A stretch of 64,000 bases of DNA from Paenibacillus sp. 1781tsa1 (GTDB taxonomy: Bacteria > Bacillota > Bacilli > Paenibacillales > Paenibacillaceae). Both the position numbers and the translations under genes were made by a program. Positions 1-64,000 of the stretch are shown piece after piece. Location of the stretch: contig NZ_JAMYWY010000001.1 of the NCBI RefSeq assembly GCF_024159265.1, positions 310,001-374,000 of the forward strand, written 5' to 3'. The notes beneath the pieces were generated by a model, which was not told the origin of the DNA, ran no database searches, and saw only the letters and a list, made by a program, of their open reading frames with translations. Each line of letters begins with the position of its first letter. The stretch's first letter is position 1.

Positions 1-77
1 TCGGTCAAGGCAATACTCCAGATGTCATTGCTCAGTTTATTGAAGGAGCCAAGGCTACGCTTGGATCGAGTCAATAA
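1..77 (+). CDS. Extracellular solute-binding protein, C-terminal fragment
   Basis: The frame starting at base 3 is open from the window edge and reads GQGNTPDVIAQFIEGAKATL, then GSSQ and two stop codons in tandem. It lies 47 bases before two sugar-type ABC permeases in the same direction. The usual order in carbohydrate (CUT1) ABC operons is binding protein, then permeases, so this is inferred to be the end of the lipoprotein that delivers sugar to them. Too little is present to name the substrate. Confidence 0.65.
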   Translation, partial: GQGNTPDVIAQFIEGAKATLGSSQ

Positions 78-124
78 TAATTGAAACTGTCTCAGACTTC
101 TAATTCTGCGGGGAGGTTGCGAAG

Positions 125-1075
125 ATGAACACATCACAGATCAGTCAAGCCCGAATCGAGCGTGTAGCTACCCGGCGGGTCAAACGGAGATATGCGCATA
201 ATGGAGCCGCGCTTCTGTTCCTCGCCCCATGGCTTGTCGGATTGTTATTTCTCACCTTAGGTCCAATGTTGGTATCGTTATACATCTCGTTCACCGATTA
301 CAGTATCCTGGCCACCCCTTCTTGGGTCGGTCTGGATAACTACACAACGATGTTCACATCGGATAAACTGTTCACCCAGTCGCTCAAAGTCACCTTCACG
401 TATGTCGCTGTATCCGTACCGGTCAAGTTGATCTTTGCGCTGCTTGTAGCGATGTTGCTCAACAAAGGGATTCGAGGGCTTGGTATTTACCGGACCGTGT
501 ATTACATTCCGACATTGCTTGGAGGTAGCGTTGCAATTGCAATGTTGTGGCGTAAAATGCTGGGCGGTGACGGGTTACTCAATAGTGTGCTTGCCATGGT
601 AGGTATTAAGGCGCCTGATTGGGTTGCCAATCCGAAGTATGCCCTATATTCCATCGTGCTGTTATCCGTATGGCAATTTGGATCATCGATGATTATTTTC
701 CTGGCAGGCTTGAAGCAGATTCCACCTGAATATGATGAAGCCTCAGCGGTAGATGGTGCAGGCCCTCTGCGGAGATTCTTCTATATAACGTTGCCGATTC
801 TGTCACCCGTCATCTTTTTCAATCTCGTGATGCAACTGATTACGTCCTTTCAATCGTTCACACAGGCTTTTGTCATCAGTAATGGTAGCGGAGGACCAGT
901 GAATTCAACCTTAATGTACTCTCTGTATCTGTACAAAAAAGGATTCTCATTCTTTCAGATGGGTTATGCTTCCGCGATGGCCTGGGTGCTGGTCATCCTG
1001 ATTGGCGTATTTACATTGCTCGTATTCCGCAGCAGCAAGCTGTGGGTGCATTATGAGGATGGTGGGAAATCATGA
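125..1075 (+). CDS. Carbohydrate ABC transporter permease (MalF/UgpA/LplB type)
   Basis: The product is a 316-residue inner-membrane permease of the CUT1 sugar importer class. It has a short basic cytoplasmic N-terminus (about residues 1-28), then six predicted membrane segments beginning near residue 29 (LLFLAPWLVGLLFL). The EAA loop that docks the ATPase is at about 202-230 (EYDEASAVDGAG then LRRFFYITLP). A GGGGAGG ribosome site sits just before the ATG. The stop overlaps the next gene by four bases (ATGA), so the two permeases are translationally coupled and should form a heterodimer. No ATPase gene is adjacent; CUT1 systems often share one ATPase such as MsmX. The substrate is unknown; association with a YesM/YesN pair suggests a plant or cell-wall oligosaccharide (inference). 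Confidence 0.93.
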   Translation: MNTSQISQARIERVATRRVKRRYAHNGAALLFLAPWLVGLLFLTLGPMLVSLYISFTDYSILATPSWVGLDNYTTMFTSDKLFTQSLKVTFTYVAVSVPVKLIFALLVAMLLNKGIRGLGIYRTVYYIPTLLGGSVAIAMLWRKMLGGDGLLNSVLAMVGIKAPDWVANPKYALYSIVLLSVWQFGSSMIIFLAGLKQIPPEYDEASAVDGAGPLRRFFYITLPILSPVIFFNLVMQLITSFQSFTQAFVISNGSGGPVNSTLMYSLYLYKKGFSFFQMGYASAMAWVLVILIGVFTLLVFRSSKLWVHYEDGGKS

Positions 1076-1920
1076 TTGGACAACGAAACTCTACAGCATG
1101 GGTCGTCAGCAAACATGTGTTGATCTCAGGCATCGCCTTTGTCATGCTCTACCCGATCCTCTGGATGCTGGGGAGCTCATTCAAACCGGGACATATGATC
1201 TTTACAGAGACCTGGTTCTGGCCACAGGAATGGAATTGGCAAAATTACATGAATGGCTGGTCTGGAATTCAGGGGAATCCATTCTCCCGGTTCCTGACCA
1301 ACTCTGTCATCCTGTCGCTTGGTGCCGTGCTGGGCAATGTCATCTCCTGCTCTATGGCGGCATATGCCTTCGCGCGACTGAATTTTCGATTCAAAGCCAT
1401 CTGTTTCGGCCTGATGCTCATGACGATTATGCTGCCGCATCATGTAACGCTGATCCCGCAGTATATTCTCTTCAACCACCTGGAGTGGGTGAACACGTAT
1501 CTTCCGCTTGTGGTGCCAAAATGGCTGGCGACCGATGCCTTCTTCATTTTTCTCATGGTACAGTTCTTCCGGGGATTGCCCAAAGAGCTGGATGAGGCGG
1601 CAACTATTGATGGATGCGGTCCTGTGAAAATATACACCAAAATCATCATTCCACTTGCTTTTCCAGCGCTGGTTACCACGATGATCTTTACGTTCTTGTG
1701 GACATGGGACGACTTCTTCAGTCAGTTGATCTACTTGAGTGATGTTAGCAAATACACCGTGCCGCTAGGTCTGCGTCTGTTCCTTGATTCGAGTTCTCAA
1801 TCCGATTGGGGTCCGATGTTTGCCATGTCGGTGTTGTCATTGGTGCCATGTTTCATTGTATTTATCGTGTGTCAAAAGTACTTCGTGGAAGGAATCGCGA
1901 CCTCTGGGCTCAAAGGGTAA
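1072..1920 (+). CDS. Carbohydrate ABC transporter permease (MalG/UgpE/LplC type)
   Basis: The product is the 282-residue second permease of the sugar importer. It has an N-terminal membrane segment (VLISGIAFVMLYPILWMLGS), the typical long periplasm-facing loop after it (FTETWFWPQEWNWQNYMNGW), four to five further membrane segments, and an EAA loop around residues 168-200 (LPKELDEAATIDGCG then PVKIYTKIIIPLAFP). It starts inside the stop of the upstream permease (ATGA overlap). The sensor kinase gene follows within about 30 bases, so transporter and regulator appear to be one transcriptional unit. Confidence 0.93.
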   Translation: MIGQRNSTAWVVSKHVLISGIAFVMLYPILWMLGSSFKPGHMIFTETWFWPQEWNWQNYMNGWSGIQGNPFSRFLTNSVILSLGAVLGNVISCSMAAYAFARLNFRFKAICFGLMLMTIMLPHHVTLIPQYILFNHLEWVNTYLPLVVPKWLATDAFFIFLMVQFFRGLPKELDEAATIDGCGPVKIYTKIIIPLAFPALVTTMIFTFLWTWDDFFSQLIYLSDVSKYTVPLGLRLFLDSSSQSDWGPMFAMSVLSLVPCFIVFIVCQKYFVEGIATSGLKG

Positions 1921-1948
1921 TTCCAAGACGAAACGAGTTGATTTTTCC

Positions 1949-3859
1949 ATGGGGAAAGGAAGCTGGTCTTCATTCATTAATCAAAAGCTGCAACAAAGCA
2001 AGCTCTCCACGTTGATGGTGACTTGCTTTATTGCGTTTAACCTGTTGCTCGTCTCGGTTGTTGTCTGGCTGGCATATCAGTCTTTCTCCGCGGTCACATT
2101 TGCCGAGATTAGCAAAGCACGTCTGGCTCTTCTGAACGAGAGCACACGTCGGGGATTTGATTTCATCACAGGGGTAACAGGAACCGCCTACGGTTTGGCA
2201 AGCAATCGGGAACTGTCCAATCTGCTCGAAACGGCCGATACGGGCAGGCTTGCACAGATTCACCAACGGAGAGAGGTCTCTCGAATCCTGGATCATACCA
2301 TGGTCGTGAGTGAAGGCATCACCTCCATCGAACTGTATACGGATGTCTTTAATGAAGTGACAGTGACGATGGCTGATCGCATATTTCCTGTGGACACCAT
2401 CACACACGACTCTTGGTTTGCAACGCTGGAAAAGGCTGATGCGGCTTGGGTGCCGCTGCGTGAGAACGAATCTGGCCAATCTTTGGTCGGATATGCCCAA
2501 CGGATTTTCGACAGTCATGGCGGAACGGTTGCCTATGTGCTCATTCGGCTGAGTAGAGAGGACATTGTACGCAGGTTTGCTGATGTACCCATGGTGCTTG
2601 ATGGAAAAGTCCTGTTGGTAGATACGGCTGGTAATGTCGTAATGGAGATGGGGAAAGCTGATCCAGCAGGGGAGAATGTACAATCCGATCATGCTGAAGG
2701 TGATACATTGGAACAACAGGAACGAGCGAATAGAAGTAATGAAGTGAGTACAGTTCCAGAAACGGGTGATGCCTTAAACGCATCTTCTTCTATTATAGAT
2801 AGTGCATGGATTCAGGAACATGTCCAGCCTGGCGCAGACGGATACGAAGTCGTTTCCGGCCAATCCGGAGGTGCCCAATTGGTGCTCTACTCCAGACCAG
2901 CCATGCTTCAGTGGCGCCTCGTACAGACTATTCCGGTGTACACACTGTTATCTCCGGTCAGGCATGCGGGCTGGCAGATTCTCGGCATTGCCATACTGGG
3001 ACTATTATGCTCCGCTGTGCTTGCGTACCTGTTCGTAAGGCAGATTATCCGCCCACTGAGACAATTGATCAAGCGAATGAGACAACTGGAGAAAGGGGAC
3101 TTCGATACCCGGGTGCAACTTTCGTTTACGGAGGAGTACGCCCACTTGGCTTATGGCTTTAATCATATGGCTTCACAACTCACAACGCTGATGGAACAGG
3201 TGAAGGAGGAGAGCCGGGCCAAGCGTGAAGCCCAGACGGGCTTGCTTGAGGCCCAGATCAAACCCCATTTTCTATACAATACCCTCGACATGATCCACTG
3301 GCGCGCACTCGATTATGAAGCCAAGGATATCAGTCGCATGATTGTGCAGCTTAGCAAGCTGTTACGGATCGGACTGAGTGGAGGGAGGTTGTTTATTCGG
3401 GTTCGAGATGAGTTGGAGCATGCCCGTTGCTACGTTAATATACAGTCAGAGCGGCTACCGTTCTCCATTCAATATCAGGAGCAGATCGATCCGCGTATTC
3501 GCGGTTGTCACATTCCCAAGATCATTCTGCAGCCCTTTATCGAAAATACCGTTATGCACGGGCATCCTGAAGAGGGGACACTTCGAATTCAAGTGCATAT
3601 GCACGAAGAGGTTGGCCCGCATGAGGATATCGTCATTCGCATTACGGATAATGGGCAAGGTTTGCCGGAGGGATGGAAACTCGAAGAGACATATGGCATC
3701 GGTGTACGGAATGTGCATCAACGGATTCAGTTGTATTGCGGGAAGAGGTATGGCGTTCAACTGAACAATAGAGAATCAGGTGGCGTGGAAGTAACCATTA
3801 CGCTGCCGCGTATTGAGACCGACGAGCAATTAAATCTATGGCTGGACGGTGAAAAATGA
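1949..3859 (+). CDS. Sensor histidine kinase, YesM/LytS-like family
   Basis: The product is a 636-residue membrane sensor kinase. Visible parts: TM1 at about 22-46; an extracellular sensor region of about 290 residues with an acidic, low-complexity stretch after the dCache-like part; TM2 near 341-363; a HAMP linker; a His_kinase (YesM-type) segment with the phospho-acceptor His near residue 440 in KPHFLYNTLD; and a GHKL ATPase with ITDNGQGLPEG. I chose the ATG at 1949 (MGKGSW) because the open frame upstream lies wholly inside the permease gene. No strong ribosome site precedes it, so the exact start is uncertain. It overlaps the response regulator gene by four bases. Known family role: sensing extracellular sugar and phosphorylating an AraC-type regulator. 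Confidence 0.93.
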   Translation: MGKGSWSSFINQKLQQSKLSTLMVTCFIAFNLLLVSVVVWLAYQSFSAVTFAEISKARLALLNESTRRGFDFITGVTGTAYGLASNRELSNLLETADTGRLAQIHQRREVSRILDHTMVVSEGITSIELYTDVFNEVTVTMADRIFPVDTITHDSWFATLEKADAAWVPLRENESGQSLVGYAQRIFDSHGGTVAYVLIRLSREDIVRRFADVPMVLDGKVLLVDTAGNVVMEMGKADPAGENVQSDHAEGDTLEQQERANRSNEVSTVPETGDALNASSSIIDSAWIQEHVQPGADGYEVVSGQSGGAQLVLYSRPAMLQWRLVQTIPVYTLLSPVRHAGWQILGIAILGLLCSAVLAYLFVRQIIRPLRQLIKRMRQLEKGDFDTRVQLSFTEEYAHLAYGFNHMASQLTTLMEQVKEESRAKREAQTGLLEAQIKPHFLYNTLDMIHWRALDYEAKDISRMIVQLSKLLRIGLSGGRLFIRVRDELEHARCYVNIQSERLPFSIQYQEQIDPRIRGCHIPKIILQPFIENTVMHGHPEEGTLRIQVHMHEEVGPHEDIVIRITDNGQGLPEGWKLEETYGIGVRNVHQRIQLYCGKRYGVQLNNRESGGVEVTITLPRIETDEQLNLWLDGEK

Positions 3860-5460
3860 TGAAGACCATTATGCTTGTTGATGACGATCCTCATATTGTA
3901 AAGGCATTAACAGATCATATCGACTGGCCTTCTCTGGGCCTCAGCATTGCAGGCACTGCTTCAAATGGCTTGGATGCGTTGGAGCTGTTTCACCGTATGC
4001 ATCCGGATGTCGTTATGACTGATGTCTATCTACCTGGGATGACGGGGCTTGAGATCACCCAGACGTTGCGACGTGATCATCCCCACCTGCCGATTATCAT
4101 TCTTAGTGGATATGACGAATTCGAGAACGCCCGGGCAGCTATGCGCTGGGGGGTGAATCACTTTTTGCTGAAGCCGGCGGAGGTTGAGGAGATTGAGTCT
4201 GTGTTGCGGGAGGTGCTACTGGAACAAGATGTGCGAGAGCGGCATGAGCGGCTGGAGCGGACGTATAAGCAGGAGGTCGGACGGGTACTTCCGTATTTGC
4301 GCAAACAATTTCTTCACGAACTGCTGACTACACGGTATCGGGCAGATGAACTGCCTAAAGAACGCATGGACTATATAGGCATTCATATGTCCTCACAGAC
4401 ACGCGCCATTAGTCTGCAGCTGAATCGCCCCGTATTTTTGACACGGATGAAAGAACGGGATTGGCAGCTTCTCCGCTATGGGGCGGCTGATATTATTCAG
4501 GAGACGGTGAAGGAACAGGCGGCGCGCATGAATGGTCAGGTAGAGATTGTTGATTATTCGGATCAGGTATTTGTGTTGCTTCTATTAGGAGATAAAGATC
4601 TATTGGAGGAATGTCTGCCACTCATAGAGCGGATGATCGATCAGATCTTTACGTATCTGAAAATTGAAGTGAGTGCTGGAATCGGAAGATCCAAAAGTCA
4701 CCCATGTGAGGCGATAGATTCTTATCTCGAGAGCAGGGAAGCGGTGGAAACAGCAGAGTTTCAGGGTGGAAGTCGTATCTACCACTACGAGGCATCTGAG
4801 GATACAGAAGCAAGTGTGACCGATTACTCATTATTGCTTCGTCAATGGAATGAGGCTTGGGCGGATATTCGACCTGATCTGGCGGAAGAGCTATGGCAGG
4901 ACATTCACCTTTTGCTGAGAGAGGGGAACTGTGTTGGGATACAGGATGTACAGGTGGTGGCCGTCAGTCTGTTTGACACGTTGATTCATAGCTGGAACCG
5001 ACTTCATCCCATGTTAACACCGCCACTGGCGATGAGTGATTTTTTGCGTGAAATTCAATCGAAGTATGCGTTGCATGATCTGGTAAGCTGGATGGACCGT
5101 ATTATCTGCAACTGGTTAGAACAGATACGCAAGGAGATGGGCGAGAAAAAAAGCAATAAACTTATCGAGCAGGTGAAACAGTATGTGGAGCTGCATTACA
5201 CCGAAGAGATTAGTTTTGAAGCGATAGCCAAGGGACTATTCGTACATCCGAAGTATTTGAGTCAACTGTTCAAAAGGGTGACGGGCGAGAATTTCGTGAG
5301 TTATTTGAACGGGTACCGAATTCAGAGAGCGTTGGAACTGTTGCAGTCGGGTCATTACATGGTATATGAGGTGAGCGAGATGACGGGGTTCCGTAATGCG
5401 ACGTATTTCAGTCAGGTGTTCAAAATGCTTACGGGCAAGAGTCCGTCTGAGGTGGGGTAA
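3856..5460 (+). CDS. Response regulator with AraC-type HTH output (YesN family)
   Basis: The product is a 534-residue cytoplasmic response regulator. The receiver domain spans about residues 1-120: acidic DDD at 9-11, phospho-acceptor Asp56 (VVMTDVYLPG) and Lys106 (FLLKPAE). A middle region of about 300 residues with no motif I can name follows. Two AraC-type helix-turn-helix units occupy about residues 430-534 (ISFEAIAKGLFVHPKYLSQL and MTGFRNATYFSQVFK). The gene overlaps the kinase by four bases. It probably activates the sugar ABC operon upstream in response to the kinase; this is inferred from gene order. Confidence 0.94.
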   Translation: MMKTIMLVDDDPHIVKALTDHIDWPSLGLSIAGTASNGLDALELFHRMHPDVVMTDVYLPGMTGLEITQTLRRDHPHLPIIILSGYDEFENARAAMRWGVNHFLLKPAEVEEIESVLREVLLEQDVRERHERLERTYKQEVGRVLPYLRKQFLHELLTTRYRADELPKERMDYIGIHMSSQTRAISLQLNRPVFLTRMKERDWQLLRYGAADIIQETVKEQAARMNGQVEIVDYSDQVFVLLLLGDKDLLEECLPLIERMIDQIFTYLKIEVSAGIGRSKSHPCEAIDSYLESREAVETAEFQGGSRIYHYEASEDTEASVTDYSLLLRQWNEAWADIRPDLAEELWQDIHLLLREGNCVGIQDVQVVAVSLFDTLIHSWNRLHPMLTPPLAMSDFLREIQSKYALHDLVSWMDRIICNWLEQIRKEMGEKKSNKLIEQVKQYVELHYTEEISFEAIAKGLFVHPKYLSQLFKRVTGENFVSYLNGYRIQRALELLQSGHYMVYEVSEMTGFRNATYFSQVFKMLTGKSPSEVG

Positions 5461-5503
5461 AGCGATACAGGTAAAGTATTTTAAATAAAGTGGAAGAGGC
5501 GGA

Positions 5504-6057
5504 ATGGTTCTTATGATTATCGATCAGCAGGAATATTACATTAAAGGCTTATCTTACTCAATTAGATCGGCAGAGGAAAGAGATGCTGAGGCCTTGTCTT
5601 CACTTCGTGTACAAATGGACGGGAAACCGAGAACATGGATCGTGAAGATGGTGAGGCGTATATCGACGCAGCCGGGTTTAGGCGGATCATCCATAAGGAC
5701 ACGGAGAAGTCACGGCATCTGTTCCTTGTTGCTGTAGTAGCGGGCGAGATTGTGGGGTATTCCCGATGTGAAGGCATAGAGTTGAAGCGCTTTTGGCATA
5801 AGGTTGAGTTCGGCGTGTGTGTAGCCAGAGCGTACTGGGGACATGGGATTGGCAAGAACTTGTTAGTGCAGTCGATAGAATGGGCAGACCAGACTGGTGT
5901 AGAAAAGATGACATTGAACGTACTGGCATCCAACGAAAAGGCAATTGAGTTATACCAAATGAGTGGCTTCGAGATCGAAGGTATCCTGAAAAAGGATCGG
6001 CGACACGCGGATGGACAGTATCACGACACGATAGTGATGGGCAGGTTTAAAGACTAA
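5504..6057 (+). pseudogene. GNAT-family N-acetyltransferase, frameshifted
   Basis: Two overlapping frames together make one GNAT protein. The first, from the ATG at 5504, reads SIRSAEERDAEALSSLRVQM, then DG. The second carries the acetyl-CoA fold: LFLVAVVAGEIVGYSRCEGI, then EFGVCVARAYWGHGIGKNLL (the pyrophosphate-loop R/Q-x-x-G-x-G/A region) and LNVLASNEKAIELYQMSGFE. The frames join cleanly if one G is added to the GGG at 5621-5623, giving DGETENMDREDGEAY. Either the gene is inactivated by a single-base loss in a G run or this is a sequencing error. The second frame alone has an ATG at 5635 but no convincing ribosome site, and would lack the first beta strand. Confidence 0.85.
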
Positions 6058-6369
6058 TAATTAAAAAGTGAAGATCACAATCTATATAAGCCTGCAGCCT
6101 ATGGAGTTCGAATATTAGATTCGGTGTCGAGATAATAGAAAGCAGTATCATTGAATAGAGGTATTGTGTTTCATATTTTATAGAACAAAGTAATGATGCT
6201 GATTGAGTCTGTTCACAACCTATATTGAGATAGATTAGACCGGTGAGTGTATATAGGGTATAGTATGAGGATATCGCCATTGGAAAAAGAAATTATGAAG
6301 AGATTGAATCATATATATCTAATTTGCCTATGGGATATTTTACAAGTAGTAATTGTGTTGTGTATATGA
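6058..6369. other. Intergenic region before rRNA operon 1
   Basis: This AT-rich stretch has no supported gene. A start-less open frame from about 6264 (EDIAIGKRNYEEIESYISNL) runs into the rRNA promoter region and may be a relic of a gene truncated there. The sequence differs from the region upstream of rRNA operon 2 until about 6370. Confidence 0.5.
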
Positions 6370-6456
6370 TATATTCTATTTCCGGCCAAAAAAACACGAG
6401 AAACAAAGTGCCGCAGGCAAAACAAATAAGCTTCGAAAGAAACTTAAAAAAAGAGC

Positions 6457-6485
6457 TTGCTAAGTTGGATCGGAAGTGTTATGAT
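6457..6485 (+). promoter_or_regulatory. rRNA operon 1 proximal promoter (P2-like)
   Basis: The -35 TTGCTA (6457-6462), a 17-base spacer and the -10 TATGAT (6480-6485) lie about 200 bases before the 16S gene. The equivalent position in operon 2 has TTGCAA-17-TATTAT. Both follow a conserved A-rich tract (ACTTAAAAAAAGAGC) that could act as an UP element. Confidence 0.8.
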
Positions 6486-6529
6486 ATAAAAGTTGCTGAG
6501 GAGAACAACACTCGGTAACGAAACAAGTT

Positions 6530-6562
6530 TGATCTTTGAAAACTGAACAACGAGTGAGTAAA
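6530..6562 (+). promoter_or_regulatory. boxA-like antitermination site and 16S processing stem, left arm
   Basis: TGATCTTTGAAAACT (6530-6544) is the boxA-type sequence of Bacillales rRNA leaders. Its 3' part and the following bases (to 6562) are complementary to 8324-8348 downstream of 16S, forming the stem expected to be cut by RNase III. Confidence 0.7.
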
Positions 6563-6682
6563 CATTCTGCTTGCAGAATGAACGCGAAAGTTCGAAACAA
6601 GCCTTGGTTTGAATCGACTGGAGCACAAATGAGATTTTTAATCTCGTCAGATTCAAAATGAGCTTATCGCTCTTTTCAATAC

Positions 6683-11507
<4,825 letters not shown>

Positions 11508-11646
11508 ATTTGCAAGTGATAGTTCGCACACTTTCGTTTCGAATCTAGTTTTCAGAGAACGATCTCTGAATATGCGCTGAACCATTCATCCACACAGCCG
11601 TGTAGGACCGAATGGAACGCGAACGCATTTGTTACACAAATGCTCG

Positions 11647-11763
11647 TTTGGTGGCGATGGCGGAGGGGTTCCACACGTACCCATCCCGAACACGACCGTT
11701 AAGCCCTCTAGCGCCGATGGTACTTGGACCGCAGGGTCCTGGGAGAGTAGGACGCCGCCAAGC
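11647..11763 (+). rRNA. rrf: 5S ribosomal RNA, copy 1
   Basis: 117 nt starting TTTGGTGGCGATGG and ending GACGCCGCCAAGC, with terminal complementarity and the conserved CCGAACACG loop. It lies 139 bases after 23S. Confidence 0.97.
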
Positions 11764-11766
11764 GAA

Positions 11767-11788
11767 ACCCCATTGGGGTATTTTTTTT
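11767..11788 (+). terminator. Terminator-like hairpin between 5S and the tRNA cluster
   Basis: ACCCC-ATT-GGGGT followed by A and eight T residues. It is a short intrinsic terminator just 13 bases before tRNA-Ile. No promoter is evident between it and the tRNA, so it is probably leaky or bypassed by rRNA antitermination. Confidence 0.6.
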
Positions 11789-11801
11789 CGAAAATTGATA
11801 A

Positions 11802-11875
11802 GGGCCCTTAGCTCAGTTGGTTAGAGCGCACCTCTGATAAGGGTGAGGCCGGTGGTTCGAGTCCACCAGGGCCCA
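11802..11875 (+). tRNA. tRNA-Ile(GAT)
   Basis: The cloverleaf has acceptor GGGCCCT/AGGGCCC and anticodon loop CTGATAA. CCA is not encoded. It is the first gene of tRNA cluster 1. Confidence 0.96.
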
Positions 11876-11908
11876 TAGCAAGACCACAACAAGAATACAC
11901 CAGAGTAT

Positions 11909-11984
11909 GGGGCCATAGCTCAGCTGGGAGAGCGCCTGCCTTGCAAGCAGGAGGTCAGCGGTTCGATCCCGCTTGGCTCCACCA
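11909..11984 (+). tRNA. tRNA-Ala(TGC)
   Basis: Anticodon stem-loop CCTGC-CTTGCAA-GCAGG. CCA is encoded. Ile-Ala is more often found inside the 16S-23S spacer; here it follows 5S. Confidence 0.96.
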
Positions 11985-11985
11985 T

Positions 11986-12061
11986 TCCCTGATAGCTCAG
12001 TTGGTAGAGCACTCGACTGTTAATCGAGTTGTCACAGGTTCGAGTCCTGTTCGGGGAGCCA
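11986..12061 (+). tRNA. tRNA-Asn(GTT)
   Basis: Anticodon stem-loop CTCGA-CTGTTAA-TCGAG. CCA is encoded. It starts two bases after tRNA-Ala ends. Confidence 0.96.
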
Positions 12062-12065
12062 TTAA

Positions 12066-12137
12066 GGCCCGTTGGTCAAGGGGTTAAGACACCTCCCTTT
12101 CACGGAGGTAACAGGGGTTCGAATCCCCTACGGGTCA
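12066..12137 (+). tRNA. tRNA-Glu(TTC)
   Basis: Acceptor GGCCCGT/ACGGGTC with anticodon TTC in the loop CTTTCAC. CCA is not encoded. Its last bases are duplicated at 12239-12255. Confidence 0.95.
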
Positions 12138-12238
12138 TAGCAATATCTATTGCTTCAACAAGGGATGAGAATCCCAAAGGTTCGTCGGAGGATGTACTTC
12201 GTTAGCAACGGCTTCGCAGTCTCGAACGAAGTGAGAGT

Positions 12239-12255
12239 ATCCCCTACGGGTCATA
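12239..12255 (+). repeat. Duplicated 3' tail of tRNA-Glu
   Basis: ATCCCCTACGGGTCATA repeats bases 12123-12139 (the T-arm and acceptor 3' half of tRNA-Glu plus two bases) exactly, 116 bases downstream. No 5' half of a tRNA precedes it, so it cannot fold into a tRNA. The segment between contains a stem with arms CTTCGTT and AACGAAG. Confidence 0.85.
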
Positions 12256-12259
12256 ATAT

Positions 12260-12335
12260 GGAGGCTTAGCTCAGCTGGGAGAGCATCTGCCTTACAAGCA
12301 GAGGGTCGGGGGTTCGATCCCCTCAGCCTCCACCA
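12260..12335 (+). tRNA. tRNA-Val(TAC)
   Basis: Anticodon loop CTTACAA, acceptor GGAGGCT/AGCCTCC. CCA is encoded. Confidence 0.96.
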
Positions 12336-12353
12336 TAAGACTTTTTATAACGA

Positions 12354-12427
<74 letters not shown>

Positions 12428-12452
12428 TTAACTTTCCTTGAGAAAGTATTAT

Positions 12453-12530
12453 GGAACCGTGGTGTAGTTGGCCTAACATGCCTGCCTGTCACGCAGGAGA
12501 TCGCGGGTTCGAATCCCGTCGGTTCCGCCA
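12453..12530 (+). tRNA. tRNA-Asp(GTC)
   Basis: Anticodon loop CTGTCAC, acceptor GGAACCG/CGGTTCC. CCA is encoded. Confidence 0.96.
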
Positions 12531-12544
12531 TTTTAATTTTATAA

Positions 12545-12620
<76 letters not shown>

Positions 12621-12640
12621 TTTTTCACACCATGTAATAC

Positions 12641-12716
<76 letters not shown>

Positions 12717-12725
12717 TGTAATCCT

Positions 12726-12811
12726 GGAGGATTAGCGAAGCGGCCAAACGCATCAGACTGTAAATCTGCTCCCTTACGGGTTCGGTGGTTCGAATCCATC
12801 ATCCTCCACCA
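12726..12811 (+). tRNA. tRNA-Tyr(GTA)
   Basis: A class II tRNA with a long variable arm and anticodon loop CTGTAAA. CCA is encoded. It is found only in cluster 1. Confidence 0.95.
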
Positions 12812-12821
12812 GTTTTTCTAT

Positions 12822-12897
12822 GAGTCATTAGCTCAGTTGGTAGAGCACCTGACTTTTAATCAGGGTGTCGAAGGTTCGAGCCCTTCATGACTCACCA
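12822..12897 (+). tRNA. tRNA-Lys(TTT)
   Basis: Anticodon loop CTTTTAA, acceptor GAGTCAT/ATGACTC. CCA is encoded. Confidence 0.96.
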
Positions 12898-12903
12898 TTA
12901 TAT

Positions 12904-12984
12904 GCGCGTGTGGCGGAATTGGCAGACGCACTAGACTTAGGATCTAGCGTCTTTGACGTGGGGGTTCAAGTCCCTCCACGCGCA
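12904..12984 (+). tRNA. tRNA-Leu(TAG)
   Basis: A class II tRNA with anticodon TAG in ACTTAGGAT and acceptor GCGCGTG/CACGCGC. CCA is not encoded. It is found only in cluster 1. Confidence 0.95.
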
Positions 12985-12994
12985 TCCTTTATTT

Positions 12995-13069
12995 GCGGAA
13001 GTGGCTCAGCGGTAGAGCATCGCCTTGCCAAGGCGAGGGTCGCGGGTTCGATTCCCGTCTTCCGCTCCA
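12995..13069 (+). tRNA. tRNA-Gly(GCC)
   Basis: Anticodon loop TTGCCAA, acceptor GCGGAAG/CTTCCGC, encoded CCA. Confidence 0.96.
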
Positions 13070-13076
13070 ATATTAT

Positions 13077-13153
13077 GCGCCCTTAGCTCAGCTGGATAGA
13101 GCGTTTGACTACGAATCAAAAGGCCGGGAGTTCGAATCTCTCAGGGCGCGCCA
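13077..13153 (+). tRNA. tRNA-Arg(ACG)
   Basis: Anticodon loop CTACGAA; A34 is expected to be deaminated to inosine. CCA is encoded. Confidence 0.96.
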
Positions 13154-13170
13154 TTATAACTTCATATTTT

Positions 13171-13249
13171 GCCGGCGTGGCGGAATGGCAGACGCGCTCG
13201 ACTCAAAATCGAGTGGGAAACCGTGGAGGTTCGAGTCCTCTCGCCGGTA
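13171..13249 (+). tRNA. tRNA-Leu(CAA)
   Basis: A class II tRNA with anticodon CAA in ACTCAAAAT. The acceptor has a terminal G:T wobble (GCCGGCG/CGCCGGT). CCA is not encoded. It is found only in cluster 1. Confidence 0.93.
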
Positions 13250-13256
13250 TAGATAA

Positions 13257-13330
13257 CGGGATGTAGCTCAGCTTGGTAGAGCACCTGGTTTGGGACCAGG
13301 GGGTCGCATGTTCAAATCGTGTCATCCCGA
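13257..13330 (+). tRNA. tRNA-Pro(TGG)
   Basis: Anticodon TGG in GTTTGGGAC, acceptor CGGGATG/CATCCCG. CCA is not encoded. Confidence 0.95.
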
Positions 13331-13340
13331 TTGTTGTTAT

Positions 13341-13411
13341 GCGGGTGTAGTTCAATGGTAGAACTTTAGCCTTCCAAGCTAATAGCGTGGGTTCGATTCC
13401 CATCACCCGCT
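13341..13411 (+). tRNA. tRNA-Gly(TCC)
   Basis: Anticodon loop CTTCCAA, acceptor GCGGGTG/CACCCGC. CCA is not encoded. It is the last gene of cluster 1. Confidence 0.95.
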
Positions 13412-13424
13412 TAAATATCGAAAA

Positions 13425-13459
13425 GAAAGAGATGGTATTCACCGTCTCTTTCTTTTTTT
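13425..13459 (+). terminator. Terminator of rRNA-tRNA operon 1
   Basis: A strong hairpin (GAAAGAGATGGT, loop ATTC, ACCGTCTCTTTC) is followed directly by a run of T residues. Confidence 0.9.
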
Positions 13460-13483
13460 GCATTCACAGGCATATTGATCAGA

Positions 13484-13493
13484 TTGTATACAA
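13484..13493. promoter_or_regulatory. TTGTATACAA palindrome (GntR-site look-alike)
   Basis: This perfect 10-bp palindrome is identical to the two sites found in the GntR/roc locus at 38294 and 39960. It lies 300 bases before iolD. Its meaning here is uncertain. Confidence 0.35.
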
Positions 13494-13647
13494 AGATCAC
13501 GGATTATATGGCTGATTAGCATGTATCCCATCCTCACGATATATTTCCCCTTCTTTTAAGTCTGTTCTTAGTCATTGTGGAAGTGTTCAAATAGAGAAGG
13601 TCTGCGCATGTTTGAACAAAAGAATATCTTTTCTTTACCACATTTCA

Positions 13648-13662
13648 TAAAAACGCTTACAA
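13648..13662. promoter_or_regulatory. Probable cre site for CcpA
   Basis: On the minus strand the sequence reads TTGTAAGCGTTTTTA, which fits the Bacillales cre consensus WTGNAARCGNWWWCA except for one base. It lies just upstream of the proposed iol -35, so glucose repression of inositol use is likely (inference). Confidence 0.55.
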
Positions 13663-13669
13663 AAATAGC

Positions 13670-13698
13670 TTGCGTAAATCATTAACCTGTAATACCAT
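13670..13698 (+). promoter_or_regulatory. Probable iol promoter
   Basis: TTGCGT (13670-13675), a 17-base spacer and TACCAT (13693-13698). Transcription would begin at the first operator palindrome, as expected of a repressed promoter. Confidence 0.5.
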
Positions 13699-13703
13699 AT
13701 CAA

Positions 13704-13761
13704 TTAAGCGCTTAACCTTTAGGGGTAAGGCGCTTAAACTTAACGTAGATTAAGCGCTTAA
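13704..13761. promoter_or_regulatory. Triple operator upstream of iolD
   Basis: TTAAGCGCTTAA occurs exactly at 13704-13715 and 13750-13761, with a degenerate copy (TAAGGCGCTTAA) at 13726-13737. Centres are 22 and 24 bp apart, about two helical turns. The even-length palindrome with central GCGC suits a LacI-family repressor, and a LacI-family gene closes this cluster at 21753. Confidence 0.75.
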
Positions 13762-13790
13762 CCCGTAAAGGAAAGGACGGCGATCAATTC

Positions 13791-15656
13791 ATGAAAACAA
13801 TTCGACTGACGATGGCTCAGGCTTTGCTTCGATACCTGGATCAGCAATATATCTCGGTTGACGGTGTGGAAACCAAGTTTGTGAAGGGAATCATCGGTAT
13901 TTTTGGACATGGCAACGTAACAGGCATTGGAGAAGCGCTGGAGCGCAGTCCGGGAAGCCTGAGGTATATGCAAGGCAAGAACGAACAAGGTATGGTGCAT
14001 ACGGCAGCGGCCTATGCCAAGCAGAAGAACCGTAGACAGATCTATGCATGTACAACATCCATTGGACCTGGTGCTTTGAATATGATTACGGCGGCAGCTA
14101 CTGCAACGGTGAACCGGATTCCGGTTTTATTGCTTCCTGGAGACAACTTTGCTACGCGGGAACCGGACCCGGTACTACAGCAGTTGGAAGTGAGCAGTGA
14201 TTATACAATCTCAGCCACGGATCCATTCAAAGCCGTCAGCAAGTACTGGGATCGCATTGTTCGTCCCGAGCAGTTGATGATTGCAGCTACACAGGCCATG
14301 CGTGTACTAACCGATCCAGCAGAAACGGGAGCAGTAACGCTCGCACTGCCACAGGATGTGCAGGCAGAAGCGTACGATTACCCGGAATCGTTCTTTGCCC
14401 GCAAAGTGCATTATCTGGACCGTCGCCCCCCGGTACAAGCAGCCATTGAACGGGCAACGGAGCAGATTGCCCGTGGTAGAAAGCCGCTTCTCGTTGCAGG
14501 CGGCGGTGTGTTGTACTCTGAGGCATCCGCTCAGCTCGTGGAGTTCGCCGAGGCATTTGGCATTCCGATCGCCGAGACGCAGGCGGGCAAGAGCGCAGTC
14601 TCTTGGGACCACCCACTGAATGTGGGGGCCATCGGGGTTACCGGCTCTCTGGCAGCCAACAGGCTGGCGAGAGAAGCGGATGTGGTGATCGGCGTCGGTA
14701 CTCGTTTCTCCGATTTTACGACGGCGTCCCGCTCTGCTTTTCAGCATCCGGAAGCTTCATTCATTAACATCAACCTGAACGGTATGGATGCCGCCAAGTT
14801 AGGCGGAGAAGCCATTCTGGCAGATGCACGCGAAGGATTGCAGGCTTTACAGAAGGAATTGCAGCAAAGACAATACCGCAGTGCATATGGTGCATCCGAA
14901 ATCGCTGATCTCCGTACTGAGTGGAATGCAGAAGTAGATCGGCTGTATGGAGCACAACATGAAGCAGGGCTGGCACAGACAACGGCAGTTGGCGTAGTTA
15001 ATCGGACCATTGATCCATCCTCCGTTATTGTGTGTGCGGCAGGCAGTCTGCCAGGAGACCTGCATCGTCTGTGGCGTGCGGCTGAACCAAAGACGTATCA
15101 CATGGAGTATGGATTCTCCTGCATGGGGTACGAGGTAAGTGGAGCGTTCGGAGCAGCACTTGCCGAGCCAGATCGTGAAGTGTACGCCATGGTCGGTGAT
15201 GGCAGTTATCTGATGTTGCATTCGGAGTTTGTGACCAGTCTGCAGGAACAGAAGAAGATGACCGTTCTATTATTCAACAACAATGGATTCCAGTGTATTC
15301 ATAATTTGCAGCGGGAACATGGTAGTGACGGGTTCGGCAATGAGTTCCGTTATCGGGATTCCGAGAGTGGGCGACTGACCGGGGATTACATGCCAATGGA
15401 CTTCGCTGCACACGCCAGAAGCATGGGAGCCAAATCCTATAGAGCGGAGACAGCAGAACAGCTCGAACAGGCACTCCGAGATGCGAAGAACGAAACAGTG
15501 AGTACGTTGATTGAGATTCCGGTCGTGCCTGGAACCAACGCAAATGGATACGAGTCGTGGTGGAATGTAGGAGTGCCAGAAGTATCTGCCGAGGAAAAGG
15601 TAGTTCATGCTCATCACACCATGCAAGCCAACCGTGCCAAAGTAAGACTTATCTAA
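13791..15656 (+). CDS. iolD: 3D-(3,5/4)-trihydroxycyclohexane-1,2-dione acylhydrolase
   Basis: The product is a cytoplasmic thiamine-diphosphate enzyme that opens the ring of the inositol intermediate THcHDO to give 5-deoxy-glucuronate. The 621 residues match the usual family length (B. subtilis IolD is about 637). The N-terminal PYR domain has the family signature [18 protein letters not shown] and the catalytic-type Glu in [11 protein letters not shown]. The C-terminal ThDP-binding motif is VGDGSYLM through [17 protein letters not shown] ribosome site is present, with long spacing (about 14 bases) to the ATG. It is the first gene of the iol cluster, directly behind the triple operator. Confidence 0.96.
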
Positions 15657-15806
15657 TGGGATTTAATAGAGCATTCCTTCTAAAATAAAGCATTATTTGT
15701 ACTCCCCACGGTATATATCGGTGGACGTATATATCTATATATTGAAACTAAAAGCACTGCATTCCAAGTGAACCATAATGCTGAACGATAAAGGAGACGT
15801 GGAGCA

Positions 15807-16709
15807 ATGAGCAAGCTGCCATTCCAGCTTGGGATTCATCCGATCAATTGGGTCGGTGAAGATGTGAAGGAACATGGTGATGCGACAACGTGTGCGCAGA
15901 TTCTGGATGACATTCAGCGTCTTGGGCTGACAGGTACAGAGATGGGACGTAAATATCCAACTGATCCTGCTATATTGCGTGAGGAATTGAGCAAAAGGAA
16001 TATCAAGCTGGTCTCTCAGTGGAAATCCGTACTTTTCTCCGACCCGGCGTATCGTCAGTCGGAGCTGGACAGTTATCGCAGACATGCGGAATTTCTGCAA
16101 TCCATGGGCAGTAAGGTGATTAGTACGGCAGAGGTAGGTGGGTCACTTCATTTTGATCCAAGACGAACCCCCAATGAAAAAGAAGTGCTTAGACTCAGCG
16201 AATCTGAATGGCATATCCTTGCTGAAGGGTTGAACGAAGCAGGAGCTATCGCCCGTGAACACGGGTTGAAGCTTACGTACCATCATCATGGAGGCACAGT
16301 GGTAGAGCAACCGGATGAGATTGATCGACTGATGGAGTTGACGGACCCTTCTCTCGTGTATCTGCTCTATGATACAGGTCATGCCTACTATGGCGGAGCC
16401 AATCCGCTGGAGCTGCTGCGCAAACATTATGATCGGATCGCTTATATCCATCTGAAAGATATCCGCCCGCATGTGCTGGATGAAGCACGCGCGGAGCAGT
16501 CTGACTTTGTCGGTTGTATTCGTAGAGGCGTGTTCACCGTACCAGGGGATGGATGCATTGATTTTGCACCAATTCTGCAAGAACTGATCACACGAGGGTA
16601 CGATGGCTGGGCGATGCTTGAAGGAGAGCAGGACCCTGCGATTCATAACCCGTATGAGTATGCCAAACGCTCCTTGAACTATATGGAGTCCTTATATCAA
16701 CACAGCTGA
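15807..16709 (+). CDS. iolE: Inosose dehydratase (2-keto-myo-inositol dehydratase)
   Basis: The product is a 300-residue xylose-isomerase-like TIM-barrel enzyme that removes water from 2-keto-myo-inositol to form the trihydroxycyclohexanedione used by IolD. Family signatures: an opening LGIHPINWVGEDVKEHGDAT, a metal-site stretch LTYHHHGGTVVEQPDEIDRL, and LLYDTGHAYYGGANPLELL. It has a clear GGAGACGTGGAGCA leader before the ATG. It lies 150 bases after iolD, a long gap for an operon, with no convincing terminator in it. Confidence 0.95.
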   Translation: MSKLPFQLGIHPINWVGEDVKEHGDATTCAQILDDIQRLGLTGTEMGRKYPTDPAILREELSKRNIKLVSQWKSVLFSDPAYRQSELDSYRRHAEFLQSMGSKVISTAEVGGSLHFDPRRTPNEKEVLRLSESEWHILAEGLNEAGAIAREHGLKLTYHHHGGTVVEQPDEIDRLMELTDPSLVYLLYDTGHAYYGGANPLELLRKHYDRIAYIHLKDIRPHVLDEARAEQSDFVGCIRRGVFTVPGDGCIDFAPILQELITRGYDGWAMLEGEQDPAIHNPYEYAKRSLNYMESLYQHS

Positions 16710-16811
16710 TTCGTTCAGCATTGCAGCGGTCAGAGGCCATACCTATAAAGTGAAAAAGGAAGAACGCCAGCAAGAGTATAACGTTACGATTGGAAAATAA
16801 AACGGACCTAC

Positions 16812-16858
16812 TCTAGACGTTCACTAATCCTCATGTTGGAATGAGTAACTAGTCTAGA
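16812..16858. other. Intercistronic hairpin between iolE and iolC
   Basis: Arms TCTAGAC (16812-16818) and GTCTAGA (16852-16858) enclose an inner CTCAT/ATGAG pairing. There is no T run, so RNA processing or stabilisation is more likely than termination. Confidence 0.5.
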
Positions 16859-16908
16859 TATCCATATATAACATGTAAAATCTCAACACAGAAAGGGGCT
16901 CACATGCA

Positions 16909-17919
16909 ATGACTTACGTATCCTTTCCGGTATCCAGGAAGAAGGATTTCACCGCGATTGGCCGCTTGTGCATCGACTTGAACGCCAATGAGATCAATCG
17001 CCCGATGGAAGAAACTATGACGTTCACGAAATATGTTGGCGGCTCTCCGGCCAATATTACGATAGGCATGTCCAGACTGGGTATGGAGACGGCTTTTATC
17101 GGTAAGATCGCGGGTGACCAGATGGGTCGATTCATCCATAGCTATCTGGAGAAGAACGGCATCGACACATCAAATGTGGTTACAGATGACACCGGAGCGG
17201 TGACGGGGCTTGCTTTTACCGAAATCAAGAGCCCAACCGATTGCAGTATCTTAATGTACCGGGACAATGTAGCGGATCTGTTATTACAGGCGCAAGAGGT
17301 ACAAGAGCAGTTGATTGCTGACTCCAAAGTGCTGCTAATCTCAGGCACGGCCCTCGCGCAGAGCCCATCCCGTGAAGCCGTATTACAGGCACTAACGTAT
17401 GCGAAAAAACATGGAACAGTTATTGTGTTTGATCTGGACTATCGCCCATACACATGGACATCGGACGAAGAGACAGCGGTCTATTATAACCTCGCAGCCG
17501 AGAAATGCGATATCATCCTGGGCACACGCGAAGAGTTCGACATGATGGAGACATTTGACCACAATCCGGATCATAGTGATCAGGTGACTGCACAGAAATG
17601 GTTTGATTTCTCAGCCAACATCGTTGTCATTAAACATGGTAAGGAAGGGTCCATTGCTTATACGCGTGAAGGACTTTCTCACCGTGCGGACAGCTATCCG
17701 GCAAAAGTAGTCAAAACGTTCGGGGCAGGCGACTCCTACGCAGCTGGGTTCCTGTATGGATTGATGCAGGGCTGGACGATTGAGCGCAGTATGGCGTACG
17801 GCAGTGGCGCAGCAAGTATCGTTATTTCGAGCCACAGCTGTTCGGATGCGATGCCAACGGTAGAACAGGTGAATGATTACATCGAACGTTGCAATCGGGG
17901 CGAGATTACCGCGCTCTGA
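16909..17919 (+). CDS. iolC: 5-dehydro-2-deoxygluconokinase
   Basis: The product is a 336-residue PfkB-family sugar kinase that phosphorylates 2-deoxy-5-keto-gluconate (DKG). The N-terminal substrate motif region contains GRLCIDLNANEINRPMEETM and YVGGSPANITIGMSRLG. The C-terminal PfkB signature is TFGAGDSYAAGFLYGL, whose Asp is the catalytic base. The ATG at 16909 follows GAAAGGGG with good spacing; another ATG five bases earlier runs straight into a stop. Its product would normally go to an IolJ aldolase, which is not encoded in this window. Confidence 0.95.
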   Translation: MTYVSFPVSRKKDFTAIGRLCIDLNANEINRPMEETMTFTKYVGGSPANITIGMSRLGMETAFIGKIAGDQMGRFIHSYLEKNGIDTSNVVTDDTGAVTGLAFTEIKSPTDCSILMYRDNVADLLLQAQEVQEQLIADSKVLLISGTALAQSPSREAVLQALTYAKKHGTVIVFDLDYRPYTWTSDEETAVYYNLAAEKCDIILGTREEFDMMETFDHNPDHSDQVTAQKWFDFSANIVVIKHGKEGSIAYTREGLSHRADSYPAKVVKTFGAGDSYAAGFLYGLMQGWTIERSMAYGSGAASIVISSHSCSDAMPTVEQVNDYIERCNRGEITAL

Positions 17920-18018
17920 AGCAGATTGCAATACTTTGAATAACACGCTCATACAGATCAACATCAATAATATCAGTTGAACATAAGGGATCACACATAA
18001 GCGAAGGGAGACAGGGCT

Positions 18019-19494
18019 ATGGGAAAAGGGATTTCTGAAGTGTCTGCAACAGCGACAATGGTACAAAACTGGATCGGAGGTGCCTGGGTAACCCCAGCGT
18101 CAACTCGTACGGAGCCGGTTGTGAATCCGGCTACAGAAGAGGTCATTGCACATGTGCCACTGTCTGAACAAGCGGACGTAGATCTGGCTGTACAGACAGC
18201 ACGGGAAGCGTTCAAGTCATGGAGCGGCACACCGGTTCCACGCCGTGCACGTATTCTGTTCCGCTACCAACAGTTGCTGGTCGAACATTGGGAAGAGCTC
18301 GCCCGCCTGGTAACGCTGGAGAATGGCAAAAGCTACGCCGAAGCGTATGGCGAGGTACTGCGTGGCATTGAGTGCGTCGAGTTCGCGGCAGGTGCTCCGA
18401 ATCTGATGATGGGTAAACAACTGCCTGATATCGCGACAGGACTGGAGTCAGGCATGTATCGTTACCCAATCGGAGTTATTGGGGGAATTACCCCGTTCAA
18501 CTTTCCGATGATGGTGCCGTGCTGGATGTTCCCGCTGGCTATTGCGTGCGGTAACACATTTGTCCTGAAGCCGTCCGAGCGTACACCGCTCCTGGCTGGT
18601 CGCCTGGCAGAACTGTTCAAGGAAGCAGGGCTTCCGGATGGCGTACTCAACATCGTACACGGTGCACATGATGTCGTGAACGGTCTGCTGGAACATAAGG
18701 ATGTTCAAGCGATCTCCTTTGTCGGATCACAACCTGTAGCTGAATACGTCTACACCACTGCATCCAAGCATGGCAAACGGGTACAGGCACTGGCTGGTGC
18801 CAAAAACCACTCCATCGTTATGCCGGACGCCGATCTGGATCTGACGGTGAAAGAGATTACCAGTGCAGCCTTTGGCTCAGCAGGGGAACGCTGTATGGCA
18901 TGTTCGGTTGTTGTGGCTGTGGGTGACGTGGCTGATGAACTGGTACAAAAGCTGGTGGAAGCAGCAGATCGTATTACCATTGGTAACGGTATGGATGAGG
19001 GCGTGTTCCTCGGTCCTGTCATTCGTGGACCACATAAAGAGCGTACACTCGGTTACATTGAATCCGGAGAGCAGGAAGGTGCGGCATTGATTCGGGATGG
19101 ACGTAAGGATCAGGCGACAGGGGAATCCGGTTATTTTGTAGGGCCAACGGTATTCGACCAAGTGGAGAGTAATATGAAAATCTGGCAGGATGAGATCTTT
19201 GCTCCAGTACTCTCGGTGGCAAGAGTATCTACGCTGGAGGAAGCCGTTGAGCTGGCAAACCGTTCCGATTTTGCTAATGGTGCGTGTCTGTTCACCCGCA
19301 GCGGGGCAAGTATGCGTCAATTCCGTGAGACGATTGATGCGGGCATGTTGGGTATTAACCTAGGCGTACCTGCACCAATGGCATTTTTCCCGTTTTCCGG
19401 TTGGAAAAAGTCCTTCTATGGTGATCTGCATGCCAATGGTACGGATGGTGTTGAATTCTACACTCGCAAGAAGATGGTAACGGCGCGCTGGTAA
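18019..19494 (+). CDS. iolA: Methylmalonate-semialdehyde dehydrogenase (CoA-acylating)
   Basis: The product is a 491-residue aldehyde dehydrogenase superfamily enzyme converting malonate semialdehyde to acetyl-CoA at the end of inositol breakdown. Visible are the Rossmann part with NAD-site [20 protein letters not shown], the [15 protein letters not shown] segment and the catalytic Cys292 in [11 protein letters not shown], characteristic of the MMSDH clade. The name iolA (mmsA) is chosen from context with the other iol genes. Confidence 0.94.
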
Positions 19495-19563
19495 CAACCA
19501 GAGCATCACTCGGGCTAAGGGGAACGCCCAGCCCATATGGACGCACATAGGGAGGATAACGGA

Positions 19564-20616
19564 ATGGGCAAGGACAAAGTGAGAATTGGCATCATCGGTG
19601 CTGGACGGATCGGCAAAATTCATGCAGACAATCTCCTGCGCAACCCGCATGCCGAGATTGTGGGAATCAGTGACTTGTTTGCAGGTCCTGAATTGGAGGC
19701 ATGGGCCGCCACACGTGGCATCCCTGTTGTAACAACGGATAGCAGCCAGTTGATCTCGATGCCTAATGTAGACGCGGTACTGATCTGTTCTTCAACAGAT
19801 ACACATGTGCCGCTGATCGAACAGGCCGCCAAGGCAGGCAAACATATCTTTTGCGAGAAGCCAGTCAGTATGAATCTGGCACAGACCCAAGCGGCTGTAG
19901 AAGCGGTTCAGAAGGCGGGCGTGAAGCTGCAAATCGGGTTTAATCGCCGTTTCGATCACAACTTCAGACGGGTACGTGCACATGTACAGGATGGTACGAT
20001 TGGTGACCCGCACATTATCAAAATTACGTCTCGCGACCCGTCTCCACCACCTGCGGAGTATATCCGGGTGTCTGGCGGGATCTTCATGGACATGATGATC
20101 CACGATTTTGACATGGCCCGTTATCTGTCCGGGAGTGAAGTGGAAGAAGTATACGCCCAAGGCAATGTGCTGATCAATCCGGTTTTTGCGGAACATGGTG
20201 ACGTGGATACAGCGATTGTAACGATGACGTTTGCTAACGGGGCGATTGGTGTTATTGATAACAGCCGTCAGGCTGTATATGGGTATGACCAGCGTGTTGA
20301 AGTATTTGGTTCAATGGGCAGCGCCGCAGCGGCGAATGACCATCCGAATACGGCTGAGATCAGTACAGCGGCCGGGCTTATGCGCGACAAACCGTTACAC
20401 TTTTTCTTGGAACGCTACAATGAAGCTTATGTGCAGGAGACAGCCCTCTTTATCGATGCAATCATCCATGATACACCCGTTATCGTAGATGGCCACGATG
20501 CAGTACAGGCAGAACGGATTGCGCTGGCAGCAAAAATGTCCATGGAGCGGGGAAGACCTGTGAAGCTGAGTGAAGTCCCTGGGGTGTCACTGGAATCACA
20601 AACGGCAACGCCATAG
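19564..20616 (+). CDS. iolG: Inositol 2-dehydrogenase
   Basis: The product is a 350-residue Gfo/Idh/MocA-family oxidoreductase, the first enzyme of the pathway (myo-inositol to 2-keto-myo-inositol, NAD-linked). The N-terminal Rossmann motif is GIIGAGRIGKIHADNL. The catalytic Lys lies in FCEKPVS and the catalytic His/Asp in DMMIHDFDMARYL. I chose the ATG at 19564 because GGGAGG is eight bases before it; an in-frame ATG at 19537 has no ribosome site. Close relatives act on scyllo-inositol, so substrate preference is not settled. Confidence 0.92.
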   Translation: MGKDKVRIGIIGAGRIGKIHADNLLRNPHAEIVGISDLFAGPELEAWAATRGIPVVTTDSSQLISMPNVDAVLICSSTDTHVPLIEQAAKAGKHIFCEKPVSMNLAQTQAAVEAVQKAGVKLQIGFNRRFDHNFRRVRAHVQDGTIGDPHIIKITSRDPSPPPAEYIRVSGGIFMDMMIHDFDMARYLSGSEVEEVYAQGNVLINPVFAEHGDVDTAIVTMTFANGAIGVIDNSRQAVYGYDQRVEVFGSMGSAAAANDHPNTAEISTAAGLMRDKPLHFFLERYNEAYVQETALFIDAIIHDTPVIVDGHDAVQAERIALAAKMSMERGRPVKLSEVPGVSLESQTATP

Positions 20617-20731
20617 GTGGATGATTGATTATAGTCACTTTTTCTGAATAGAGCGCATGAATAGTCCAAGTTTTGTTTTTTTATAAGATTCAGGTTGTTG
20701 TGGACGATTACAGAAAGGAGTGGATGGCAAG

Positions 20732-21538
20732 ATGTCAGAACGTATTGTGAAACCCGTGGTCAACCCGGAGGGAGACGGTACACTTATCAACGTAACACCG
20801 GAGTCGGCCGGGTGGGAATATGTTGGATTTCAGGTAGCGAAGTTGGCAGAAGGGGAGACGCTAACCCGTGAGAGCGGTGATCAGGAACTCTGTGTGGTGC
20901 TTCTCAGTGGTTTCGCCAATGTAAGTACCCGCGAGCACACATGGGATAATATCGGAAAAAGAATGAGTGTATTCGAGAAAATTCCGCCGTATTCAGTCTA
21001 CGTCTCAACTTCCGATCAAGTGCAGATCACAGCACGTACCGAACTGGAAATCGCTATATGTGTTGCACCCGGTAAAGGCACGTACCCGGCTCGTCTCATT
21101 GCACCCGAAGATGTAGGGGTAGAGGCACGAGGGTATGGCAATCTGGAACGCCAGATTCATAACATTTTGCCGGAACAAAAGGAAGCGGACAGTTTGCTCG
21201 TTGTTGAGGTGTTCACACCCGATGGGCATTGGTCCAGTTACCCGCCACATAAGCATGATCGGGACGCGCTTCCGGATGAATCTTTGCTGGAAGAAACGTA
21301 TTATTTCCGTGTGCAGCCTGAGCAGGGGTTTGCCATTCAGCGCATATACACGGATGACCGTTCTGTGGACGAGACGTTAGCAGTGAAGAACGGAGAAGTG
21401 GTGCTTGTCCCGGACGGATATCATCCGGTAGGTGCTCCTCCGGGGTATGAGGTCTACTATCTGAACGTGATGGCTGGCCCAACGCGGACATGGAAATTCC
21501 ATAACGATCCTGATCATGAGTGGTTGATGAAAAAGTAA
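20732..21538 (+). CDS. iolB: 5-deoxy-glucuronate isomerase
   Basis: The product is a 268-residue bicupin of the KduI/IolB family that isomerises 5-deoxy-glucuronate to DKG, the substrate of IolC. The metal-binding cupin motif is SSYPPHKHDRDALPDESLLE followed by ETYYFR; a late PDGYHPVGAPPGYEVYYLNV stretch is also family-typical. The ATG at 20732 is 11 bases from AAAGGAG; the in-frame GTG at 20720 overlaps that site. It is the last structural iol gene here. Confidence 0.95.
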   Translation: MSERIVKPVVNPEGDGTLINVTPESAGWEYVGFQVAKLAEGETLTRESGDQELCVVLLSGFANVSTREHTWDNIGKRMSVFEKIPPYSVYVSTSDQVQITARTELEIAICVAPGKGTYPARLIAPEDVGVEARGYGNLERQIHNILPEQKEADSLLVVEVFTPDGHWSSYPPHKHDRDALPDESLLEETYYFRVQPEQGFAIQRIYTDDRSVDETLAVKNGEVVLVPDGYHPVGAPPGYEVYYLNVMAGPTRTWKFHNDPDHEWLMKK

Positions 21539-21752
21539 AACAGTTCATGCTGCGCAGATTGTGCTCACTTCAAGTTGCGTATGCAGACTTCCCCCTGCAT
21601 AATGAGAAGAGAACAATGATCTATGCGAATCAATTGCATAACTCACTAAAAATGGATTTCTGTAACTTAGCCTTGATTGAAGCGGCTAAAGGTATTATGA
21701 AATTGATTCATGTATATCGCAATTTATATATAGCACAAATGGGGAAAAAACA

Positions 21753-22760
21753 ATGAAATCAACCATATACGATATAGCACGCGAGGCGGGGGTATCCATT
21801 GCAACCGTCTCGCAGGTCATTAATGGCAAAGGCAAGATCAGTGAGAAGCGGCGCGCTGAGATTATGGAGATCATGGAACGCCTCCACTATCAACCCAGTG
21901 CGATCGCAGCTGCACTTACAGGCAAGCAGACGTACACATTGGGGCTGCTCGTACCGGACATCTCAAACCCGTATTTTGCAGAACTCGCCAGAGCGGTGGA
22001 GGATCGCAGCCGTCAATTGGGTTACAGCGTGGTCATCTGCAGTACGGATAATAAGGACGAGCGGGTAGAGCGTTACCTGAACCTGCTCCAGCAAAAAAGG
22101 GTCGACGGCATGATGATCGGAACCGGGATCGATAATGCTGACATTTTGTCACCCCTTCTGCAACAGTCGATACCTGTTGCTCTGATTGCCCGTCATATGC
22201 CAACGCTGTCGGTACATACGGTCACCATTGACGACATACTCGGCGGGGCACTCGCAGCTGAGCATCTGCTTGAACTTGGGCACACCCGTGTAGCGGTATT
22301 GTCGGAACCGTCCAAAGTCAGCAGTAGTCAGGAACGTGTACGCGGATTCCGTGAAGCACTGATTAAGGCAGGTTATACGTTGGAACCGACTCAGATCCGA
22401 GAATCTGCAGCTGACTTGAGTTCGGCCAAAAAAGAGGCACTACTGCTGCTCGGTGAGAACGATCACCCAACAGGCTTGTTCTGTTGTAATGACATTCAGG
22501 CCATCGGTGCTCTTCAGGCAGCCAAAGAGCTGGGGCTACGTGTGCCAGAGGATGTGTCAATTATCGGATTTGATAATACCATTCTGGCTTCGGTAACCAG
22601 TCCACCGCTTACGACTGTTGCCCAGCCAATTGAAGAACTGGGGCATCGCGCTGTAGATCTGTTGATTGAAGAGTTAAAAGATGAGCAAAAAGAACCGCAG
22701 AAGATTGTGCTGAAGCCCGAGCTGGTTATCAGAGACTCGGCAGGCCGCGTATTACGCTGA
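21753..22760 (+). CDS. LacI-family transcriptional regulator, probable iol repressor
   Basis: The product is a 335-residue LacI/GalR regulator. The N-terminal helix-turn-helix and hinge read TIYDIAREAGVSIATVSQVI then NGKGKIS; the periplasmic-binding-like sensor domain starts at about residue 60 (TLGLLVPDISNPYFAELARA). It closes the iol cluster, 214 bases after iolB. In Geobacillus a LacI-family protein, IolQ, controls inositol genes, whereas B. subtilis uses the DeoR-type IolR. By position and operator symmetry this protein is inferred to bind the TTAAGCGCTTAA sites before iolD. No such site is seen before its own gene. Confidence 0.85.
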   Translation: MKSTIYDIAREAGVSIATVSQVINGKGKISEKRRAEIMEIMERLHYQPSAIAAALTGKQTYTLGLLVPDISNPYFAELARAVEDRSRQLGYSVVICSTDNKDERVERYLNLLQQKRVDGMMIGTGIDNADILSPLLQQSIPVALIARHMPTLSVHTVTIDDILGGALAAEHLLELGHTRVAVLSEPSKVSSSQERVRGFREALIKAGYTLEPTQIRESAADLSSAKKEALLLLGENDHPTGLFCCNDIQAIGALQAAKELGLRVPEDVSIIGFDNTILASVTSPPLTTVAQPIEELGHRAVDLLIEELKDEQKEPQKIVLKPELVIRDSAGRVLR

Positions 22761-22886
22761 AAAAAATTAGGTTCCTGATGTAACCCAATAAGGCGTGAGG
22801 CCAAGCTGATATACGTCATATTCCTGTGAGGAGATACGGATATCGTTTCACCTCACATTCTGAACATGTACGGTAACAAAGTAACA

Positions 22887-22926
22887 AATAAGCCGCGCTC
22901 GCCCTATGGGAGAACGCGGCTTATTG
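22887..22926. terminator. Long hairpin after the LacI-type regulator
   Basis: The arms AATAAGCCGCG and CGCGGCTTATT form an 11-bp stem. The T run is poor, but the stem is strong. The rest of 22761-23178 shows no gene. Confidence 0.6.
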
Positions 22927-23178
22927 ACTTGAATTTTAAATTTAACTTCTAATAATTCTAAAAAAATAACGTGGTATGAAGGACAAAGTATGCTGATAAC
23001 ATGCTTTTTTCGCTACTGTTCAATCATCTCTATCATTTTACTTTTGGCAAAACGTTATCGGTTGCATAGCAGCAGTGAATAAGAAATAATTATGGAAGAG
23101 AAGGAGTAAGATGATATACTGAAAAGTATCATTAATTACCATTTTATATATGTTTTGTGGTGTATGGAGGGGAGAGCT

Positions 23179-23706
23179 ATGATTAAAAGAATTAAAATCA
23201 TTATGGGTATCGTCATGATTATTGTTGTGATAGCTATTGCAGTGCGTATGTATACCTCTGGTCAATATACGACGTACATCCCCAGCAAACATACGACGTT
23301 TCGAGCTGAGGTGACAGATCATATGAGCATGCTGGATCGCTTGGATCGACTGACAATTAGAAAAGTTTCAAGTACAGAACCGCATAATGATGAGGATGAA
23401 GTGACGATCACAGATCCCAACGAGATTAGGGATATGTTGAAGTTATTGAAGGATGTTGAACTTAAAAAAGTACAGGACATCGATACTTCTCAGAGTAGTT
23501 CACATTACTATGAGTGGCGACTTCTAATTAATAAAGAGGGTCGGTTTTCCGAGGGATTTGGACTTACATTCTATAATGATCATGCCGTTTCAATCTATAG
23601 TGAGCACAAGACACGAGACTCATTTCAAGATTACGAAATTACGAATGAGTTAAATATAAACGAGATGGAGCGCCTCTTTGAAAAATTGAAGGAGGAGCAA
23701 ACATGA
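23179..23706 (+). CDS. Hypothetical membrane-anchored protein
   Basis: The product is a 175-residue protein that I do not recognise. It has one N-terminal membrane anchor (IIMGIVMIIVVIAIAVRM, about residues 6-24), followed by an extracytoplasmic, charged domain of mixed alpha/beta character ending in a coiled-coil-like NEMERLFEKLKEEQ. The ATG at 23179 has GGAGGGGAG before it. The stop overlaps an ATG (ATGA) that opens the broken acetyltransferase remnant downstream, so the two were probably once co-translated. Confidence 0.75.
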   Translation: MIKRIKIIMGIVMIIVVIAIAVRMYTSGQYTTYIPSKHTTFRAEVTDHMSMLDRLDRLTIRKVSSTEPHNDEDEVTITDPNEIRDMLKLLKDVELKKVQDIDTSQSSSHYYEWRLLINKEGRFSEGFGLTFYNDHAVSIYSEHKTRDSFQDYEITNELNINEMERLFEKLKEEQT

Positions 23707-23791
23707 CCAAGACCAACGATCATATACGTGCAATGAGGAACAGGATATCCCTGTTCTATGGGAGATGTTATACGCATCCCTGCATACATGA
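23703..23791 (+). pseudogene. Remnant of a GNAT-like acetyltransferase N-terminus
   Basis: An ATG overlaps the previous stop and has AAGGAGG before it. The first frame gives MTKTNDHIRAM. Shifting by one base near 23732 gives NEEQDIPVLWEMLYASLHT and then a stop. The joined sequence resembles the opening of small GNAT enzymes (an LWEMLY-type first helix). The following 150 bases keep no open frame. Reading it as a decayed gene is inference. Confidence 0.45.
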
Positions 23792-23952
23792 GAAAGTGAT
23801 AAACTCTCCCAATTGAGATTATTCAGATTTGTGGAGGAGTGCCTAAATGGTACATCGGTAGCGAGGGTGCGTGTAAGTGAACTTGAATCTCAAATGATAA
23901 GTGGTCGTATCACTGGCTAAACGAAGTAAGCCAAGTGGAAATGCAAAAAAAG

Positions 23953-23992
23953 AAAAAGGCGCTTCCTCATGGGGAACGCCTCTTTCTTTTTA
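23953..23992. terminator. Bidirectional terminator
   Basis: AGGCG plus TTCC pairs with GGAA plus CGCCT around CTCATG, flanked by A runs and TTTCTTTTT. It serves the converging genes at 23179 (+) and 24044 (-). Confidence 0.75.
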
Positions 23993-24043
23993 CCAGGTAC
24001 AGCACTGGTAGCTCTCTTTATACTTAATCCTGGACACTAAATA

Positions 24044-24403
24044 TTATTTCAACAAAAATGCCAAAGCCTCGTCATACGTTTCCCATTGGAATTCAGTCTG
24101 ATGCGCCGATTCCTTGGAAATTCGATTCAATTGCATTTTGGCGATCGCACCGCCTACGGCTACACTAGCCCGCTTCATACCCCAATCTAGCAGTAATTTC
24201 TGATGCTCCACAATTTTTTCTTTGGTATCCTGAGGAAAAGCCTTCATCGTTCTCATGTCCACGAGCACATCAAACGAATTTCCCAATTGTTCCGCAATTG
24301 TCTGGATTTCCGTATTCGCTTGTTCGACTTGTTCAGGAGTAACAATACCTTCCCAGATAATTTCAATAATAGGTTTAGTTGAATCCAAACGTCTAACAGA
24401 CAT
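24044..24403 (-). CDS. STAS/SpoIIAA-like domain protein
   Basis: The product is a 119-residue soluble protein. Its pattern of alternating strands and helices (PIIEIIWEGIVTPEQVEQAN, FDVLVDMRTMKAF, ASVAVGGAIAKMQLNRI) resembles the SpoIIAA-like/STAS-like proteins found as single-domain genes in Bacillales. The conserved phosphorylatable Ser/Thr of true anti-anti-sigma factors cannot be identified with confidence. Function unknown. Confidence 0.7.
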   Translation of the reverse strand: MSVRRLDSTKPIIEIIWEGIVTPEQVEQANTEIQTIAEQLGNSFDVLVDMRTMKAFPQDTKEKIVEHQKLLLDWGMKRASVAVGGAIAKMQLNRISKESAHQTEFQWETYDEALAFLLK

Positions 24404-24663
24404 GTAGGCAACTCCTCGATTATAAAATAATATGTAATATATGAGACTATAAGCCTATTAATTATACCCTTTTATAACGAGAATGAAAACTGAATTCATA
24501 ATATAGTGGTTCTTATGGACTACTTTTTCCTAGCGAAGTTAAATTCAGGGATTGTTCTCATATCGTCATTGGGAGGAAGATTGAATAGCTAAAAGCCACC
24601 CAGAGGATGAACTCCAGATGGCTTCAATAATTGTAATATGATAAAGTGAAAATCCTTCGTAAG

Positions 24664-25464
24664 TTAGAAGCCAATCTTCAAACTGTTTCCTTCCGTTGCT
24701 ACACCTTTGGAAAGGGAAATGCTTAGCTTTTGTTCTGCCGAGAAGCCTAGTGTTTCCCCATCATGCAGTGTGACGTCGTTTTCGACCACATACGTTGTGG
24801 TCATGAACATCATCTCAAATACATCGCTTAAGGATTCAGCAGATTGTATAATCTCCATTTCTTCTTTTCCGAAGTTACGTAGTCCGTAAGTATAAGCTGA
24901 AGCGCCTTCGGCATTTTGGAATAATCCGATGAAAATCCAGAGTGAGACGGGTAACTCATCGTGTTTGATCCCACGGCTGGTTTCGACATACTGACTGGCT
25001 TCAACGACAAGGGGAGCCATGTATATTGCCAGCGCGTGATCCAACTGTAACAAGGCACTCGCTGTTTGAGTGAACAGAACATGTCCCTCAATTGCATTTG
25101 TTGCGTTCAGAACCGACACAATAATCTGAGACTGGTGCCGTGAGGTAACTTGCTCCGCTTCTCGCCAAAGGATGTTTAGCCTGGCATTCTCCTCAACTTT
25201 ACGGTCAGGTACAGGCGCTTCAATATGAGCACACACAACCTGCATTCCATGCACTTCGAAAAAGAGATTGCCCTCTTCTGGGCTTTCCTTAATCTCAATA
25301 TTCCATTCGTTCCTCATATTCCTGATAAAGAGGTCAAAATCACAATCGTTGCGCTCCAGCAGGACAAAACCGACGATGGTTTCACTGTAATTTGTCGATT
25401 CGACAGTCCCACCTGTGGGTACCTTCTCCTTTTTGCGCCGCCGAAGCTTGTCAAACAATCCCAT
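24664..25464 (-). CDS. DUF4261 domain-containing protein
   Basis: The product is a 266-residue cytoplasmic protein with a very basic start (MGLFDKLRRRKKEK) and no membrane segment. The body matches my memory of the DUF4261 family: an N-terminal FVLLERNDCDFDLFIRNM strand-helix, a central helix-rich part, and a C-terminal SDVFEMMFMTTTYVVENDVT with LHDGETLGFSAEQKLSI. Members are common in Firmicutes and often monocistronic. The biochemical role is unknown. Confidence 0.75.
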   Translation of the reverse strand: MGLFDKLRRRKKEKVPTGGTVESTNYSETIVGFVLLERNDCDFDLFIRNMRNEWNIEIKESPEEGNLFFEVHGMQVVCAHIEAPVPDRKVEENARLNILWREAEQVTSRHQSQIIVSVLNATNAIEGHVLFTQTASALLQLDHALAIYMAPLVVEASQYVETSRGIKHDELPVSLWIFIGLFQNAEGASAYTYGLRNFGKEEMEIIQSAESLSDVFEMMFMTTTYVVENDVTLHDGETLGFSAEQKLSISLSKGVATEGNSLKIGF

Positions 25465-25581
25465 GACATGGTTCTCCTTCCGATCCCAGATTGATTCTGG
25501 TCGTTGTACACTGCTACCTATTAACTACCTTACCATAACGGAGATAAGATGAATCGCAGCAATGCACCTATCGACAGGAAA

Positions 25582-25947
25582 TTACAGGAACAGGACCAGC
25601 AACAATGCAATGATCGCAGGCAATCCTTGTTTGATAATGATCGACCGTGAAGAAGTTGCTCCTCCATAGAGAGCCGCGATAATCACACATGCCAGGAAGA
25701 AAATCTGAATATGCTGTCCAACGGCAGCATCCGGATATACGAGTCCCCAGATCAGTCCTGCCGCAAGAAATCCATTGTAAAGGCCTTGATTGGCCGCGAG
25801 GGATTTGGTGGATTTGGCGAATTCCGGCGTGAGATTAAAGGTTTTCATTGTGCGTGGACGAGTCCACATAAACATCTCCATCACCATGATATAGAAGTGT
25901 TCGACAGCTACAAGAGCTACAAAAATGATACTAATCAATGGAAACAC
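25582..25947 (-). CDS. DUF1304 family membrane protein
   Basis: The product is a 121-residue protein with four predicted membrane helices. DUF1304 features are EHFYIMVMEMFMW near the N-terminus and NQGLYNGFLAAGLIWG in the middle. The start codon is GTG. Function unknown. It is probably its own transcription unit. Confidence 0.85.
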   Translation of the reverse strand: MFPLISIIFVALVAVEHFYIMVMEMFMWTRPRTMKTFNLTPEFAKSTKSLAANQGLYNGFLAAGLIWGLVYPDAAVGQHIQIFFLACVIIAALYGGATSSRSIIIKQGLPAIIALLLVLFL

Positions 25948-26204
25948 CTTGCTTTCTGATATGTAATTTATTTACTTGTCCATCCTAGTATAAATGTTTG
26001 CAACGAGAACGGAAAGAGTAAAATTAATTTTTAACAATTTAATTGTGTGTTATTTAAAATATTCATCATTTTCCAAGTAAGTTATAATGTTAAAAAAAAT
26101 AAAATCGTACAAAGGTAAGCATACGCCGATTGTCGACAATCCATTCATTGGGTAATAATGAACAATAAAGAAGTGATATTGCTCAGGAAAGGGAGGAGAT
26201 TACT

Positions 26205-26738
26205 ATGGGGACGGTTCAATTCGTTTTGTTGGCTGATGATCCATCTACATTTTTGACCCGAGTTGTACCTTTTATCGACATTGAGCTTGCAGGAATTCCG
26301 GGTGACCGTCATTATGGTTTGCTTCGTCCAGCGGACTCGCGTCAGAAAATCTACAAGCGCGGTACACCGATTGCGAATCGCCGCCAGATCAGTATTGTGT
26401 CTGAGGAAGAATGTGCTCTTATTGCTGAGAAAATGAACATTCCTGAAGTGCGTCCAGAGTGGTTGGGTGCCAATCTACTGGTCCGAGGCATTGATCGATT
26501 GACGGAACTGCCTGCTGGAACGCGGCTTTTATTTCCGAACGGGACAGGGTTAATATGTGAAGGGGAGAACCTTCCCTGTGTGCATCCGGGGAAAATGATT
26601 GAACAATTCTACGAACAGGACGGGTTGCGCAAAAAATTCGTGCCGGCCGCTCGCAAAAAACGTGGGATTGTGTGCTCGGTTGAACGGGAAGGTGTAATCC
26701 ATACGGGGGATACCATAAAAGTCACTCGCCTGTCCTGA
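26205..26738 (+). CDS. MOSC domain-containing protein
   Basis: The product is a 177-residue protein of the MOSC family, the C-terminal sulfur-carrier domain of molybdenum cofactor sulfurases and YiiM-like proteins. Indicators: GIPGDRHYGLLRPADSRQKI, the PEWLGANLLVRGIDRLTELP segment, and Cys in GENLPCVHPG, the position of the proposed persulfide Cys. GGGAGGAG precedes the ATG. No molybdenum genes are nearby. Confidence 0.85.
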   Translation: MGTVQFVLLADDPSTFLTRVVPFIDIELAGIPGDRHYGLLRPADSRQKIYKRGTPIANRRQISIVSEEECALIAEKMNIPEVRPEWLGANLLVRGIDRLTELPAGTRLLFPNGTGLICEGENLPCVHPGKMIEQFYEQDGLRKKFVPAARKKRGIVCSVEREGVIHTGDTIKVTRLS

Positions 26739-26754
26739 TTTTCAGGACAGGTTT

Positions 26755-27594
26755 CTAATTGATCAGCCCTCGGCGCTCACCATTCGGATGTCTAGCGTGT
26801 AAGTACTCCTCTGGTGTACTGCCAATAATAGACTTGAAATCTCGGATGAAATGGGATTGATCATGATATCCAAGGTCCTGGGATAGCTTAATCAGGTCAC
26901 AGTGAAGACCGCGGTCCATCAATTCCGCAGCATTTTGCAGACGATACAACTTAATTACGGTTTTGGGTCCGATGCCCACATACTGATTGAACAGGCGTTG
27001 AAGCTTTCGGGTATGCATATTCCAATAGGAAGATAGATCATCTACTCTCAGCATCTCCCGGTTCTGTTCAATCTGTTGCACAATATCGTTAACCATTCTT
27101 GCTTGAGCATCTTCAGGAGGAAGGTGTTCAGATAATAGCTGGTCAATGTAACTGGTTTTATCCGCATCATCCCCCGCACCAAGAAGCCGGTCTTCCAAGG
27201 ATTCCGCTGTGACGTCAAGAATATTGGATATATTCATCGGCTGTCCGTACAAGGATGAGACAGGAGCCCGAAGGAAGGGATAGAACCCTCCCGGTTTGAA
27301 CTTCACGCCAAATACACGACCTTTCCCGCTCACAAGATAGGAGAATTTGCGTCCAGATGGTCCGAAGAAAAACGTATTGTTCCGTTCCACAACCAGATTG
27401 ACACAGGGATTAGGCACGACATGTTGGGGATACGGTTCAAGTCCCGTCAGATCCCACGATACGATCCAGTAATGTTTAATAAAAGGGCGAAGTGCTTCGG
27501 AAGGCGCATGGTGTGTCAGTTGATATTTATGGTCACCTTCATTCAGGTTCAGCAGGCCCATACTTGGTCTGTCTCCTTGTTCTACCTGTTTCAT
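26755..27594 (-). CDS. AraC-family transcriptional regulator with DUF6597-like N-terminus
   Basis: The product is a 279-residue regulator. The N-terminal effector region (about 20-150) carries the pattern ALRPFIKHYWIVSWDL and FGVKFKPGGFYPFLR seen in DUF6597/AraC proteins. The C-terminal AraC HTH reads DLIKLSQDLGYHDQSHFIRD then FKSIIGSTPEEY. The ATG at 27594 is preferred over the one nine bases earlier because AGGAGG is about 10 bases from it and only one base from the other. Target unknown. Confidence 0.88.
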   Translation of the reverse strand: MKQVEQGDRPSMGLLNLNEGDHKYQLTHHAPSEALRPFIKHYWIVSWDLTGLEPYPQHVVPNPCVNLVVERNNTFFFGPSGRKFSYLVSGKGRVFGVKFKPGGFYPFLRAPVSSLYGQPMNISNILDVTAESLEDRLLGAGDDADKTSYIDQLLSEHLPPEDAQARMVNDIVQQIEQNREMLRVDDLSSYWNMHTRKLQRLFNQYVGIGPKTVIKLYRLQNAAELMDRGLHCDLIKLSQDLGYHDQSHFIRDFKSIIGSTPEEYLHARHPNGERRGLIN

Positions 27595-27932
27595 TCGAGT
27601 CATCCCTCCTACTCATCTCATATTATCTAGGTTCTCTGAACAATAATGCCCGTACAGCAAAACGGGGTAAAATGAGTTGCCTGCGCCATCTTGAAGGTTG
27701 ACTGAGGAGGCGATAGAGCCATTCCAGTTTAGTATATCTGATCTTCTGGAAAAGGACTATATATGGGCGAAACCCGTTTGGATAATGATATAAACATTCC
27801 GGGAGTCATAAATATCTTTATCGATATGTGACCTTTTGTCGCGTTTTTACAATACGGCCTTTGGGGTATAACGGTAGGATAGGAGTGCAAGGTGGGTAGA
27901 TCGCGTGTCCAATACTTAAAGGGAGTGAGTCC
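27595..27932. other. Divergent intergenic region
   Basis: Lies between the AraC regulator and the SRPBCC gene. No gene is seen. A weak promoter-like TTTTAC with TATAAC spaced 16 bases apart sits near 27844-27871 and may serve the SRPBCC gene. Confidence 0.35.
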
Positions 27933-28382
27933 ATGGAACTGAAATATGAATTCTATATCAATGCAGGACTTGAAGATGTGTGGAATGCTCTAATATCACC
28001 AGACGGCACACGGAACAGCTTTTTCGGTAGTGAACTTCGCACTAATTTCCAACCAGGTCAGCCATTTGCTTATGTAGGGCCAGGTAATGATGGTGCGGAG
28101 ACTGTACATGTGTACGGAGATATATTGGAATTTGAACCATTGTCTAGACTTAGTTATCAGGAGCATCCCGGACCGTCATACCATGCCAATCATGCCGAGC
28201 TTCAATCCAGAGTGGTCTTCCAGTTGGAGACGGTAGGGGAATGTACGAAGCTGACACTGATCAATGATCAATTTACAGATAACCATCCTTCCTTTGCGAA
28301 TGCACAGAGCAGTTGGTGGATGATTCTAAGCAGCATAAAAACATGGGTGGAAACGGGGAAAACATTGAATTTTGGCTGGTAG
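27933..28382 (+). CDS. SRPBCC (START/AHSA1-like) domain protein
   Basis: The product is a 149-residue single-domain protein of the Bet v1-like fold. It opens with LKYEFYINAGLEDVWNALIS and has the late helix SSWWMILSSIKTWVETGKTL typical of the AHSA1/polyketide-cyclase group. These proteins bind hydrophobic ligands or act in stress responses. AAAGGGAGTGAG precedes the ATG. It stands alone, followed by its own terminator. Confidence 0.88.
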   Translation: MELKYEFYINAGLEDVWNALISPDGTRNSFFGSELRTNFQPGQPFAYVGPGNDGAETVHVYGDILEFEPLSRLSYQEHPGPSYHANHAELQSRVVFQLETVGECTKLTLINDQFTDNHPSFANAQSSWWMILSSIKTWVETGKTLNFGW

Positions 28383-28439
28383 CTGATAAGAGGTAGTCAT
28401 TTGAGATTTATTATCATAAAAAATAAAGGCAACTAATAT

Positions 28440-28478
28440 AAGAACCGGTGCTGATTAAGCACTGGTTCTTGTTTTTTT
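28440..28478 (+). terminator. Intrinsic terminator after the SRPBCC gene
   Basis: AAGAACCGGTGCT pairs with AGCACTGGTTCTT around GATTA, followed by GTTTTTTT. Confidence 0.9.
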
Positions 28479-28561
28479 ATACAAATTTAAGACCATTGCT
28501 CTACATTTAATGTCTGATAATGTCGAAATATATATCATATGACCTAAGAGGAGAAATGAAC

Positions 28562-30091
28562 ATGTTTCGTAAACGTACTGAATCTACCAAGCACATTCGT
28601 ATAGATGCGCATCAGAATTTACTGGAGTATAGTCGTAAACTGGTAGCCAATGCAGAAAAGGGCGATTATGACGCATGGATTGAAGATGGCATTGAATTTC
28701 AGGAAAATGATGAAATAGCTAGTAACATCAAAAAAGCAGTACATATGATGAAAGCACAAAACGAAGCCGTGGAAATGCGTCTTAGAATGCTGAATCAGGC
28801 AATGAATGTAGGATTATGGGAATCTGACATTGTTGCCGGTGATCCACTGGATAGCAATAATAAAGTCTCGTTTTCCAATGAATTCCGCCAAATGTTAGGA
28901 TTCCATAATGCCAAGGATTATCCCGATACATTTGCAAGCTGGGCCAAGTCGGTATATCCGGATGACAGACCTCAGCTGGTGCAAGAGATAATGAACCATG
29001 TGAATGACACTGGAGCAACGACTGCGTATAACGTTATCAGCCGTATGATTACAAAAAGCGGAGAGATTCGCTGGTTCCGATGCCTTGGACATGTCATCCG
29101 AAATCAGGCTGGAGTTCCGATCAAACTTCTGGGCATCATGTTCGATATTCATGAGGACAAGAGCAAGTCGGATGAGCTGGAAGCACTCGTCACCCGATAT
29201 GATCTTGTTAACCGCGCCTTGGTGGAGGCACCGTGGGATATGACCGTTGTGGCAGGAGATGTGGTGAATCCGAATAACGAATTCTGGTGGTCACCCCAGT
29301 TCCGTAGAGAATTAGGGTTTAAAGACGAGCAGGACTTCCCGAATGTGTTCAGCAGCTGGAGTAGCCGACTTCATCCGGAAGACCATGATCGCACGATCAA
29401 CGAATTCGCCAGACATATGAACGATTACAGTGGTCGTACACCGTACGATCTGGATTATCGTCTCCAGCGCAAAGACGGGGAGTACCGATGGTATCACGCG
29501 GGTGGGGAGACCATTAGGGATCAGGATGGAGTACCGCTCCGCGTAGCTGGAACCATTCGAGATGTAACCCATGAGAAGAATAAGGAACAGATCGTGGAAG
29601 CTATGAATCTGAAAACAAAACAATTATCCGAGTCCATTGGCGAGATGGTACGTGGAATCAACTCGATTACCGATCAGGCACAGGATCTGGTTACTGCACA
29701 GGAGTTGTCTGCCGATGCAGCCATTCAAGTGAAAAGCAGTGCAGATGATACGAAGAATATCACCGTGTTTATTCGAGAGATTGCCAGTCAGACCAATCTG
29801 CTGGGGTTGAATGCAGCAATTGAAGCTGCACGAGCGGGAGAGCTGGGACTGGGGTTCGGCGTCGTTGCAGGTGAAGTTCGGAAATTGGCTGATCACAGTT
29901 CAGAGGCCACAGTAAATATCGAAGATAGCATGCAGACGATGAAAACATTGATTGATCAGATTCTTGAACATATCGGTAATATGTCCACGTTAACGCAAAA
30001 TCAGGCTGCCCTGACACAGCAGGTAAATGCTTCAATGGATGAGATTAACACCATGTCACAGGATCTGGTTGATTACTCGCGGAATCTATAA
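28562..30091 (+). CDS. Soluble methyl-accepting chemotaxis protein with two PAS domains
   Basis: The product is a 509-residue cytoplasmic chemoreceptor with no membrane helix. Two PAS domains follow one another (about 75-200 and 215-345); each has a W-x-S/D-F-R-x-LGF core and a PAC tail (REIRWFRC-like and GEYRWYHAGGETIRDQDGVP). The C-terminal signalling domain is short and contains the hairpin tip EIASQTNLLGLNAAIEAARA then GELGLGFGVVAGEVRKLAD. The tip has LGL and GLGF where most MCPs have LAL and GRGF. ATG 28562 is spaced eight bases from AGGAG. It probably senses an internal ligand or redox state via PAS. Confidence 0.9.
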   Translation: MFRKRTESTKHIRIDAHQNLLEYSRKLVANAEKGDYDAWIEDGIEFQENDEIASNIKKAVHMMKAQNEAVEMRLRMLNQAMNVGLWESDIVAGDPLDSNNKVSFSNEFRQMLGFHNAKDYPDTFASWAKSVYPDDRPQLVQEIMNHVNDTGATTAYNVISRMITKSGEIRWFRCLGHVIRNQAGVPIKLLGIMFDIHEDKSKSDELEALVTRYDLVNRALVEAPWDMTVVAGDVVNPNNEFWWSPQFRRELGFKDEQDFPNVFSSWSSRLHPEDHDRTINEFARHMNDYSGRTPYDLDYRLQRKDGEYRWYHAGGETIRDQDGVPLRVAGTIRDVTHEKNKEQIVEAMNLKTKQLSESIGEMVRGINSITDQAQDLVTAQELSADAAIQVKSSADDTKNITVFIREIASQTNLLGLNAAIEAARAGELGLGFGVVAGEVRKLADHSSEATVNIEDSMQTMKTLIDQILEHIGNMSTLTQNQAALTQQVNASMDEINTMSQDLVDYSRNL

Positions 30092-30141
30092 TTCCGAAGT
30101 CATTTGTTGCCACTTCACGATCATTGCACAAATCATCTAAC

Positions 30142-30188
30142 AAAAAAAATCCACCGGGATGCATTTCTGCTCTCGGTGGATTTTTATA
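30142..30188. terminator. Bidirectional terminator between chemoreceptor and pyruvate kinase
   Basis: AAATCCACCG and CGGTGGATTT enclose a 16-base loop, with A residues on one side and T residues on the other. It suits both converging genes. Confidence 0.85.
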
Positions 30189-30233
30189 TTTCTATATATA
30201 GCTAATTCTATAGCTTCAGTTTCAGCTATTGAA

Positions 30234-31649
30234 TTAGACTTGTTGAACTTTGATCAGGTTTGTATTACCGGATTGACCGATAGGGACACCTGCGGACAAT
30301 ACAATGATGTCGCCTTTTTCGATGTAACCTGTTTTAATTGCGTTACGAGTAGCGGATTCGAACATTTCATCTGTTGTGGTTACTTTGTCGCCCATAACCG
30401 GAATGACACCGGAGAGCAGGCAGATTTTGGCCAATACTTCTTCATGTTGTGTAACTGCGATGATTGGCGCTTTTGGACGATACTTGGAGATCATGCGTGC
30501 TGTGAATCCACTCTCAGTCGAAGTGATGATTGCTTTTGCATTCAGTACGAGGGAAGAACTTACAGCGCCCTGACTGATAACTTCAGTAATATCAGCGATC
30601 TGTTGAGCCGATTTTTGTGCGAATTGCTCTTTGTAATCGATCATTGTTTCAGCACGGCGAGCAACCGCAGCCATCGTACGCACGGATTGTACCGGATATT
30701 TACCAGCAGCCGATTCACCGGACAACATCACAACGTCTGCACCTTGAAGTACAGCGTTAGCTACGTCACTAACTTCGGAACGAGTAGGGCGTGGGTTTAC
30801 TTGCATGGACTCCAGCATATGTGTAGCTACGATAACCGGTTTACCAGCGCGGTTACATTTATCGATCATTTCTTTTTGCATCATTGGTACGTCTTCGATG
30901 GGTACTTCAACCCCGAGATCTCCACGAGCTACCATGATGCCGTCAGATGCTTCAATAATATCGTCCAGGTTGGTCATACCTTCCTGGTTTTCGATTTTGG
31001 AGATGATCTGTACGTGATCTACACCGCGTTCTTTCAGAATGCTGCGGATTTCACGGATGTCATCACCTTTACGAACAAAGGATGCTGCGATAATTTCGAT
31101 ATCGTTTTCGATCCCGAATCCGATGTGCATAACGTCACGCTCGGTTACACCTGGCAATGTCGTTTTGATTCCTGGCAAGTTAACCCCTTTGCGTGGTTTC
31201 AGAATGCCGCCACTGATGATTTTACAATGGATATCGGATCCTTCCACAGACAGTACAGTCAGATCCACAAGGCCATCATCGATGAGGATACGATCGCCAG
31301 GTTTCACAACGAGGTTCAGTTCTGGATAGTTTACCGAGATACGCTCAGCGTCACCGAGAATTTCTTCGGTAGTCAGGATCAGCTCTTTACCCGCTTGCAG
31401 ATGGCAGGATGCTTCTTTCAGTTTGCCGATACGTACTTCCGGCCCTTTGATGTCCATCATGATCGGTACATAGGTGTTCAGTTCGGAAGCTGCTTTGCGG
31501 ATATTGTTAATCCGTGTAACGTGATCTTCCAGTTCGCCATGAGCCATGTTCAGACGAGCAACAGTCATACCTTCCTGAATCATTACTTTCAACAATTCGA
31601 TTGAGTCACAAGCAGGTCCCATGGTACAAATAATTTTTGTTTTTAACAT
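30234..31649 (-). CDS. pyk: Pyruvate kinase, short form
   Basis: The product is a 471-residue glycolytic enzyme converting PEP and ADP to pyruvate and ATP. Family motifs: TKIICTMGPACDS at the start, MDIKGPEVRIG in the substrate site, IISKIENQEG and VARGDLGVEVP. Start chosen at 31649 because AGGAGG is eight bases before it; the frame continues upstream without a ribosome site. It lacks the extra C-terminal PEP-utilising domain found in the roughly 586-residue main pyruvate kinase of Bacillus, so it may be a second isozyme (inference). Confidence 0.95.
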   Translation of the reverse strand: MLKTKIICTMGPACDSIELLKVMIQEGMTVARLNMAHGELEDHVTRINNIRKAASELNTYVPIMMDIKGPEVRIGKLKEASCHLQAGKELILTTEEILGDAERISVNYPELNLVVKPGDRILIDDGLVDLTVLSVEGSDIHCKIISGGILKPRKGVNLPGIKTTLPGVTERDVMHIGFGIENDIEIIAASFVRKGDDIREIRSILKERGVDHVQIISKIENQEGMTNLDDIIEASDGIMVARGDLGVEVPIEDVPMMQKEMIDKCNRAGKPVIVATHMLESMQVNPRPTRSEVSDVANAVLQGADVVMLSGESAAGKYPVQSVRTMAAVARRAETMIDYKEQFAQKSAQQIADITEVISQGAVSSSLVLNAKAIITSTESGFTARMISKYRPKAPIIAVTQHEEVLAKICLLSGVIPVMGDKVTTTDEMFESATRNAIKTGYIEKGDIIVLSAGVPIGQSGNTNLIKVQQV

Positions 31650-31761
31650 GCTAATTTCCTCCTCATATTTAAGCTTATATGTGTATTGTAGCGTTTTCTG
31701 TCGAATCAGGGTATGAACTATAGTACAATGATTAGAGTATAGTCCGATAATGAGGTGTGTT

Positions 31762-32541
31762 ATGTTCACTCCACTTGAAGTACGACATATTAACGGTGTT
31801 GGTTGGTACGAAGAAGCTGTGCAATCTCAACAAACTTGGCGGCTTAGCTTGGTTACTTATGGAAAATGTGTATATTGGGTGAACGGTGATAAACAGATCA
31901 TGGAAAAGGGGGAATTGCTCCTCATTCCAGGTGGTGTCCCATATTACGGCAAGAGTATTCCAACAGTAACGCACACACAGATTGTAATTCAATTGCAACG
32001 AAATCATACAGAAACTCTGCCTGCGCTCGAACGGTATGAAGCTTTGCGCCATAAACCTGGATGTTACGAACTGATCCATCAACGCATGAGCGCTATTTAT
32101 CAACAATGGCAGGAGCGTCCGTCTTATTATGTCATGATGAGCCAAGCCTTATTGATGGAAGTGTTGATTTATATGAACAGGGAGTTAGATCGGGGAGTCA
32201 TTCCGCCGGAGAGGCATAATCATGTTGAACGGATGAAGCGATATATTGAGCGGCATTATCGGGAGAAAGTAACGAAGGAAGAACTGGGGGACGAGATCAA
32301 TAAGACTCCCAATTATGCTGCTGCATTATTCAAAAGCATGACGAATCAGACCATCAGTCAGTATGTCCATGATCAACGGATGAAACGAGCCATATATCTG
32401 CTCACGGAGTCACAACTCTCCATCCAGGAAATTGCCGAATTTCTCGGCTACCGGGATTTGTCTTATTTTTACCGCATATTTAAGCGTATAACGGGAAGTC
32501 CGCCATCCGATCTGCTCCATGAACGCCCGCCTATAGTATGA
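31762..32541 (+). CDS. AraC-family transcriptional regulator
   Basis: The product is a 259-residue regulator with an N-terminal cupin-like sensor (GKCVYWVNGDKQIMEKGELL then LIPGGVPYYG) and a C-terminal double HTH (VTKEELGDEINKTPNYAAAL then IQEIAEFLGYRDLSYFYRIF). ATG 31762 follows GAGGTG at four bases; an ATG 12 bases earlier overlaps that site. It is divergent from pyruvate kinase with about 110 bases between them, so the two may share a control region. Confidence 0.9.
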   Translation: MFTPLEVRHINGVGWYEEAVQSQQTWRLSLVTYGKCVYWVNGDKQIMEKGELLLIPGGVPYYGKSIPTVTHTQIVIQLQRNHTETLPALERYEALRHKPGCYELIHQRMSAIYQQWQERPSYYVMMSQALLMEVLIYMNRELDRGVIPPERHNHVERMKRYIERHYREKVTKEELGDEINKTPNYAAALFKSMTNQTISQYVHDQRMKRAIYLLTESQLSIQEIAEFLGYRDLSYFYRIFKRITGSPPSDLLHERPPIV

Positions 32542-32599
32542 AAAGCATAGCCCAACCCTAATAAGTTCTTCTATAATAAGTAGGTTTAATTAAATGAGC

Positions 32600-32630
32600 A
32601 CAAAAAAAGAGGGCTTAGGCCCTCTTTTGC
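32600..32630. terminator. Bidirectional terminator
   Basis: AAAAAAAGAGGGC, TTA, GGCCCTCTTTT. It separates the AraC gene from the converging PAP2 gene. Confidence 0.9.
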
Positions 32631-32675
32631 TATATAACAGGAGCATCATCCCACCTGTTACATATATAAATGCTG

Positions 32676-33347
32676 TTATACATGGCTGCTTGGATTAGAT
32701 GCTGTAAGTGGTTGCTTGCTTTTTTTTCGCGCCTGCCCCAAACGAAGAGCAAACACATGTACAGTCCAATATGCGGCCTCAGCAAACAAAATGCCTCCGG
32801 CGATATCCAGCAAGGAATGCTGTTTTACAAAAACAGTCGAAGCAATAATCAACCACAGCCATACTGACCAAGAGATGCGTGCCAAAGGTTTAAAGTTCAA
32901 GTGTCTGTTAATCACAATAAACAGCAAGTAGCTGGTCAGAACGTGAACACTTGGGAAACAATTGAAGGGCGCATCATTGGAATAGATAAACTGTACTAAC
33001 ACGCTGCTCAGATCAGTTCCGCCGATTTCCGGGCGTGGGACATGGGTAGGGAACACCGCAAAACAGACATTGGCAGCCATCACACCAATATTATAGGTAA
33101 TCAACGTACGCCAGAATAGCGACTTGTTTGTCAGACCCAGATAGAGAAATCCAAGATACAGAATGGGCATCCAGCTAATGTATGGATAAATAAATTCTTT
33201 GACAAAAGGAATCTGTGTGTCAATCCAAGCATAATTGTAGAATACATCACTTCCCGTGTTGCTGCCTAGAAATACGTAAATGGAGCCTTGGAGCGGTATG
33301 CACAGAATAGCCAGTAAATGCCCCCAGCGCTGAAAGAATGCTTTCAT
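32676..33347 (-). CDS. PAP2-superfamily membrane phosphatase
   Basis: The product is a 223-residue integral membrane protein of the lipid-phosphatase/IPC-synthase-like PAP2 group, with about six membrane helices. The three active-site pieces are partly visible: VPRP (103-106), FPSVH (131-135) with the usual Ser-x-His, and the nucleophile-supporting HSLLD (177-181). It probably dephosphorylates or transfers a lipid phosphate head group at the outer membrane face. Monocistronic. Confidence 0.88.
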   Translation of the reverse strand: MKAFFQRWGHLLAILCIPLQGSIYVFLGSNTGSDVFYNYAWIDTQIPFVKEFIYPYISWMPILYLGFLYLGLTNKSLFWRTLITYNIGVMAANVCFAVFPTHVPRPEIGGTDLSSVLVQFIYSNDAPFNCFPSVHVLTSYLLFIVINRHLNFKPLARISWSVWLWLIIASTVFVKQHSLLDIAGGILFAEAAYWTVHVFALRLGQARKKSKQPLTASNPSSHV

Positions 33348-33651
33348 AGTATCCCCCTGATTTCATTATGCATTGTGAAATTATCGTTAATTCATACTTA
33401 TAGATATATGACGTTGAAGAGTCGCCGCACCCCTGCAGCTTTAAACTATTGTAATACTATAATGGACAGATGAAGGTATAAACCATACCTGATTTTAGGG
33501 GAAATGCAGTCAGGATAAGTCTCTTTTTTGTTACTTTTATAGTTTTATCCATAATAGGGATATTCATTGTACTGGGGATGTGATACAACTATATTGGCAT
33601 ATAAATTCATATGACAACGAAAAAAGTAAACGAAATGAGGTAGGCAAATGT
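33348..33651. other. Divergent intergenic region
   Basis: Between the PAP2 and CPBP genes. I see AT-rich sequence suited to divergent promoters but no clear operator, RNA or gene. Confidence 0.4.
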
Positions 33652-34440
33652 ATGGTTAATCCGCAACCCAAGCCAAAACATTCCTTTTCTGAGCGCAAAC
33701 CTGTGCTCACCGTCGTGATTATTGAGCTACTTCTCTTGTTAGCCGTATTTGCGGCAGGAGCCATAGCGACGATAAAACAATTGGACTACACTTCCCCTGT
33801 ACTTATTTCCTTTACACCCATCGCAATTGTTCTGATGATCTATCTGACGTTCAGGCGCAAGTGGAGAGAGACCGGATTTCGATCCTTGCGAAGTATCCCA
33901 GCTGGCCACGCAAAGTATTATATTCCACTACTCCTTGTACTGGGTACACTTGCCTTAAAAGGATTTGGGGAGCTAAGCTTTTCACGGGTAGTCTTTTTCA
34001 TCTACTTTACCTTGCTCGTAGCTTTTGTTGAGGAAACGATCTATCGAGGACTTATTTTCAAAACATTGCTTCAAAAAAGTGCAGTGACCGCAGTCGTGAC
34101 CTCCAGCATCTTGTTTTCAATTACACATCTGCTAAATGCATTGTCTGGTCAAAATATGATGGATACGATTATGCAATTGGTCTATGCGCTGCTACTGGGA
34201 GCGGCACTGGCATTATTAATGCTGAAGAACGGAAATATCGTACCGCTTATTTTGTTTCATTTCATACATAATCTGATTCAATTCCTCGGGAATGATATGG
34301 AGGACACAGGAACACTTCCCTACGATCTTTTTATACTGGTAGTACTGATTGTATACTGTACCTGGTTAGTGTGGAGCAATCGAACCACTTCGATTATTCC
34401 TTCCCATGCAAGTGAGCAGGACAATGCGGTTGTTCATTAA
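33652..34440 (+). CDS. CPBP (CAAX/Abi) family intramembrane metalloprotease
   Basis: The product is a 262-residue protein with about eight membrane segments. The catalytic motif EETIYRG (Glu127-Glu128 and Arg132) is followed by ITHLLNAL and FHFIHNLIQF, the His and Asn elements of the family. The ATG at 33652 is preceded by GAGGTAGG. Bacterial members act in bacteriocin self-immunity or protein maturation; no peptide precursor is apparent next to it. Confidence 0.9.
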   Translation: MVNPQPKPKHSFSERKPVLTVVIIELLLLLAVFAAGAIATIKQLDYTSPVLISFTPIAIVLMIYLTFRRKWRETGFRSLRSIPAGHAKYYIPLLLVLGTLALKGFGELSFSRVVFFIYFTLLVAFVEETIYRGLIFKTLLQKSAVTAVVTSSILFSITHLLNALSGQNMMDTIMQLVYALLLGAALALLMLKNGNIVPLILFHFIHNLIQFLGNDMEDTGTLPYDLFILVVLIVYCTWLVWSNRTTSIIPSHASEQDNAVVH

Positions 34441-34581
34441 GGGTGTCGCTTGGAAGTAGTTATCTTACAGTTTCCCGTCAGCAGTGGGATCATGGTATAC
34501 TTCAGTCTGGCGGGAAGACAGATATGTTCATGATACGCGGTCTGCCTATCCGTACATTAGGTTCAGACAGTAGGTGATATA

Positions 34582-34818
34582 GTGGAGAAGACAGCACAAG
34601 GCGTAGCAGAATGGATGGTACAGGAGATTAAATTCACAGGAACACTTCATCAGGAAGCTGCCATAGAATATGTGAAGAACCATTTTGGCGAAGAGTTTAT
34701 TTTTGTGAACGAGAACGGTAATACATCATTGTCCAAGGAAGTGAAGAAAGCTTTCCGTAAGCTTCATCGTGGGCAGATCGCCTGGGATCGGGATGCATTT
34801 ATGTGGGCATGGACATAA
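34582..34818 (+). CDS. Small conserved protein, DUF6953-like
   Basis: The product is a 78-residue acidic/basic mixed soluble protein starting at GTG (MEKTAQGVAEWMVQEIKF) and ending KKAFRKLHRGQIAWDRDAFM then WAWT. This matches my memory of the DUF6953 family. The function is unknown. The ribosome site (TAGGTGATATA) is modest. Confidence 0.7.
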   Translation: MEKTAQGVAEWMVQEIKFTGTLHQEAAIEYVKNHFGEEFIFVNENGNTSLSKEVKKAFRKLHRGQIAWDRDAFMWAWT

Positions 34819-35026
34819 TGTGTTAAACTGTAGTGAGATGATTCATTGGTTGTGTTGGATATGCATGTCAGAATATTATATAAAAAATGTATAAGATGGA
34901 TTAGATCTGCATATCCTTTCATAAGACCGTACACAAGCGACCAGGCACATAAGCGTGATAAACCCTGTCCCCACGCGAGTTAATAACATGTATTTCCAAA
35001 GCTGTTTGAAAAGAAAATACAAAGAT
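34819..35026. other. Intergenic region before the cold-shock gene
   Basis: No gene or strong hairpin is seen. The cspA promoter begins at its end. Confidence 0.4.
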
Positions 35027-35055
35027 TTGCTTTTTGGCTGAATTGGAGTTATAAT
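35027..35055 (+). promoter_or_regulatory. Cold-shock gene promoter with long 5' leader
   Basis: TTGCTT, exactly 17 bases, then TATAAT. Initiation near 35062 gives an untranslated leader of about 150 bases, typical of cspA-type mRNAs whose leader controls stability and translation in the cold. Confidence 0.8.
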
Positions 35056-35213
35056 AAAAACAAGTTGTAGAGAGTGGAAAACCTAATTCATATATTGTAA
35101 AGGGCGATCACTTATAGGTTTATGACTGGTACCTTTTTCAATGTGTGAATTTTTATTTGCTTGCTGCAAAGAACAAAGGAACATGTTAATCTTTATTTGG
35201 AGGTGTAATTCAC

Positions 35214-35414
35214 ATGCAAAACGGAACAGTAAAATGGTTCAACGCTGATAAAGGCTTCGGTTTCATCGAAGTTGAAGGCGGAGAAGATGTATTCGTACAC
35301 TTCAGCGCTATTACAGGCGAAGGCTTCAAAACGCTGGACGAAGGTCAACGCGTGCAATTTAAAATTGTACAAGGAAACCGTGGTCCTCAAGCAGAAGAAG
35401 TTGTAAAACTGTAA
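35214..35414 (+). CDS. cspA: Cold-shock protein, CspA/CspB family
   Basis: The product is a 66-residue nucleic-acid chaperone with a single OB fold. It contains RNP1 ([10 protein letters not shown]) and RNP2 (DVFVHFSAI). It binds single-stranded RNA/DNA and melts structures at low temperature. TTTGGAGGTG precedes the ATG. The symbol is generic because paralogs are usual. Confidence 0.97.
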
Positions 35415-35423
35415 TTAAAGCAT

Positions 35424-35470
35424 AGCTGCCTTTAACATGTTATAATGGTAAAGGCAGCTTCTTTTTTTTG
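35424..35470 (+). terminator. Terminator after the cold-shock gene
   Basis: AGCTGCCTTTA and TAAAGGCAGCT flank a 14-base loop, followed by TTCTTTTTTTT. Confidence 0.9.
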
Positions 35471-35602
35471 ATTAGTTATATAAAAGTCGACCCAATAGTT
35501 GTCGAGACAGAAGTTCGGTGGTACGTAAAACTTCCGCTAAGTGTAGGCTTCTGTGAAATAACGTCGGTTAGATGTTTTTCCATAACAAAGGGGGTAGAAG
35601 TC

Positions 35603-35830
35603 ATGTATAATCGCAAAAAACCGTTGGAAGAGATTCCACAAGCTGATGCGGCAATCTGGGAATGTACGAGTGATACGTGCAAAGGATGGATGCGGGACAA
35701 TTTTGCGTTTGATAACGTACCTACTTGTCCGATATGTGCTTCTGAGATGGTCAGCACGACTAGGATGCTACCATTGCTTGAGAATTCGAATAGTAATCTG
35801 AAAACGATGCCTAAAGGAAATCGGATTTAA
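35603..35830 (+). CDS. YdjO-like cold-inducible zinc-ribbon protein
   Basis: The product is a 75-residue protein. It opens MYNRKKPLEEIPQADAAIWE, followed by two Cys pairs, CTSDTC and CPIC, forming a likely zinc ribbon. This matches the B. subtilis YdjO family, often found beside csp genes. The start at 35603 has AAGGGGG before it; the open frame upstream has no ribosome site and includes the csp terminator. The role is unknown; co-location suggests cold adaptation. Confidence 0.85.
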   Translation: MYNRKKPLEEIPQADAAIWECTSDTCKGWMRDNFAFDNVPTCPICASEMVSTTRMLPLLENSNSNLKTMPKGNRI

Positions 35831-35837
35831 CATAGCT

Positions 35838-35958
35838 TACCCGCCTCTAACGAGGTGTTTTTTTTTAAGATCAAACAGACACCCTGTGCGAAGGTAAGGG
35901 TATTAAATATGAAGTTCCCGGCATTCGTTTTAGCGAATGCCTTTTTTTGTATCTTTTT
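35838..35958 (+). terminator. Two tandem terminators
   Basis: The first is GCCTC-TAAC-GAGGT followed by GTTTTTTTTT (to 35868). The second is GGCATTCG and CGAATGCC around TTTTAG, followed by TTTTTTT (35927-35958). Confidence 0.8.
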
Positions 35959-36002
35959 TTACAGAAAGTATACTTTAATTGATGGGAATCGTATGAAAAG
36001 AT

Positions 36003-36044
36003 AAAGACCCTTTTCGCTATACGCAAAAAGGGTCTTTGTTGTGA
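36003..36044. terminator. Bidirectional terminator before the Sm-like gene
   Basis: AAAGACCCTTTT and AAAAAGGGTCTTT form a strong stem around CGCTATACGC. On the minus strand it ends the gene at 36073. Confidence 0.8.
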
Positions 36045-36072
36045 CTACAATTGTACCACGTCCAGCTTGAGT

Positions 36073-36420
36073 TTAGATGAACAGGAATGGCAGCAGAAAT
36101 AATGTTGCTACCAGAGCCAGATCGATTCCTGCTCCGTAGCCGTAACCTCCACCGTATCCTCCATATCCATATGGACCGTAGGCCGAAGATTTAACTTTCT
36201 TTGATGCAACAGCGTTTTTCTTGCTGCTTTTTACCAGCTGCTGTTTGGATTTGACTGAACACAGCCTTGGCCCCTCGAAACATCCGTTCAAATAAACTTT
36301 CCCATCACGACATTGACTAAGTGTACCATACATATGCTTACCGTCTTTCATAACAAGACAAACGGAACGTCCAACGTGCGGAGAAACCGTTTCTTCACAT
36401 ACCGGATTAATTCTGTACAT
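36073..36420 (-). CDS. Small Sm-like, Gly/Tyr-rich membrane protein
   Basis: The product is a 115-residue protein that I cannot assign to a named family. Three parts are visible. Residues about 14-50 resemble an Sm fold strand pattern (VGRSVCLVMKDGKHMYGTLS then DGKVYLNG). A Lys/Ser-rich linker leads into a Gly-Tyr repeat (YGPYGYGGYGGGYGYGAG). The C-terminus is one membrane helix (LALVATLFLLPFLFI). The ATG at 36420 is six bases after GAGGAGG. Gly-Tyr tracts plus a terminal membrane helix occur in some Bacillales spore-surface proteins, so a spore role is possible (inference). Confidence 0.7.
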   Translation of the reverse strand: MYRINPVCEETVSPHVGRSVCLVMKDGKHMYGTLSQCRDGKVYLNGCFEGPRLCSVKSKQQLVKSSKKNAVASKKVKSSAYGPYGYGGYGGGYGYGAGIDLALVATLFLLPFLFI

Positions 36421-36584
36421 GCATATCCTCCTCATTAGATGCGGTTGCCGCTTGAATTCAACGGTTTGTATATCATAGTAAAGAGAAGAGGATTTGGTAT
36501 GGACGAGTACCCGGAAAATCGAATAGGGAGGAGCCGTTTTTGAATCTGTTCCATACACTGGGAGGAGTGAGGAGGGGATGTCGC

Positions 36585-37319
36585 GTGGATTATCATGACA
36601 TGCTGGCTCGTTTAGGGGAGGGAAGTGCCCACCCCGGAGGGTTTTTGGCAACACTGAAGTTATTGGATAGCTTATCTCTGCCTGCGGGTAGTCGTATCCT
36701 TGAGATAGGATGTGGCACCGGGAGGACGGCCTGTTACCTGGCTAAAAGTGGATATCAAGTAACAGCCATTGATCTTCATCGCAATATGTTGGATAAGGCA
36801 GTTCGGCGAGCAAGACGAGAAGGGGTGGATGTCCGATTTGTTCAGGCTGATGTAGCATCGTTGCCTTTTCCGGAAAATGATTTTGATATGGTGTTCGTGG
36901 AGTCGGTTACGATCTTCACACCATGGCGGAGTGCACTTAATGAGTATAGAAGAGTGTTGAAGCCCGGTGGACTTTTGGTGGATCGGGAGATGGTTTTATC
37001 CGGCCAGAAGACCGAATTGATGTATCGCAGACTAAAACAATTCTACGGTATACGAACCCTGGTAACGGCGACGGCATGGAGAAAACGCCTAAAACAGTGT
37101 GGCTTCACCAAGGTAGAAGTCAAAGAACATTCACGATCTATAGGAAAATGGGGCGTTGATCATGATCCGCATCGTGAGATCGACATGAATTGGTTTGAGG
37201 ATGAACGTATGCAGCGAATGAGTCAGACCAATGATCGGTTGCTCGCGAAATACGGCAAAAAGTTGGGGTATGCTGTTTTTCAGGCTAGGGCGCCGTTGGA
37301 GATCAAAAAGGAAAAATAG
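36585..37319 (+). CDS. Class I SAM-dependent methyltransferase
   Basis: The product is a 244-residue soluble enzyme with the methyltransferase_11 fold. SAM motif I is ILEIGCGTGRTACYLA, motif II VTAIDLHRNMLDKAV, and a later RVLKPGGLLVDREMVL. I chose the GTG at 36585 (VDYHDMLARLGEGSAHPGGF) because GAGGAGGGG lies just before it and homologs begin near there. A TTG at 36540 with GGGAGGAG is also possible and adds 15 residues. Substrate unknown. Confidence 0.88.
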   Translation: MDYHDMLARLGEGSAHPGGFLATLKLLDSLSLPAGSRILEIGCGTGRTACYLAKSGYQVTAIDLHRNMLDKAVRRARREGVDVRFVQADVASLPFPENDFDMVFVESVTIFTPWRSALNEYRRVLKPGGLLVDREMVLSGQKTELMYRRLKQFYGIRTLVTATAWRKRLKQCGFTKVEVKEHSRSIGKWGVDHDPHREIDMNWFEDERMQRMSQTNDRLLAKYGKKLGYAVFQARAPLEIKKEK

Positions 37320-37322
37320 GAA

Positions 37323-37357
37323 AAAGGCAACTCGCACAATAGTTGTGGGTTGCCTTT
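37323..37357. terminator. Bidirectional terminator
   Basis: AAAGGCAAC and GTTGCCTTT with an inner CACAA/TTGTG stem. It lies between the converging methyltransferase and GntR genes. Confidence 0.85.
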
Positions 37358-37379
37358 GGTTTGTTTCGGGCAGAACGTA

Positions 37380-38024
37380 CTAAAGCATATCGTTATCAAT
37401 AATCCGCCAGTGGTGTTTGAGCAGGGCTTCCAGTTGGTTCTTATCCTTGGCTCGAAAAGCACTTAAAATTTGTCGGTGCTCTTCATTAACTTCGAGTAGT
37501 ACCTCAGATAGCTTTGGTTTATTATCACTAACATACGACTGCCGGATGAAGCTGTTCTTCAATGTGTTTAACATCTCAATTACTGTGGCGTTACCACATC
37601 GCTGAATGTACAGGTTATGGAACTGATATTGGTTCTTGTTGTAGGCAGCAAGATCAAGCTGGCTGATATCTTCGTCCATTCGGACAACGAGAGTTTCCAT
37701 TTCCAAAAGTTCAGATGGCCTGAGATGGTCTGCTGCGAGAGTAGCAGCAAGTGCCTCCAGCACACCAATCGCTTGGGAGAACTCCAATTTTTTGCCCGCA
37801 TCAAAAGGAGTGACAATAAATCCCCTGCGTGGGATGTATTGCAGCAGATTGTCTGAAGCCAGCTGGAAAAGGGCCTCCCGAGTAGGCGTGCGACTGATGT
37901 CCAGTTTTTTGCATATTTCAGCCTCGTTGATCTTCTGGTTGGGAAGTAGCGTCCCGTCCTGAATCTTCTGGGCAATGTAATCGTATACGTGATCTTTCAA
38001 GGACCGGTATTTGGGTACCTCCAT
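37380..38024 (-). CDS. GntR-family regulator, FadR subfamily (FCD domain)
   Basis: The product is a 214-residue repressor-type regulator. The N-terminal winged helix (about 1-75) has LKDHVYDYIAQKIQDGTLLP then NQKINEAEICKKLDISRTPT, followed by the FCD ligand domain (about 80-210), with metal-type His residues in YQFHNLYI and EHRQILSAF. It is divergent from the amino-acid transport/arginine genes. Identical TTGTATACAA palindromes before that operon and before rocD are its likely operators (inference). Confidence 0.9.
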   Translation of the reverse strand: MEVPKYRSLKDHVYDYIAQKIQDGTLLPNQKINEAEICKKLDISRTPTREALFQLASDNLLQYIPRRGFIVTPFDAGKKLEFSQAIGVLEALAATLAADHLRPSELLEMETLVVRMDEDISQLDLAAYNKNQYQFHNLYIQRCGNATVIEMLNTLKNSFIRQSYVSDNKPKLSEVLLEVNEEHRQILSAFRAKDKNQLEALLKHHWRIIDNDML

Positions 38025-38350
38025 ACCGAATCCTCCTTTCTATGTATAGTGAATAATTAGGTGGGTGTGAGGCGGTACTGCGTGCGCCGTTCAGGAGTTT
38101 CAAGTTTTTATCATCTTAACACCGAGGGGGAAGTTGGGCAAGTAAACTTCCTGCTTAAGTCGATGTGAGTGTTGTGTTATATAAAGCACATTTTATGGAA
38201 TATAAGCGTATAATTGTTTAAAAAATGATTGTGATAACTCAGAATGTTTGTTAGTATTACTTACATATAAGTCCATATATTGTCTTATGTATATTGTATA
38301 CAAATTTATCTTTATGCTACTAAGTCCAAAAAAGAATAGGGGTATGCTGT
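38025..38350. other. GntR-ABC transporter divergent control region
   Basis: This 326-base AT-rich region contains the operator at 38294-38303. I see no RNA gene. A weak promoter (TTGTCT at 38280 with an AT-rich -10 after the operator) would place the operator in the spacer. Confidence 0.5.
38294..38303. promoter_or_regulatory. Probable GntR operator upstream of the amino-acid ABC genes
   Basis: TTGTATACAA is a perfect palindrome 48 bases before the binding-protein start and is identical to the site in the rocD promoter. Confidence 0.7.
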
Positions 38351-39172
38351 GTGAGAAAAGTTTTGTTGCCAATGATTCTGCTGTTAGTGGTTGTAATCAT
38401 GTCCGCATGTGGTCAGGAAAAAACGACAGGGAACGGATCAGATGCTACATCGTCTTCTGGAAGTAGTTCTGCGGAAAAGAAAGTAATTGTACTTGGGACC
38501 AGTGCGGACTATGCACCCTATGAGTTTCATAAGAAAATTGATGGTAAAGATACTATCGTAGGTTTTGACATCGAGATCGCCAAAGCAATTGCGGCTGATC
38601 TGGGGGCCGAGCTGAAGATTGAGGACATGGACTTTGATGGTCTTCTTATGGCCCTGGGTACAGATAAGGTTGATTTTGTAATATCGGGCTTAACCCCTAC
38701 CGAAGAACGAAAGAAGAATGTTGATTTTACGGATATCTACTATTATGCAGAGCAGGCTGTACTTGTTAGAGAAGGGGAAGATGCGGCATTAGAGTCAGTG
38801 GATGATCTATCGGATAAGCAGGTTGGCGTACAGAAGAGTTCCATTCAGGAAGGGATTGCTCAGGAAATAGAAGGGGCGAAGCTCACTTCTCTGGCTAAAA
38901 TACCTGAACTGATCCTGGAGTTGCAGACGGGGCGCGTAGATGCGCTCATTTTGGAGAAGCCGGTGGCTGAGCAGTATGTGAAGAACCAGAAGGGGCTTGT
39001 TGTTGCGGGTGTGGAGATTGAACAAGCTGAAGATGAGGGTGGTTCGGCCATCGCAGTGAAGAAAGGTAATCAGGAGCTGTTGGATCAGATCAACACTACA
39101 TTGGAAAAGCTCAAAACGAATGGAGATATTGAACGTTTCGTTGTTGAAGCGAATGAGATGCTGGGTGAATAA
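38351..39172 (+). CDS. Amino-acid ABC transporter substrate-binding lipoprotein
   Basis: The product is a 273-residue polar-amino-acid binding protein (SBP family 3). The lipobox gives Cys20 (VVVIMSAC), followed by a Ser/Thr-rich linker. The family signature is VGFDIEIAKAIAADLGAELK, and the ligand-site region VDFVISGLTPTEERKKNVDF is typical of Lys/Arg/Orn or Gln binders. GTG start. With arginase and ornithine aminotransferase downstream, arginine or ornithine is the likely ligand (inference). Confidence 0.93.
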   Translation: MRKVLLPMILLLVVVIMSACGQEKTTGNGSDATSSSGSSSAEKKVIVLGTSADYAPYEFHKKIDGKDTIVGFDIEIAKAIAADLGAELKIEDMDFDGLLMALGTDKVDFVISGLTPTEERKKNVDFTDIYYYAEQAVLVREGEDAALESVDDLSDKQVGVQKSSIQEGIAQEIEGAKLTSLAKIPELILELQTGRVDALILEKPVAEQYVKNQKGLVVAGVEIEQAEDEGGSAIAVKKGNQELLDQINTTLEKLKTNGDIERFVVEANEMLGE

Positions 39173-39195
39173 ACCGGACGAGTGAGGGGTATGCC

Positions 39196-39852
39196 GTGAA
39201 TTTAGATTTTTCCTTTCTATTAGAACATTGGCAGGATTATGCCCGAAGTGCGTGGGTCACGCTTGAACTTTCCTTCTTCGGCGTATTGTTTGGTACATTC
39301 CTTGGTGTGATCATGGCATTAATGCGTATATCCCGAATATGGCCAATTAAATTGGTCGCTTCGGCGTATATTGAGCTCATTCGAGGAACGCCAATGCTGG
39401 TACAGATTCTTATTATTCATTATGGTCTGACGGTTGTAGGTGTGAACTTGCCGGCATTTATGTCGGGGGTGGTAGCTCTGACGATGAATAGCTCGGCTTA
39501 TATGGCTGAGGTGTTCAGGGCCGGGATTCAAGCGATTGATAAAGGGCAGACAGAGGCTTCGCGCTCACTTGGCATGACGCATGGTATGACACTTCGCTAT
39601 ATTATACTTCCACAGGCCTTTCGTAACATGCTTCCAGCTATCGGTAATGAATTCATTATTATCATTAAAGATTCTTCGCTTGTTTCCATGATCGGCATAG
39701 CCGAAATTATATACACGGCCAGAACGATTCAAGGTGTTACGTTCCAGCCTCTTGCTCCGCTGCTTGTTGCCGCTGGCCTCTACTTTATAATCACATTTAC
39801 ACTGGCCAACTTGCTCTCTTGGTTGGAACGTAGACTGTCTACTTCTCGATAA
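39196..39852 (+). CDS. Amino-acid ABC transporter permease (HisM/GlnP type)
   Basis: The product is a 218-residue permease with about five membrane segments. The EAA loop is QTEASRSLGMTHGMTLRYII then LPQAFRNMLPAIGNEFI. The GTG start has GAGGGGTATGCC before it and lies 23 bases after the binding-protein gene. The ATPase that normally completes this importer is not encoded next to it; the next gene is rocD. Confidence 0.93.
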   Translation: MNLDFSFLLEHWQDYARSAWVTLELSFFGVLFGTFLGVIMALMRISRIWPIKLVASAYIELIRGTPMLVQILIIHYGLTVVGVNLPAFMSGVVALTMNSSAYMAEVFRAGIQAIDKGQTEASRSLGMTHGMTLRYIILPQAFRNMLPAIGNEFIIIIKDSSLVSMIGIAEIIYTARTIQGVTFQPLAPLLVAAGLYFIITFTLANLLSWLERRLSTSR

Positions 39853-39946
39853 CTATTGATAAAGGATTCGGTTCGAAGAAAGGTTGGGAGTAGGCTACTG
39901 TGGAAATCGCGGGATGTAGTCGTAAATGGCTGTGGTATCGCATACA

Positions 39947-39975
39947 TTGATATTGTATTTTGTATACAATATTTT
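39947..39975 (+). promoter_or_regulatory. rocD promoter with embedded GntR operator
   Basis: TTGATA (39947-39952), a 17-base spacer, TATTTT (39970-39975). The palindrome TTGTATACAA fills 39960-39969, between -35 and -10. A bound repressor would block RNA polymerase directly. Confidence 0.75.
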
Positions 39976-39994
39976 GGAAAGGTGTTGGGTGTGT

Positions 39995-41215
39995 ATGTCA
40001 GATTCCAAAATGTTAATGGATTGGTCGGAGCGTTACGCTGCACCTAATTATCATCCGCTCCCTATTGTGATTGAACAGGCGGAAGGGGTATGGGTGGAAG
40101 ACCCTGAAGGCCGTCGTTATATGGATATGTTAAGTGCATACTCTGCATTGAATCATGGTCACAGACATCCTGTAATCATACAGGCGCTCAAGGATCAGGC
40201 AGATCAGGTTACGCTGACATCACGGGCATTCCATAGCAGTTCTGCTTCTCTTTTTTATCAGAAACTCTCACAATTCACAGGGAAATCCAAGATTCTCGCC
40301 ATGAATACAGGAGCTGAAGCGGTGGAGACTGCGGTAAAGGCGGTACGTAGATGGGCTTATCGTTGTAAAGGTGTAACGGAGAATCAAGCCGAAATTATCG
40401 TATGCTCTGGTAACTTTCATGGAAGAACCCTGACGGTTACCTCATTTTCTTCTTCAGCGGAGTATAAAAAAGATTTTGGACCGTTCACACCTGGATTCCG
40501 GATTATTCCCTATGGAGATATTGAAGCGCTGAAAAAAGCCATTACGCCAAATACGGCTGGTTTTCTTGTAGAGCCTATTCAGGGGGAAGCTGGAATTGTT
40601 ATCCCGCCTGATGGATATTTGGCTGAAGCCTTTGCTCTGTGTAAGAGCCAGAAGGTGTTGACCGTAGCTGATGAGATCCAGACCGGATTTGGAAGAACGG
40701 GGCGACGTTTTGCTTCCGACTGGGAAGGGGTTGAACCAGACATCTGGATTATGGGCAAAGCGCTGGGGGGAGGAGTCATGCCAATCTCGGCTATCGCTGC
40801 TGATGCGGAGATACTGGATTTGTTTGAACCGGGCTCTCATGGCTCAACGTTTGGGGGGAACCCACTCGCCTGCGCCGTGGCTATAGCGGCACTGAACGTT
40901 CTTGAAGATGAGAAGCTTGCGGAGCGATCGGAGCGTCTGGGGAACTATTTTATGAAAAAGCTTCGTGATATTCGCAGTTCGGCTATCCGGGACATTCGGG
41001 GAAAGGGTTTATTTATTGGTGTTGAACTGCATGAATCAGCGCGTCCTTATTGTGAGCGATTGATGTCTGCGGGATTACTGTGTAAAGAAACCCATGAAAC
41101 CACCATTCGATTTGCTCCACCGCTGACGATTAAAGAGTCCGAGATTGAATGGGCAATGGAGAGAATTGAGCAGGTTCTGATCAATAATGAAGGAGCTGAC
41201 CTACATGAAAAATGA
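39995..41215 (+). CDS. rocD: Ornithine aminotransferase
   Basis: The product is a 406-residue class III PLP aminotransferase converting ornithine and 2-oxoglutarate to glutamate semialdehyde. Signatures: [71 protein letters not shown] and the PLP-Lys in [16 protein letters not shown]. Start chosen at 39995 ([10 protein letters not shown]), which has GGAAAGGTG about 10 bases before it. The arginase gene overlaps its end by 11 bases, consistent with an arginine-to-glutamate route. Confidence 0.94.
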
Positions 41216-42179
41216 TGATGATGTCCATGGTGGCATAAAAGATACTTCTATTAATACGGTTAATATGGATCAAATAACTGCACGGCGCAATGTGACCATC
41301 ATTAAAGTTCCTTTTGGACTCGGGGGAGCAAGAGGTGGTGCGGAGTTGGGGCCGGATGAATTGATTACAGCTGGACTGAAGCGGGAGATCGCGAGTCTTG
41401 GGCTAGTGCTTTCCAAAGAAGTGAGGGTTGATTGTCCTTCTGAACCTGCTGCCCCTATTGAGCGAAATCGTGTAAAACACTTAAATGAGGTGCGCCAGGT
41501 CAGTGAGAAGGTGTGTCATGAAGTATCGACTGCGGTAGAAGAGGGGGTCTTTCCACTTGTACTGGGAGGAGATCATAGTGTAGCGATTGGTACTTTGGCC
41601 GGGTTAACAGCGCACTATTCCAATTTGGGTGTGATCTGGTTTGATGCGCATGCAGACTTGAATACGGAAGAACGTAGCTTGTCCGGTAATATGCATGGGA
41701 TGAGTGTGGCTGCTTCCTTGGGGCATACTGCATACAATCTGTCGCACATTGCTGGAGCAGGCTCGTTTATTGATCCGTCCAACTTGGTTTATATTGGACT
41801 GCGTGATCTGGATGAGTATGAGAAAGAGCAGATTAAGGGACTGGGAATTCGGGCATTTACGATGCATGATATTGACCGTATGGGAATACAACAAGTTATT
41901 GAACAAGCAATAGCTACAGCGGGGAAAGGGACAGATGGTATTCATGTCAGCTTTGACATGGATTGTCTGGATCCGCGGGAAGCTCCGGGTGTAGGCACCC
42001 CAGTGCCGGGTGGTTTGAATTACCGAGAGGCACATTACGCACTGGAGATACTTGCTTCCACCAATCAAGTTACGTCCATGGAACTGGTTGAGGTGAATCC
42101 GTTGTTTGATCATAATAGACATACGGCACGACTTGGTGTGGAACTGATCGCTTCTCTGCTTGGTAAGCGCATATTATAG
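41205..42179 (+). CDS. rocF: Arginase
   Basis: The product is a 324-residue ureohydrolase splitting arginine to ornithine and urea. Manganese ligands are visible in [18 protein letters not shown] and SFDMDCLDP, with the arginase-type [13 protein letters not shown] and [13 protein letters not shown] 41205 follows AAGGAG at nine bases inside the end of rocD. Agmatinase cannot be excluded, but GLNYRE and the pairing with rocD favour arginase. The N-terminus is about 20 residues longer than usual. Confidence 0.93.
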
Positions 42180-42453
42180 GTACTGAGAAGTGATGCGGGG
42201 TGTATAAGCAGTGCCTAAGATATGAATTTCTTATTTATATAGAAGGAAAGAAAGCTGAGATCTCAAAAAACCAGGGCTGGTCACAATCAATTGTTCACTA
42301 CAATCGCAGTGAAAGTGGCTTCCCTGGTTATGTTAATTGATTAGTATATTAGAAGCAGCCTAAAGAGGATGCTGAGTGTCATTTCTATAGTACAGGAGCA
42401 TCAGAATACATATTGTGCCGATGATACGGAAAATTATCATTTTCAAAAAAGAC
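42180..42453. other. Intergenic region between rocF and rRNA operon 2
   Basis: Contains a long hairpin (AACCAGGG at about 42269 with CCCTGGTT near 42328) that probably ends the roc operon. Nothing else is supported. Confidence 0.5.
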
Positions 42454-42482
42454 TTGCAATGTAAAACTGCACATGGTATATT
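42454..42482 (+). promoter_or_regulatory. rRNA operon 2 distal promoter (P1)
   Basis: TTGCAA (42454-42459), 17 bases, TATATT (42477-42482). Operon 1 keeps the TATATT and downstream sequence but has TAGTAA at the -35 position. Confidence 0.75.
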
Positions 42483-42563
42483 CTAATTCCGGCCAAGAAA
42501 ACACAGTTTACACGGTGCGGCAAGCGAATGAAATAAGCTTCGAAAGAAACTTAAAAAAAGAGC

Positions 42564-42592
42564 TTGCAAAGTTGGTTCGGACATGATATTAT
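42564..42592 (+). promoter_or_regulatory. rRNA operon 2 proximal promoter (P2)
   Basis: TTGCAA (42564-42569), 17 bases, TATTAT (42587-42592), behind the same A-rich tract as in operon 1. A boxA-like TGATCTTTGAAAACT follows at 42637-42651. Confidence 0.8.
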
Positions 42593-42789
42593 ATAAGAGT
42601 TGCTGAAGAGAACGACATTCGGTAGCGAAACAAGTTTGATCTTTGAAAACTGAACAACGAGTGAGTAAACATTCTGCTTGCAGAATGAACGCAAAAGTTT
42701 GAAACAAGCCTTGGCTTGGATCGACTGGAGCACAAATGAGATTTTTAATCTCGTCAGATTCAAAATGAGCTTATCGCTCTTTTCAATAC

Positions 42790-47608
<4,819 letters not shown>

Positions 47609-47688
47609 ATTGCAAGTGACAGTTCGCACACTTTCGTTTCGAATCTAGTTTTCAGAGAACAACTCTGAAATGTAAGCACAGCTATGCG

Positions 47689-47805
47689 TTTGGTGGCGAT
47701 GGCGGAGGGGTTCCACACGTACCCATCCCGAACACGACCGTTAAGCCCTCTAGCGCCGATGGTACTTGGACCGCAGGGTCCTGGGAGAGTAGGACGCCGC
47801 CAAGC
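47689..47805 (+). rRNA. rrf: 5S ribosomal RNA, copy 2
   Basis: 117 nt, identical in appearance to copy 1. It lies 80 bases after 23S, a shorter gap than the 139 bases in operon 1. Confidence 0.97.
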
Positions 47806-47810
47806 GATTT

Positions 47811-47830
47811 CCCTTTGGGGTATTTTTTTT
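47811..47830 (+). terminator. Weak terminator-like hairpin after 5S copy 2
   Basis: CCC-TTT-GGGG followed by TATTTTTTTT. It is weaker than its counterpart in operon 1. Confidence 0.4.
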
Positions 47831-47862
47831 GCCCCCCTTGCCAAGGAATAAGGGATATATTA

Positions 47863-47936
47863 GGGCCCTTAGCTCAGTTGGTTAGAGCGCACCTCTGATA
47901 AGGGTGAGGCCGGTGGTTCGAGTCCACCAGGGCCCA
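47863..47936 (+). tRNA. tRNA-Ile(GAT)
   Basis: Same sequence as the first tRNA of cluster 1; no CCA encoded. Confidence 0.96.
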
Positions 47937-47970
47937 TAGCAAGACCACAACAAGAAATAAACCAGAGTAT

Positions 47971-48046
47971 GGGGCCATAGCTCAGCTGGGAGAGCGCCTG
48001 CCTTGCAAGCAGGAGGTCAGCGGTTCGATCCCGCTTGGCTCCACCA
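47971..48046 (+). tRNA. tRNA-Ala(TGC)
   Basis: Anticodon loop CTTGCAA, encoded CCA. Confidence 0.96.
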
Positions 48047-48047
48047 T

Positions 48048-48123
48048 TCCCTGATAGCTCAGTTGGTAGAGCACTCGACTGTTAATCGAGTTGTCACAGG
48101 TTCGAGCCCTGTTCGGGGAGCCA
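48048..48123 (+). tRNA. tRNA-Asn(GTT)
   Basis: Anticodon loop CTGTTAA. Differs from the cluster 1 copy by one T-loop base (TTCGAGC instead of TTCGAGT). CCA encoded. Confidence 0.96.
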
Positions 48124-48126
48124 TAT

Positions 48127-48218
48127 GGAGAGGTGTCCGAGCTGGCCGAAGGAGCACGATTGGAAATCGTGTAGGCGTCACAAGCGTCTCGAGGGTTCGA
48201 ATCCCTCTCTCTCCGCCA
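48127..48218 (+). tRNA. tRNA-Ser(GGA)
   Basis: Class II tRNA with a long variable arm and anticodon GGA in ATTGGAAAT. CCA encoded. Only in cluster 2, inserted between Asn and Glu. Confidence 0.95.
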
Positions 48219-48234
48219 GATATTTTTTTAGCAA

Positions 48235-48306
48235 GGCCCGTTGGTCAAGGGGTTAAGACACCTCCCTTTCACGGAGGTAACAGGGGTTCGAATCCCCTAC
48301 GGGTCA
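48235..48306 (+). tRNA. tRNA-Glu(TTC)
   Basis: Anticodon loop CTTTCAC, no CCA encoded. Its 3' tail is repeated at 48401-48417. Confidence 0.95.
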
Positions 48307-48400
48307 TAGCAATACCTATTGCTTCAACAAGGGATGAGAATTCCAAAGGTTCGTCGGAGGATGTACTTCGTTAGCAACTGCTTCGCAGTCTCGAAAGAGT

Positions 48401-48417
48401 ATCCCCTACGGGTCATA
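48401..48417 (+). repeat. Duplicated 3' tail of tRNA-Glu
   Basis: ATCCCCTACGGGTCATA repeats 48292-48308 at a distance of 109 bases. The intervening segment matches that of cluster 1 but lacks the right arm of its hairpin. Confidence 0.85.
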
Positions 48418-48421
48418 ATAT

Positions 48422-48497
48422 GGAGGCTTAGCTCAGCTGGGAGAGCATCTGCCTTACAAGCAGAGGGTCGGGGGTTCGATCCCCTCAGCCTCCACCA
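48422..48497 (+). tRNA. tRNA-Val(TAC)
   Basis: Anticodon loop CTTACAA, encoded CCA. Confidence 0.96.
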
Positions 48498-48515
48498 TAA
48501 CACTTTTAATAACGA

Positions 48516-48589
<74 letters not shown>

Positions 48590-48614
48590 TTAACTTTCCT
48601 TGAGAAAGTACTAT

Positions 48615-48692
48615 GGAACCGTGGTGTAGTTGGCCTAACATGCCTGCCTGTCACGCAGGAGATCGCGGGTTCGAATCCCGTCGGTTCCGCCA
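48615..48692 (+). tRNA. tRNA-Asp(GTC)
   Basis: Anticodon loop CTGTCAC, encoded CCA. Confidence 0.96.
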
Positions 48693-48714
48693 TTTTTAAT
48701 TAAATATACACCTT

Positions 48715-48790
<76 letters not shown>

Positions 48791-48887
48791 TTTTTAGTAT
48801 TTACATCTGAATTTGTAATCGAATGTATATTATAGATACAGTTGTTAATACTAAGATACTCTTAGTGGATGAATGGCTTACTCTATG

Positions 48888-48963
48888 GCGATCGTGGCGA
48901 AGTGGTTAACGCACCGGTTTGTGGATCCGGCATTCGGGGGTTCAATTCCCCTCGATCGCCCCA
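48888..48963 (+). tRNA. tRNA-His(GTG)
   Basis: Anticodon GTG in TTTGTGGAT; acceptor GCGATCG/CGATCGC with C73 and encoded CCA. G at 48887 can serve as the G-1 typical of tRNA-His. Confidence 0.95.
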
Positions 48964-48974
48964 TGATTTTTTAA

Positions 48975-49049
48975 TGGGGATTAGCCAAGCGGTAAGGCAA
49001 CGGACTTTGACTCCGTCATGCATAGGTTCAAATCCTATATCCCCAGCCA
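48975..49049 (+). tRNA. tRNA-Gln(TTG)
   Basis: Anticodon loop CTTTGAC, acceptor TGGGGAT/ATCCCCA, encoded CCA. Only in cluster 2. Confidence 0.95.
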
Positions 49050-49061
49050 TTTCATTATTTT

Positions 49062-49137
49062 GAGTCATTAGCTCAGTTGGTAGAGCACCTGACTTTTAAT
49101 CAGGGTGTCGAAGGTTCGAGCCCTTCATGACTCACCA
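49062..49137 (+). tRNA. tRNA-Lys(TTT)
   Basis: Anticodon loop CTTTTAA, encoded CCA. Confidence 0.96.
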
Positions 49138-49146
49138 TTATATTTT

Positions 49147-49234
<88 letters not shown>

Positions 49235-49242
49235 TATGTTTT

Positions 49243-49317
49243 GCGGAAGTGGCTCAGCGGTAGAGCATCGCCTTGCCAAGGCGAGGGTCGCGGGTTCGAT
49301 TCCCGTCTTCCGCTCCA
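49243..49317 (+). tRNA. tRNA-Gly(GCC)
   Basis: Anticodon loop TTGCCAA, encoded CCA. Confidence 0.96.
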
Positions 49318-49323
49318 ATATTT

Positions 49324-49400
49324 GCGCCCTTAGCTCAGCTGGATAGAGCGTTTGACTACGAATCAAAAGGCCGGGAGTTCGAATCTCTCAGGGCGCGCCA
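49324..49400 (+). tRNA. tRNA-Arg(ACG)
   Basis: Anticodon loop CTACGAA, encoded CCA. Confidence 0.96.
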
Positions 49401-49416
49401 TTATTTTCATACGTAT

Positions 49417-49490
49417 CGGGATGTAGCTCAGCTTGGTAGAGCACCTGGTTTGGGACCAGGGGGTCGCATGTTCAAATCGTGTCATCCCGA
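49417..49490 (+). tRNA. tRNA-Pro(TGG)
   Basis: Anticodon TGG, no CCA encoded. Confidence 0.95.
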
Positions 49491-49502
49491 TTTTTTTATT
49501 TT

Positions 49503-49573
49503 GCGGGTGTAGTTCAATGGTAGAACTTTAGCCTTCCAAGCTAATAGCGTGGGTTCGATTCCCATCACCCGCT
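49503..49573 (+). tRNA. tRNA-Gly(TCC)
   Basis: Anticodon loop CTTCCAA, no CCA encoded. Last gene of cluster 2. Confidence 0.95.
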
Positions 49574-49586
49574 TCCTAGATTTATT

Positions 49587-49621
49587 GAAAGAGCTCTTGC
49601 TTATTGCAGGAGCTCTTTTTG
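49587..49621 (+). terminator. Terminator of rRNA-tRNA operon 2
   Basis: AAAGAGCTCTTGC, TTATT, GCAGGAGCTCTTTTT. It differs in sequence from the operon 1 terminator. Confidence 0.9.
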
Positions 49622-49689
49622 TATTAGCATTTAAACTCTACAATAGCTTACTATACAAGTTATACAAGTATTTAAATTCAAGAAAGACA

Positions 49690-49730
49690 AAAGCTCCTCT
49701 TTCTACGATGCACGCAGGAAGAGGAGCTTG
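49690..49730 (-). terminator. Terminator of the secreted CYTH-like gene
   Basis: AAGCTCCTCTTTC and GGAAGAGGAGCTT form a 12-bp stem. Read on the minus strand it is followed by TTTTGTCTTTCTT. Confidence 0.8.
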
Positions 49731-49751
49731 CCGTGTTTCAATGACTAATAA

Positions 49752-50618
49752 TTAATATCTTTCAAGAATCGTCTGTGTCTTCAAGCCATCCGCAGGAATC
49801 AGCCAGTTGTTGTTCTCCAGCAATTGCAGCAGTTGGGTACGCAGTCCGGATACAGCTACAGCATCATCGGTTTTGAAAGAGACCTCTACGATATTCTCAA
49901 TACCTGTACCTGCTGCGTCACGGATCGGCCATACTTCGAGTGTAAGCTCTTGACCATTCCATGTACCTTCATAACGTTGGAATGTGATAGGGCCATATGC
50001 ACGGGATTGCGTCAGTTGTTGCTTGCCCCAGTTGGAGGCAGACCAGTTTTTCAATTTGCCAGGGAGCTTGTCCAGTAACATGTTCAAGGCTTCTTGCTCT
50101 GAAGGAAGCTGAACACCTGTTGCTTGGGTATCGACTTTTTTGGTGTTGGAGAAGCTTAGCGTTTGTTTGCCGTATCCCCAATCAATCTCAGCCTCGTAAT
50201 TATCATCTGATTTATCGAATCCTTCTTGGTTAGCTAGTGTCAGCGCTGCGTTGATATCACCATTAATGATAGGGTACCGTTTTTTGTAGGTCAGTTCGTA
50301 GTTGTTTTTATCATCCTTCTTGCGAAAACGAACATTCCATCCTTGCTCATCCAGTCCGAGCGCATTGGTGTCAAAGTACTCTGCGTTAATGTTTCTTGGC
50401 GTGGAACTCAGGCCGAGGGTCTGAATCACTTCACTGCGTGGTGTCCCATCTGTATTGAGCACGAGTTTTGGCTTGGCCAGAAACTTCACTTCATAAGCAG
50501 GAACGGCATTGGCAGCAGCTGAAGCCTGGGGTGCTCCCAGAAACGTCAGTCCACTTCCCAATGTTATTATGCTCAGCATGAATGAGGCGGTTACCTTTTT
50601 CCACTTTTTCAAAACCAA
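49752..50618 (-). CDS. Secreted CYTH-like domain protein
   Basis: The product is a 288-residue exported protein. The signal peptide has a KKWKK start, a hydrophobic core (FMLSIITLGSGLTFL) and a likely cut after ASA near residue 35. The mature part resembles the CYTH/triphosphate-tunnel fold: YEVKFLAKPKLVL as first strand, then EYFDTNALGLDEQGWNVRFR, KKDDKNNYELTYKKR and a late YEGTWNGQELTLEVWPIRDA. The classic ExExK metal motif is incomplete (only EVK). A weak family match is therefore possible, and catalysis is doubtful. The ribosome site AGGAGAGTGATT precedes the start. Flanking genes give no functional hint. Confidence 0.7.
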   Translation of the reverse strand: MVLKKWKKVTASFMLSIITLGSGLTFLGAPQASAAANAVPAYEVKFLAKPKLVLNTDGTPRSEVIQTLGLSSTPRNINAEYFDTNALGLDEQGWNVRFRKKDDKNNYELTYKKRYPIINGDINAALTLANQEGFDKSDDNYEAEIDWGYGKQTLSFSNTKKVDTQATGVQLPSEQEALNMLLDKLPGKLKNWSASNWGKQQLTQSRAYGPITFQRYEGTWNGQELTLEVWPIRDAAGTGIENIVEVSFKTDDAVAVSGLRTQLLQLLENNNWLIPADGLKTQTILERY

Positions 50619-50740
50619 TCACTCTCCTAATCTGGATTAACGTACAGATCCTACTTTATCGTCCGAGTATCTGAAAGCGATTAACGGGGAGCGCACATTG
50701 CGTTAACCCTGCATAGATTTGATGAATGGCAAACGATAGT

Positions 50741-51667
50741 TTATAGAGGATCAGGGTAATCAGCTATGGGAAATGGGGAAACGTGACTCACCTCTCGCAG
50801 CACTTCTTTGAAGCGGTTTACCTGAACTGAAGGGTGGCGGTCCTTGTTATGTACGGTGTATATATGGCGCGGTGCCTGCTCTCCCGGAATGGGGAGAACC
50901 TGAATGAGCCCGTGCTGCTCCTCCCACTGTACAGCCATCCGTGACATGAACGAGACATGCCCCCCAATTAACACAAGCTGTTTGATTGCTTCCAGGGAAT
51001 CCATCTCCACCGTACTCCGTAAACGAATGTCATGTTGCGCGAGCCATTGGTTGGTTAGTCGCCGAGTACTGGATTCGTTGCCATGTAAGGCAAATGGGAT
51101 CTGAGCAATATGCTCAGGCGTCAATGGTTCCTTCTGGGCCAAACCATGCTGCAAAGAACAGATTAATACCAAATCATCTTCACATAACGTCTCAGCTTGC
51201 AGCGCGGGTCCGACAAACGGTTCCGAAGAGATCACCCCCAGATCAATCTGATGCCGAATTAACATCTCGCGAATAACAGGTGATGGTTTGACGGATAAGA
51301 CGATGCGAATACCAGGGAATTCCTGAGAAAAGGTATTGAGTATGGCGGGCAGCAGATATGTAGCCGGTACATAACTTGCCCCAATGTGCAGAGTGCCCCG
51401 ATAGAGACTGTCATACTCTTTCACAACCCGCCTTGCCTCTTGGGTCAAAGCATTGATTTTGACAGAATAGTGGAGCAGGGCTTGTCCGGCCTCGGTTAAA
51501 AAAGTCTTCCCACTGCGCGATTCAAATAATCGCACACCCATCTCTTCCTCCAATGACTTCATATGAAATGTAACGGTCGGTTGTTTGATTCCCAGTAACT
51601 CGGCCACGCTTGTCATGTGATGATGCTTGTCGATCAGCTCAACAATTTGCAATTTGATCAGATTCAA
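50741..51667 (-). CDS. LysR-family transcriptional regulator
   Basis: The product is a 308-residue regulator. The N-terminal winged HTH reads MTSVAELLGIKQPTVTFHMK then SLEEEMGVRLFESR, followed by a LysR substrate domain from about residue 90 (GTLHIGASYVPATYLLPAIL). TTG start preceded by AAAGGAG at 10 bases. It is divergent from the ABC importer operon at 52074, the classic arrangement for control of the neighbour. The type resembles CysL/YwfK-like regulators. Confidence 0.92.
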   Translation of the reverse strand: MNLIKLQIVELIDKHHHMTSVAELLGIKQPTVTFHMKSLEEEMGVRLFESRSGKTFLTEAGQALLHYSVKINALTQEARRVVKEYDSLYRGTLHIGASYVPATYLLPAILNTFSQEFPGIRIVLSVKPSPVIREMLIRHQIDLGVISSEPFVGPALQAETLCEDDLVLICSLQHGLAQKEPLTPEHIAQIPFALHGNESSTRRLTNQWLAQHDIRLRSTVEMDSLEAIKQLVLIGGHVSFMSRMAVQWEEQHGLIQVLPIPGEQAPRHIYTVHNKDRHPSVQVNRFKEVLREVSHVSPFPIADYPDPL

Positions 51668-51702
51668 TGTTCCAACACTCCTTTCACTTCTACTAGCCCA
51701 AT

Positions 51703-51721
51703 ATATAAGATGATCTAATAT
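51703..51721. promoter_or_regulatory. Candidate LysR binding site near the lysR start
   Basis: ATATAAGAT and ATCTAATAT flank a central G, with one mismatch in nine pairs. It lies 36 bases before the lysR start codon, the usual autoregulatory place. Confidence 0.5.
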
Positions 51722-51814
51722 TTTTCATAAAGACGGAGAGTACAGAACCAATCTGAAGAAGCGAAGCCAAAAGCTTTCTGGAAGTAAGCTACTTCGGAAG
51801 CATATTCTTCGCCT

Positions 51815-51866
51815 TTATCCCCGGATTTCTCCCTTTATAAAGGGAATATAAGAAATCTGGGGATAA
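51815..51866. repeat. Nested inverted repeat in the control region
   Basis: TTATCCCC and GGGGATAA, then GATTTCT and AGAAATC, enclose the perfect inner palindrome CCCTTTATAAAGGG. The 52-base structure is flanked by GC-richer sequence unlike the rest of the region and may be a dispersed intergenic repeat or a transcriptional barrier. Confidence 0.65.
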
Positions 51867-51930
51867 CAGCGATCGGAAGGTGGTGCTGTAATCGGAGCGA
51901 CAACATGAAAATTAATTTAGTTCACCTACT

Positions 51931-51945
51931 ATAGATTTAATCTAT
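51931..51945. promoter_or_regulatory. Candidate LysR operator for the ABC operon
   Basis: ATAGATT-T-AATCTAT is a perfect 15-base palindrome with the T-N11-A form of LysR sites, sharing the AGAT/ATCT core with 51703-51721. Confidence 0.55.
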
Positions 51946-52073
51946 GAACATCAACAGAATTCATCTAAAAAGTTAATTCCAATTTTACATACAAGACATA
52001 CAACTCGCGAAAGCGGACGTTAGACTGAGAACAGTGCAAGAGATCAAGTAACAGAAGACAGGCAGGGATGCTT

Positions 52074-53090
52074 ATGAAATTAGAGATAACGGGAATTCAA
52101 AAATCATTTAATCAAACACCCGCACTGCTGCCGACAGATCTAACGCTTGAACATGGTAAGTTCACGACACTGCTTGGCCCATCGGGCTGTGGCAAAACAA
52201 CACTGCTCCGTATGTTGGCCGGGCTGGAACAGCCGGATGCGGGGGAGATTCGTGCAGATGGTGAGTATATCTACTCTGCGGCGAAGCGGATTGATATACC
52301 AACACACAAGCGTAATCTGGGCATGGTGTTTCAGGATTTTGCATTATGGCCGCATATGACCGTATATGAAAATGTAGCGTTTGGCCTAAAGGCCGGAAAA
52401 CAGAAATCCGATCTGCGGCAAAAGGTGAACGAAGCCCTTGGTATGGTTCGCCTGCAAGGCATGGAAGATCGATATCCTCATCAGCTGTCTGGTGGACAGC
52501 AGCAACGGGTTGCTTTTGCCAGAGCCGTAGTCGTCAGACCTGGTGTGATCCTGTTCGATGAGCCACTAAGTGCACTGGATGCTGTACTTCGGGAAGAGAT
52601 GCGGATTGAGATGATGTCCTTGGTACGGGATATGGGACTGACTGCGCTGTACGTCACACATGATCAGATTGAAGCGATGTCGATGTCGGATGAGATTGTG
52701 GTGATGCAGAAGGGACGGATATTGCAAAAGGGAAGCCCGGAAACGATCTACTCGGCGCCAAGTGATCCCTATGTCGCTTCGTTTATCGGAAAGTCCAACT
52801 GGCTCACTCCTAATCAATCGATGGTGCGTCCAGAGCATGTCACTTGGAACAAAACAGGTCATGATGATCTGTGTTATCCAGGGACGGTACTTAGTGTCAG
52901 CTATGTAGGTGAGCGTTATGAAGTACAAGTGCAGATGGAAGGGCTGGGCGTATGGACAGCCTATATGAACCAAAGAGTGCGTGTGGGAGAGCGGGTTCAG
53001 CTTCATGTAGCCCCCGAGAGGATATGCCGAATGGACGGTTATGACCACCCGAGTATGAAGCAAAACGAAGCGATCGCAGTGGCATATTAA
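52074..53090 (+). CDS. ABC importer ATP-binding protein (Fe3+/phosphonate type)
   Basis: The product is a 338-residue ATPase of the FbpC/PotA class. Walker A is GPSGCGKTT (35-43), Q-loop FQDFALWPHM, signature LSGGQQQR from residue 138, Walker B VILFDEPLSALD and switch His in YVTHDQIEAM. A C-terminal TOBE-like domain follows (MVRPEHVTW and later strands). The ATG at 52074 is six bases from GGCAGGG; an ATG six bases upstream touches that site. First gene of a four-gene operon with binding protein, permease and MBL/beta-CASP protein. Confidence 0.93.
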   Translation: MKLEITGIQKSFNQTPALLPTDLTLEHGKFTTLLGPSGCGKTTLLRMLAGLEQPDAGEIRADGEYIYSAAKRIDIPTHKRNLGMVFQDFALWPHMTVYENVAFGLKAGKQKSDLRQKVNEALGMVRLQGMEDRYPHQLSGGQQQRVAFARAVVVRPGVILFDEPLSALDAVLREEMRIEMMSLVRDMGLTALYVTHDQIEAMSMSDEIVVMQKGRILQKGSPETIYSAPSDPYVASFIGKSNWLTPNQSMVRPEHVTWNKTGHDDLCYPGTVLSVSYVGERYEVQVQMEGLGVWTAYMNQRVRVGERVQLHVAPERICRMDGYDHPSMKQNEAIAVAY

Positions 53091-53160
53091 ATTGGTGAAC
53101 GAGCACGCAGTTGGAAGCAGGAGTACACATTTTATAAGAAACCAGGGGAGATGGACGAAT

Positions 53161-54234
53161 ATGTTGAATATGAAAACACGGAAAAAGAGCGCAATGCTGT
53201 TATTAACAGCGGTCATGAGTATCAGTTTGTTCGGATGTAGTACAGGGAACACAACCACAGGCAACGCGGCACAACCTGCAGGTGAAGGAAACACAGCAGC
53301 AGCGGCAGAAACAACGAAACCGGCTGGCGGCAAGCTGGTTTTGTACAGTGCTGGCCCACAGAAGCTGGCGGATAACATCGTGAGTGGATTTACAGACAAA
53401 ACAGGGATCGAAGTCGAAATGTTCCAGGGAACGACAGGCAAAATCCTGGCTCGTATGGAAGCTGAGAAGTCCAATCCGGTAGCAGACGTTGTAATCCTGG
53501 CCTCCTTGCCTTCAGCACAGGCTTTGAAAGCCGATGGTTTGACCATGCCTTACCCCGAAGCAGCCAATGCGGACAAGCTGAACAAGGACTGGTCGGATGC
53601 AGAAGGCAACTATTTTAGCAGCAGTGCTTCCGCACTGGGTATTGTGTATAACACCAAACTGGTGTCTACCCCACCAACAAGTTGGGCAGATCTTGCTACG
53701 CCTGTGTGGAAAGATGCAGTGAACATTCCCGACCCTACATTATCAGGTTCAGCACTCGACTTCATCACAGGATACCTGAGCGCGAACGGTGAAAAAGGAT
53801 GGGACCTGCTCAGTGCCTATAAAGCCAATGGCGTAGCGATGGCAGGAGCCAATCAGGAAGCACTTGATCCGGTCATTACGGGTGCCAAAAGCATCGTAGC
53901 GGCAGGTGTGGATTACATGGCGTATTCCTCCAAGGCAAAAGGTGAACCACTGGATATCGTATATCCTGAAGAAGGCACGGTAATCAGCCCAAGACCTGCA
54001 GCAATTCTGAAATCCAGTCCGAATGTAGAGAATGCCAAAGCGTTCATCGACTACTTGTTGTCTGACGAAGCACAGAAGCTCGTTACAGATGCCTACCTAA
54101 TACCGGGCCGCGAAGACATTGAAGCGACTAACCGTACCAATGTGAAGGATATTCCACAACTAAAAGTGGATTGGAACTGGATGAGCGAACATGGCGAAGA
54201 GACTGCGGCGCGTTTCTCCGAGACGTTTAAGTAA
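53161..54234 (+). CDS. ABC transporter substrate-binding lipoprotein (Fe3+/2-AEP type)
   Basis: The product is a 357-residue lipoprotein. Lipobox Cys26 (SLFGC) is followed by a Thr/Ala/Gly-rich linker. The mature part is of the SBP_bac class used for ferric iron, thiamine or 2-aminoethylphosphonate: KLVLYSAGPQKLADNIVSGF, GTTGKILARMEAEKSNPVAD, ALGIVYNTKLV. AGGGGAG precedes the ATG at 53161. The paired tyrosines that bind iron in FbpA are not obvious, so the substrate is left open. Confidence 0.9.
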   Translation: MLNMKTRKKSAMLLLTAVMSISLFGCSTGNTTTGNAAQPAGEGNTAAAAETTKPAGGKLVLYSAGPQKLADNIVSGFTDKTGIEVEMFQGTTGKILARMEAEKSNPVADVVILASLPSAQALKADGLTMPYPEAANADKLNKDWSDAEGNYFSSSASALGIVYNTKLVSTPPTSWADLATPVWKDAVNIPDPTLSGSALDFITGYLSANGEKGWDLLSAYKANGVAMAGANQEALDPVITGAKSIVAAGVDYMAYSSKAKGEPLDIVYPEEGTVISPRPAAILKSSPNVENAKAFIDYLLSDEAQKLVTDAYLIPGREDIEATNRTNVKDIPQLKVDWNWMSEHGEETAARFSETFK

Positions 54235-54334
54235 GTACTTTTGCATAGGCAAACACCGAAAGAAGAACAAGCATAGAGACAATTAGGCAAAAGGAATACC
54301 TGCTGTCTGTGGAAAGTCATGTGAGGTGAACGTA

Positions 54335-56020
54335 GTGAAACCTGTTGTTATGGACAACAACCGTATTTTTCGGAGAGTGGGCGTGATTCTGGCCCTCTTT
54401 CTGCTGACCATAAGTATTGGCGTGCCGCTCTTGCTGATTTTCTGGCAAAGTGTCTATGTGGACGGACAATGGGACTGGATGGCCCCGATTCGCACGATTA
54501 CGGGACATCATCTGTCGGGTGTACTGCTGAATTCCGTCTGGCTTGGTGTCTGCGTGGTGGCGGTAACTACATTGTTGGCACTGCCGCTCGCCTGGATGAT
54601 GGCAAAGACCCGGATGGGCGAACATCGCTGGGTCGATGTAATCCTGATGATTCCATTCATGACTCCGCCGTATATCGGTTCCATGGGATGGATTCTGTTT
54701 ATGCAAAAAGGGGGATACCTCCAGCAATGGATACCCTCATCTGCAAGTTGGAGTGAAATGTTCTTCAGCTTCTGGGGTATGGTGCTCATCATGAGCTTGC
54801 ACCTGTTCCCCTTCTTGTACCTGCTGCTTCGGGATGCATTGATTCGCATCGGTGGCAATCTGGAAGAAGCGGGAGCCGTGCACGGTGCACGTGCAGGGTA
54901 CCGTTTCAGACGCATTATTTTACCCTTGTTGTTGTCGTCCTACGGCATGGGGATCATGCTGGTCTTTGTCAAAACGATTGCGGAATTCGGTACACCGGCA
55001 ACCTTCGGGCGCAAGATTGGCTATTATGTCATGACCTCCGAAATTCATAAGTACATCTCCAGTTGGCCGATTGATTTCGGCAAGGCGACTTCACTGGCAT
55101 CGGTGCTGCTGTCCGTCTGTCTGGTGATGTGGTATATGCAGTCTGCCATGAGCCGAAAATTCACGTATCGTCTGGTGGGTGGCAAAGGGCAACGTTCGAA
55201 GCGATATTCCCTTCGTGGGGGAGCAGGATGGTTGTGCGGGGTGTATCTTGCGATCCTGTTGATCCTGTCGGTAGGTATCCCGTATTTCTCCATCATTGCC
55301 GCTTCGACCATGAAGCTGCGGGGATCGGGACTCGCTTTTGATAATCTCACCTTGGATCATTACAGAGAGCTCTTATCTTGGGGATCGGTGAGTATGAAGG
55401 CCATCGGGAACAGTCTGGGATTATCCCTCGCGGCTTCAACTGTTGCTGTTATTATCGGGACGGGGTTTGCGCTGGCGATCGGCAGATCATCTTCATTCAT
55501 GCAGCGTGTGATTGACTTGTTCAGTCTGTTGCCTAATACGGTCCCAGGTATCGTGATGGTCGTGGGTCTGATTCTCTTCTGGAACTCACCCTGGATGCCA
55601 GTCACGTTGTATAACACCTATGGCATGGTTGTTCTCACGTACGTTGTTCTCTTCTTGCCTTACACCGTGCAGTATGTAAAATCGAGCTTTACCCAGATTG
55701 ACGGAACATTGTTCCAGGCGGGTCAAGTGTTTGGCGGGAAGCCGCTGTATATTCTGCGGCGAATCCTGATCCCATTGATTCTGCCCGGCATGCTGGCGGG
55801 CTGGATGATGACCTTTACGATTGCAACAAGGGAACTGGTGGGTTCGTTGTTGATTCTTCCGCCGTCCATGCAGACGTCGGCTACGTATATTTTTGCCCAA
55901 TTTGAACAAGGTCAAGTGTCGCTCGGAATGGCGATGGCCGTTGTGACTGTAGGCATGACGGTGCTCATGCTGCTTGGAATCGAAATGCTGAATTCAAAGA
56001 GAAAGTGGAATGCATCATGA
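54335..56020 (+). CDS. ABC transporter permease, fused two-domain (FbpB type)
   Basis: The product is a 561-residue permease made of two BPD_transp_1 halves in one chain, about 12 membrane segments. EAA loops are NLEEAGAVHGARAGYRFRRI (about 175-195) and TLFQAGQVFGGKPLYILRRI (about 460-480). I chose the GTG at 54335 because GAGGTG is six bases before it; a GTG nine bases earlier overlaps that site. Its stop overlaps the ATG of the next gene. Confidence 0.92.
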   Translation: MKPVVMDNNRIFRRVGVILALFLLTISIGVPLLLIFWQSVYVDGQWDWMAPIRTITGHHLSGVLLNSVWLGVCVVAVTTLLALPLAWMMAKTRMGEHRWVDVILMIPFMTPPYIGSMGWILFMQKGGYLQQWIPSSASWSEMFFSFWGMVLIMSLHLFPFLYLLLRDALIRIGGNLEEAGAVHGARAGYRFRRIILPLLLSSYGMGIMLVFVKTIAEFGTPATFGRKIGYYVMTSEIHKYISSWPIDFGKATSLASVLLSVCLVMWYMQSAMSRKFTYRLVGGKGQRSKRYSLRGGAGWLCGVYLAILLILSVGIPYFSIIAASTMKLRGSGLAFDNLTLDHYRELLSWGSVSMKAIGNSLGLSLAASTVAVIIGTGFALAIGRSSSFMQRVIDLFSLLPNTVPGIVMVVGLILFWNSPWMPVTLYNTYGMVVLTYVVLFLPYTVQYVKSSFTQIDGTLFQAGQVFGGKPLYILRRILIPLILPGMLAGWMMTFTIATRELVGSLLILPPSMQTSATYIFAQFEQGQVSLGMAMAVVTVGMTVLMLLGIEMLNSKRKWNAS

Positions 56021-57651
56021 TCAAACTTAACGTATGGGGCGGTGCAGGCGAACATGGACGTTCCGCCTATCTTCTGAGCGGGAGCCGGTTTCGCCTTTTG
56101 CTGGATTGTGGTGTCAAAAAAGAAGGCATGGGCCAGTATCCGCTGATTGATCCGGAGATTGTACCACAAGTGGACGCGGTCCTCTTGTCCCACGCCCATG
56201 AGGATCATTCAGTCGCCATCCCATTGCTGTATAAGATGGGCTACCAGGGTGAAGTGTGGACGACAAGGGAGACGAGGGAGCAGTTGGGTACGTATTTTCG
56301 GGCATGGCGCAGCAACATGGAACGAGCAGGACATGTAATACCATATGACAAAGCTGACGAGCTACGTATTCGATACAGGTTCCTGGAAAACGAAGCAGAG
56401 CGAGGCCATTGGTTTGAAATCATACCTGGGGTGGCGGCAGTCTGGGGGCGTAGCGGGCATCTGGCGGGTTCGGTCTGGTTCGGTCTTGAGATGGAGGGCA
56501 AGCGGGTTCTGTACTCCGGCGATTATACGTCGGAGTCTATGCTTCTACAGAATGACGATGTGGCCGACGGATTCCGGCGGGCAGACCTGAATCGCCATAG
56601 CCGCGTATGGGCTGCTCCTGTTCCAATTCAAAGCCTTCAGGATATGTCCAACTCCAACGCGCCCAATGCAAAAACGGATGCGAACAGCGAACAGGCCAGC
56701 GAGTTGGTAATGGGCCAAGCTATGGGACAGACGCTGGCTGATCAAGCAGTATATGCTCAGACCCTTGCTGCTACAGGATCTACCGGATCAGAGACAGCAC
56801 TAGGCTCATCTGCAGTGATACACAGCAACATCCTTACCGAGCAAATGCACATGAGAGAAAGTATAGAAGCTATGGCATCCATGTCTAACTCATACCAGGT
56901 TAAGCTTGATCTGGCGATCGTGGATGCTGCCTATGGTACGGACCAGGATACGCAGGCGGATAAACTGCAACAACTGGAGAGCGCGATCAGTAGTGCGATT
57001 GCTCGGGGGGGCAAGGTGTTATTACCCATGCCTGCGGTGGGCCGCGGCCAGGAGATGATCCTATGGGCACAGCAATGTTTTCAGGACATTCCCATGATTG
57101 TGGAACAGAAACTGGTGGATGGAATGACTCAGTTACATCGTGTTCCCTATTGGCTCAGGAAGGGAGAACTGACTCGGGAAGGTTCGCCTGCGGACAGCAT
57201 CGATCATTTTCTGAGCGGAGAAGGTTGGGCAAAGACATCTACCGAGGAAGAACGTCTGCAGTTGCTGGAACAACATCATGCTTCCCTATGGTTTGTGCCG
57301 GACGGCATGATGCAGTCCTCTCTTGCACGTTGGTATTATGAGAAATGGGCATCTAATGAAAAAAATCTGATTCTGCTCACCGGGCATGTTGCTGCCGGAA
57401 CTTTTGCCGATGAGTTATTGAAAAATCCAGAAGAGTATGGCAAATGTGAAGTTAGGAAATTGCGTTACAAAGTTCATCAGGGTTGGAGGGATGTCGAGCA
57501 GATGTTGGGCCGGATCTCTGCACGTCATACGGTCCTTGTGCATACTGACCTTGTGGAAACGGAAAGGTTGAGACAGGGTTTGCTTGATGAAGGTTCATCT
57601 GCGGAAGCTGATATCTATGCGTTGTCTCCAGGAGATGAGTTATCCTTTTAA
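56017..57651 (+). CDS. Metallo-beta-lactamase/beta-CASP family hydrolase
   Basis: The product is a 544-residue protein in the CPSF/RNase J-like class of metallo-beta-lactamase enzymes. Metal motifs: LLSHAHEDHS, GRSGHLAGS and YSGDYTSES. Beta-CASP-like pieces follow: LAIVDAAYG (motif A Asp), LPMPAVGRGQEMILWAQQ, LLTGHVAAGTFADELL and VLVHTDLVETERL. Residues about 195-290 form a Ser/Ala/Gln/Asn-rich insertion between the metal core and the beta-CASP part. ATG 56017 overlaps the permease stop (ATGA), so it is translationally coupled to the importer. The usual activity is RNA cleavage; a small-molecule or phosphonate substrate is conceivable here (inference). Confidence 0.88.
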   Translation: MIKLNVWGGAGEHGRSAYLLSGSRFRLLLDCGVKKEGMGQYPLIDPEIVPQVDAVLLSHAHEDHSVAIPLLYKMGYQGEVWTTRETREQLGTYFRAWRSNMERAGHVIPYDKADELRIRYRFLENEAERGHWFEIIPGVAAVWGRSGHLAGSVWFGLEMEGKRVLYSGDYTSESMLLQNDDVADGFRRADLNRHSRVWAAPVPIQSLQDMSNSNAPNAKTDANSEQASELVMGQAMGQTLADQAVYAQTLAATGSTGSETALGSSAVIHSNILTEQMHMRESIEAMASMSNSYQVKLDLAIVDAAYGTDQDTQADKLQQLESAISSAIARGGKVLLPMPAVGRGQEMILWAQQCFQDIPMIVEQKLVDGMTQLHRVPYWLRKGELTREGSPADSIDHFLSGEGWAKTSTEEERLQLLEQHHASLWFVPDGMMQSSLARWYYEKWASNEKNLILLTGHVAAGTFADELLKNPEEYGKCEVRKLRYKVHQGWRDVEQMLGRISARHTVLVHTDLVETERLRQGLLDEGSSAEADIYALSPGDELSF

Positions 57652-57666
57652 AAGCGGGAAAGAATG

Positions 57667-57701
57667 AACAGGTTTTCGCTGAGGGCGAGAGCCTGTTTTG
57701 G
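57667..57701 (+). terminator. Terminator of the ABC/beta-CASP operon
   Basis: AACAGG and CCTGTT with an inner TTCGC/GCGAG pairing, followed by TTTTGG. Moderate strength. Confidence 0.65.
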
Positions 57702-57772
57702 CGTACCGTTCTTGCCTTTATATCGGAAAGAGTAGGAAAAGATACATAGAGAGTGGTTAACCTTTATCCGGT

Positions 57773-57787
57773 GTAATTTAATTTTAC
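57773..57787. promoter_or_regulatory. Candidate MurR operator upstream of anmK
   Basis: GTAATTTAATTTTAC is a near-perfect palindrome ending eight bases before the anmK -35. Its minus-strand form shares the 12-mer GTAAAATTAAAT with the site at 62176. Confidence 0.65.
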
Positions 57788-57794
57788 ATAAAGT

Positions 57795-57823
57795 TTGACT
57801 TGTGAAATTTTATATCATATACT
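57795..57823 (+). promoter_or_regulatory. anmK promoter
   Basis: TTGACT (57795-57800), 17 bases, TATACT (57818-57823): close to the sigma-A consensus. Confidence 0.8.
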
Positions 57824-57879
57824 GGGTAAAATGTTGGCAGATGACGTGATCATCGGGTCTTGCAGGAGGTTGGAAATGG

Positions 57880-59109
57880 ATGGATACAGGCAGCTATCCG
57901 ATATGGGAGAAGTATCGTTTGAAGCAGGAGCATCTGGTCATCGGACTAATGTCAGGGACGTCTCTGGACGGAACGGATGCGGCGCTGGTGCGTATTCAAA
58001 CCGATATGAGCGGGGCATTACAGCAGATTGAGCTGGTTGATTTCGTATGTGTGCCGTATTCGAATGGATTGAGAGACGTACTGATCCGGTTATGTTCACC
58101 GGGGACAGCTCGTGTCGACGAACTCACAGCCGCGCATTTTGGTGTATCGGAGTGGTATGCGCATAGTGTTACGGAACTGATGCGGTCTTCCGGTATCTCA
58201 ACGCAGCAGGTGGATGTGATTAGCATGCATGGACAGACGGTATGGCATGCTCCTGTAGCATCTGCGTTTCCAGGTCCAACGGGGGCAAGTATTGATGTGG
58301 TATCGACATTGCAGATCGGTGAATGTGCTGTCGTTCGAGAACGGACAGGACTGCCAGTGATTGGCAACCTGCGAGCCAGGGATATGGCGGCTGGTGGGGA
58401 AGGTGCTCCGCTTACGCCTTATGCGGATGCTCTGATGTTCCGTAGCCCGACAGAAGGGCGGTTGGTACAGAATATCGGCGGTATTGGAAATGTTACGGTG
58501 CTTCCATCCGAGTCATCTACCGAAGGTATTTCGGCTTTTGATACGGGACCAGGCAATATGGTGATGGACGCCATTGTGCGGCAGGCAACGGATGGGCGGC
58601 AGCATTATGATCCGAGTGGAAGCATTGCAGCACAGGGGAAGGTCGATCAGGGTCTGGTAGACCTGTGTTTGGAGGATGAGTATTTCAAACGACTTCCGCC
58701 GAAAAGTACCGGGCGGGAAGTATATGGCGCCGCTTATGCAGTGAGACTGATGGAGATGGCCGCAGCACGTTCCTTAACACTGGAAGATACGCTTGCTACT
58801 GCCACCTGTCTGACCGCGGAGACCATCGTGCGTGCAGTGAAGGATTTTATCCTGCCCAAGGTGCACATATCGGCCATGCTCGCCTGCGGTGGTGGCACTT
58901 CCAATGCCACGTTAATGGAGATGATCCGTCATAGACTTCCAAAGGAGATCCGTTTGGAACGAACAACAGATTACGGCATACCCGATGATGCACGGGAAGC
59001 CATTGGATTTGCTTTACTTGGCCATGAGGCACTTATGGGCAGAACCAATACACTCCCGGCAGTAACTGGCGCGAGACACGCCGTAATCTCAGGTAACCTG
59101 ACCCTGTAG
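57880..59109 (+). CDS. anmK: Anhydro-N-acetylmuramic acid kinase
   Basis: The product is a 409-residue ASKHA-fold kinase that opens and phosphorylates 1,6-anhydro-MurNAc to MurNAc-6-phosphate. Signatures: VIGLMSGTSLDGTDAALVRI at the start, HGQTVWHAP, QNIGGIGNVTVLP, FDTGPGNMVMDAIV and CGGGTSNATLMEMI. ATG 57880 follows AGGAGG at about 11 bases. First gene of the cell-wall recycling locus. Gram-positive anmK is less common than in enterics because it needs anhydro-muropeptides. Confidence 0.95.
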   Translation: MDTGSYPIWEKYRLKQEHLVIGLMSGTSLDGTDAALVRIQTDMSGALQQIELVDFVCVPYSNGLRDVLIRLCSPGTARVDELTAAHFGVSEWYAHSVTELMRSSGISTQQVDVISMHGQTVWHAPVASAFPGPTGASIDVVSTLQIGECAVVRERTGLPVIGNLRARDMAAGGEGAPLTPYADALMFRSPTEGRLVQNIGGIGNVTVLPSESSTEGISAFDTGPGNMVMDAIVRQATDGRQHYDPSGSIAAQGKVDQGLVDLCLEDEYFKRLPPKSTGREVYGAAYAVRLMEMAAARSLTLEDTLATATCLTAETIVRAVKDFILPKVHISAMLACGGGTSNATLMEMIRHRLPKEIRLERTTDYGIPDDAREAIGFALLGHEALMGRTNTLPAVTGARHAVISGNLTL

Positions 59110-59223
59110 TGCAGCAAGGCTTTTGAATGAGTCGGATATGCAATGGCATTTAATCAATTAGACTCTATTGGAATTATAAGATAAAATGCTTGTACATGAA
59201 TGCAGTATGGAAAGGAGGAGCGA

Positions 59224-60072
59224 ATGGAGAGCATGAAAGGTGGACTTGTACGTTTACGCGCATTAATGAATGACCTGACCCCATCGGAACGTAAGATCGG
59301 AGCTTATATTCTCGATCACCCACAAGAAACCGTCCAGTCCTCGGTGGCACAGTTATCCGAACGTAGCGGGGGCAGCCCGGCAGCTATTATTCGTCTCTGC
59401 AAATCGCTCGGGGTAGCGGGTTTCCAGGAACTGAAGCTTAAGATTGCTGGAGATTTACAGACGGATGAGCAATATAATTATACGGAGATTCGTCCCCAGG
59501 ACTCCATGGAGAGCATTATTCAGCATGTGTCCGCAAATAATATTCAGTCGGTGAAGGATACGGTTCATATTCTGGACCCACGTCTGGTGGAGAAGGCTGT
59601 GGATGTGCTTCATCGGGCAAACCGGATTTTTTTCTATGGGGTAGGGGCCTCGAACCTGATTGCGCTGGATGCACATTACAAGTTCATGCGAATCAATCGC
59701 ACAAGCTTTTCGTTTGCCGATCCGCATATGCAGATTTCGTCCGCAACGACGCTCCGCGAAGATGACGCAGTGGTATGTATCTCGTATTCAGGAGAGACAT
59801 CGAATGTAATCTCCTGTCTGAAGCATGCTCACGAAGGCGGTGCAGCGACAATCAGCATTACCAAGTGGGGGAGCAATACGCTCAGCAGTATGGCGGATGT
59901 GCCCCTGATGATTACGTCCACCGAAAGTGATATTCGGAGTGGAGCAACTTCGTCACGGATTGCCCAGTTGAACGTGATCGATATCCTGTATTTGGCCATT
60001 GCCAGTCGGGATTACAACCAGTCGGTGGAATATTTGGAGAAGAGCCGGCAGGCTATTCTGGAGCATAAATGA
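59224..60072 (+). CDS. MurR/RpiR-family transcriptional regulator
   Basis: The product is a 282-residue regulator. The N-terminal HTH_6 domain (about 1-75) reads LNDLTPSERKIGAYIL-like sequence with SVAQLSERSGGSPAAIIRLC; the SIS sugar-phosphate domain follows at about 110-260 with RIFFYGVGASNLIALDAHYK and VVCISYSGETSNVI. ATG 59224 follows AAAGGAGG. It probably senses MurNAc-6-P or a similar sugar phosphate and controls anmK and murQ through the AT-rich operators noted upstream of each (inference). Confidence 0.9.
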   Translation: MESMKGGLVRLRALMNDLTPSERKIGAYILDHPQETVQSSVAQLSERSGGSPAAIIRLCKSLGVAGFQELKLKIAGDLQTDEQYNYTEIRPQDSMESIIQHVSANNIQSVKDTVHILDPRLVEKAVDVLHRANRIFFYGVGASNLIALDAHYKFMRINRTSFSFADPHMQISSATTLREDDAVVCISYSGETSNVISCLKHAHEGGAATISITKWGSNTLSSMADVPLMITSTESDIRSGATSSRIAQLNVIDILYLAIASRDYNQSVEYLEKSRQAILEHK

Positions 60073-60084
60073 AGTAGAATCATA

Positions 60085-60125
60085 TGAATCCCCTTTCTGT
60101 TTATCATACAGGAGGGGATTTTTTG
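60085..60125 (+). terminator. Terminator after the MurR-type gene
   Basis: AATCCCCT and AGGGGATT with an inner CTGT/ACAG, then TTTTTTG. Confidence 0.85.
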
Positions 60126-60149
60126 ACGCGAATGATATCCGCTTTTCGA

Positions 60150-60196
60150 TAAAAAAAGCCCAAAAAGAGCCCAGACTGATGTCAGGCTCTTTCAAC
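60150..60196 (-). terminator. Terminator after murQ
   Basis: On the minus strand AAAGAGCC, a loop, and GGCTCTTT are followed by TTGGGCTTTTTTT. Confidence 0.85.
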
Positions 60197-60222
60197 TTCA
60201 AGGACAATGCGCCCTGCTTGGT

Positions 60223-61128
60223 TCAAGAAGGACCGGCAATGGCGCTGCGGACAAATCCGTCAGCCAGATCCAGTCTTCGCTGTGCTTCCACGGCGTCCAC
60301 ACCAGCCATCAGCATGACGATTGCCGTTTTTACATGACCGTCTGCACCGGCAAAGGCCTGTTCAATGTCCGCTTCATTCGCTCCGGTTGCCAGATGGATC
60401 ATGCGTTTGGCCCGATGGACAAGCTTCTCGTTCGAAGGGTTCAGATCAACCATGAAATTACGGTAAACCTTGCCCAGACGAATCATAGCGGTAGTGGTGA
60501 GCATGTTCAGAATCATTTTCTGGGCGCTGCCTGCCTTCATACGTGTTGAACCCATGACAACCTCTGGACCGACAACAGCCTCGATGCTTACATCAGCCAA
60601 AAGGGTCATCGGCGTACCTGCGTTGTTACTCAGGCTGATCACCGTAGCTCCGATCTCTCTGGCGTGTCTCATCGCGCCCAGCACATACGGCGTTCGCCCA
60701 CTGGCTGCAATGCCAACCACGACATCGTTTTCGTCTAATCCATGTTCATCAAGGTCCGCCGCTCCCAATTCCTCACTATCTTCAGCACCTTCAACCGGGT
60801 CCTTCACTGCCCGGAATCCCCCTGCAATAATACCTTGCACCATGGAGGGAGGGGTTCCATAGGTAGGCGGACATTCCGAAGCATCAAGTATCCCCAATCG
60901 TCCACTGGTGCCTGCACCTACATAGAATAGCCTGCCGCCAGACTGAAAGGCCTCCAAGATCCGGTCCGCCGCTTGGGCAATGACCGGAATCAGGGGTTGA
61001 ATAAGCTCTGCAATCCGTTGATCTTCCTTATTGATCAGTTCCATAATTTCTGCCGATGGCAATTCATCTATATGATCCGTTAGTGGATTGGGTTGTTCCG
61101 TTAATAATGAGTTCAGCATGTGATTCAT
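60223..61128 (-). CDS. murQ: N-acetylmuramic acid 6-phosphate etherase
   Basis: The product is a 301-residue SIS-domain lyase that removes lactate from MurNAc-6-P to give GlcNAc-6-P. Signatures: LLTEQPNPLTDHIDELPSAE at the start, YVGAGTSGRLGILDASECPP then TYGTPPSMVQGIIAGG, and GSTRMKAGSAQKMILNML. ATG 61128 is eight bases after AGGAGG; the frame is open to 61164 but without a ribosome site. It follows the BadF-type kinase gene on the minus strand. Confidence 0.95.
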   Translation of the reverse strand: MNHMLNSLLTEQPNPLTDHIDELPSAEIMELINKEDQRIAELIQPLIPVIAQAADRILEAFQSGGRLFYVGAGTSGRLGILDASECPPTYGTPPSMVQGIIAGGFRAVKDPVEGAEDSEELGAADLDEHGLDENDVVVGIAASGRTPYVLGAMRHAREIGATVISLSNNAGTPMTLLADVSIEAVVGPEVVMGSTRMKAGSAQKMILNMLTTTAMIRLGKVYRNFMVDLNPSNEKLVHRAKRMIHLATGANEADIEQAFAGADGHVKTAIVMLMAGVDAVEAQRRLDLADGFVRSAIAGPS

Positions 61129-61150
61129 CTGTACGGCCTCCTTCTCTCTT

Positions 61151-62113
61151 TTAGAATGATACATTCAGGGAACGGCGTCTTCTTGCCAGTAGTGCTGCAC
61201 CTACCGATGGAGCAGGGGCATCTTCACGATATACAAATTCCAACTCTCCATAATATCCCGATAACTTCTGGATAAATGTATTTCGGAAAAGTGCAGCGTA
61301 TCGAAACAGCGACCCGGACAGGACAACCTGAGTAGATGCAAATTCGGGATGACGGGCAATCAGCGCCTTGGCGGTATCCGCCAATTGTGCAGACTCATCG
61401 ATGATTAGTGCCCGGGCAGCCTCGTCCCCGGATTCAGCTGCCTCTATAGCAAGGCGGGCGATGGATGCTGTCTCGCTTTTGCCCCAATTCGTCTGATAGA
61501 CCAGCGACTTTAGCTCCGATATATCCCGAAGGTTCAGTTTCTTTAGAAGAAGCGGGGTTATACGGGTTGGAGGAAGAACACCATCATAGCTCTGCATGAC
61601 CGCTTGGAGTGCACGTTGTCCAATACGATAGCCGCTCCCTTCATCGCCGAGCAGATGACCCCAGCCTCCTGCGCGGTATCGTTCTCCTTCCAGCGTAAAT
61701 CCGTACACGATGGACCCTGTTCCAGAGATGCACAATACACCGTGAGTATGTCCGAGAGAGGCCATCAGGGCAATCTCTCCTTCGGATACAACCCAGACAG
61801 GACAGCTTTCTGATCCATGTCGATTACGACTCTTCATATAGTTATTTACTGCGTCGGCTATAAGTTGCCGTTCTTGAATTGTGTCTATACCTGACATACC
61901 AAGGCATATACCTTCACAATTTGTCGATAAATCACTTTTTAGATTGAATAGCTGTTCCAGCACTCGTTGCAGTTCGGAAAGGGCCTGTTCCAGGGGTACG
62001 CTGTGAGGATTCGTGGGACCGCCGCTGAGCCGGGCGAGAATTTCGCCAGATTCAGAAATGATTGCTGCATCAGTATTGGTACCGCCTCCATCTACGCCAA
62101 CATATACTCGCAA
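61151..62113 (-). CDS. BadF/BadG-type kinase, probable N-acetylglucosamine/muramate kinase
   Basis: The product is a 320-residue ASKHA ATPase of the BadF/BadG/BcrA/BcrD family, which includes GlcNAc kinases and the bacterial MurK kinases. The phosphate-1 motif is YVGVDGGGTNTDAAI; ICLGMSGID, VLCISGTGSIVYGF and GGWGHLLGDEGSGYRIG are typical. TTG start with GAGGTG eight bases before it. It sits 22 bases before murQ in one transcript, so it probably supplies MurNAc-6-P or GlcNAc-6-P to wall recycling. Confidence 0.88.
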   Translation of the reverse strand: MRVYVGVDGGGTNTDAAIISESGEILARLSGGPTNPHSVPLEQALSELQRVLEQLFNLKSDLSTNCEGICLGMSGIDTIQERQLIADAVNNYMKSRNRHGSESCPVWVVSEGEIALMASLGHTHGVLCISGTGSIVYGFTLEGERYRAGGWGHLLGDEGSGYRIGQRALQAVMQSYDGVLPPTRITPLLLKKLNLRDISELKSLVYQTNWGKSETASIARLAIEAAESGDEAARALIIDESAQLADTAKALIARHPEFASTQVVLSGSLFRYAALFRNTFIQKLSGYYGELEFVYREDAPAPSVGAALLARRRRSLNVSF

Positions 62114-62175
62114 AGTGGCTCACCTCGATTGCTTGAGTTTTCTTTTTACATAGTATAGAGGCATAAAATGAAAAA

Positions 62176-62190
62176 GTAAAATTAAATTTT
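62176..62190. promoter_or_regulatory. Candidate MurR operator over the kinase/murQ promoter
   Basis: GTAAAATTAAATTTT overlaps the -35 of the minus-strand promoter and shares 12 bases with the site before anmK. Confidence 0.6.
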
Positions 62191-62207
62191 ATAATAAAAA
62201 ATAATGT

Positions 62208-62222
62208 TGAATTTTTATTTCA
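62208..62222. promoter_or_regulatory. Second AT-rich inverted repeat
   Basis: TGAATTTTTATTTCA has TGAA/TTCA ends and an AT core, resembling MurR-type sites. Weaker evidence than the 12-mer match. Confidence 0.35.
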
Positions 62223-62272
62223 TAGCTCATATAATGAACTCAATCTACAATTTTGGAAGGAATTAATACTGT

Positions 62273-62295
62273 TAATGTCAACTAAGTTGACGTTA
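62273..62295. promoter_or_regulatory. Operator palindrome inside the sugar ABC promoter
   Basis: Arms TAATGTCAACT and AGTTGACGTTA around a central A pair at 10 of 11 positions. It lies between TTAATG (62272-62277) and TATATT (62294-62299), spaced 16 bases. The core GTCAACTAAGTTGAC is a perfect palindrome. The regulator is unknown. Confidence 0.65.
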
Positions 62296-62472
62296 TATTG
62301 CATTTAAGAGATTAATCCTGCGTACATTCAGGTCTAATCCATAAGGGAGGTGCATTTTCCTTACTGCCACGCTCAATAGTCTGTTAACCGTTTAAGGATG
62401 GATGATTTCAAAAGGGGTAGCATGGTTAAGCAATGCAATTATCAGGAGACGACACGCGAAGGAGATGAAGGC

Positions 62473-63825
62473 ATGAAAAAGAAGGGTCTAGTGTGGGCAA
62501 TGTTGTTGATGATGGTCATGGTTACTGCCTGCGGGAATAGCGGGGGCGCTGCTTCAGATGATCCCAATGCAGAAGATACGGTGACCGTATGGACGTATCC
62601 AGTACATGGAACATATGAAGATGAACTGAAGGATCTAATCGTTGATTTCAATAAGGAACACCCGAACATTACCGTGAAGACTGAAATGCTCTCCTGGGCG
62701 GAAGGGCCCAAAAAATTCGATGTCGCTCTGAACGCGGGCAATCCGCCGGATCTTTACTTTCATAGTGTAGACGGCACGTATGTGAATACAGGATTGGCAC
62801 TTGAGCTGGACAGCTACCTGACACCTGAGATCAAGGATGACTATCTGCCAGGTACGCTTGAATTAGGTCAGATCCAAGGGAAACAGTACGGACTGCCATT
62901 GTATCAATTCCAATGGGCATGGGGTGGCAACAAACGCATTCTGGAGGAAGCGGGCATTGACTGGAAATCCATTCAACAAAACGGCTGGACCTGGTCCGAA
63001 TTCAACGCTGCCGCAGCCAAGCTGACCAAAACGCTGGATGGCGGGGCTAAACAATATGCACTGGTTACCGACGGAACCTCGCTTGATTTCATTGAAATGC
63101 TGTCCCGAAACAACGGAATGATTGACGTTCTCGATAAAGCTGGCACGTTCCAGTGGAATGATGGTCGCATTCTGGATACTCTCTCTTTTATCAAAAACCT
63201 GATGGATCAAGGCTATATGCCAAAAGAAACGGCTGCGCTTGCTCCAGCCAAACGGACGGATATGTTCTATGCGGGTGAAACAGCGATCATCTCCAAAGCG
63301 ATTCCTTATTATGATGTGATGATTCAGAACCGCAACAAGGATATTGACGATGGCAAGGTACAAGGGGAGAAAATTGATTTTGTCCTGCTGCCTGTACCGC
63401 ATAATGACGATCAATCTGCGGCAACAACGATGGGCGGCGAAGGGTATGTAGCCTTCAAACAGAAGAAGGACAAAGGTGAGCAGCATGCCAAAAATACGTT
63501 CCTGGTCATGGAGGCGCTTAGTGGTGCCAAAGCAGGGAACTCGGCCAATGAACTGGCGCTCCCATTCGTAAGACAATCCCAGGTAGATCTGTTTAAAGGA
63601 AAAGAACTAGGTCAACCGGATAATCTGGCTGCTGCGAAAGTCATGGCAGAGAATATCGCTATGCAGGTTGTACTGGAACTGGATATCGACAAAGCATCAC
63701 AGCAAAAACAATTCAAGGAACAAGTTGTGAAGCCTAACATTCAGGCGCTGTTCTCGGGTGAGAAGACACCGGAGCAGATCGCAGAAGACTTCAAGAACAA
63801 AGGCCAGCAGATGTTTGGACAATAA
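62473..63825 (+). CDS. Sugar ABC transporter substrate-binding lipoprotein
   Basis: The product is a 450-residue CUT1-type binding protein. The signal and lipobox give Cys20 (VMVTAC), followed by a short Gly/Ala/Ser linker. The mature part opens TVTVWTYPVHGTYEDELKDL with IVDFNKEHPNITVK, the SBP family 1 pattern. ATG 62473 follows GGAGATGAAGG; in-frame ATGs upstream lack a signal peptide in register. Divergent from the kinase/murQ operon, so an amino sugar or wall fragment is a possible substrate (inference). Confidence 0.93.
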   Translation: MKKKGLVWAMLLMMVMVTACGNSGGAASDDPNAEDTVTVWTYPVHGTYEDELKDLIVDFNKEHPNITVKTEMLSWAEGPKKFDVALNAGNPPDLYFHSVDGTYVNTGLALELDSYLTPEIKDDYLPGTLELGQIQGKQYGLPLYQFQWAWGGNKRILEEAGIDWKSIQQNGWTWSEFNAAAAKLTKTLDGGAKQYALVTDGTSLDFIEMLSRNNGMIDVLDKAGTFQWNDGRILDTLSFIKNLMDQGYMPKETAALAPAKRTDMFYAGETAIISKAIPYYDVMIQNRNKDIDDGKVQGEKIDFVLLPVPHNDDQSAATTMGGEGYVAFKQKKDKGEQHAKNTFLVMEALSGAKAGNSANELALPFVRQSQVDLFKGKELGQPDNLAAAKVMAENIAMQVVLELDIDKASQQKQFKEQVVKPNIQALFSGEKTPEQIAEDFKNKGQQMFGQ

Positions 63826-63880
63826 CTCGGACCATACAACATAACGCAAAACCATACTGATTAGGAGAGGAGGATTCGCC

Positions 63881-64000
63881 ATGCAGACCGCCCTTGCGCC
63901 AAAACCGTCTGTGCCCCGGACTTCCCGGGCTGCCCGGTTTTGGCGAGACTACGGGTGGGCGTATTTGTTTATTTTGGCGCCTGTCCTGCTGTTTCTCATT
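63881..64000 (+). CDS. Sugar ABC transporter permease, N-terminal part
   Basis: ATG after GAGAGGAGG, 55 bases behind the binding protein. The first 40 residues are a basic start (RTSRAARFWRDYGWAYL) and the beginning of a first membrane helix (FILAPVLLFLI). Gene order and the N-terminal pattern match CUT1 permeases of the MalF type. The gene runs off the window. Confidence 0.8.
   Translation, partial: MQTALAPKPSVPRTSRAARFWRDYGWAYLFILAPVLLFLI

Follow-up and report, generated by a model that had tools for sequence, protein, structure and literature searches.

According to the accessible parts of PMC4641920, two metals are bound in triphosphate tunnel (TTM) proteins: site 1 (E160 in YgiF), which is invariant in the TTM proteins characterised so far, holds the substrate, site 2 (YgiF E4, E6, and E162) activates water, and Vtc4 possesses metal site 1 only, without site 2. 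The ExExK and strand-8 ExE motifs are defined in the same terms in the accessible text of PMC8233210, in which the proteins AtTTM1/2, lacking both motifs, are reported as pyrophosphate users, the class IV adenylate cyclase CyaB is described with an HF motif before an intact ExExK and a small residue replacing the first Arg in RxR, and the motif of thiamine triphosphatase is given as W/YxRxR. Among importer binding proteins, the pyridoxal phosphate binder P5PA grips the phosphate via T37, S147, G148, T149, and S183 (available part of PMC8427247), and AfuA, which binds sugar phosphates and was once named an iron protein too, holds it by S37 and T150 (available part of PMC4546632). No account of an exported CYTH protein was found in the accessible literature, a weak search of titles and the beginnings of abstracts with most subscription papers outside its scope, nor in the accessible parts of PMC7283521 and PMC7793946.

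The window, that is, the whole stretch of 64,000 nucleotides of Paenibacillus sp. 1781tsa1 that was analysed, harbours at 49752-50618 (minus strand) a reading frame of 288 codons beginning with TTG, with AGGAG at a suitable spacing, 5 nt 5' of this start. The reading frame was confirmed as genuine, since chance is excluded by its conservation, with 23 invariant columns in the 43 rows of alignment A3 and exported members down to 44% identity; a decayed gene was likewise ruled out by these columns and by the 37 invariant ones of alignment A2 (10 rows). On the basis of Pfam, the predicted fold and structure comparison, the 288 aa product is predicted to be an exported CYTH/TTM-fold protein. A candidate terminator at 49691-49729 (minus strand), composed of an 11-bp inverted repeat with a 17-nt loop and a minus-strand T-rich tail, was recognized by eye; the terminator scan found none, and this loop exceeds the loop limit of the scan. 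A plus-strand array of 17 tRNA genes is located at 47863-49573 and ends some 180 bp short of the CYTH gene, which is convergent with it.

The N-terminus begins with KKWKK followed by a hydrophobic stretch and ASA before AANAVP, by our own reading a typical Sec signal, and residues 1-34 (50517-50618, minus strand) were assigned to the signal peptide, leaving a mature part of 254 residues. Signal-like N-termini were detected by a simple hydrophobicity test in all 76 parsed relatives (80 tried), and the mature part was free of cysteine in 74 of them. There is thus good support for a protein exported via a Sec-type signal peptide, and the clear Sec signal of the original prediction was borne out. 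The cytosolic location taken as a trait of TTM enzymes was accordingly not observed, within the limits of this simple test. Four relatives with signal-like N-termini bear extra domains C-terminal to the CYTH domain, of fn3 and CBM6-like type (L205:3480-5147, L206:1931-3622, L207:1029-2738, and L208:1918-3591); fn3 was above and CBM6 below the Pfam cut-off in L205 and L206, the two on which the search was run. In L205 and L208 the multi-domain gene lies directly behind a shorter exported CYTH gene.

The protein exceeded the Pfam gathering cut-off for PF01928 (CYTH), with 26.6 versus 23.2 bits and an E value of 6.4e-6, and this profile matched 25 of the 43 family members at E 0.01, the other 18 falling below. 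No match was obtained in NCBIfam, nor any credible sequence relative in the PDB (best E 0.31 and 0.92 with the protein and its profile as query, respectively). An AlphaFold2 model built from the 43-member alignment A3 reached a pLDDT of 96.6 and a pTM of 0.91. Foldseek retrieved 38 matches at E ≤ 0.001, comprising 35 TTM/CYTH entries and three Mediator Med18-type chains (6w1s, 7emf, and 3c0t). With VIA-align, AtTTM3 (5a68) was superposed at Z 14.9 over 193 residues and 3.0 Å, and the Z values were 14.6 for BH2851, 12.7 for YgiF, 10.4 for mouse ThTPase, and 9.7 for Vtc4. A triphosphate-tunnel beta-barrel fold is thus predicted with good support, and by profile and predicted fold the protein is a homologue within the CYTH superfamily. 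The CYTH-like fold originally proposed agrees with the Pfam match and with this confident predicted barrel, whose top solved matches are TTM proteins; the structure check against ThTPase and VTC4 that had been suggested was run on the predicted model and revealed the tunnel barrel.

A profile-profile match to 12 canonical CYTH rows (probability 94, E 9e-8, mature residues 8-79) paired E43, K45, R97, R99, and K112 with YgiF E6, K8, R56, R58, and K69, respectively. The degenerate motif A41-Y-E43-V-K45 (50484-50498, minus strand), aligned to E4/E6/K8 of Escherichia coli YgiF, takes the place of ExExK with its first Glu gone, as anticipated by the original claim of an incomplete metal motif; the pairing of A41 with E4 lies one residue outside the profile-profile match and derives from YgiF-only and forced alignments, the direct YgiF-only alignment being weak (probability 7.6, E 0.005). 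R97-F-R99 (50322-50330) and T-Y-K112-K-R (50277-50291), both on the minus strand, were located by the profile alignment. A second loss, absent from the original prediction, was detected on strand 8, where E245-V-S247 (49878-49886, minus strand) stands where ExE is expected, in a register that was deduced and not taken from superposed coordinates. Forced hhalign paired E245 with YgiF E160 and S247 with E162; in gapless register scoring of 48 family and 14 canonical rows, register 0 was best (0.86, next -7.9), and the stretch after strand 8 scored alone favoured the same register narrowly (-4.1 versus -5.7). The strand-8 half of the mapping is considered good but not proven.

In the 43 rows, position 41 is S in 17, D in 10, N in 8, A in 3, T in 3, G in 1, and Q in 1, and in the 76 loci parsed of 80 named ones tried it is A (27), S (26), D (11), N (8), or T (4); Glu is not found in either set (0/43 and 0/76). 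E43, K45, R97, R99, K112, E228, E245, S247, and K280 are present in 43/43 rows, the last one (49779-49781, minus strand) at the start of the C-terminal helix according to the model and the alignment, and residue 146 is always acidic (D in 29 rows, E in 14). The strand-8 Ser was present in 75/75 pattern-matched loci, plus L102 by eye. As an exception, a distant and apparently signal-less Priestia plasmid protein has an intact E-Y-E-V-K together with the strand-8 Ser. These alignments suggest that two of the three metal-2 ligands (A41 and S247) have been lost and that the site-1 Glu (E245) and the basic tunnel residues have been kept, a pattern from which binding without hydrolysis is predicted.

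The protein shares with YgiF, AtTTM3, and the Bacillus CYTH structures BH2851/GBAA_1210 the fold (Z 12.7-14.9), ExK, RxR, the strand-4 Lys, the C-terminal Lys and, in the deduced register, the first Glu of the strand-8 ExE; it differs from them in being exported, in the absence of the first ExExK Glu and of the second ExE Glu, and, compared with most solved single-domain TTM chains (about 175-210 residues), in its longer mature part. With the VTC4 tunnel domain it has in common the fold (Z 9.7) and probably a metal site 1 without site 2, as given for Vtc4 in the accessible part of PMC4641920. In contrast to VTC4, it has no SPX or membrane parts, no obvious ATP supply, as it is exported, and no PF09359 match; CYTH was the sole reported match up to an E value of 10, a range in which the HMMER filters drop most weak matches. 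AtTTM1/2 resemble it in missing both metal motifs (accessible text of PMC8233210), although they are plant two-domain kinase-TTM proteins (7z67), in contrast to the single exported domain of the window protein. No HF motif was found and Arg is present at R97, contrary to CyaB, and in W94-N-V-R97-F-R99 the aromatic residue is off by one from W/YxRxR. Since the defining features looked for were absent, the protein is not assigned to the TTM enzymes, AC-IV cyclases, thiamine triphosphatases, or VTC polymerases; on this evidence, it would work like the binding half of a TTM protein.

The original prediction considered the gene in isolation and overlooked the conserved locus to which it belongs. 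A LysR-family regulator (50741-51667, minus strand) is situated directly upstream on the same strand, followed divergently on the plus strand by a PhnT2-like ABC importer ATPase (52068-53090), a substrate-binding lipoprotein (SBP) of SBP_bac_6 type (53092-54234; profile and structure matches, lipobox by eye), a PhnU2-like two-domain ABC permease (54326-56020), and a metallo-beta-lactamase (MBL)/beta-CASP hydrolase without a visible signal (56005-57651; profile matches). The PhnSTU2/AfuABC/P5PA importers are similar in the SBP_bac_6-like binding protein, the ATPase, and the fused permease (PhnU2); the window importer differs from them in that all its components fall far below the NCBIfam cut-offs for PhnS2, PhnT2, and PhnU2 of the 2-AEP importer (SBP 123 versus 393 bits, ATPase 329 versus 458, permease 146 versus 593) and in the addition of the exported TTM-fold protein and the beta-CASP hydrolase to the locus. 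The hydrolase has 548 aa, versus an open frame of 426 in a Paenibacillaceae MAG (L109), and the alignment of many of its relatives is split in two by a variable region covering approximately residues 190-297.

The LysR neighbour was found in 58 of 80 loci and the complete set of LysR, SBP, permease, and MBL in 57, including 22 of the 42 loci with CYTH identity below 60%; in three of the 80 loci the upstream DNA was short. Among 296 genomes, 99 had both CYTH and SBP, 28 CYTH only, 25 SBP only, and 144 neither, the 127 genomes with CYTH including cytosolic paralogues (Fisher p 5e-29, a value that ignores kinship). A beta-CASP match was present in all 124 genomes with SBP. Positions were compared in 62 of the 99 genomes with both genes: the 59 same-contig pairs were all within 7 kb, and the other three were on different contigs. 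Neither gene strictly needs the other, since CYTH is absent from 25/124 SBP genomes and SBP from 28/127 CYTH genomes, and many distant members, such as those of Undibacterium, L105, and L118, are without an importer nearby.

Other arrangements were also observed. The Paenibacillaceae MAG L109 and Fusibacter (L116) have a co-directional ABC-SBP-permease-MBL-CYTH string. In L086 and L095 the string combines SBP, permease, and ATPase genes of diverged sequence (29-48% identity) with a phosphoesterase gene, LysR, and CYTH. The phosphoesterase (L086:6020-6643) lies between the PhnSTU2-like importer and LysR-CYTH, a place taken by beta-CASP in the main type; it gave a Metallophos match and 51 bits for ApaH, below the cut-off of 176, and its solved matches are diadenosine tetraphosphatases, the L095 one being linked to it by BLAST grouping only. 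In a 49-row tree, of which 19 rows are unlabelled, some owing to contig ends, at least two label changes on well-supported branches are required to account for the main arrangement, which appears in two groups separated with no more than moderate support (85/72, 88/90). This pattern implies either an old linkage or more than one origin of it.

Concerning the importer, its binding protein gave 48 solved matches, most of them named iron-binding; the first four were 8x1a, named iron-compound-binding, P5PA, AfuA, and a 2-AEP binder. In the alignment, to which the residue numbers of the P5PA and AfuA papers were transferred through local motifs, the binding protein of the window has Thr, Ser, and Gly at the first three P5PA sites, Ser for T149, and Ala for S183. 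A small phosphate or phosphonate compound is our best guess for the substrate. Iron is not favoured as cargo, since P5PA and AfuA, the second and third matches, bind phosphate compounds and AfuA formerly bore the name of an iron protein. Moreover, in our reading of the alignment with the FbpA-like chain 1y4t, the binding protein has Asp in place of the first Tyr of a pair that presumably holds iron. The SBP_bac_6 gene 3' of CYTH in Cohnella (L111) was set aside as belonging to another branch, with 5t1p as its sole solved match at E 1e-10.

Of 392 genomes from the order, 166 contained family matches, paralogues counted, and a match was present in 33 of the 59 relatives searched, own genome counted. 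Among the best 80 of 101 named relatives, Paenibacillus amylolyticus, Paenibacillus sp. OVF10, and Paenibacillus xylanexedens reached 97% identity, and members outside Paenibacillus (Fusibacter and Undibacterium) were also included. Two Undibacterium members and one Burkholderiales MAG (L108, L113, and L114) were placed among Paenibacillus members in the tree (group support 85/72), a placement that suggests horizontal transfer. The window protein is the sole Pfam CYTH match of its own genome, which elsewhere has one PP_kinase and one VTC-domain match. CYTH paralogues without a signal, either fused to a histidine phosphatase or next to one, were detected at L032:3803-5122 (minus strand), L033:3995-5264, and L209:2127-3509; those of L032 and L209 adjoin S8 peptidases, the Priestia plasmid relative (L211) is likewise among peptidases, and the L033 copy is interrupted. 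Phage records gave no match to the CYTH protein, and two plasmid records contained distant relatives (34% and 30% identity), not the window locus; phage or plasmid cargo was rejected on these grounds.

Taken together, an exported, probably non-hydrolytic phosphate-chain binder serving the neighbouring importer of a phosphate compound is the main reading, to which we assign a probability of roughly 0.5. The substrate-holding half of the TTM fold would be maintained by K45, R97, R99, K112, and the putative metal-1 Glu E245, and a phosphate-chain ligand, either inorganic oligo- or polyphosphate or an organic polyphosphate, would be bound outside the membrane uncleaved, probably as a metal complex. 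The protein may then concentrate this ligand, or a compound derived from it, and present it to the adjoining PhnSTU2/AfuABC-like importer; the imported molecule would become the substrate of the cytosolic hydrolase of the locus (beta-CASP or, in two species, the ApaH-like phosphoesterase), and control of the set would fall to the adjacent LysR. That such a secreted TTM catcher of polyphosphate or organic polyphosphates constitutes the extracellular capture component of a dedicated ABC import locus under LysR control with a swappable cytosolic hydrolase (beta-CASP or ApaH-like) is advanced tentatively, as a possibility with the odds against it.

The extracellular anion binder without hydrolysis put forward in the original prediction agrees with the export, the tunnel fold, and the metal-ligand loss deduced from sequence and prediction, and with the pattern of kept and lost residues; its non-hydrolytic part is less firm, since motif loss alone is no proof of lost catalysis, given the pyrophosphate use of the motif-less AtTTM1/2 (accessible text of PMC8233210) and the acidic residue 146 in all rows. 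The main rival, judged rather improbable, is accordingly an exported enzyme whose active site has been rebuilt and which would hydrolyse extracellular pyro- or oligophosphate by means of other metal ligands and feed phosphate to the cell. E43, E228, and E245 are invariant, the acidic residue 146 could rebuild a metal site, and ApaH-like and beta-CASP hydrolases are encoded nearby in some or many loci, but two of the three deduced metal-2 ligands are gone in 43/43 rows. The fn3 and CBM6-like domains of related exported proteins, and the absence of an importer near many distant members, would fit a binder of another polyanion at the cell wall (teichoic acid, phosphorylated polysaccharide, or RNA 5' ends) not involved in uptake; linkage to one importer type in 57/80 loci and in 59/59 same-contig pairs, distant family branches included, argues against such a role, which we consider improbable. 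A TTM-fold scaffold without a small ligand, similar to Mediator Med18/Med20 and perhaps a partner of the binding protein, would explain the match of the Med18-type chains (Z about 8) but not the invariant tunnel Lys and Arg residues, for which a scaffold has no need, and appears very improbable.

Extracellular phosphate chains are a possible source of phosphorus in soil, and to our knowledge their capture by bacteria has been little studied. If phosphate chains are indeed bound by the CYTH protein, a mainly enzymatic fold would have been turned into a secreted module for capture that has an importer of its own, and the CYTH protein could lead to the substrate of this importer. This reading, if true, would also call for caution in naming such proteins adenylate cyclases or triphosphatases from a CYTH match alone.
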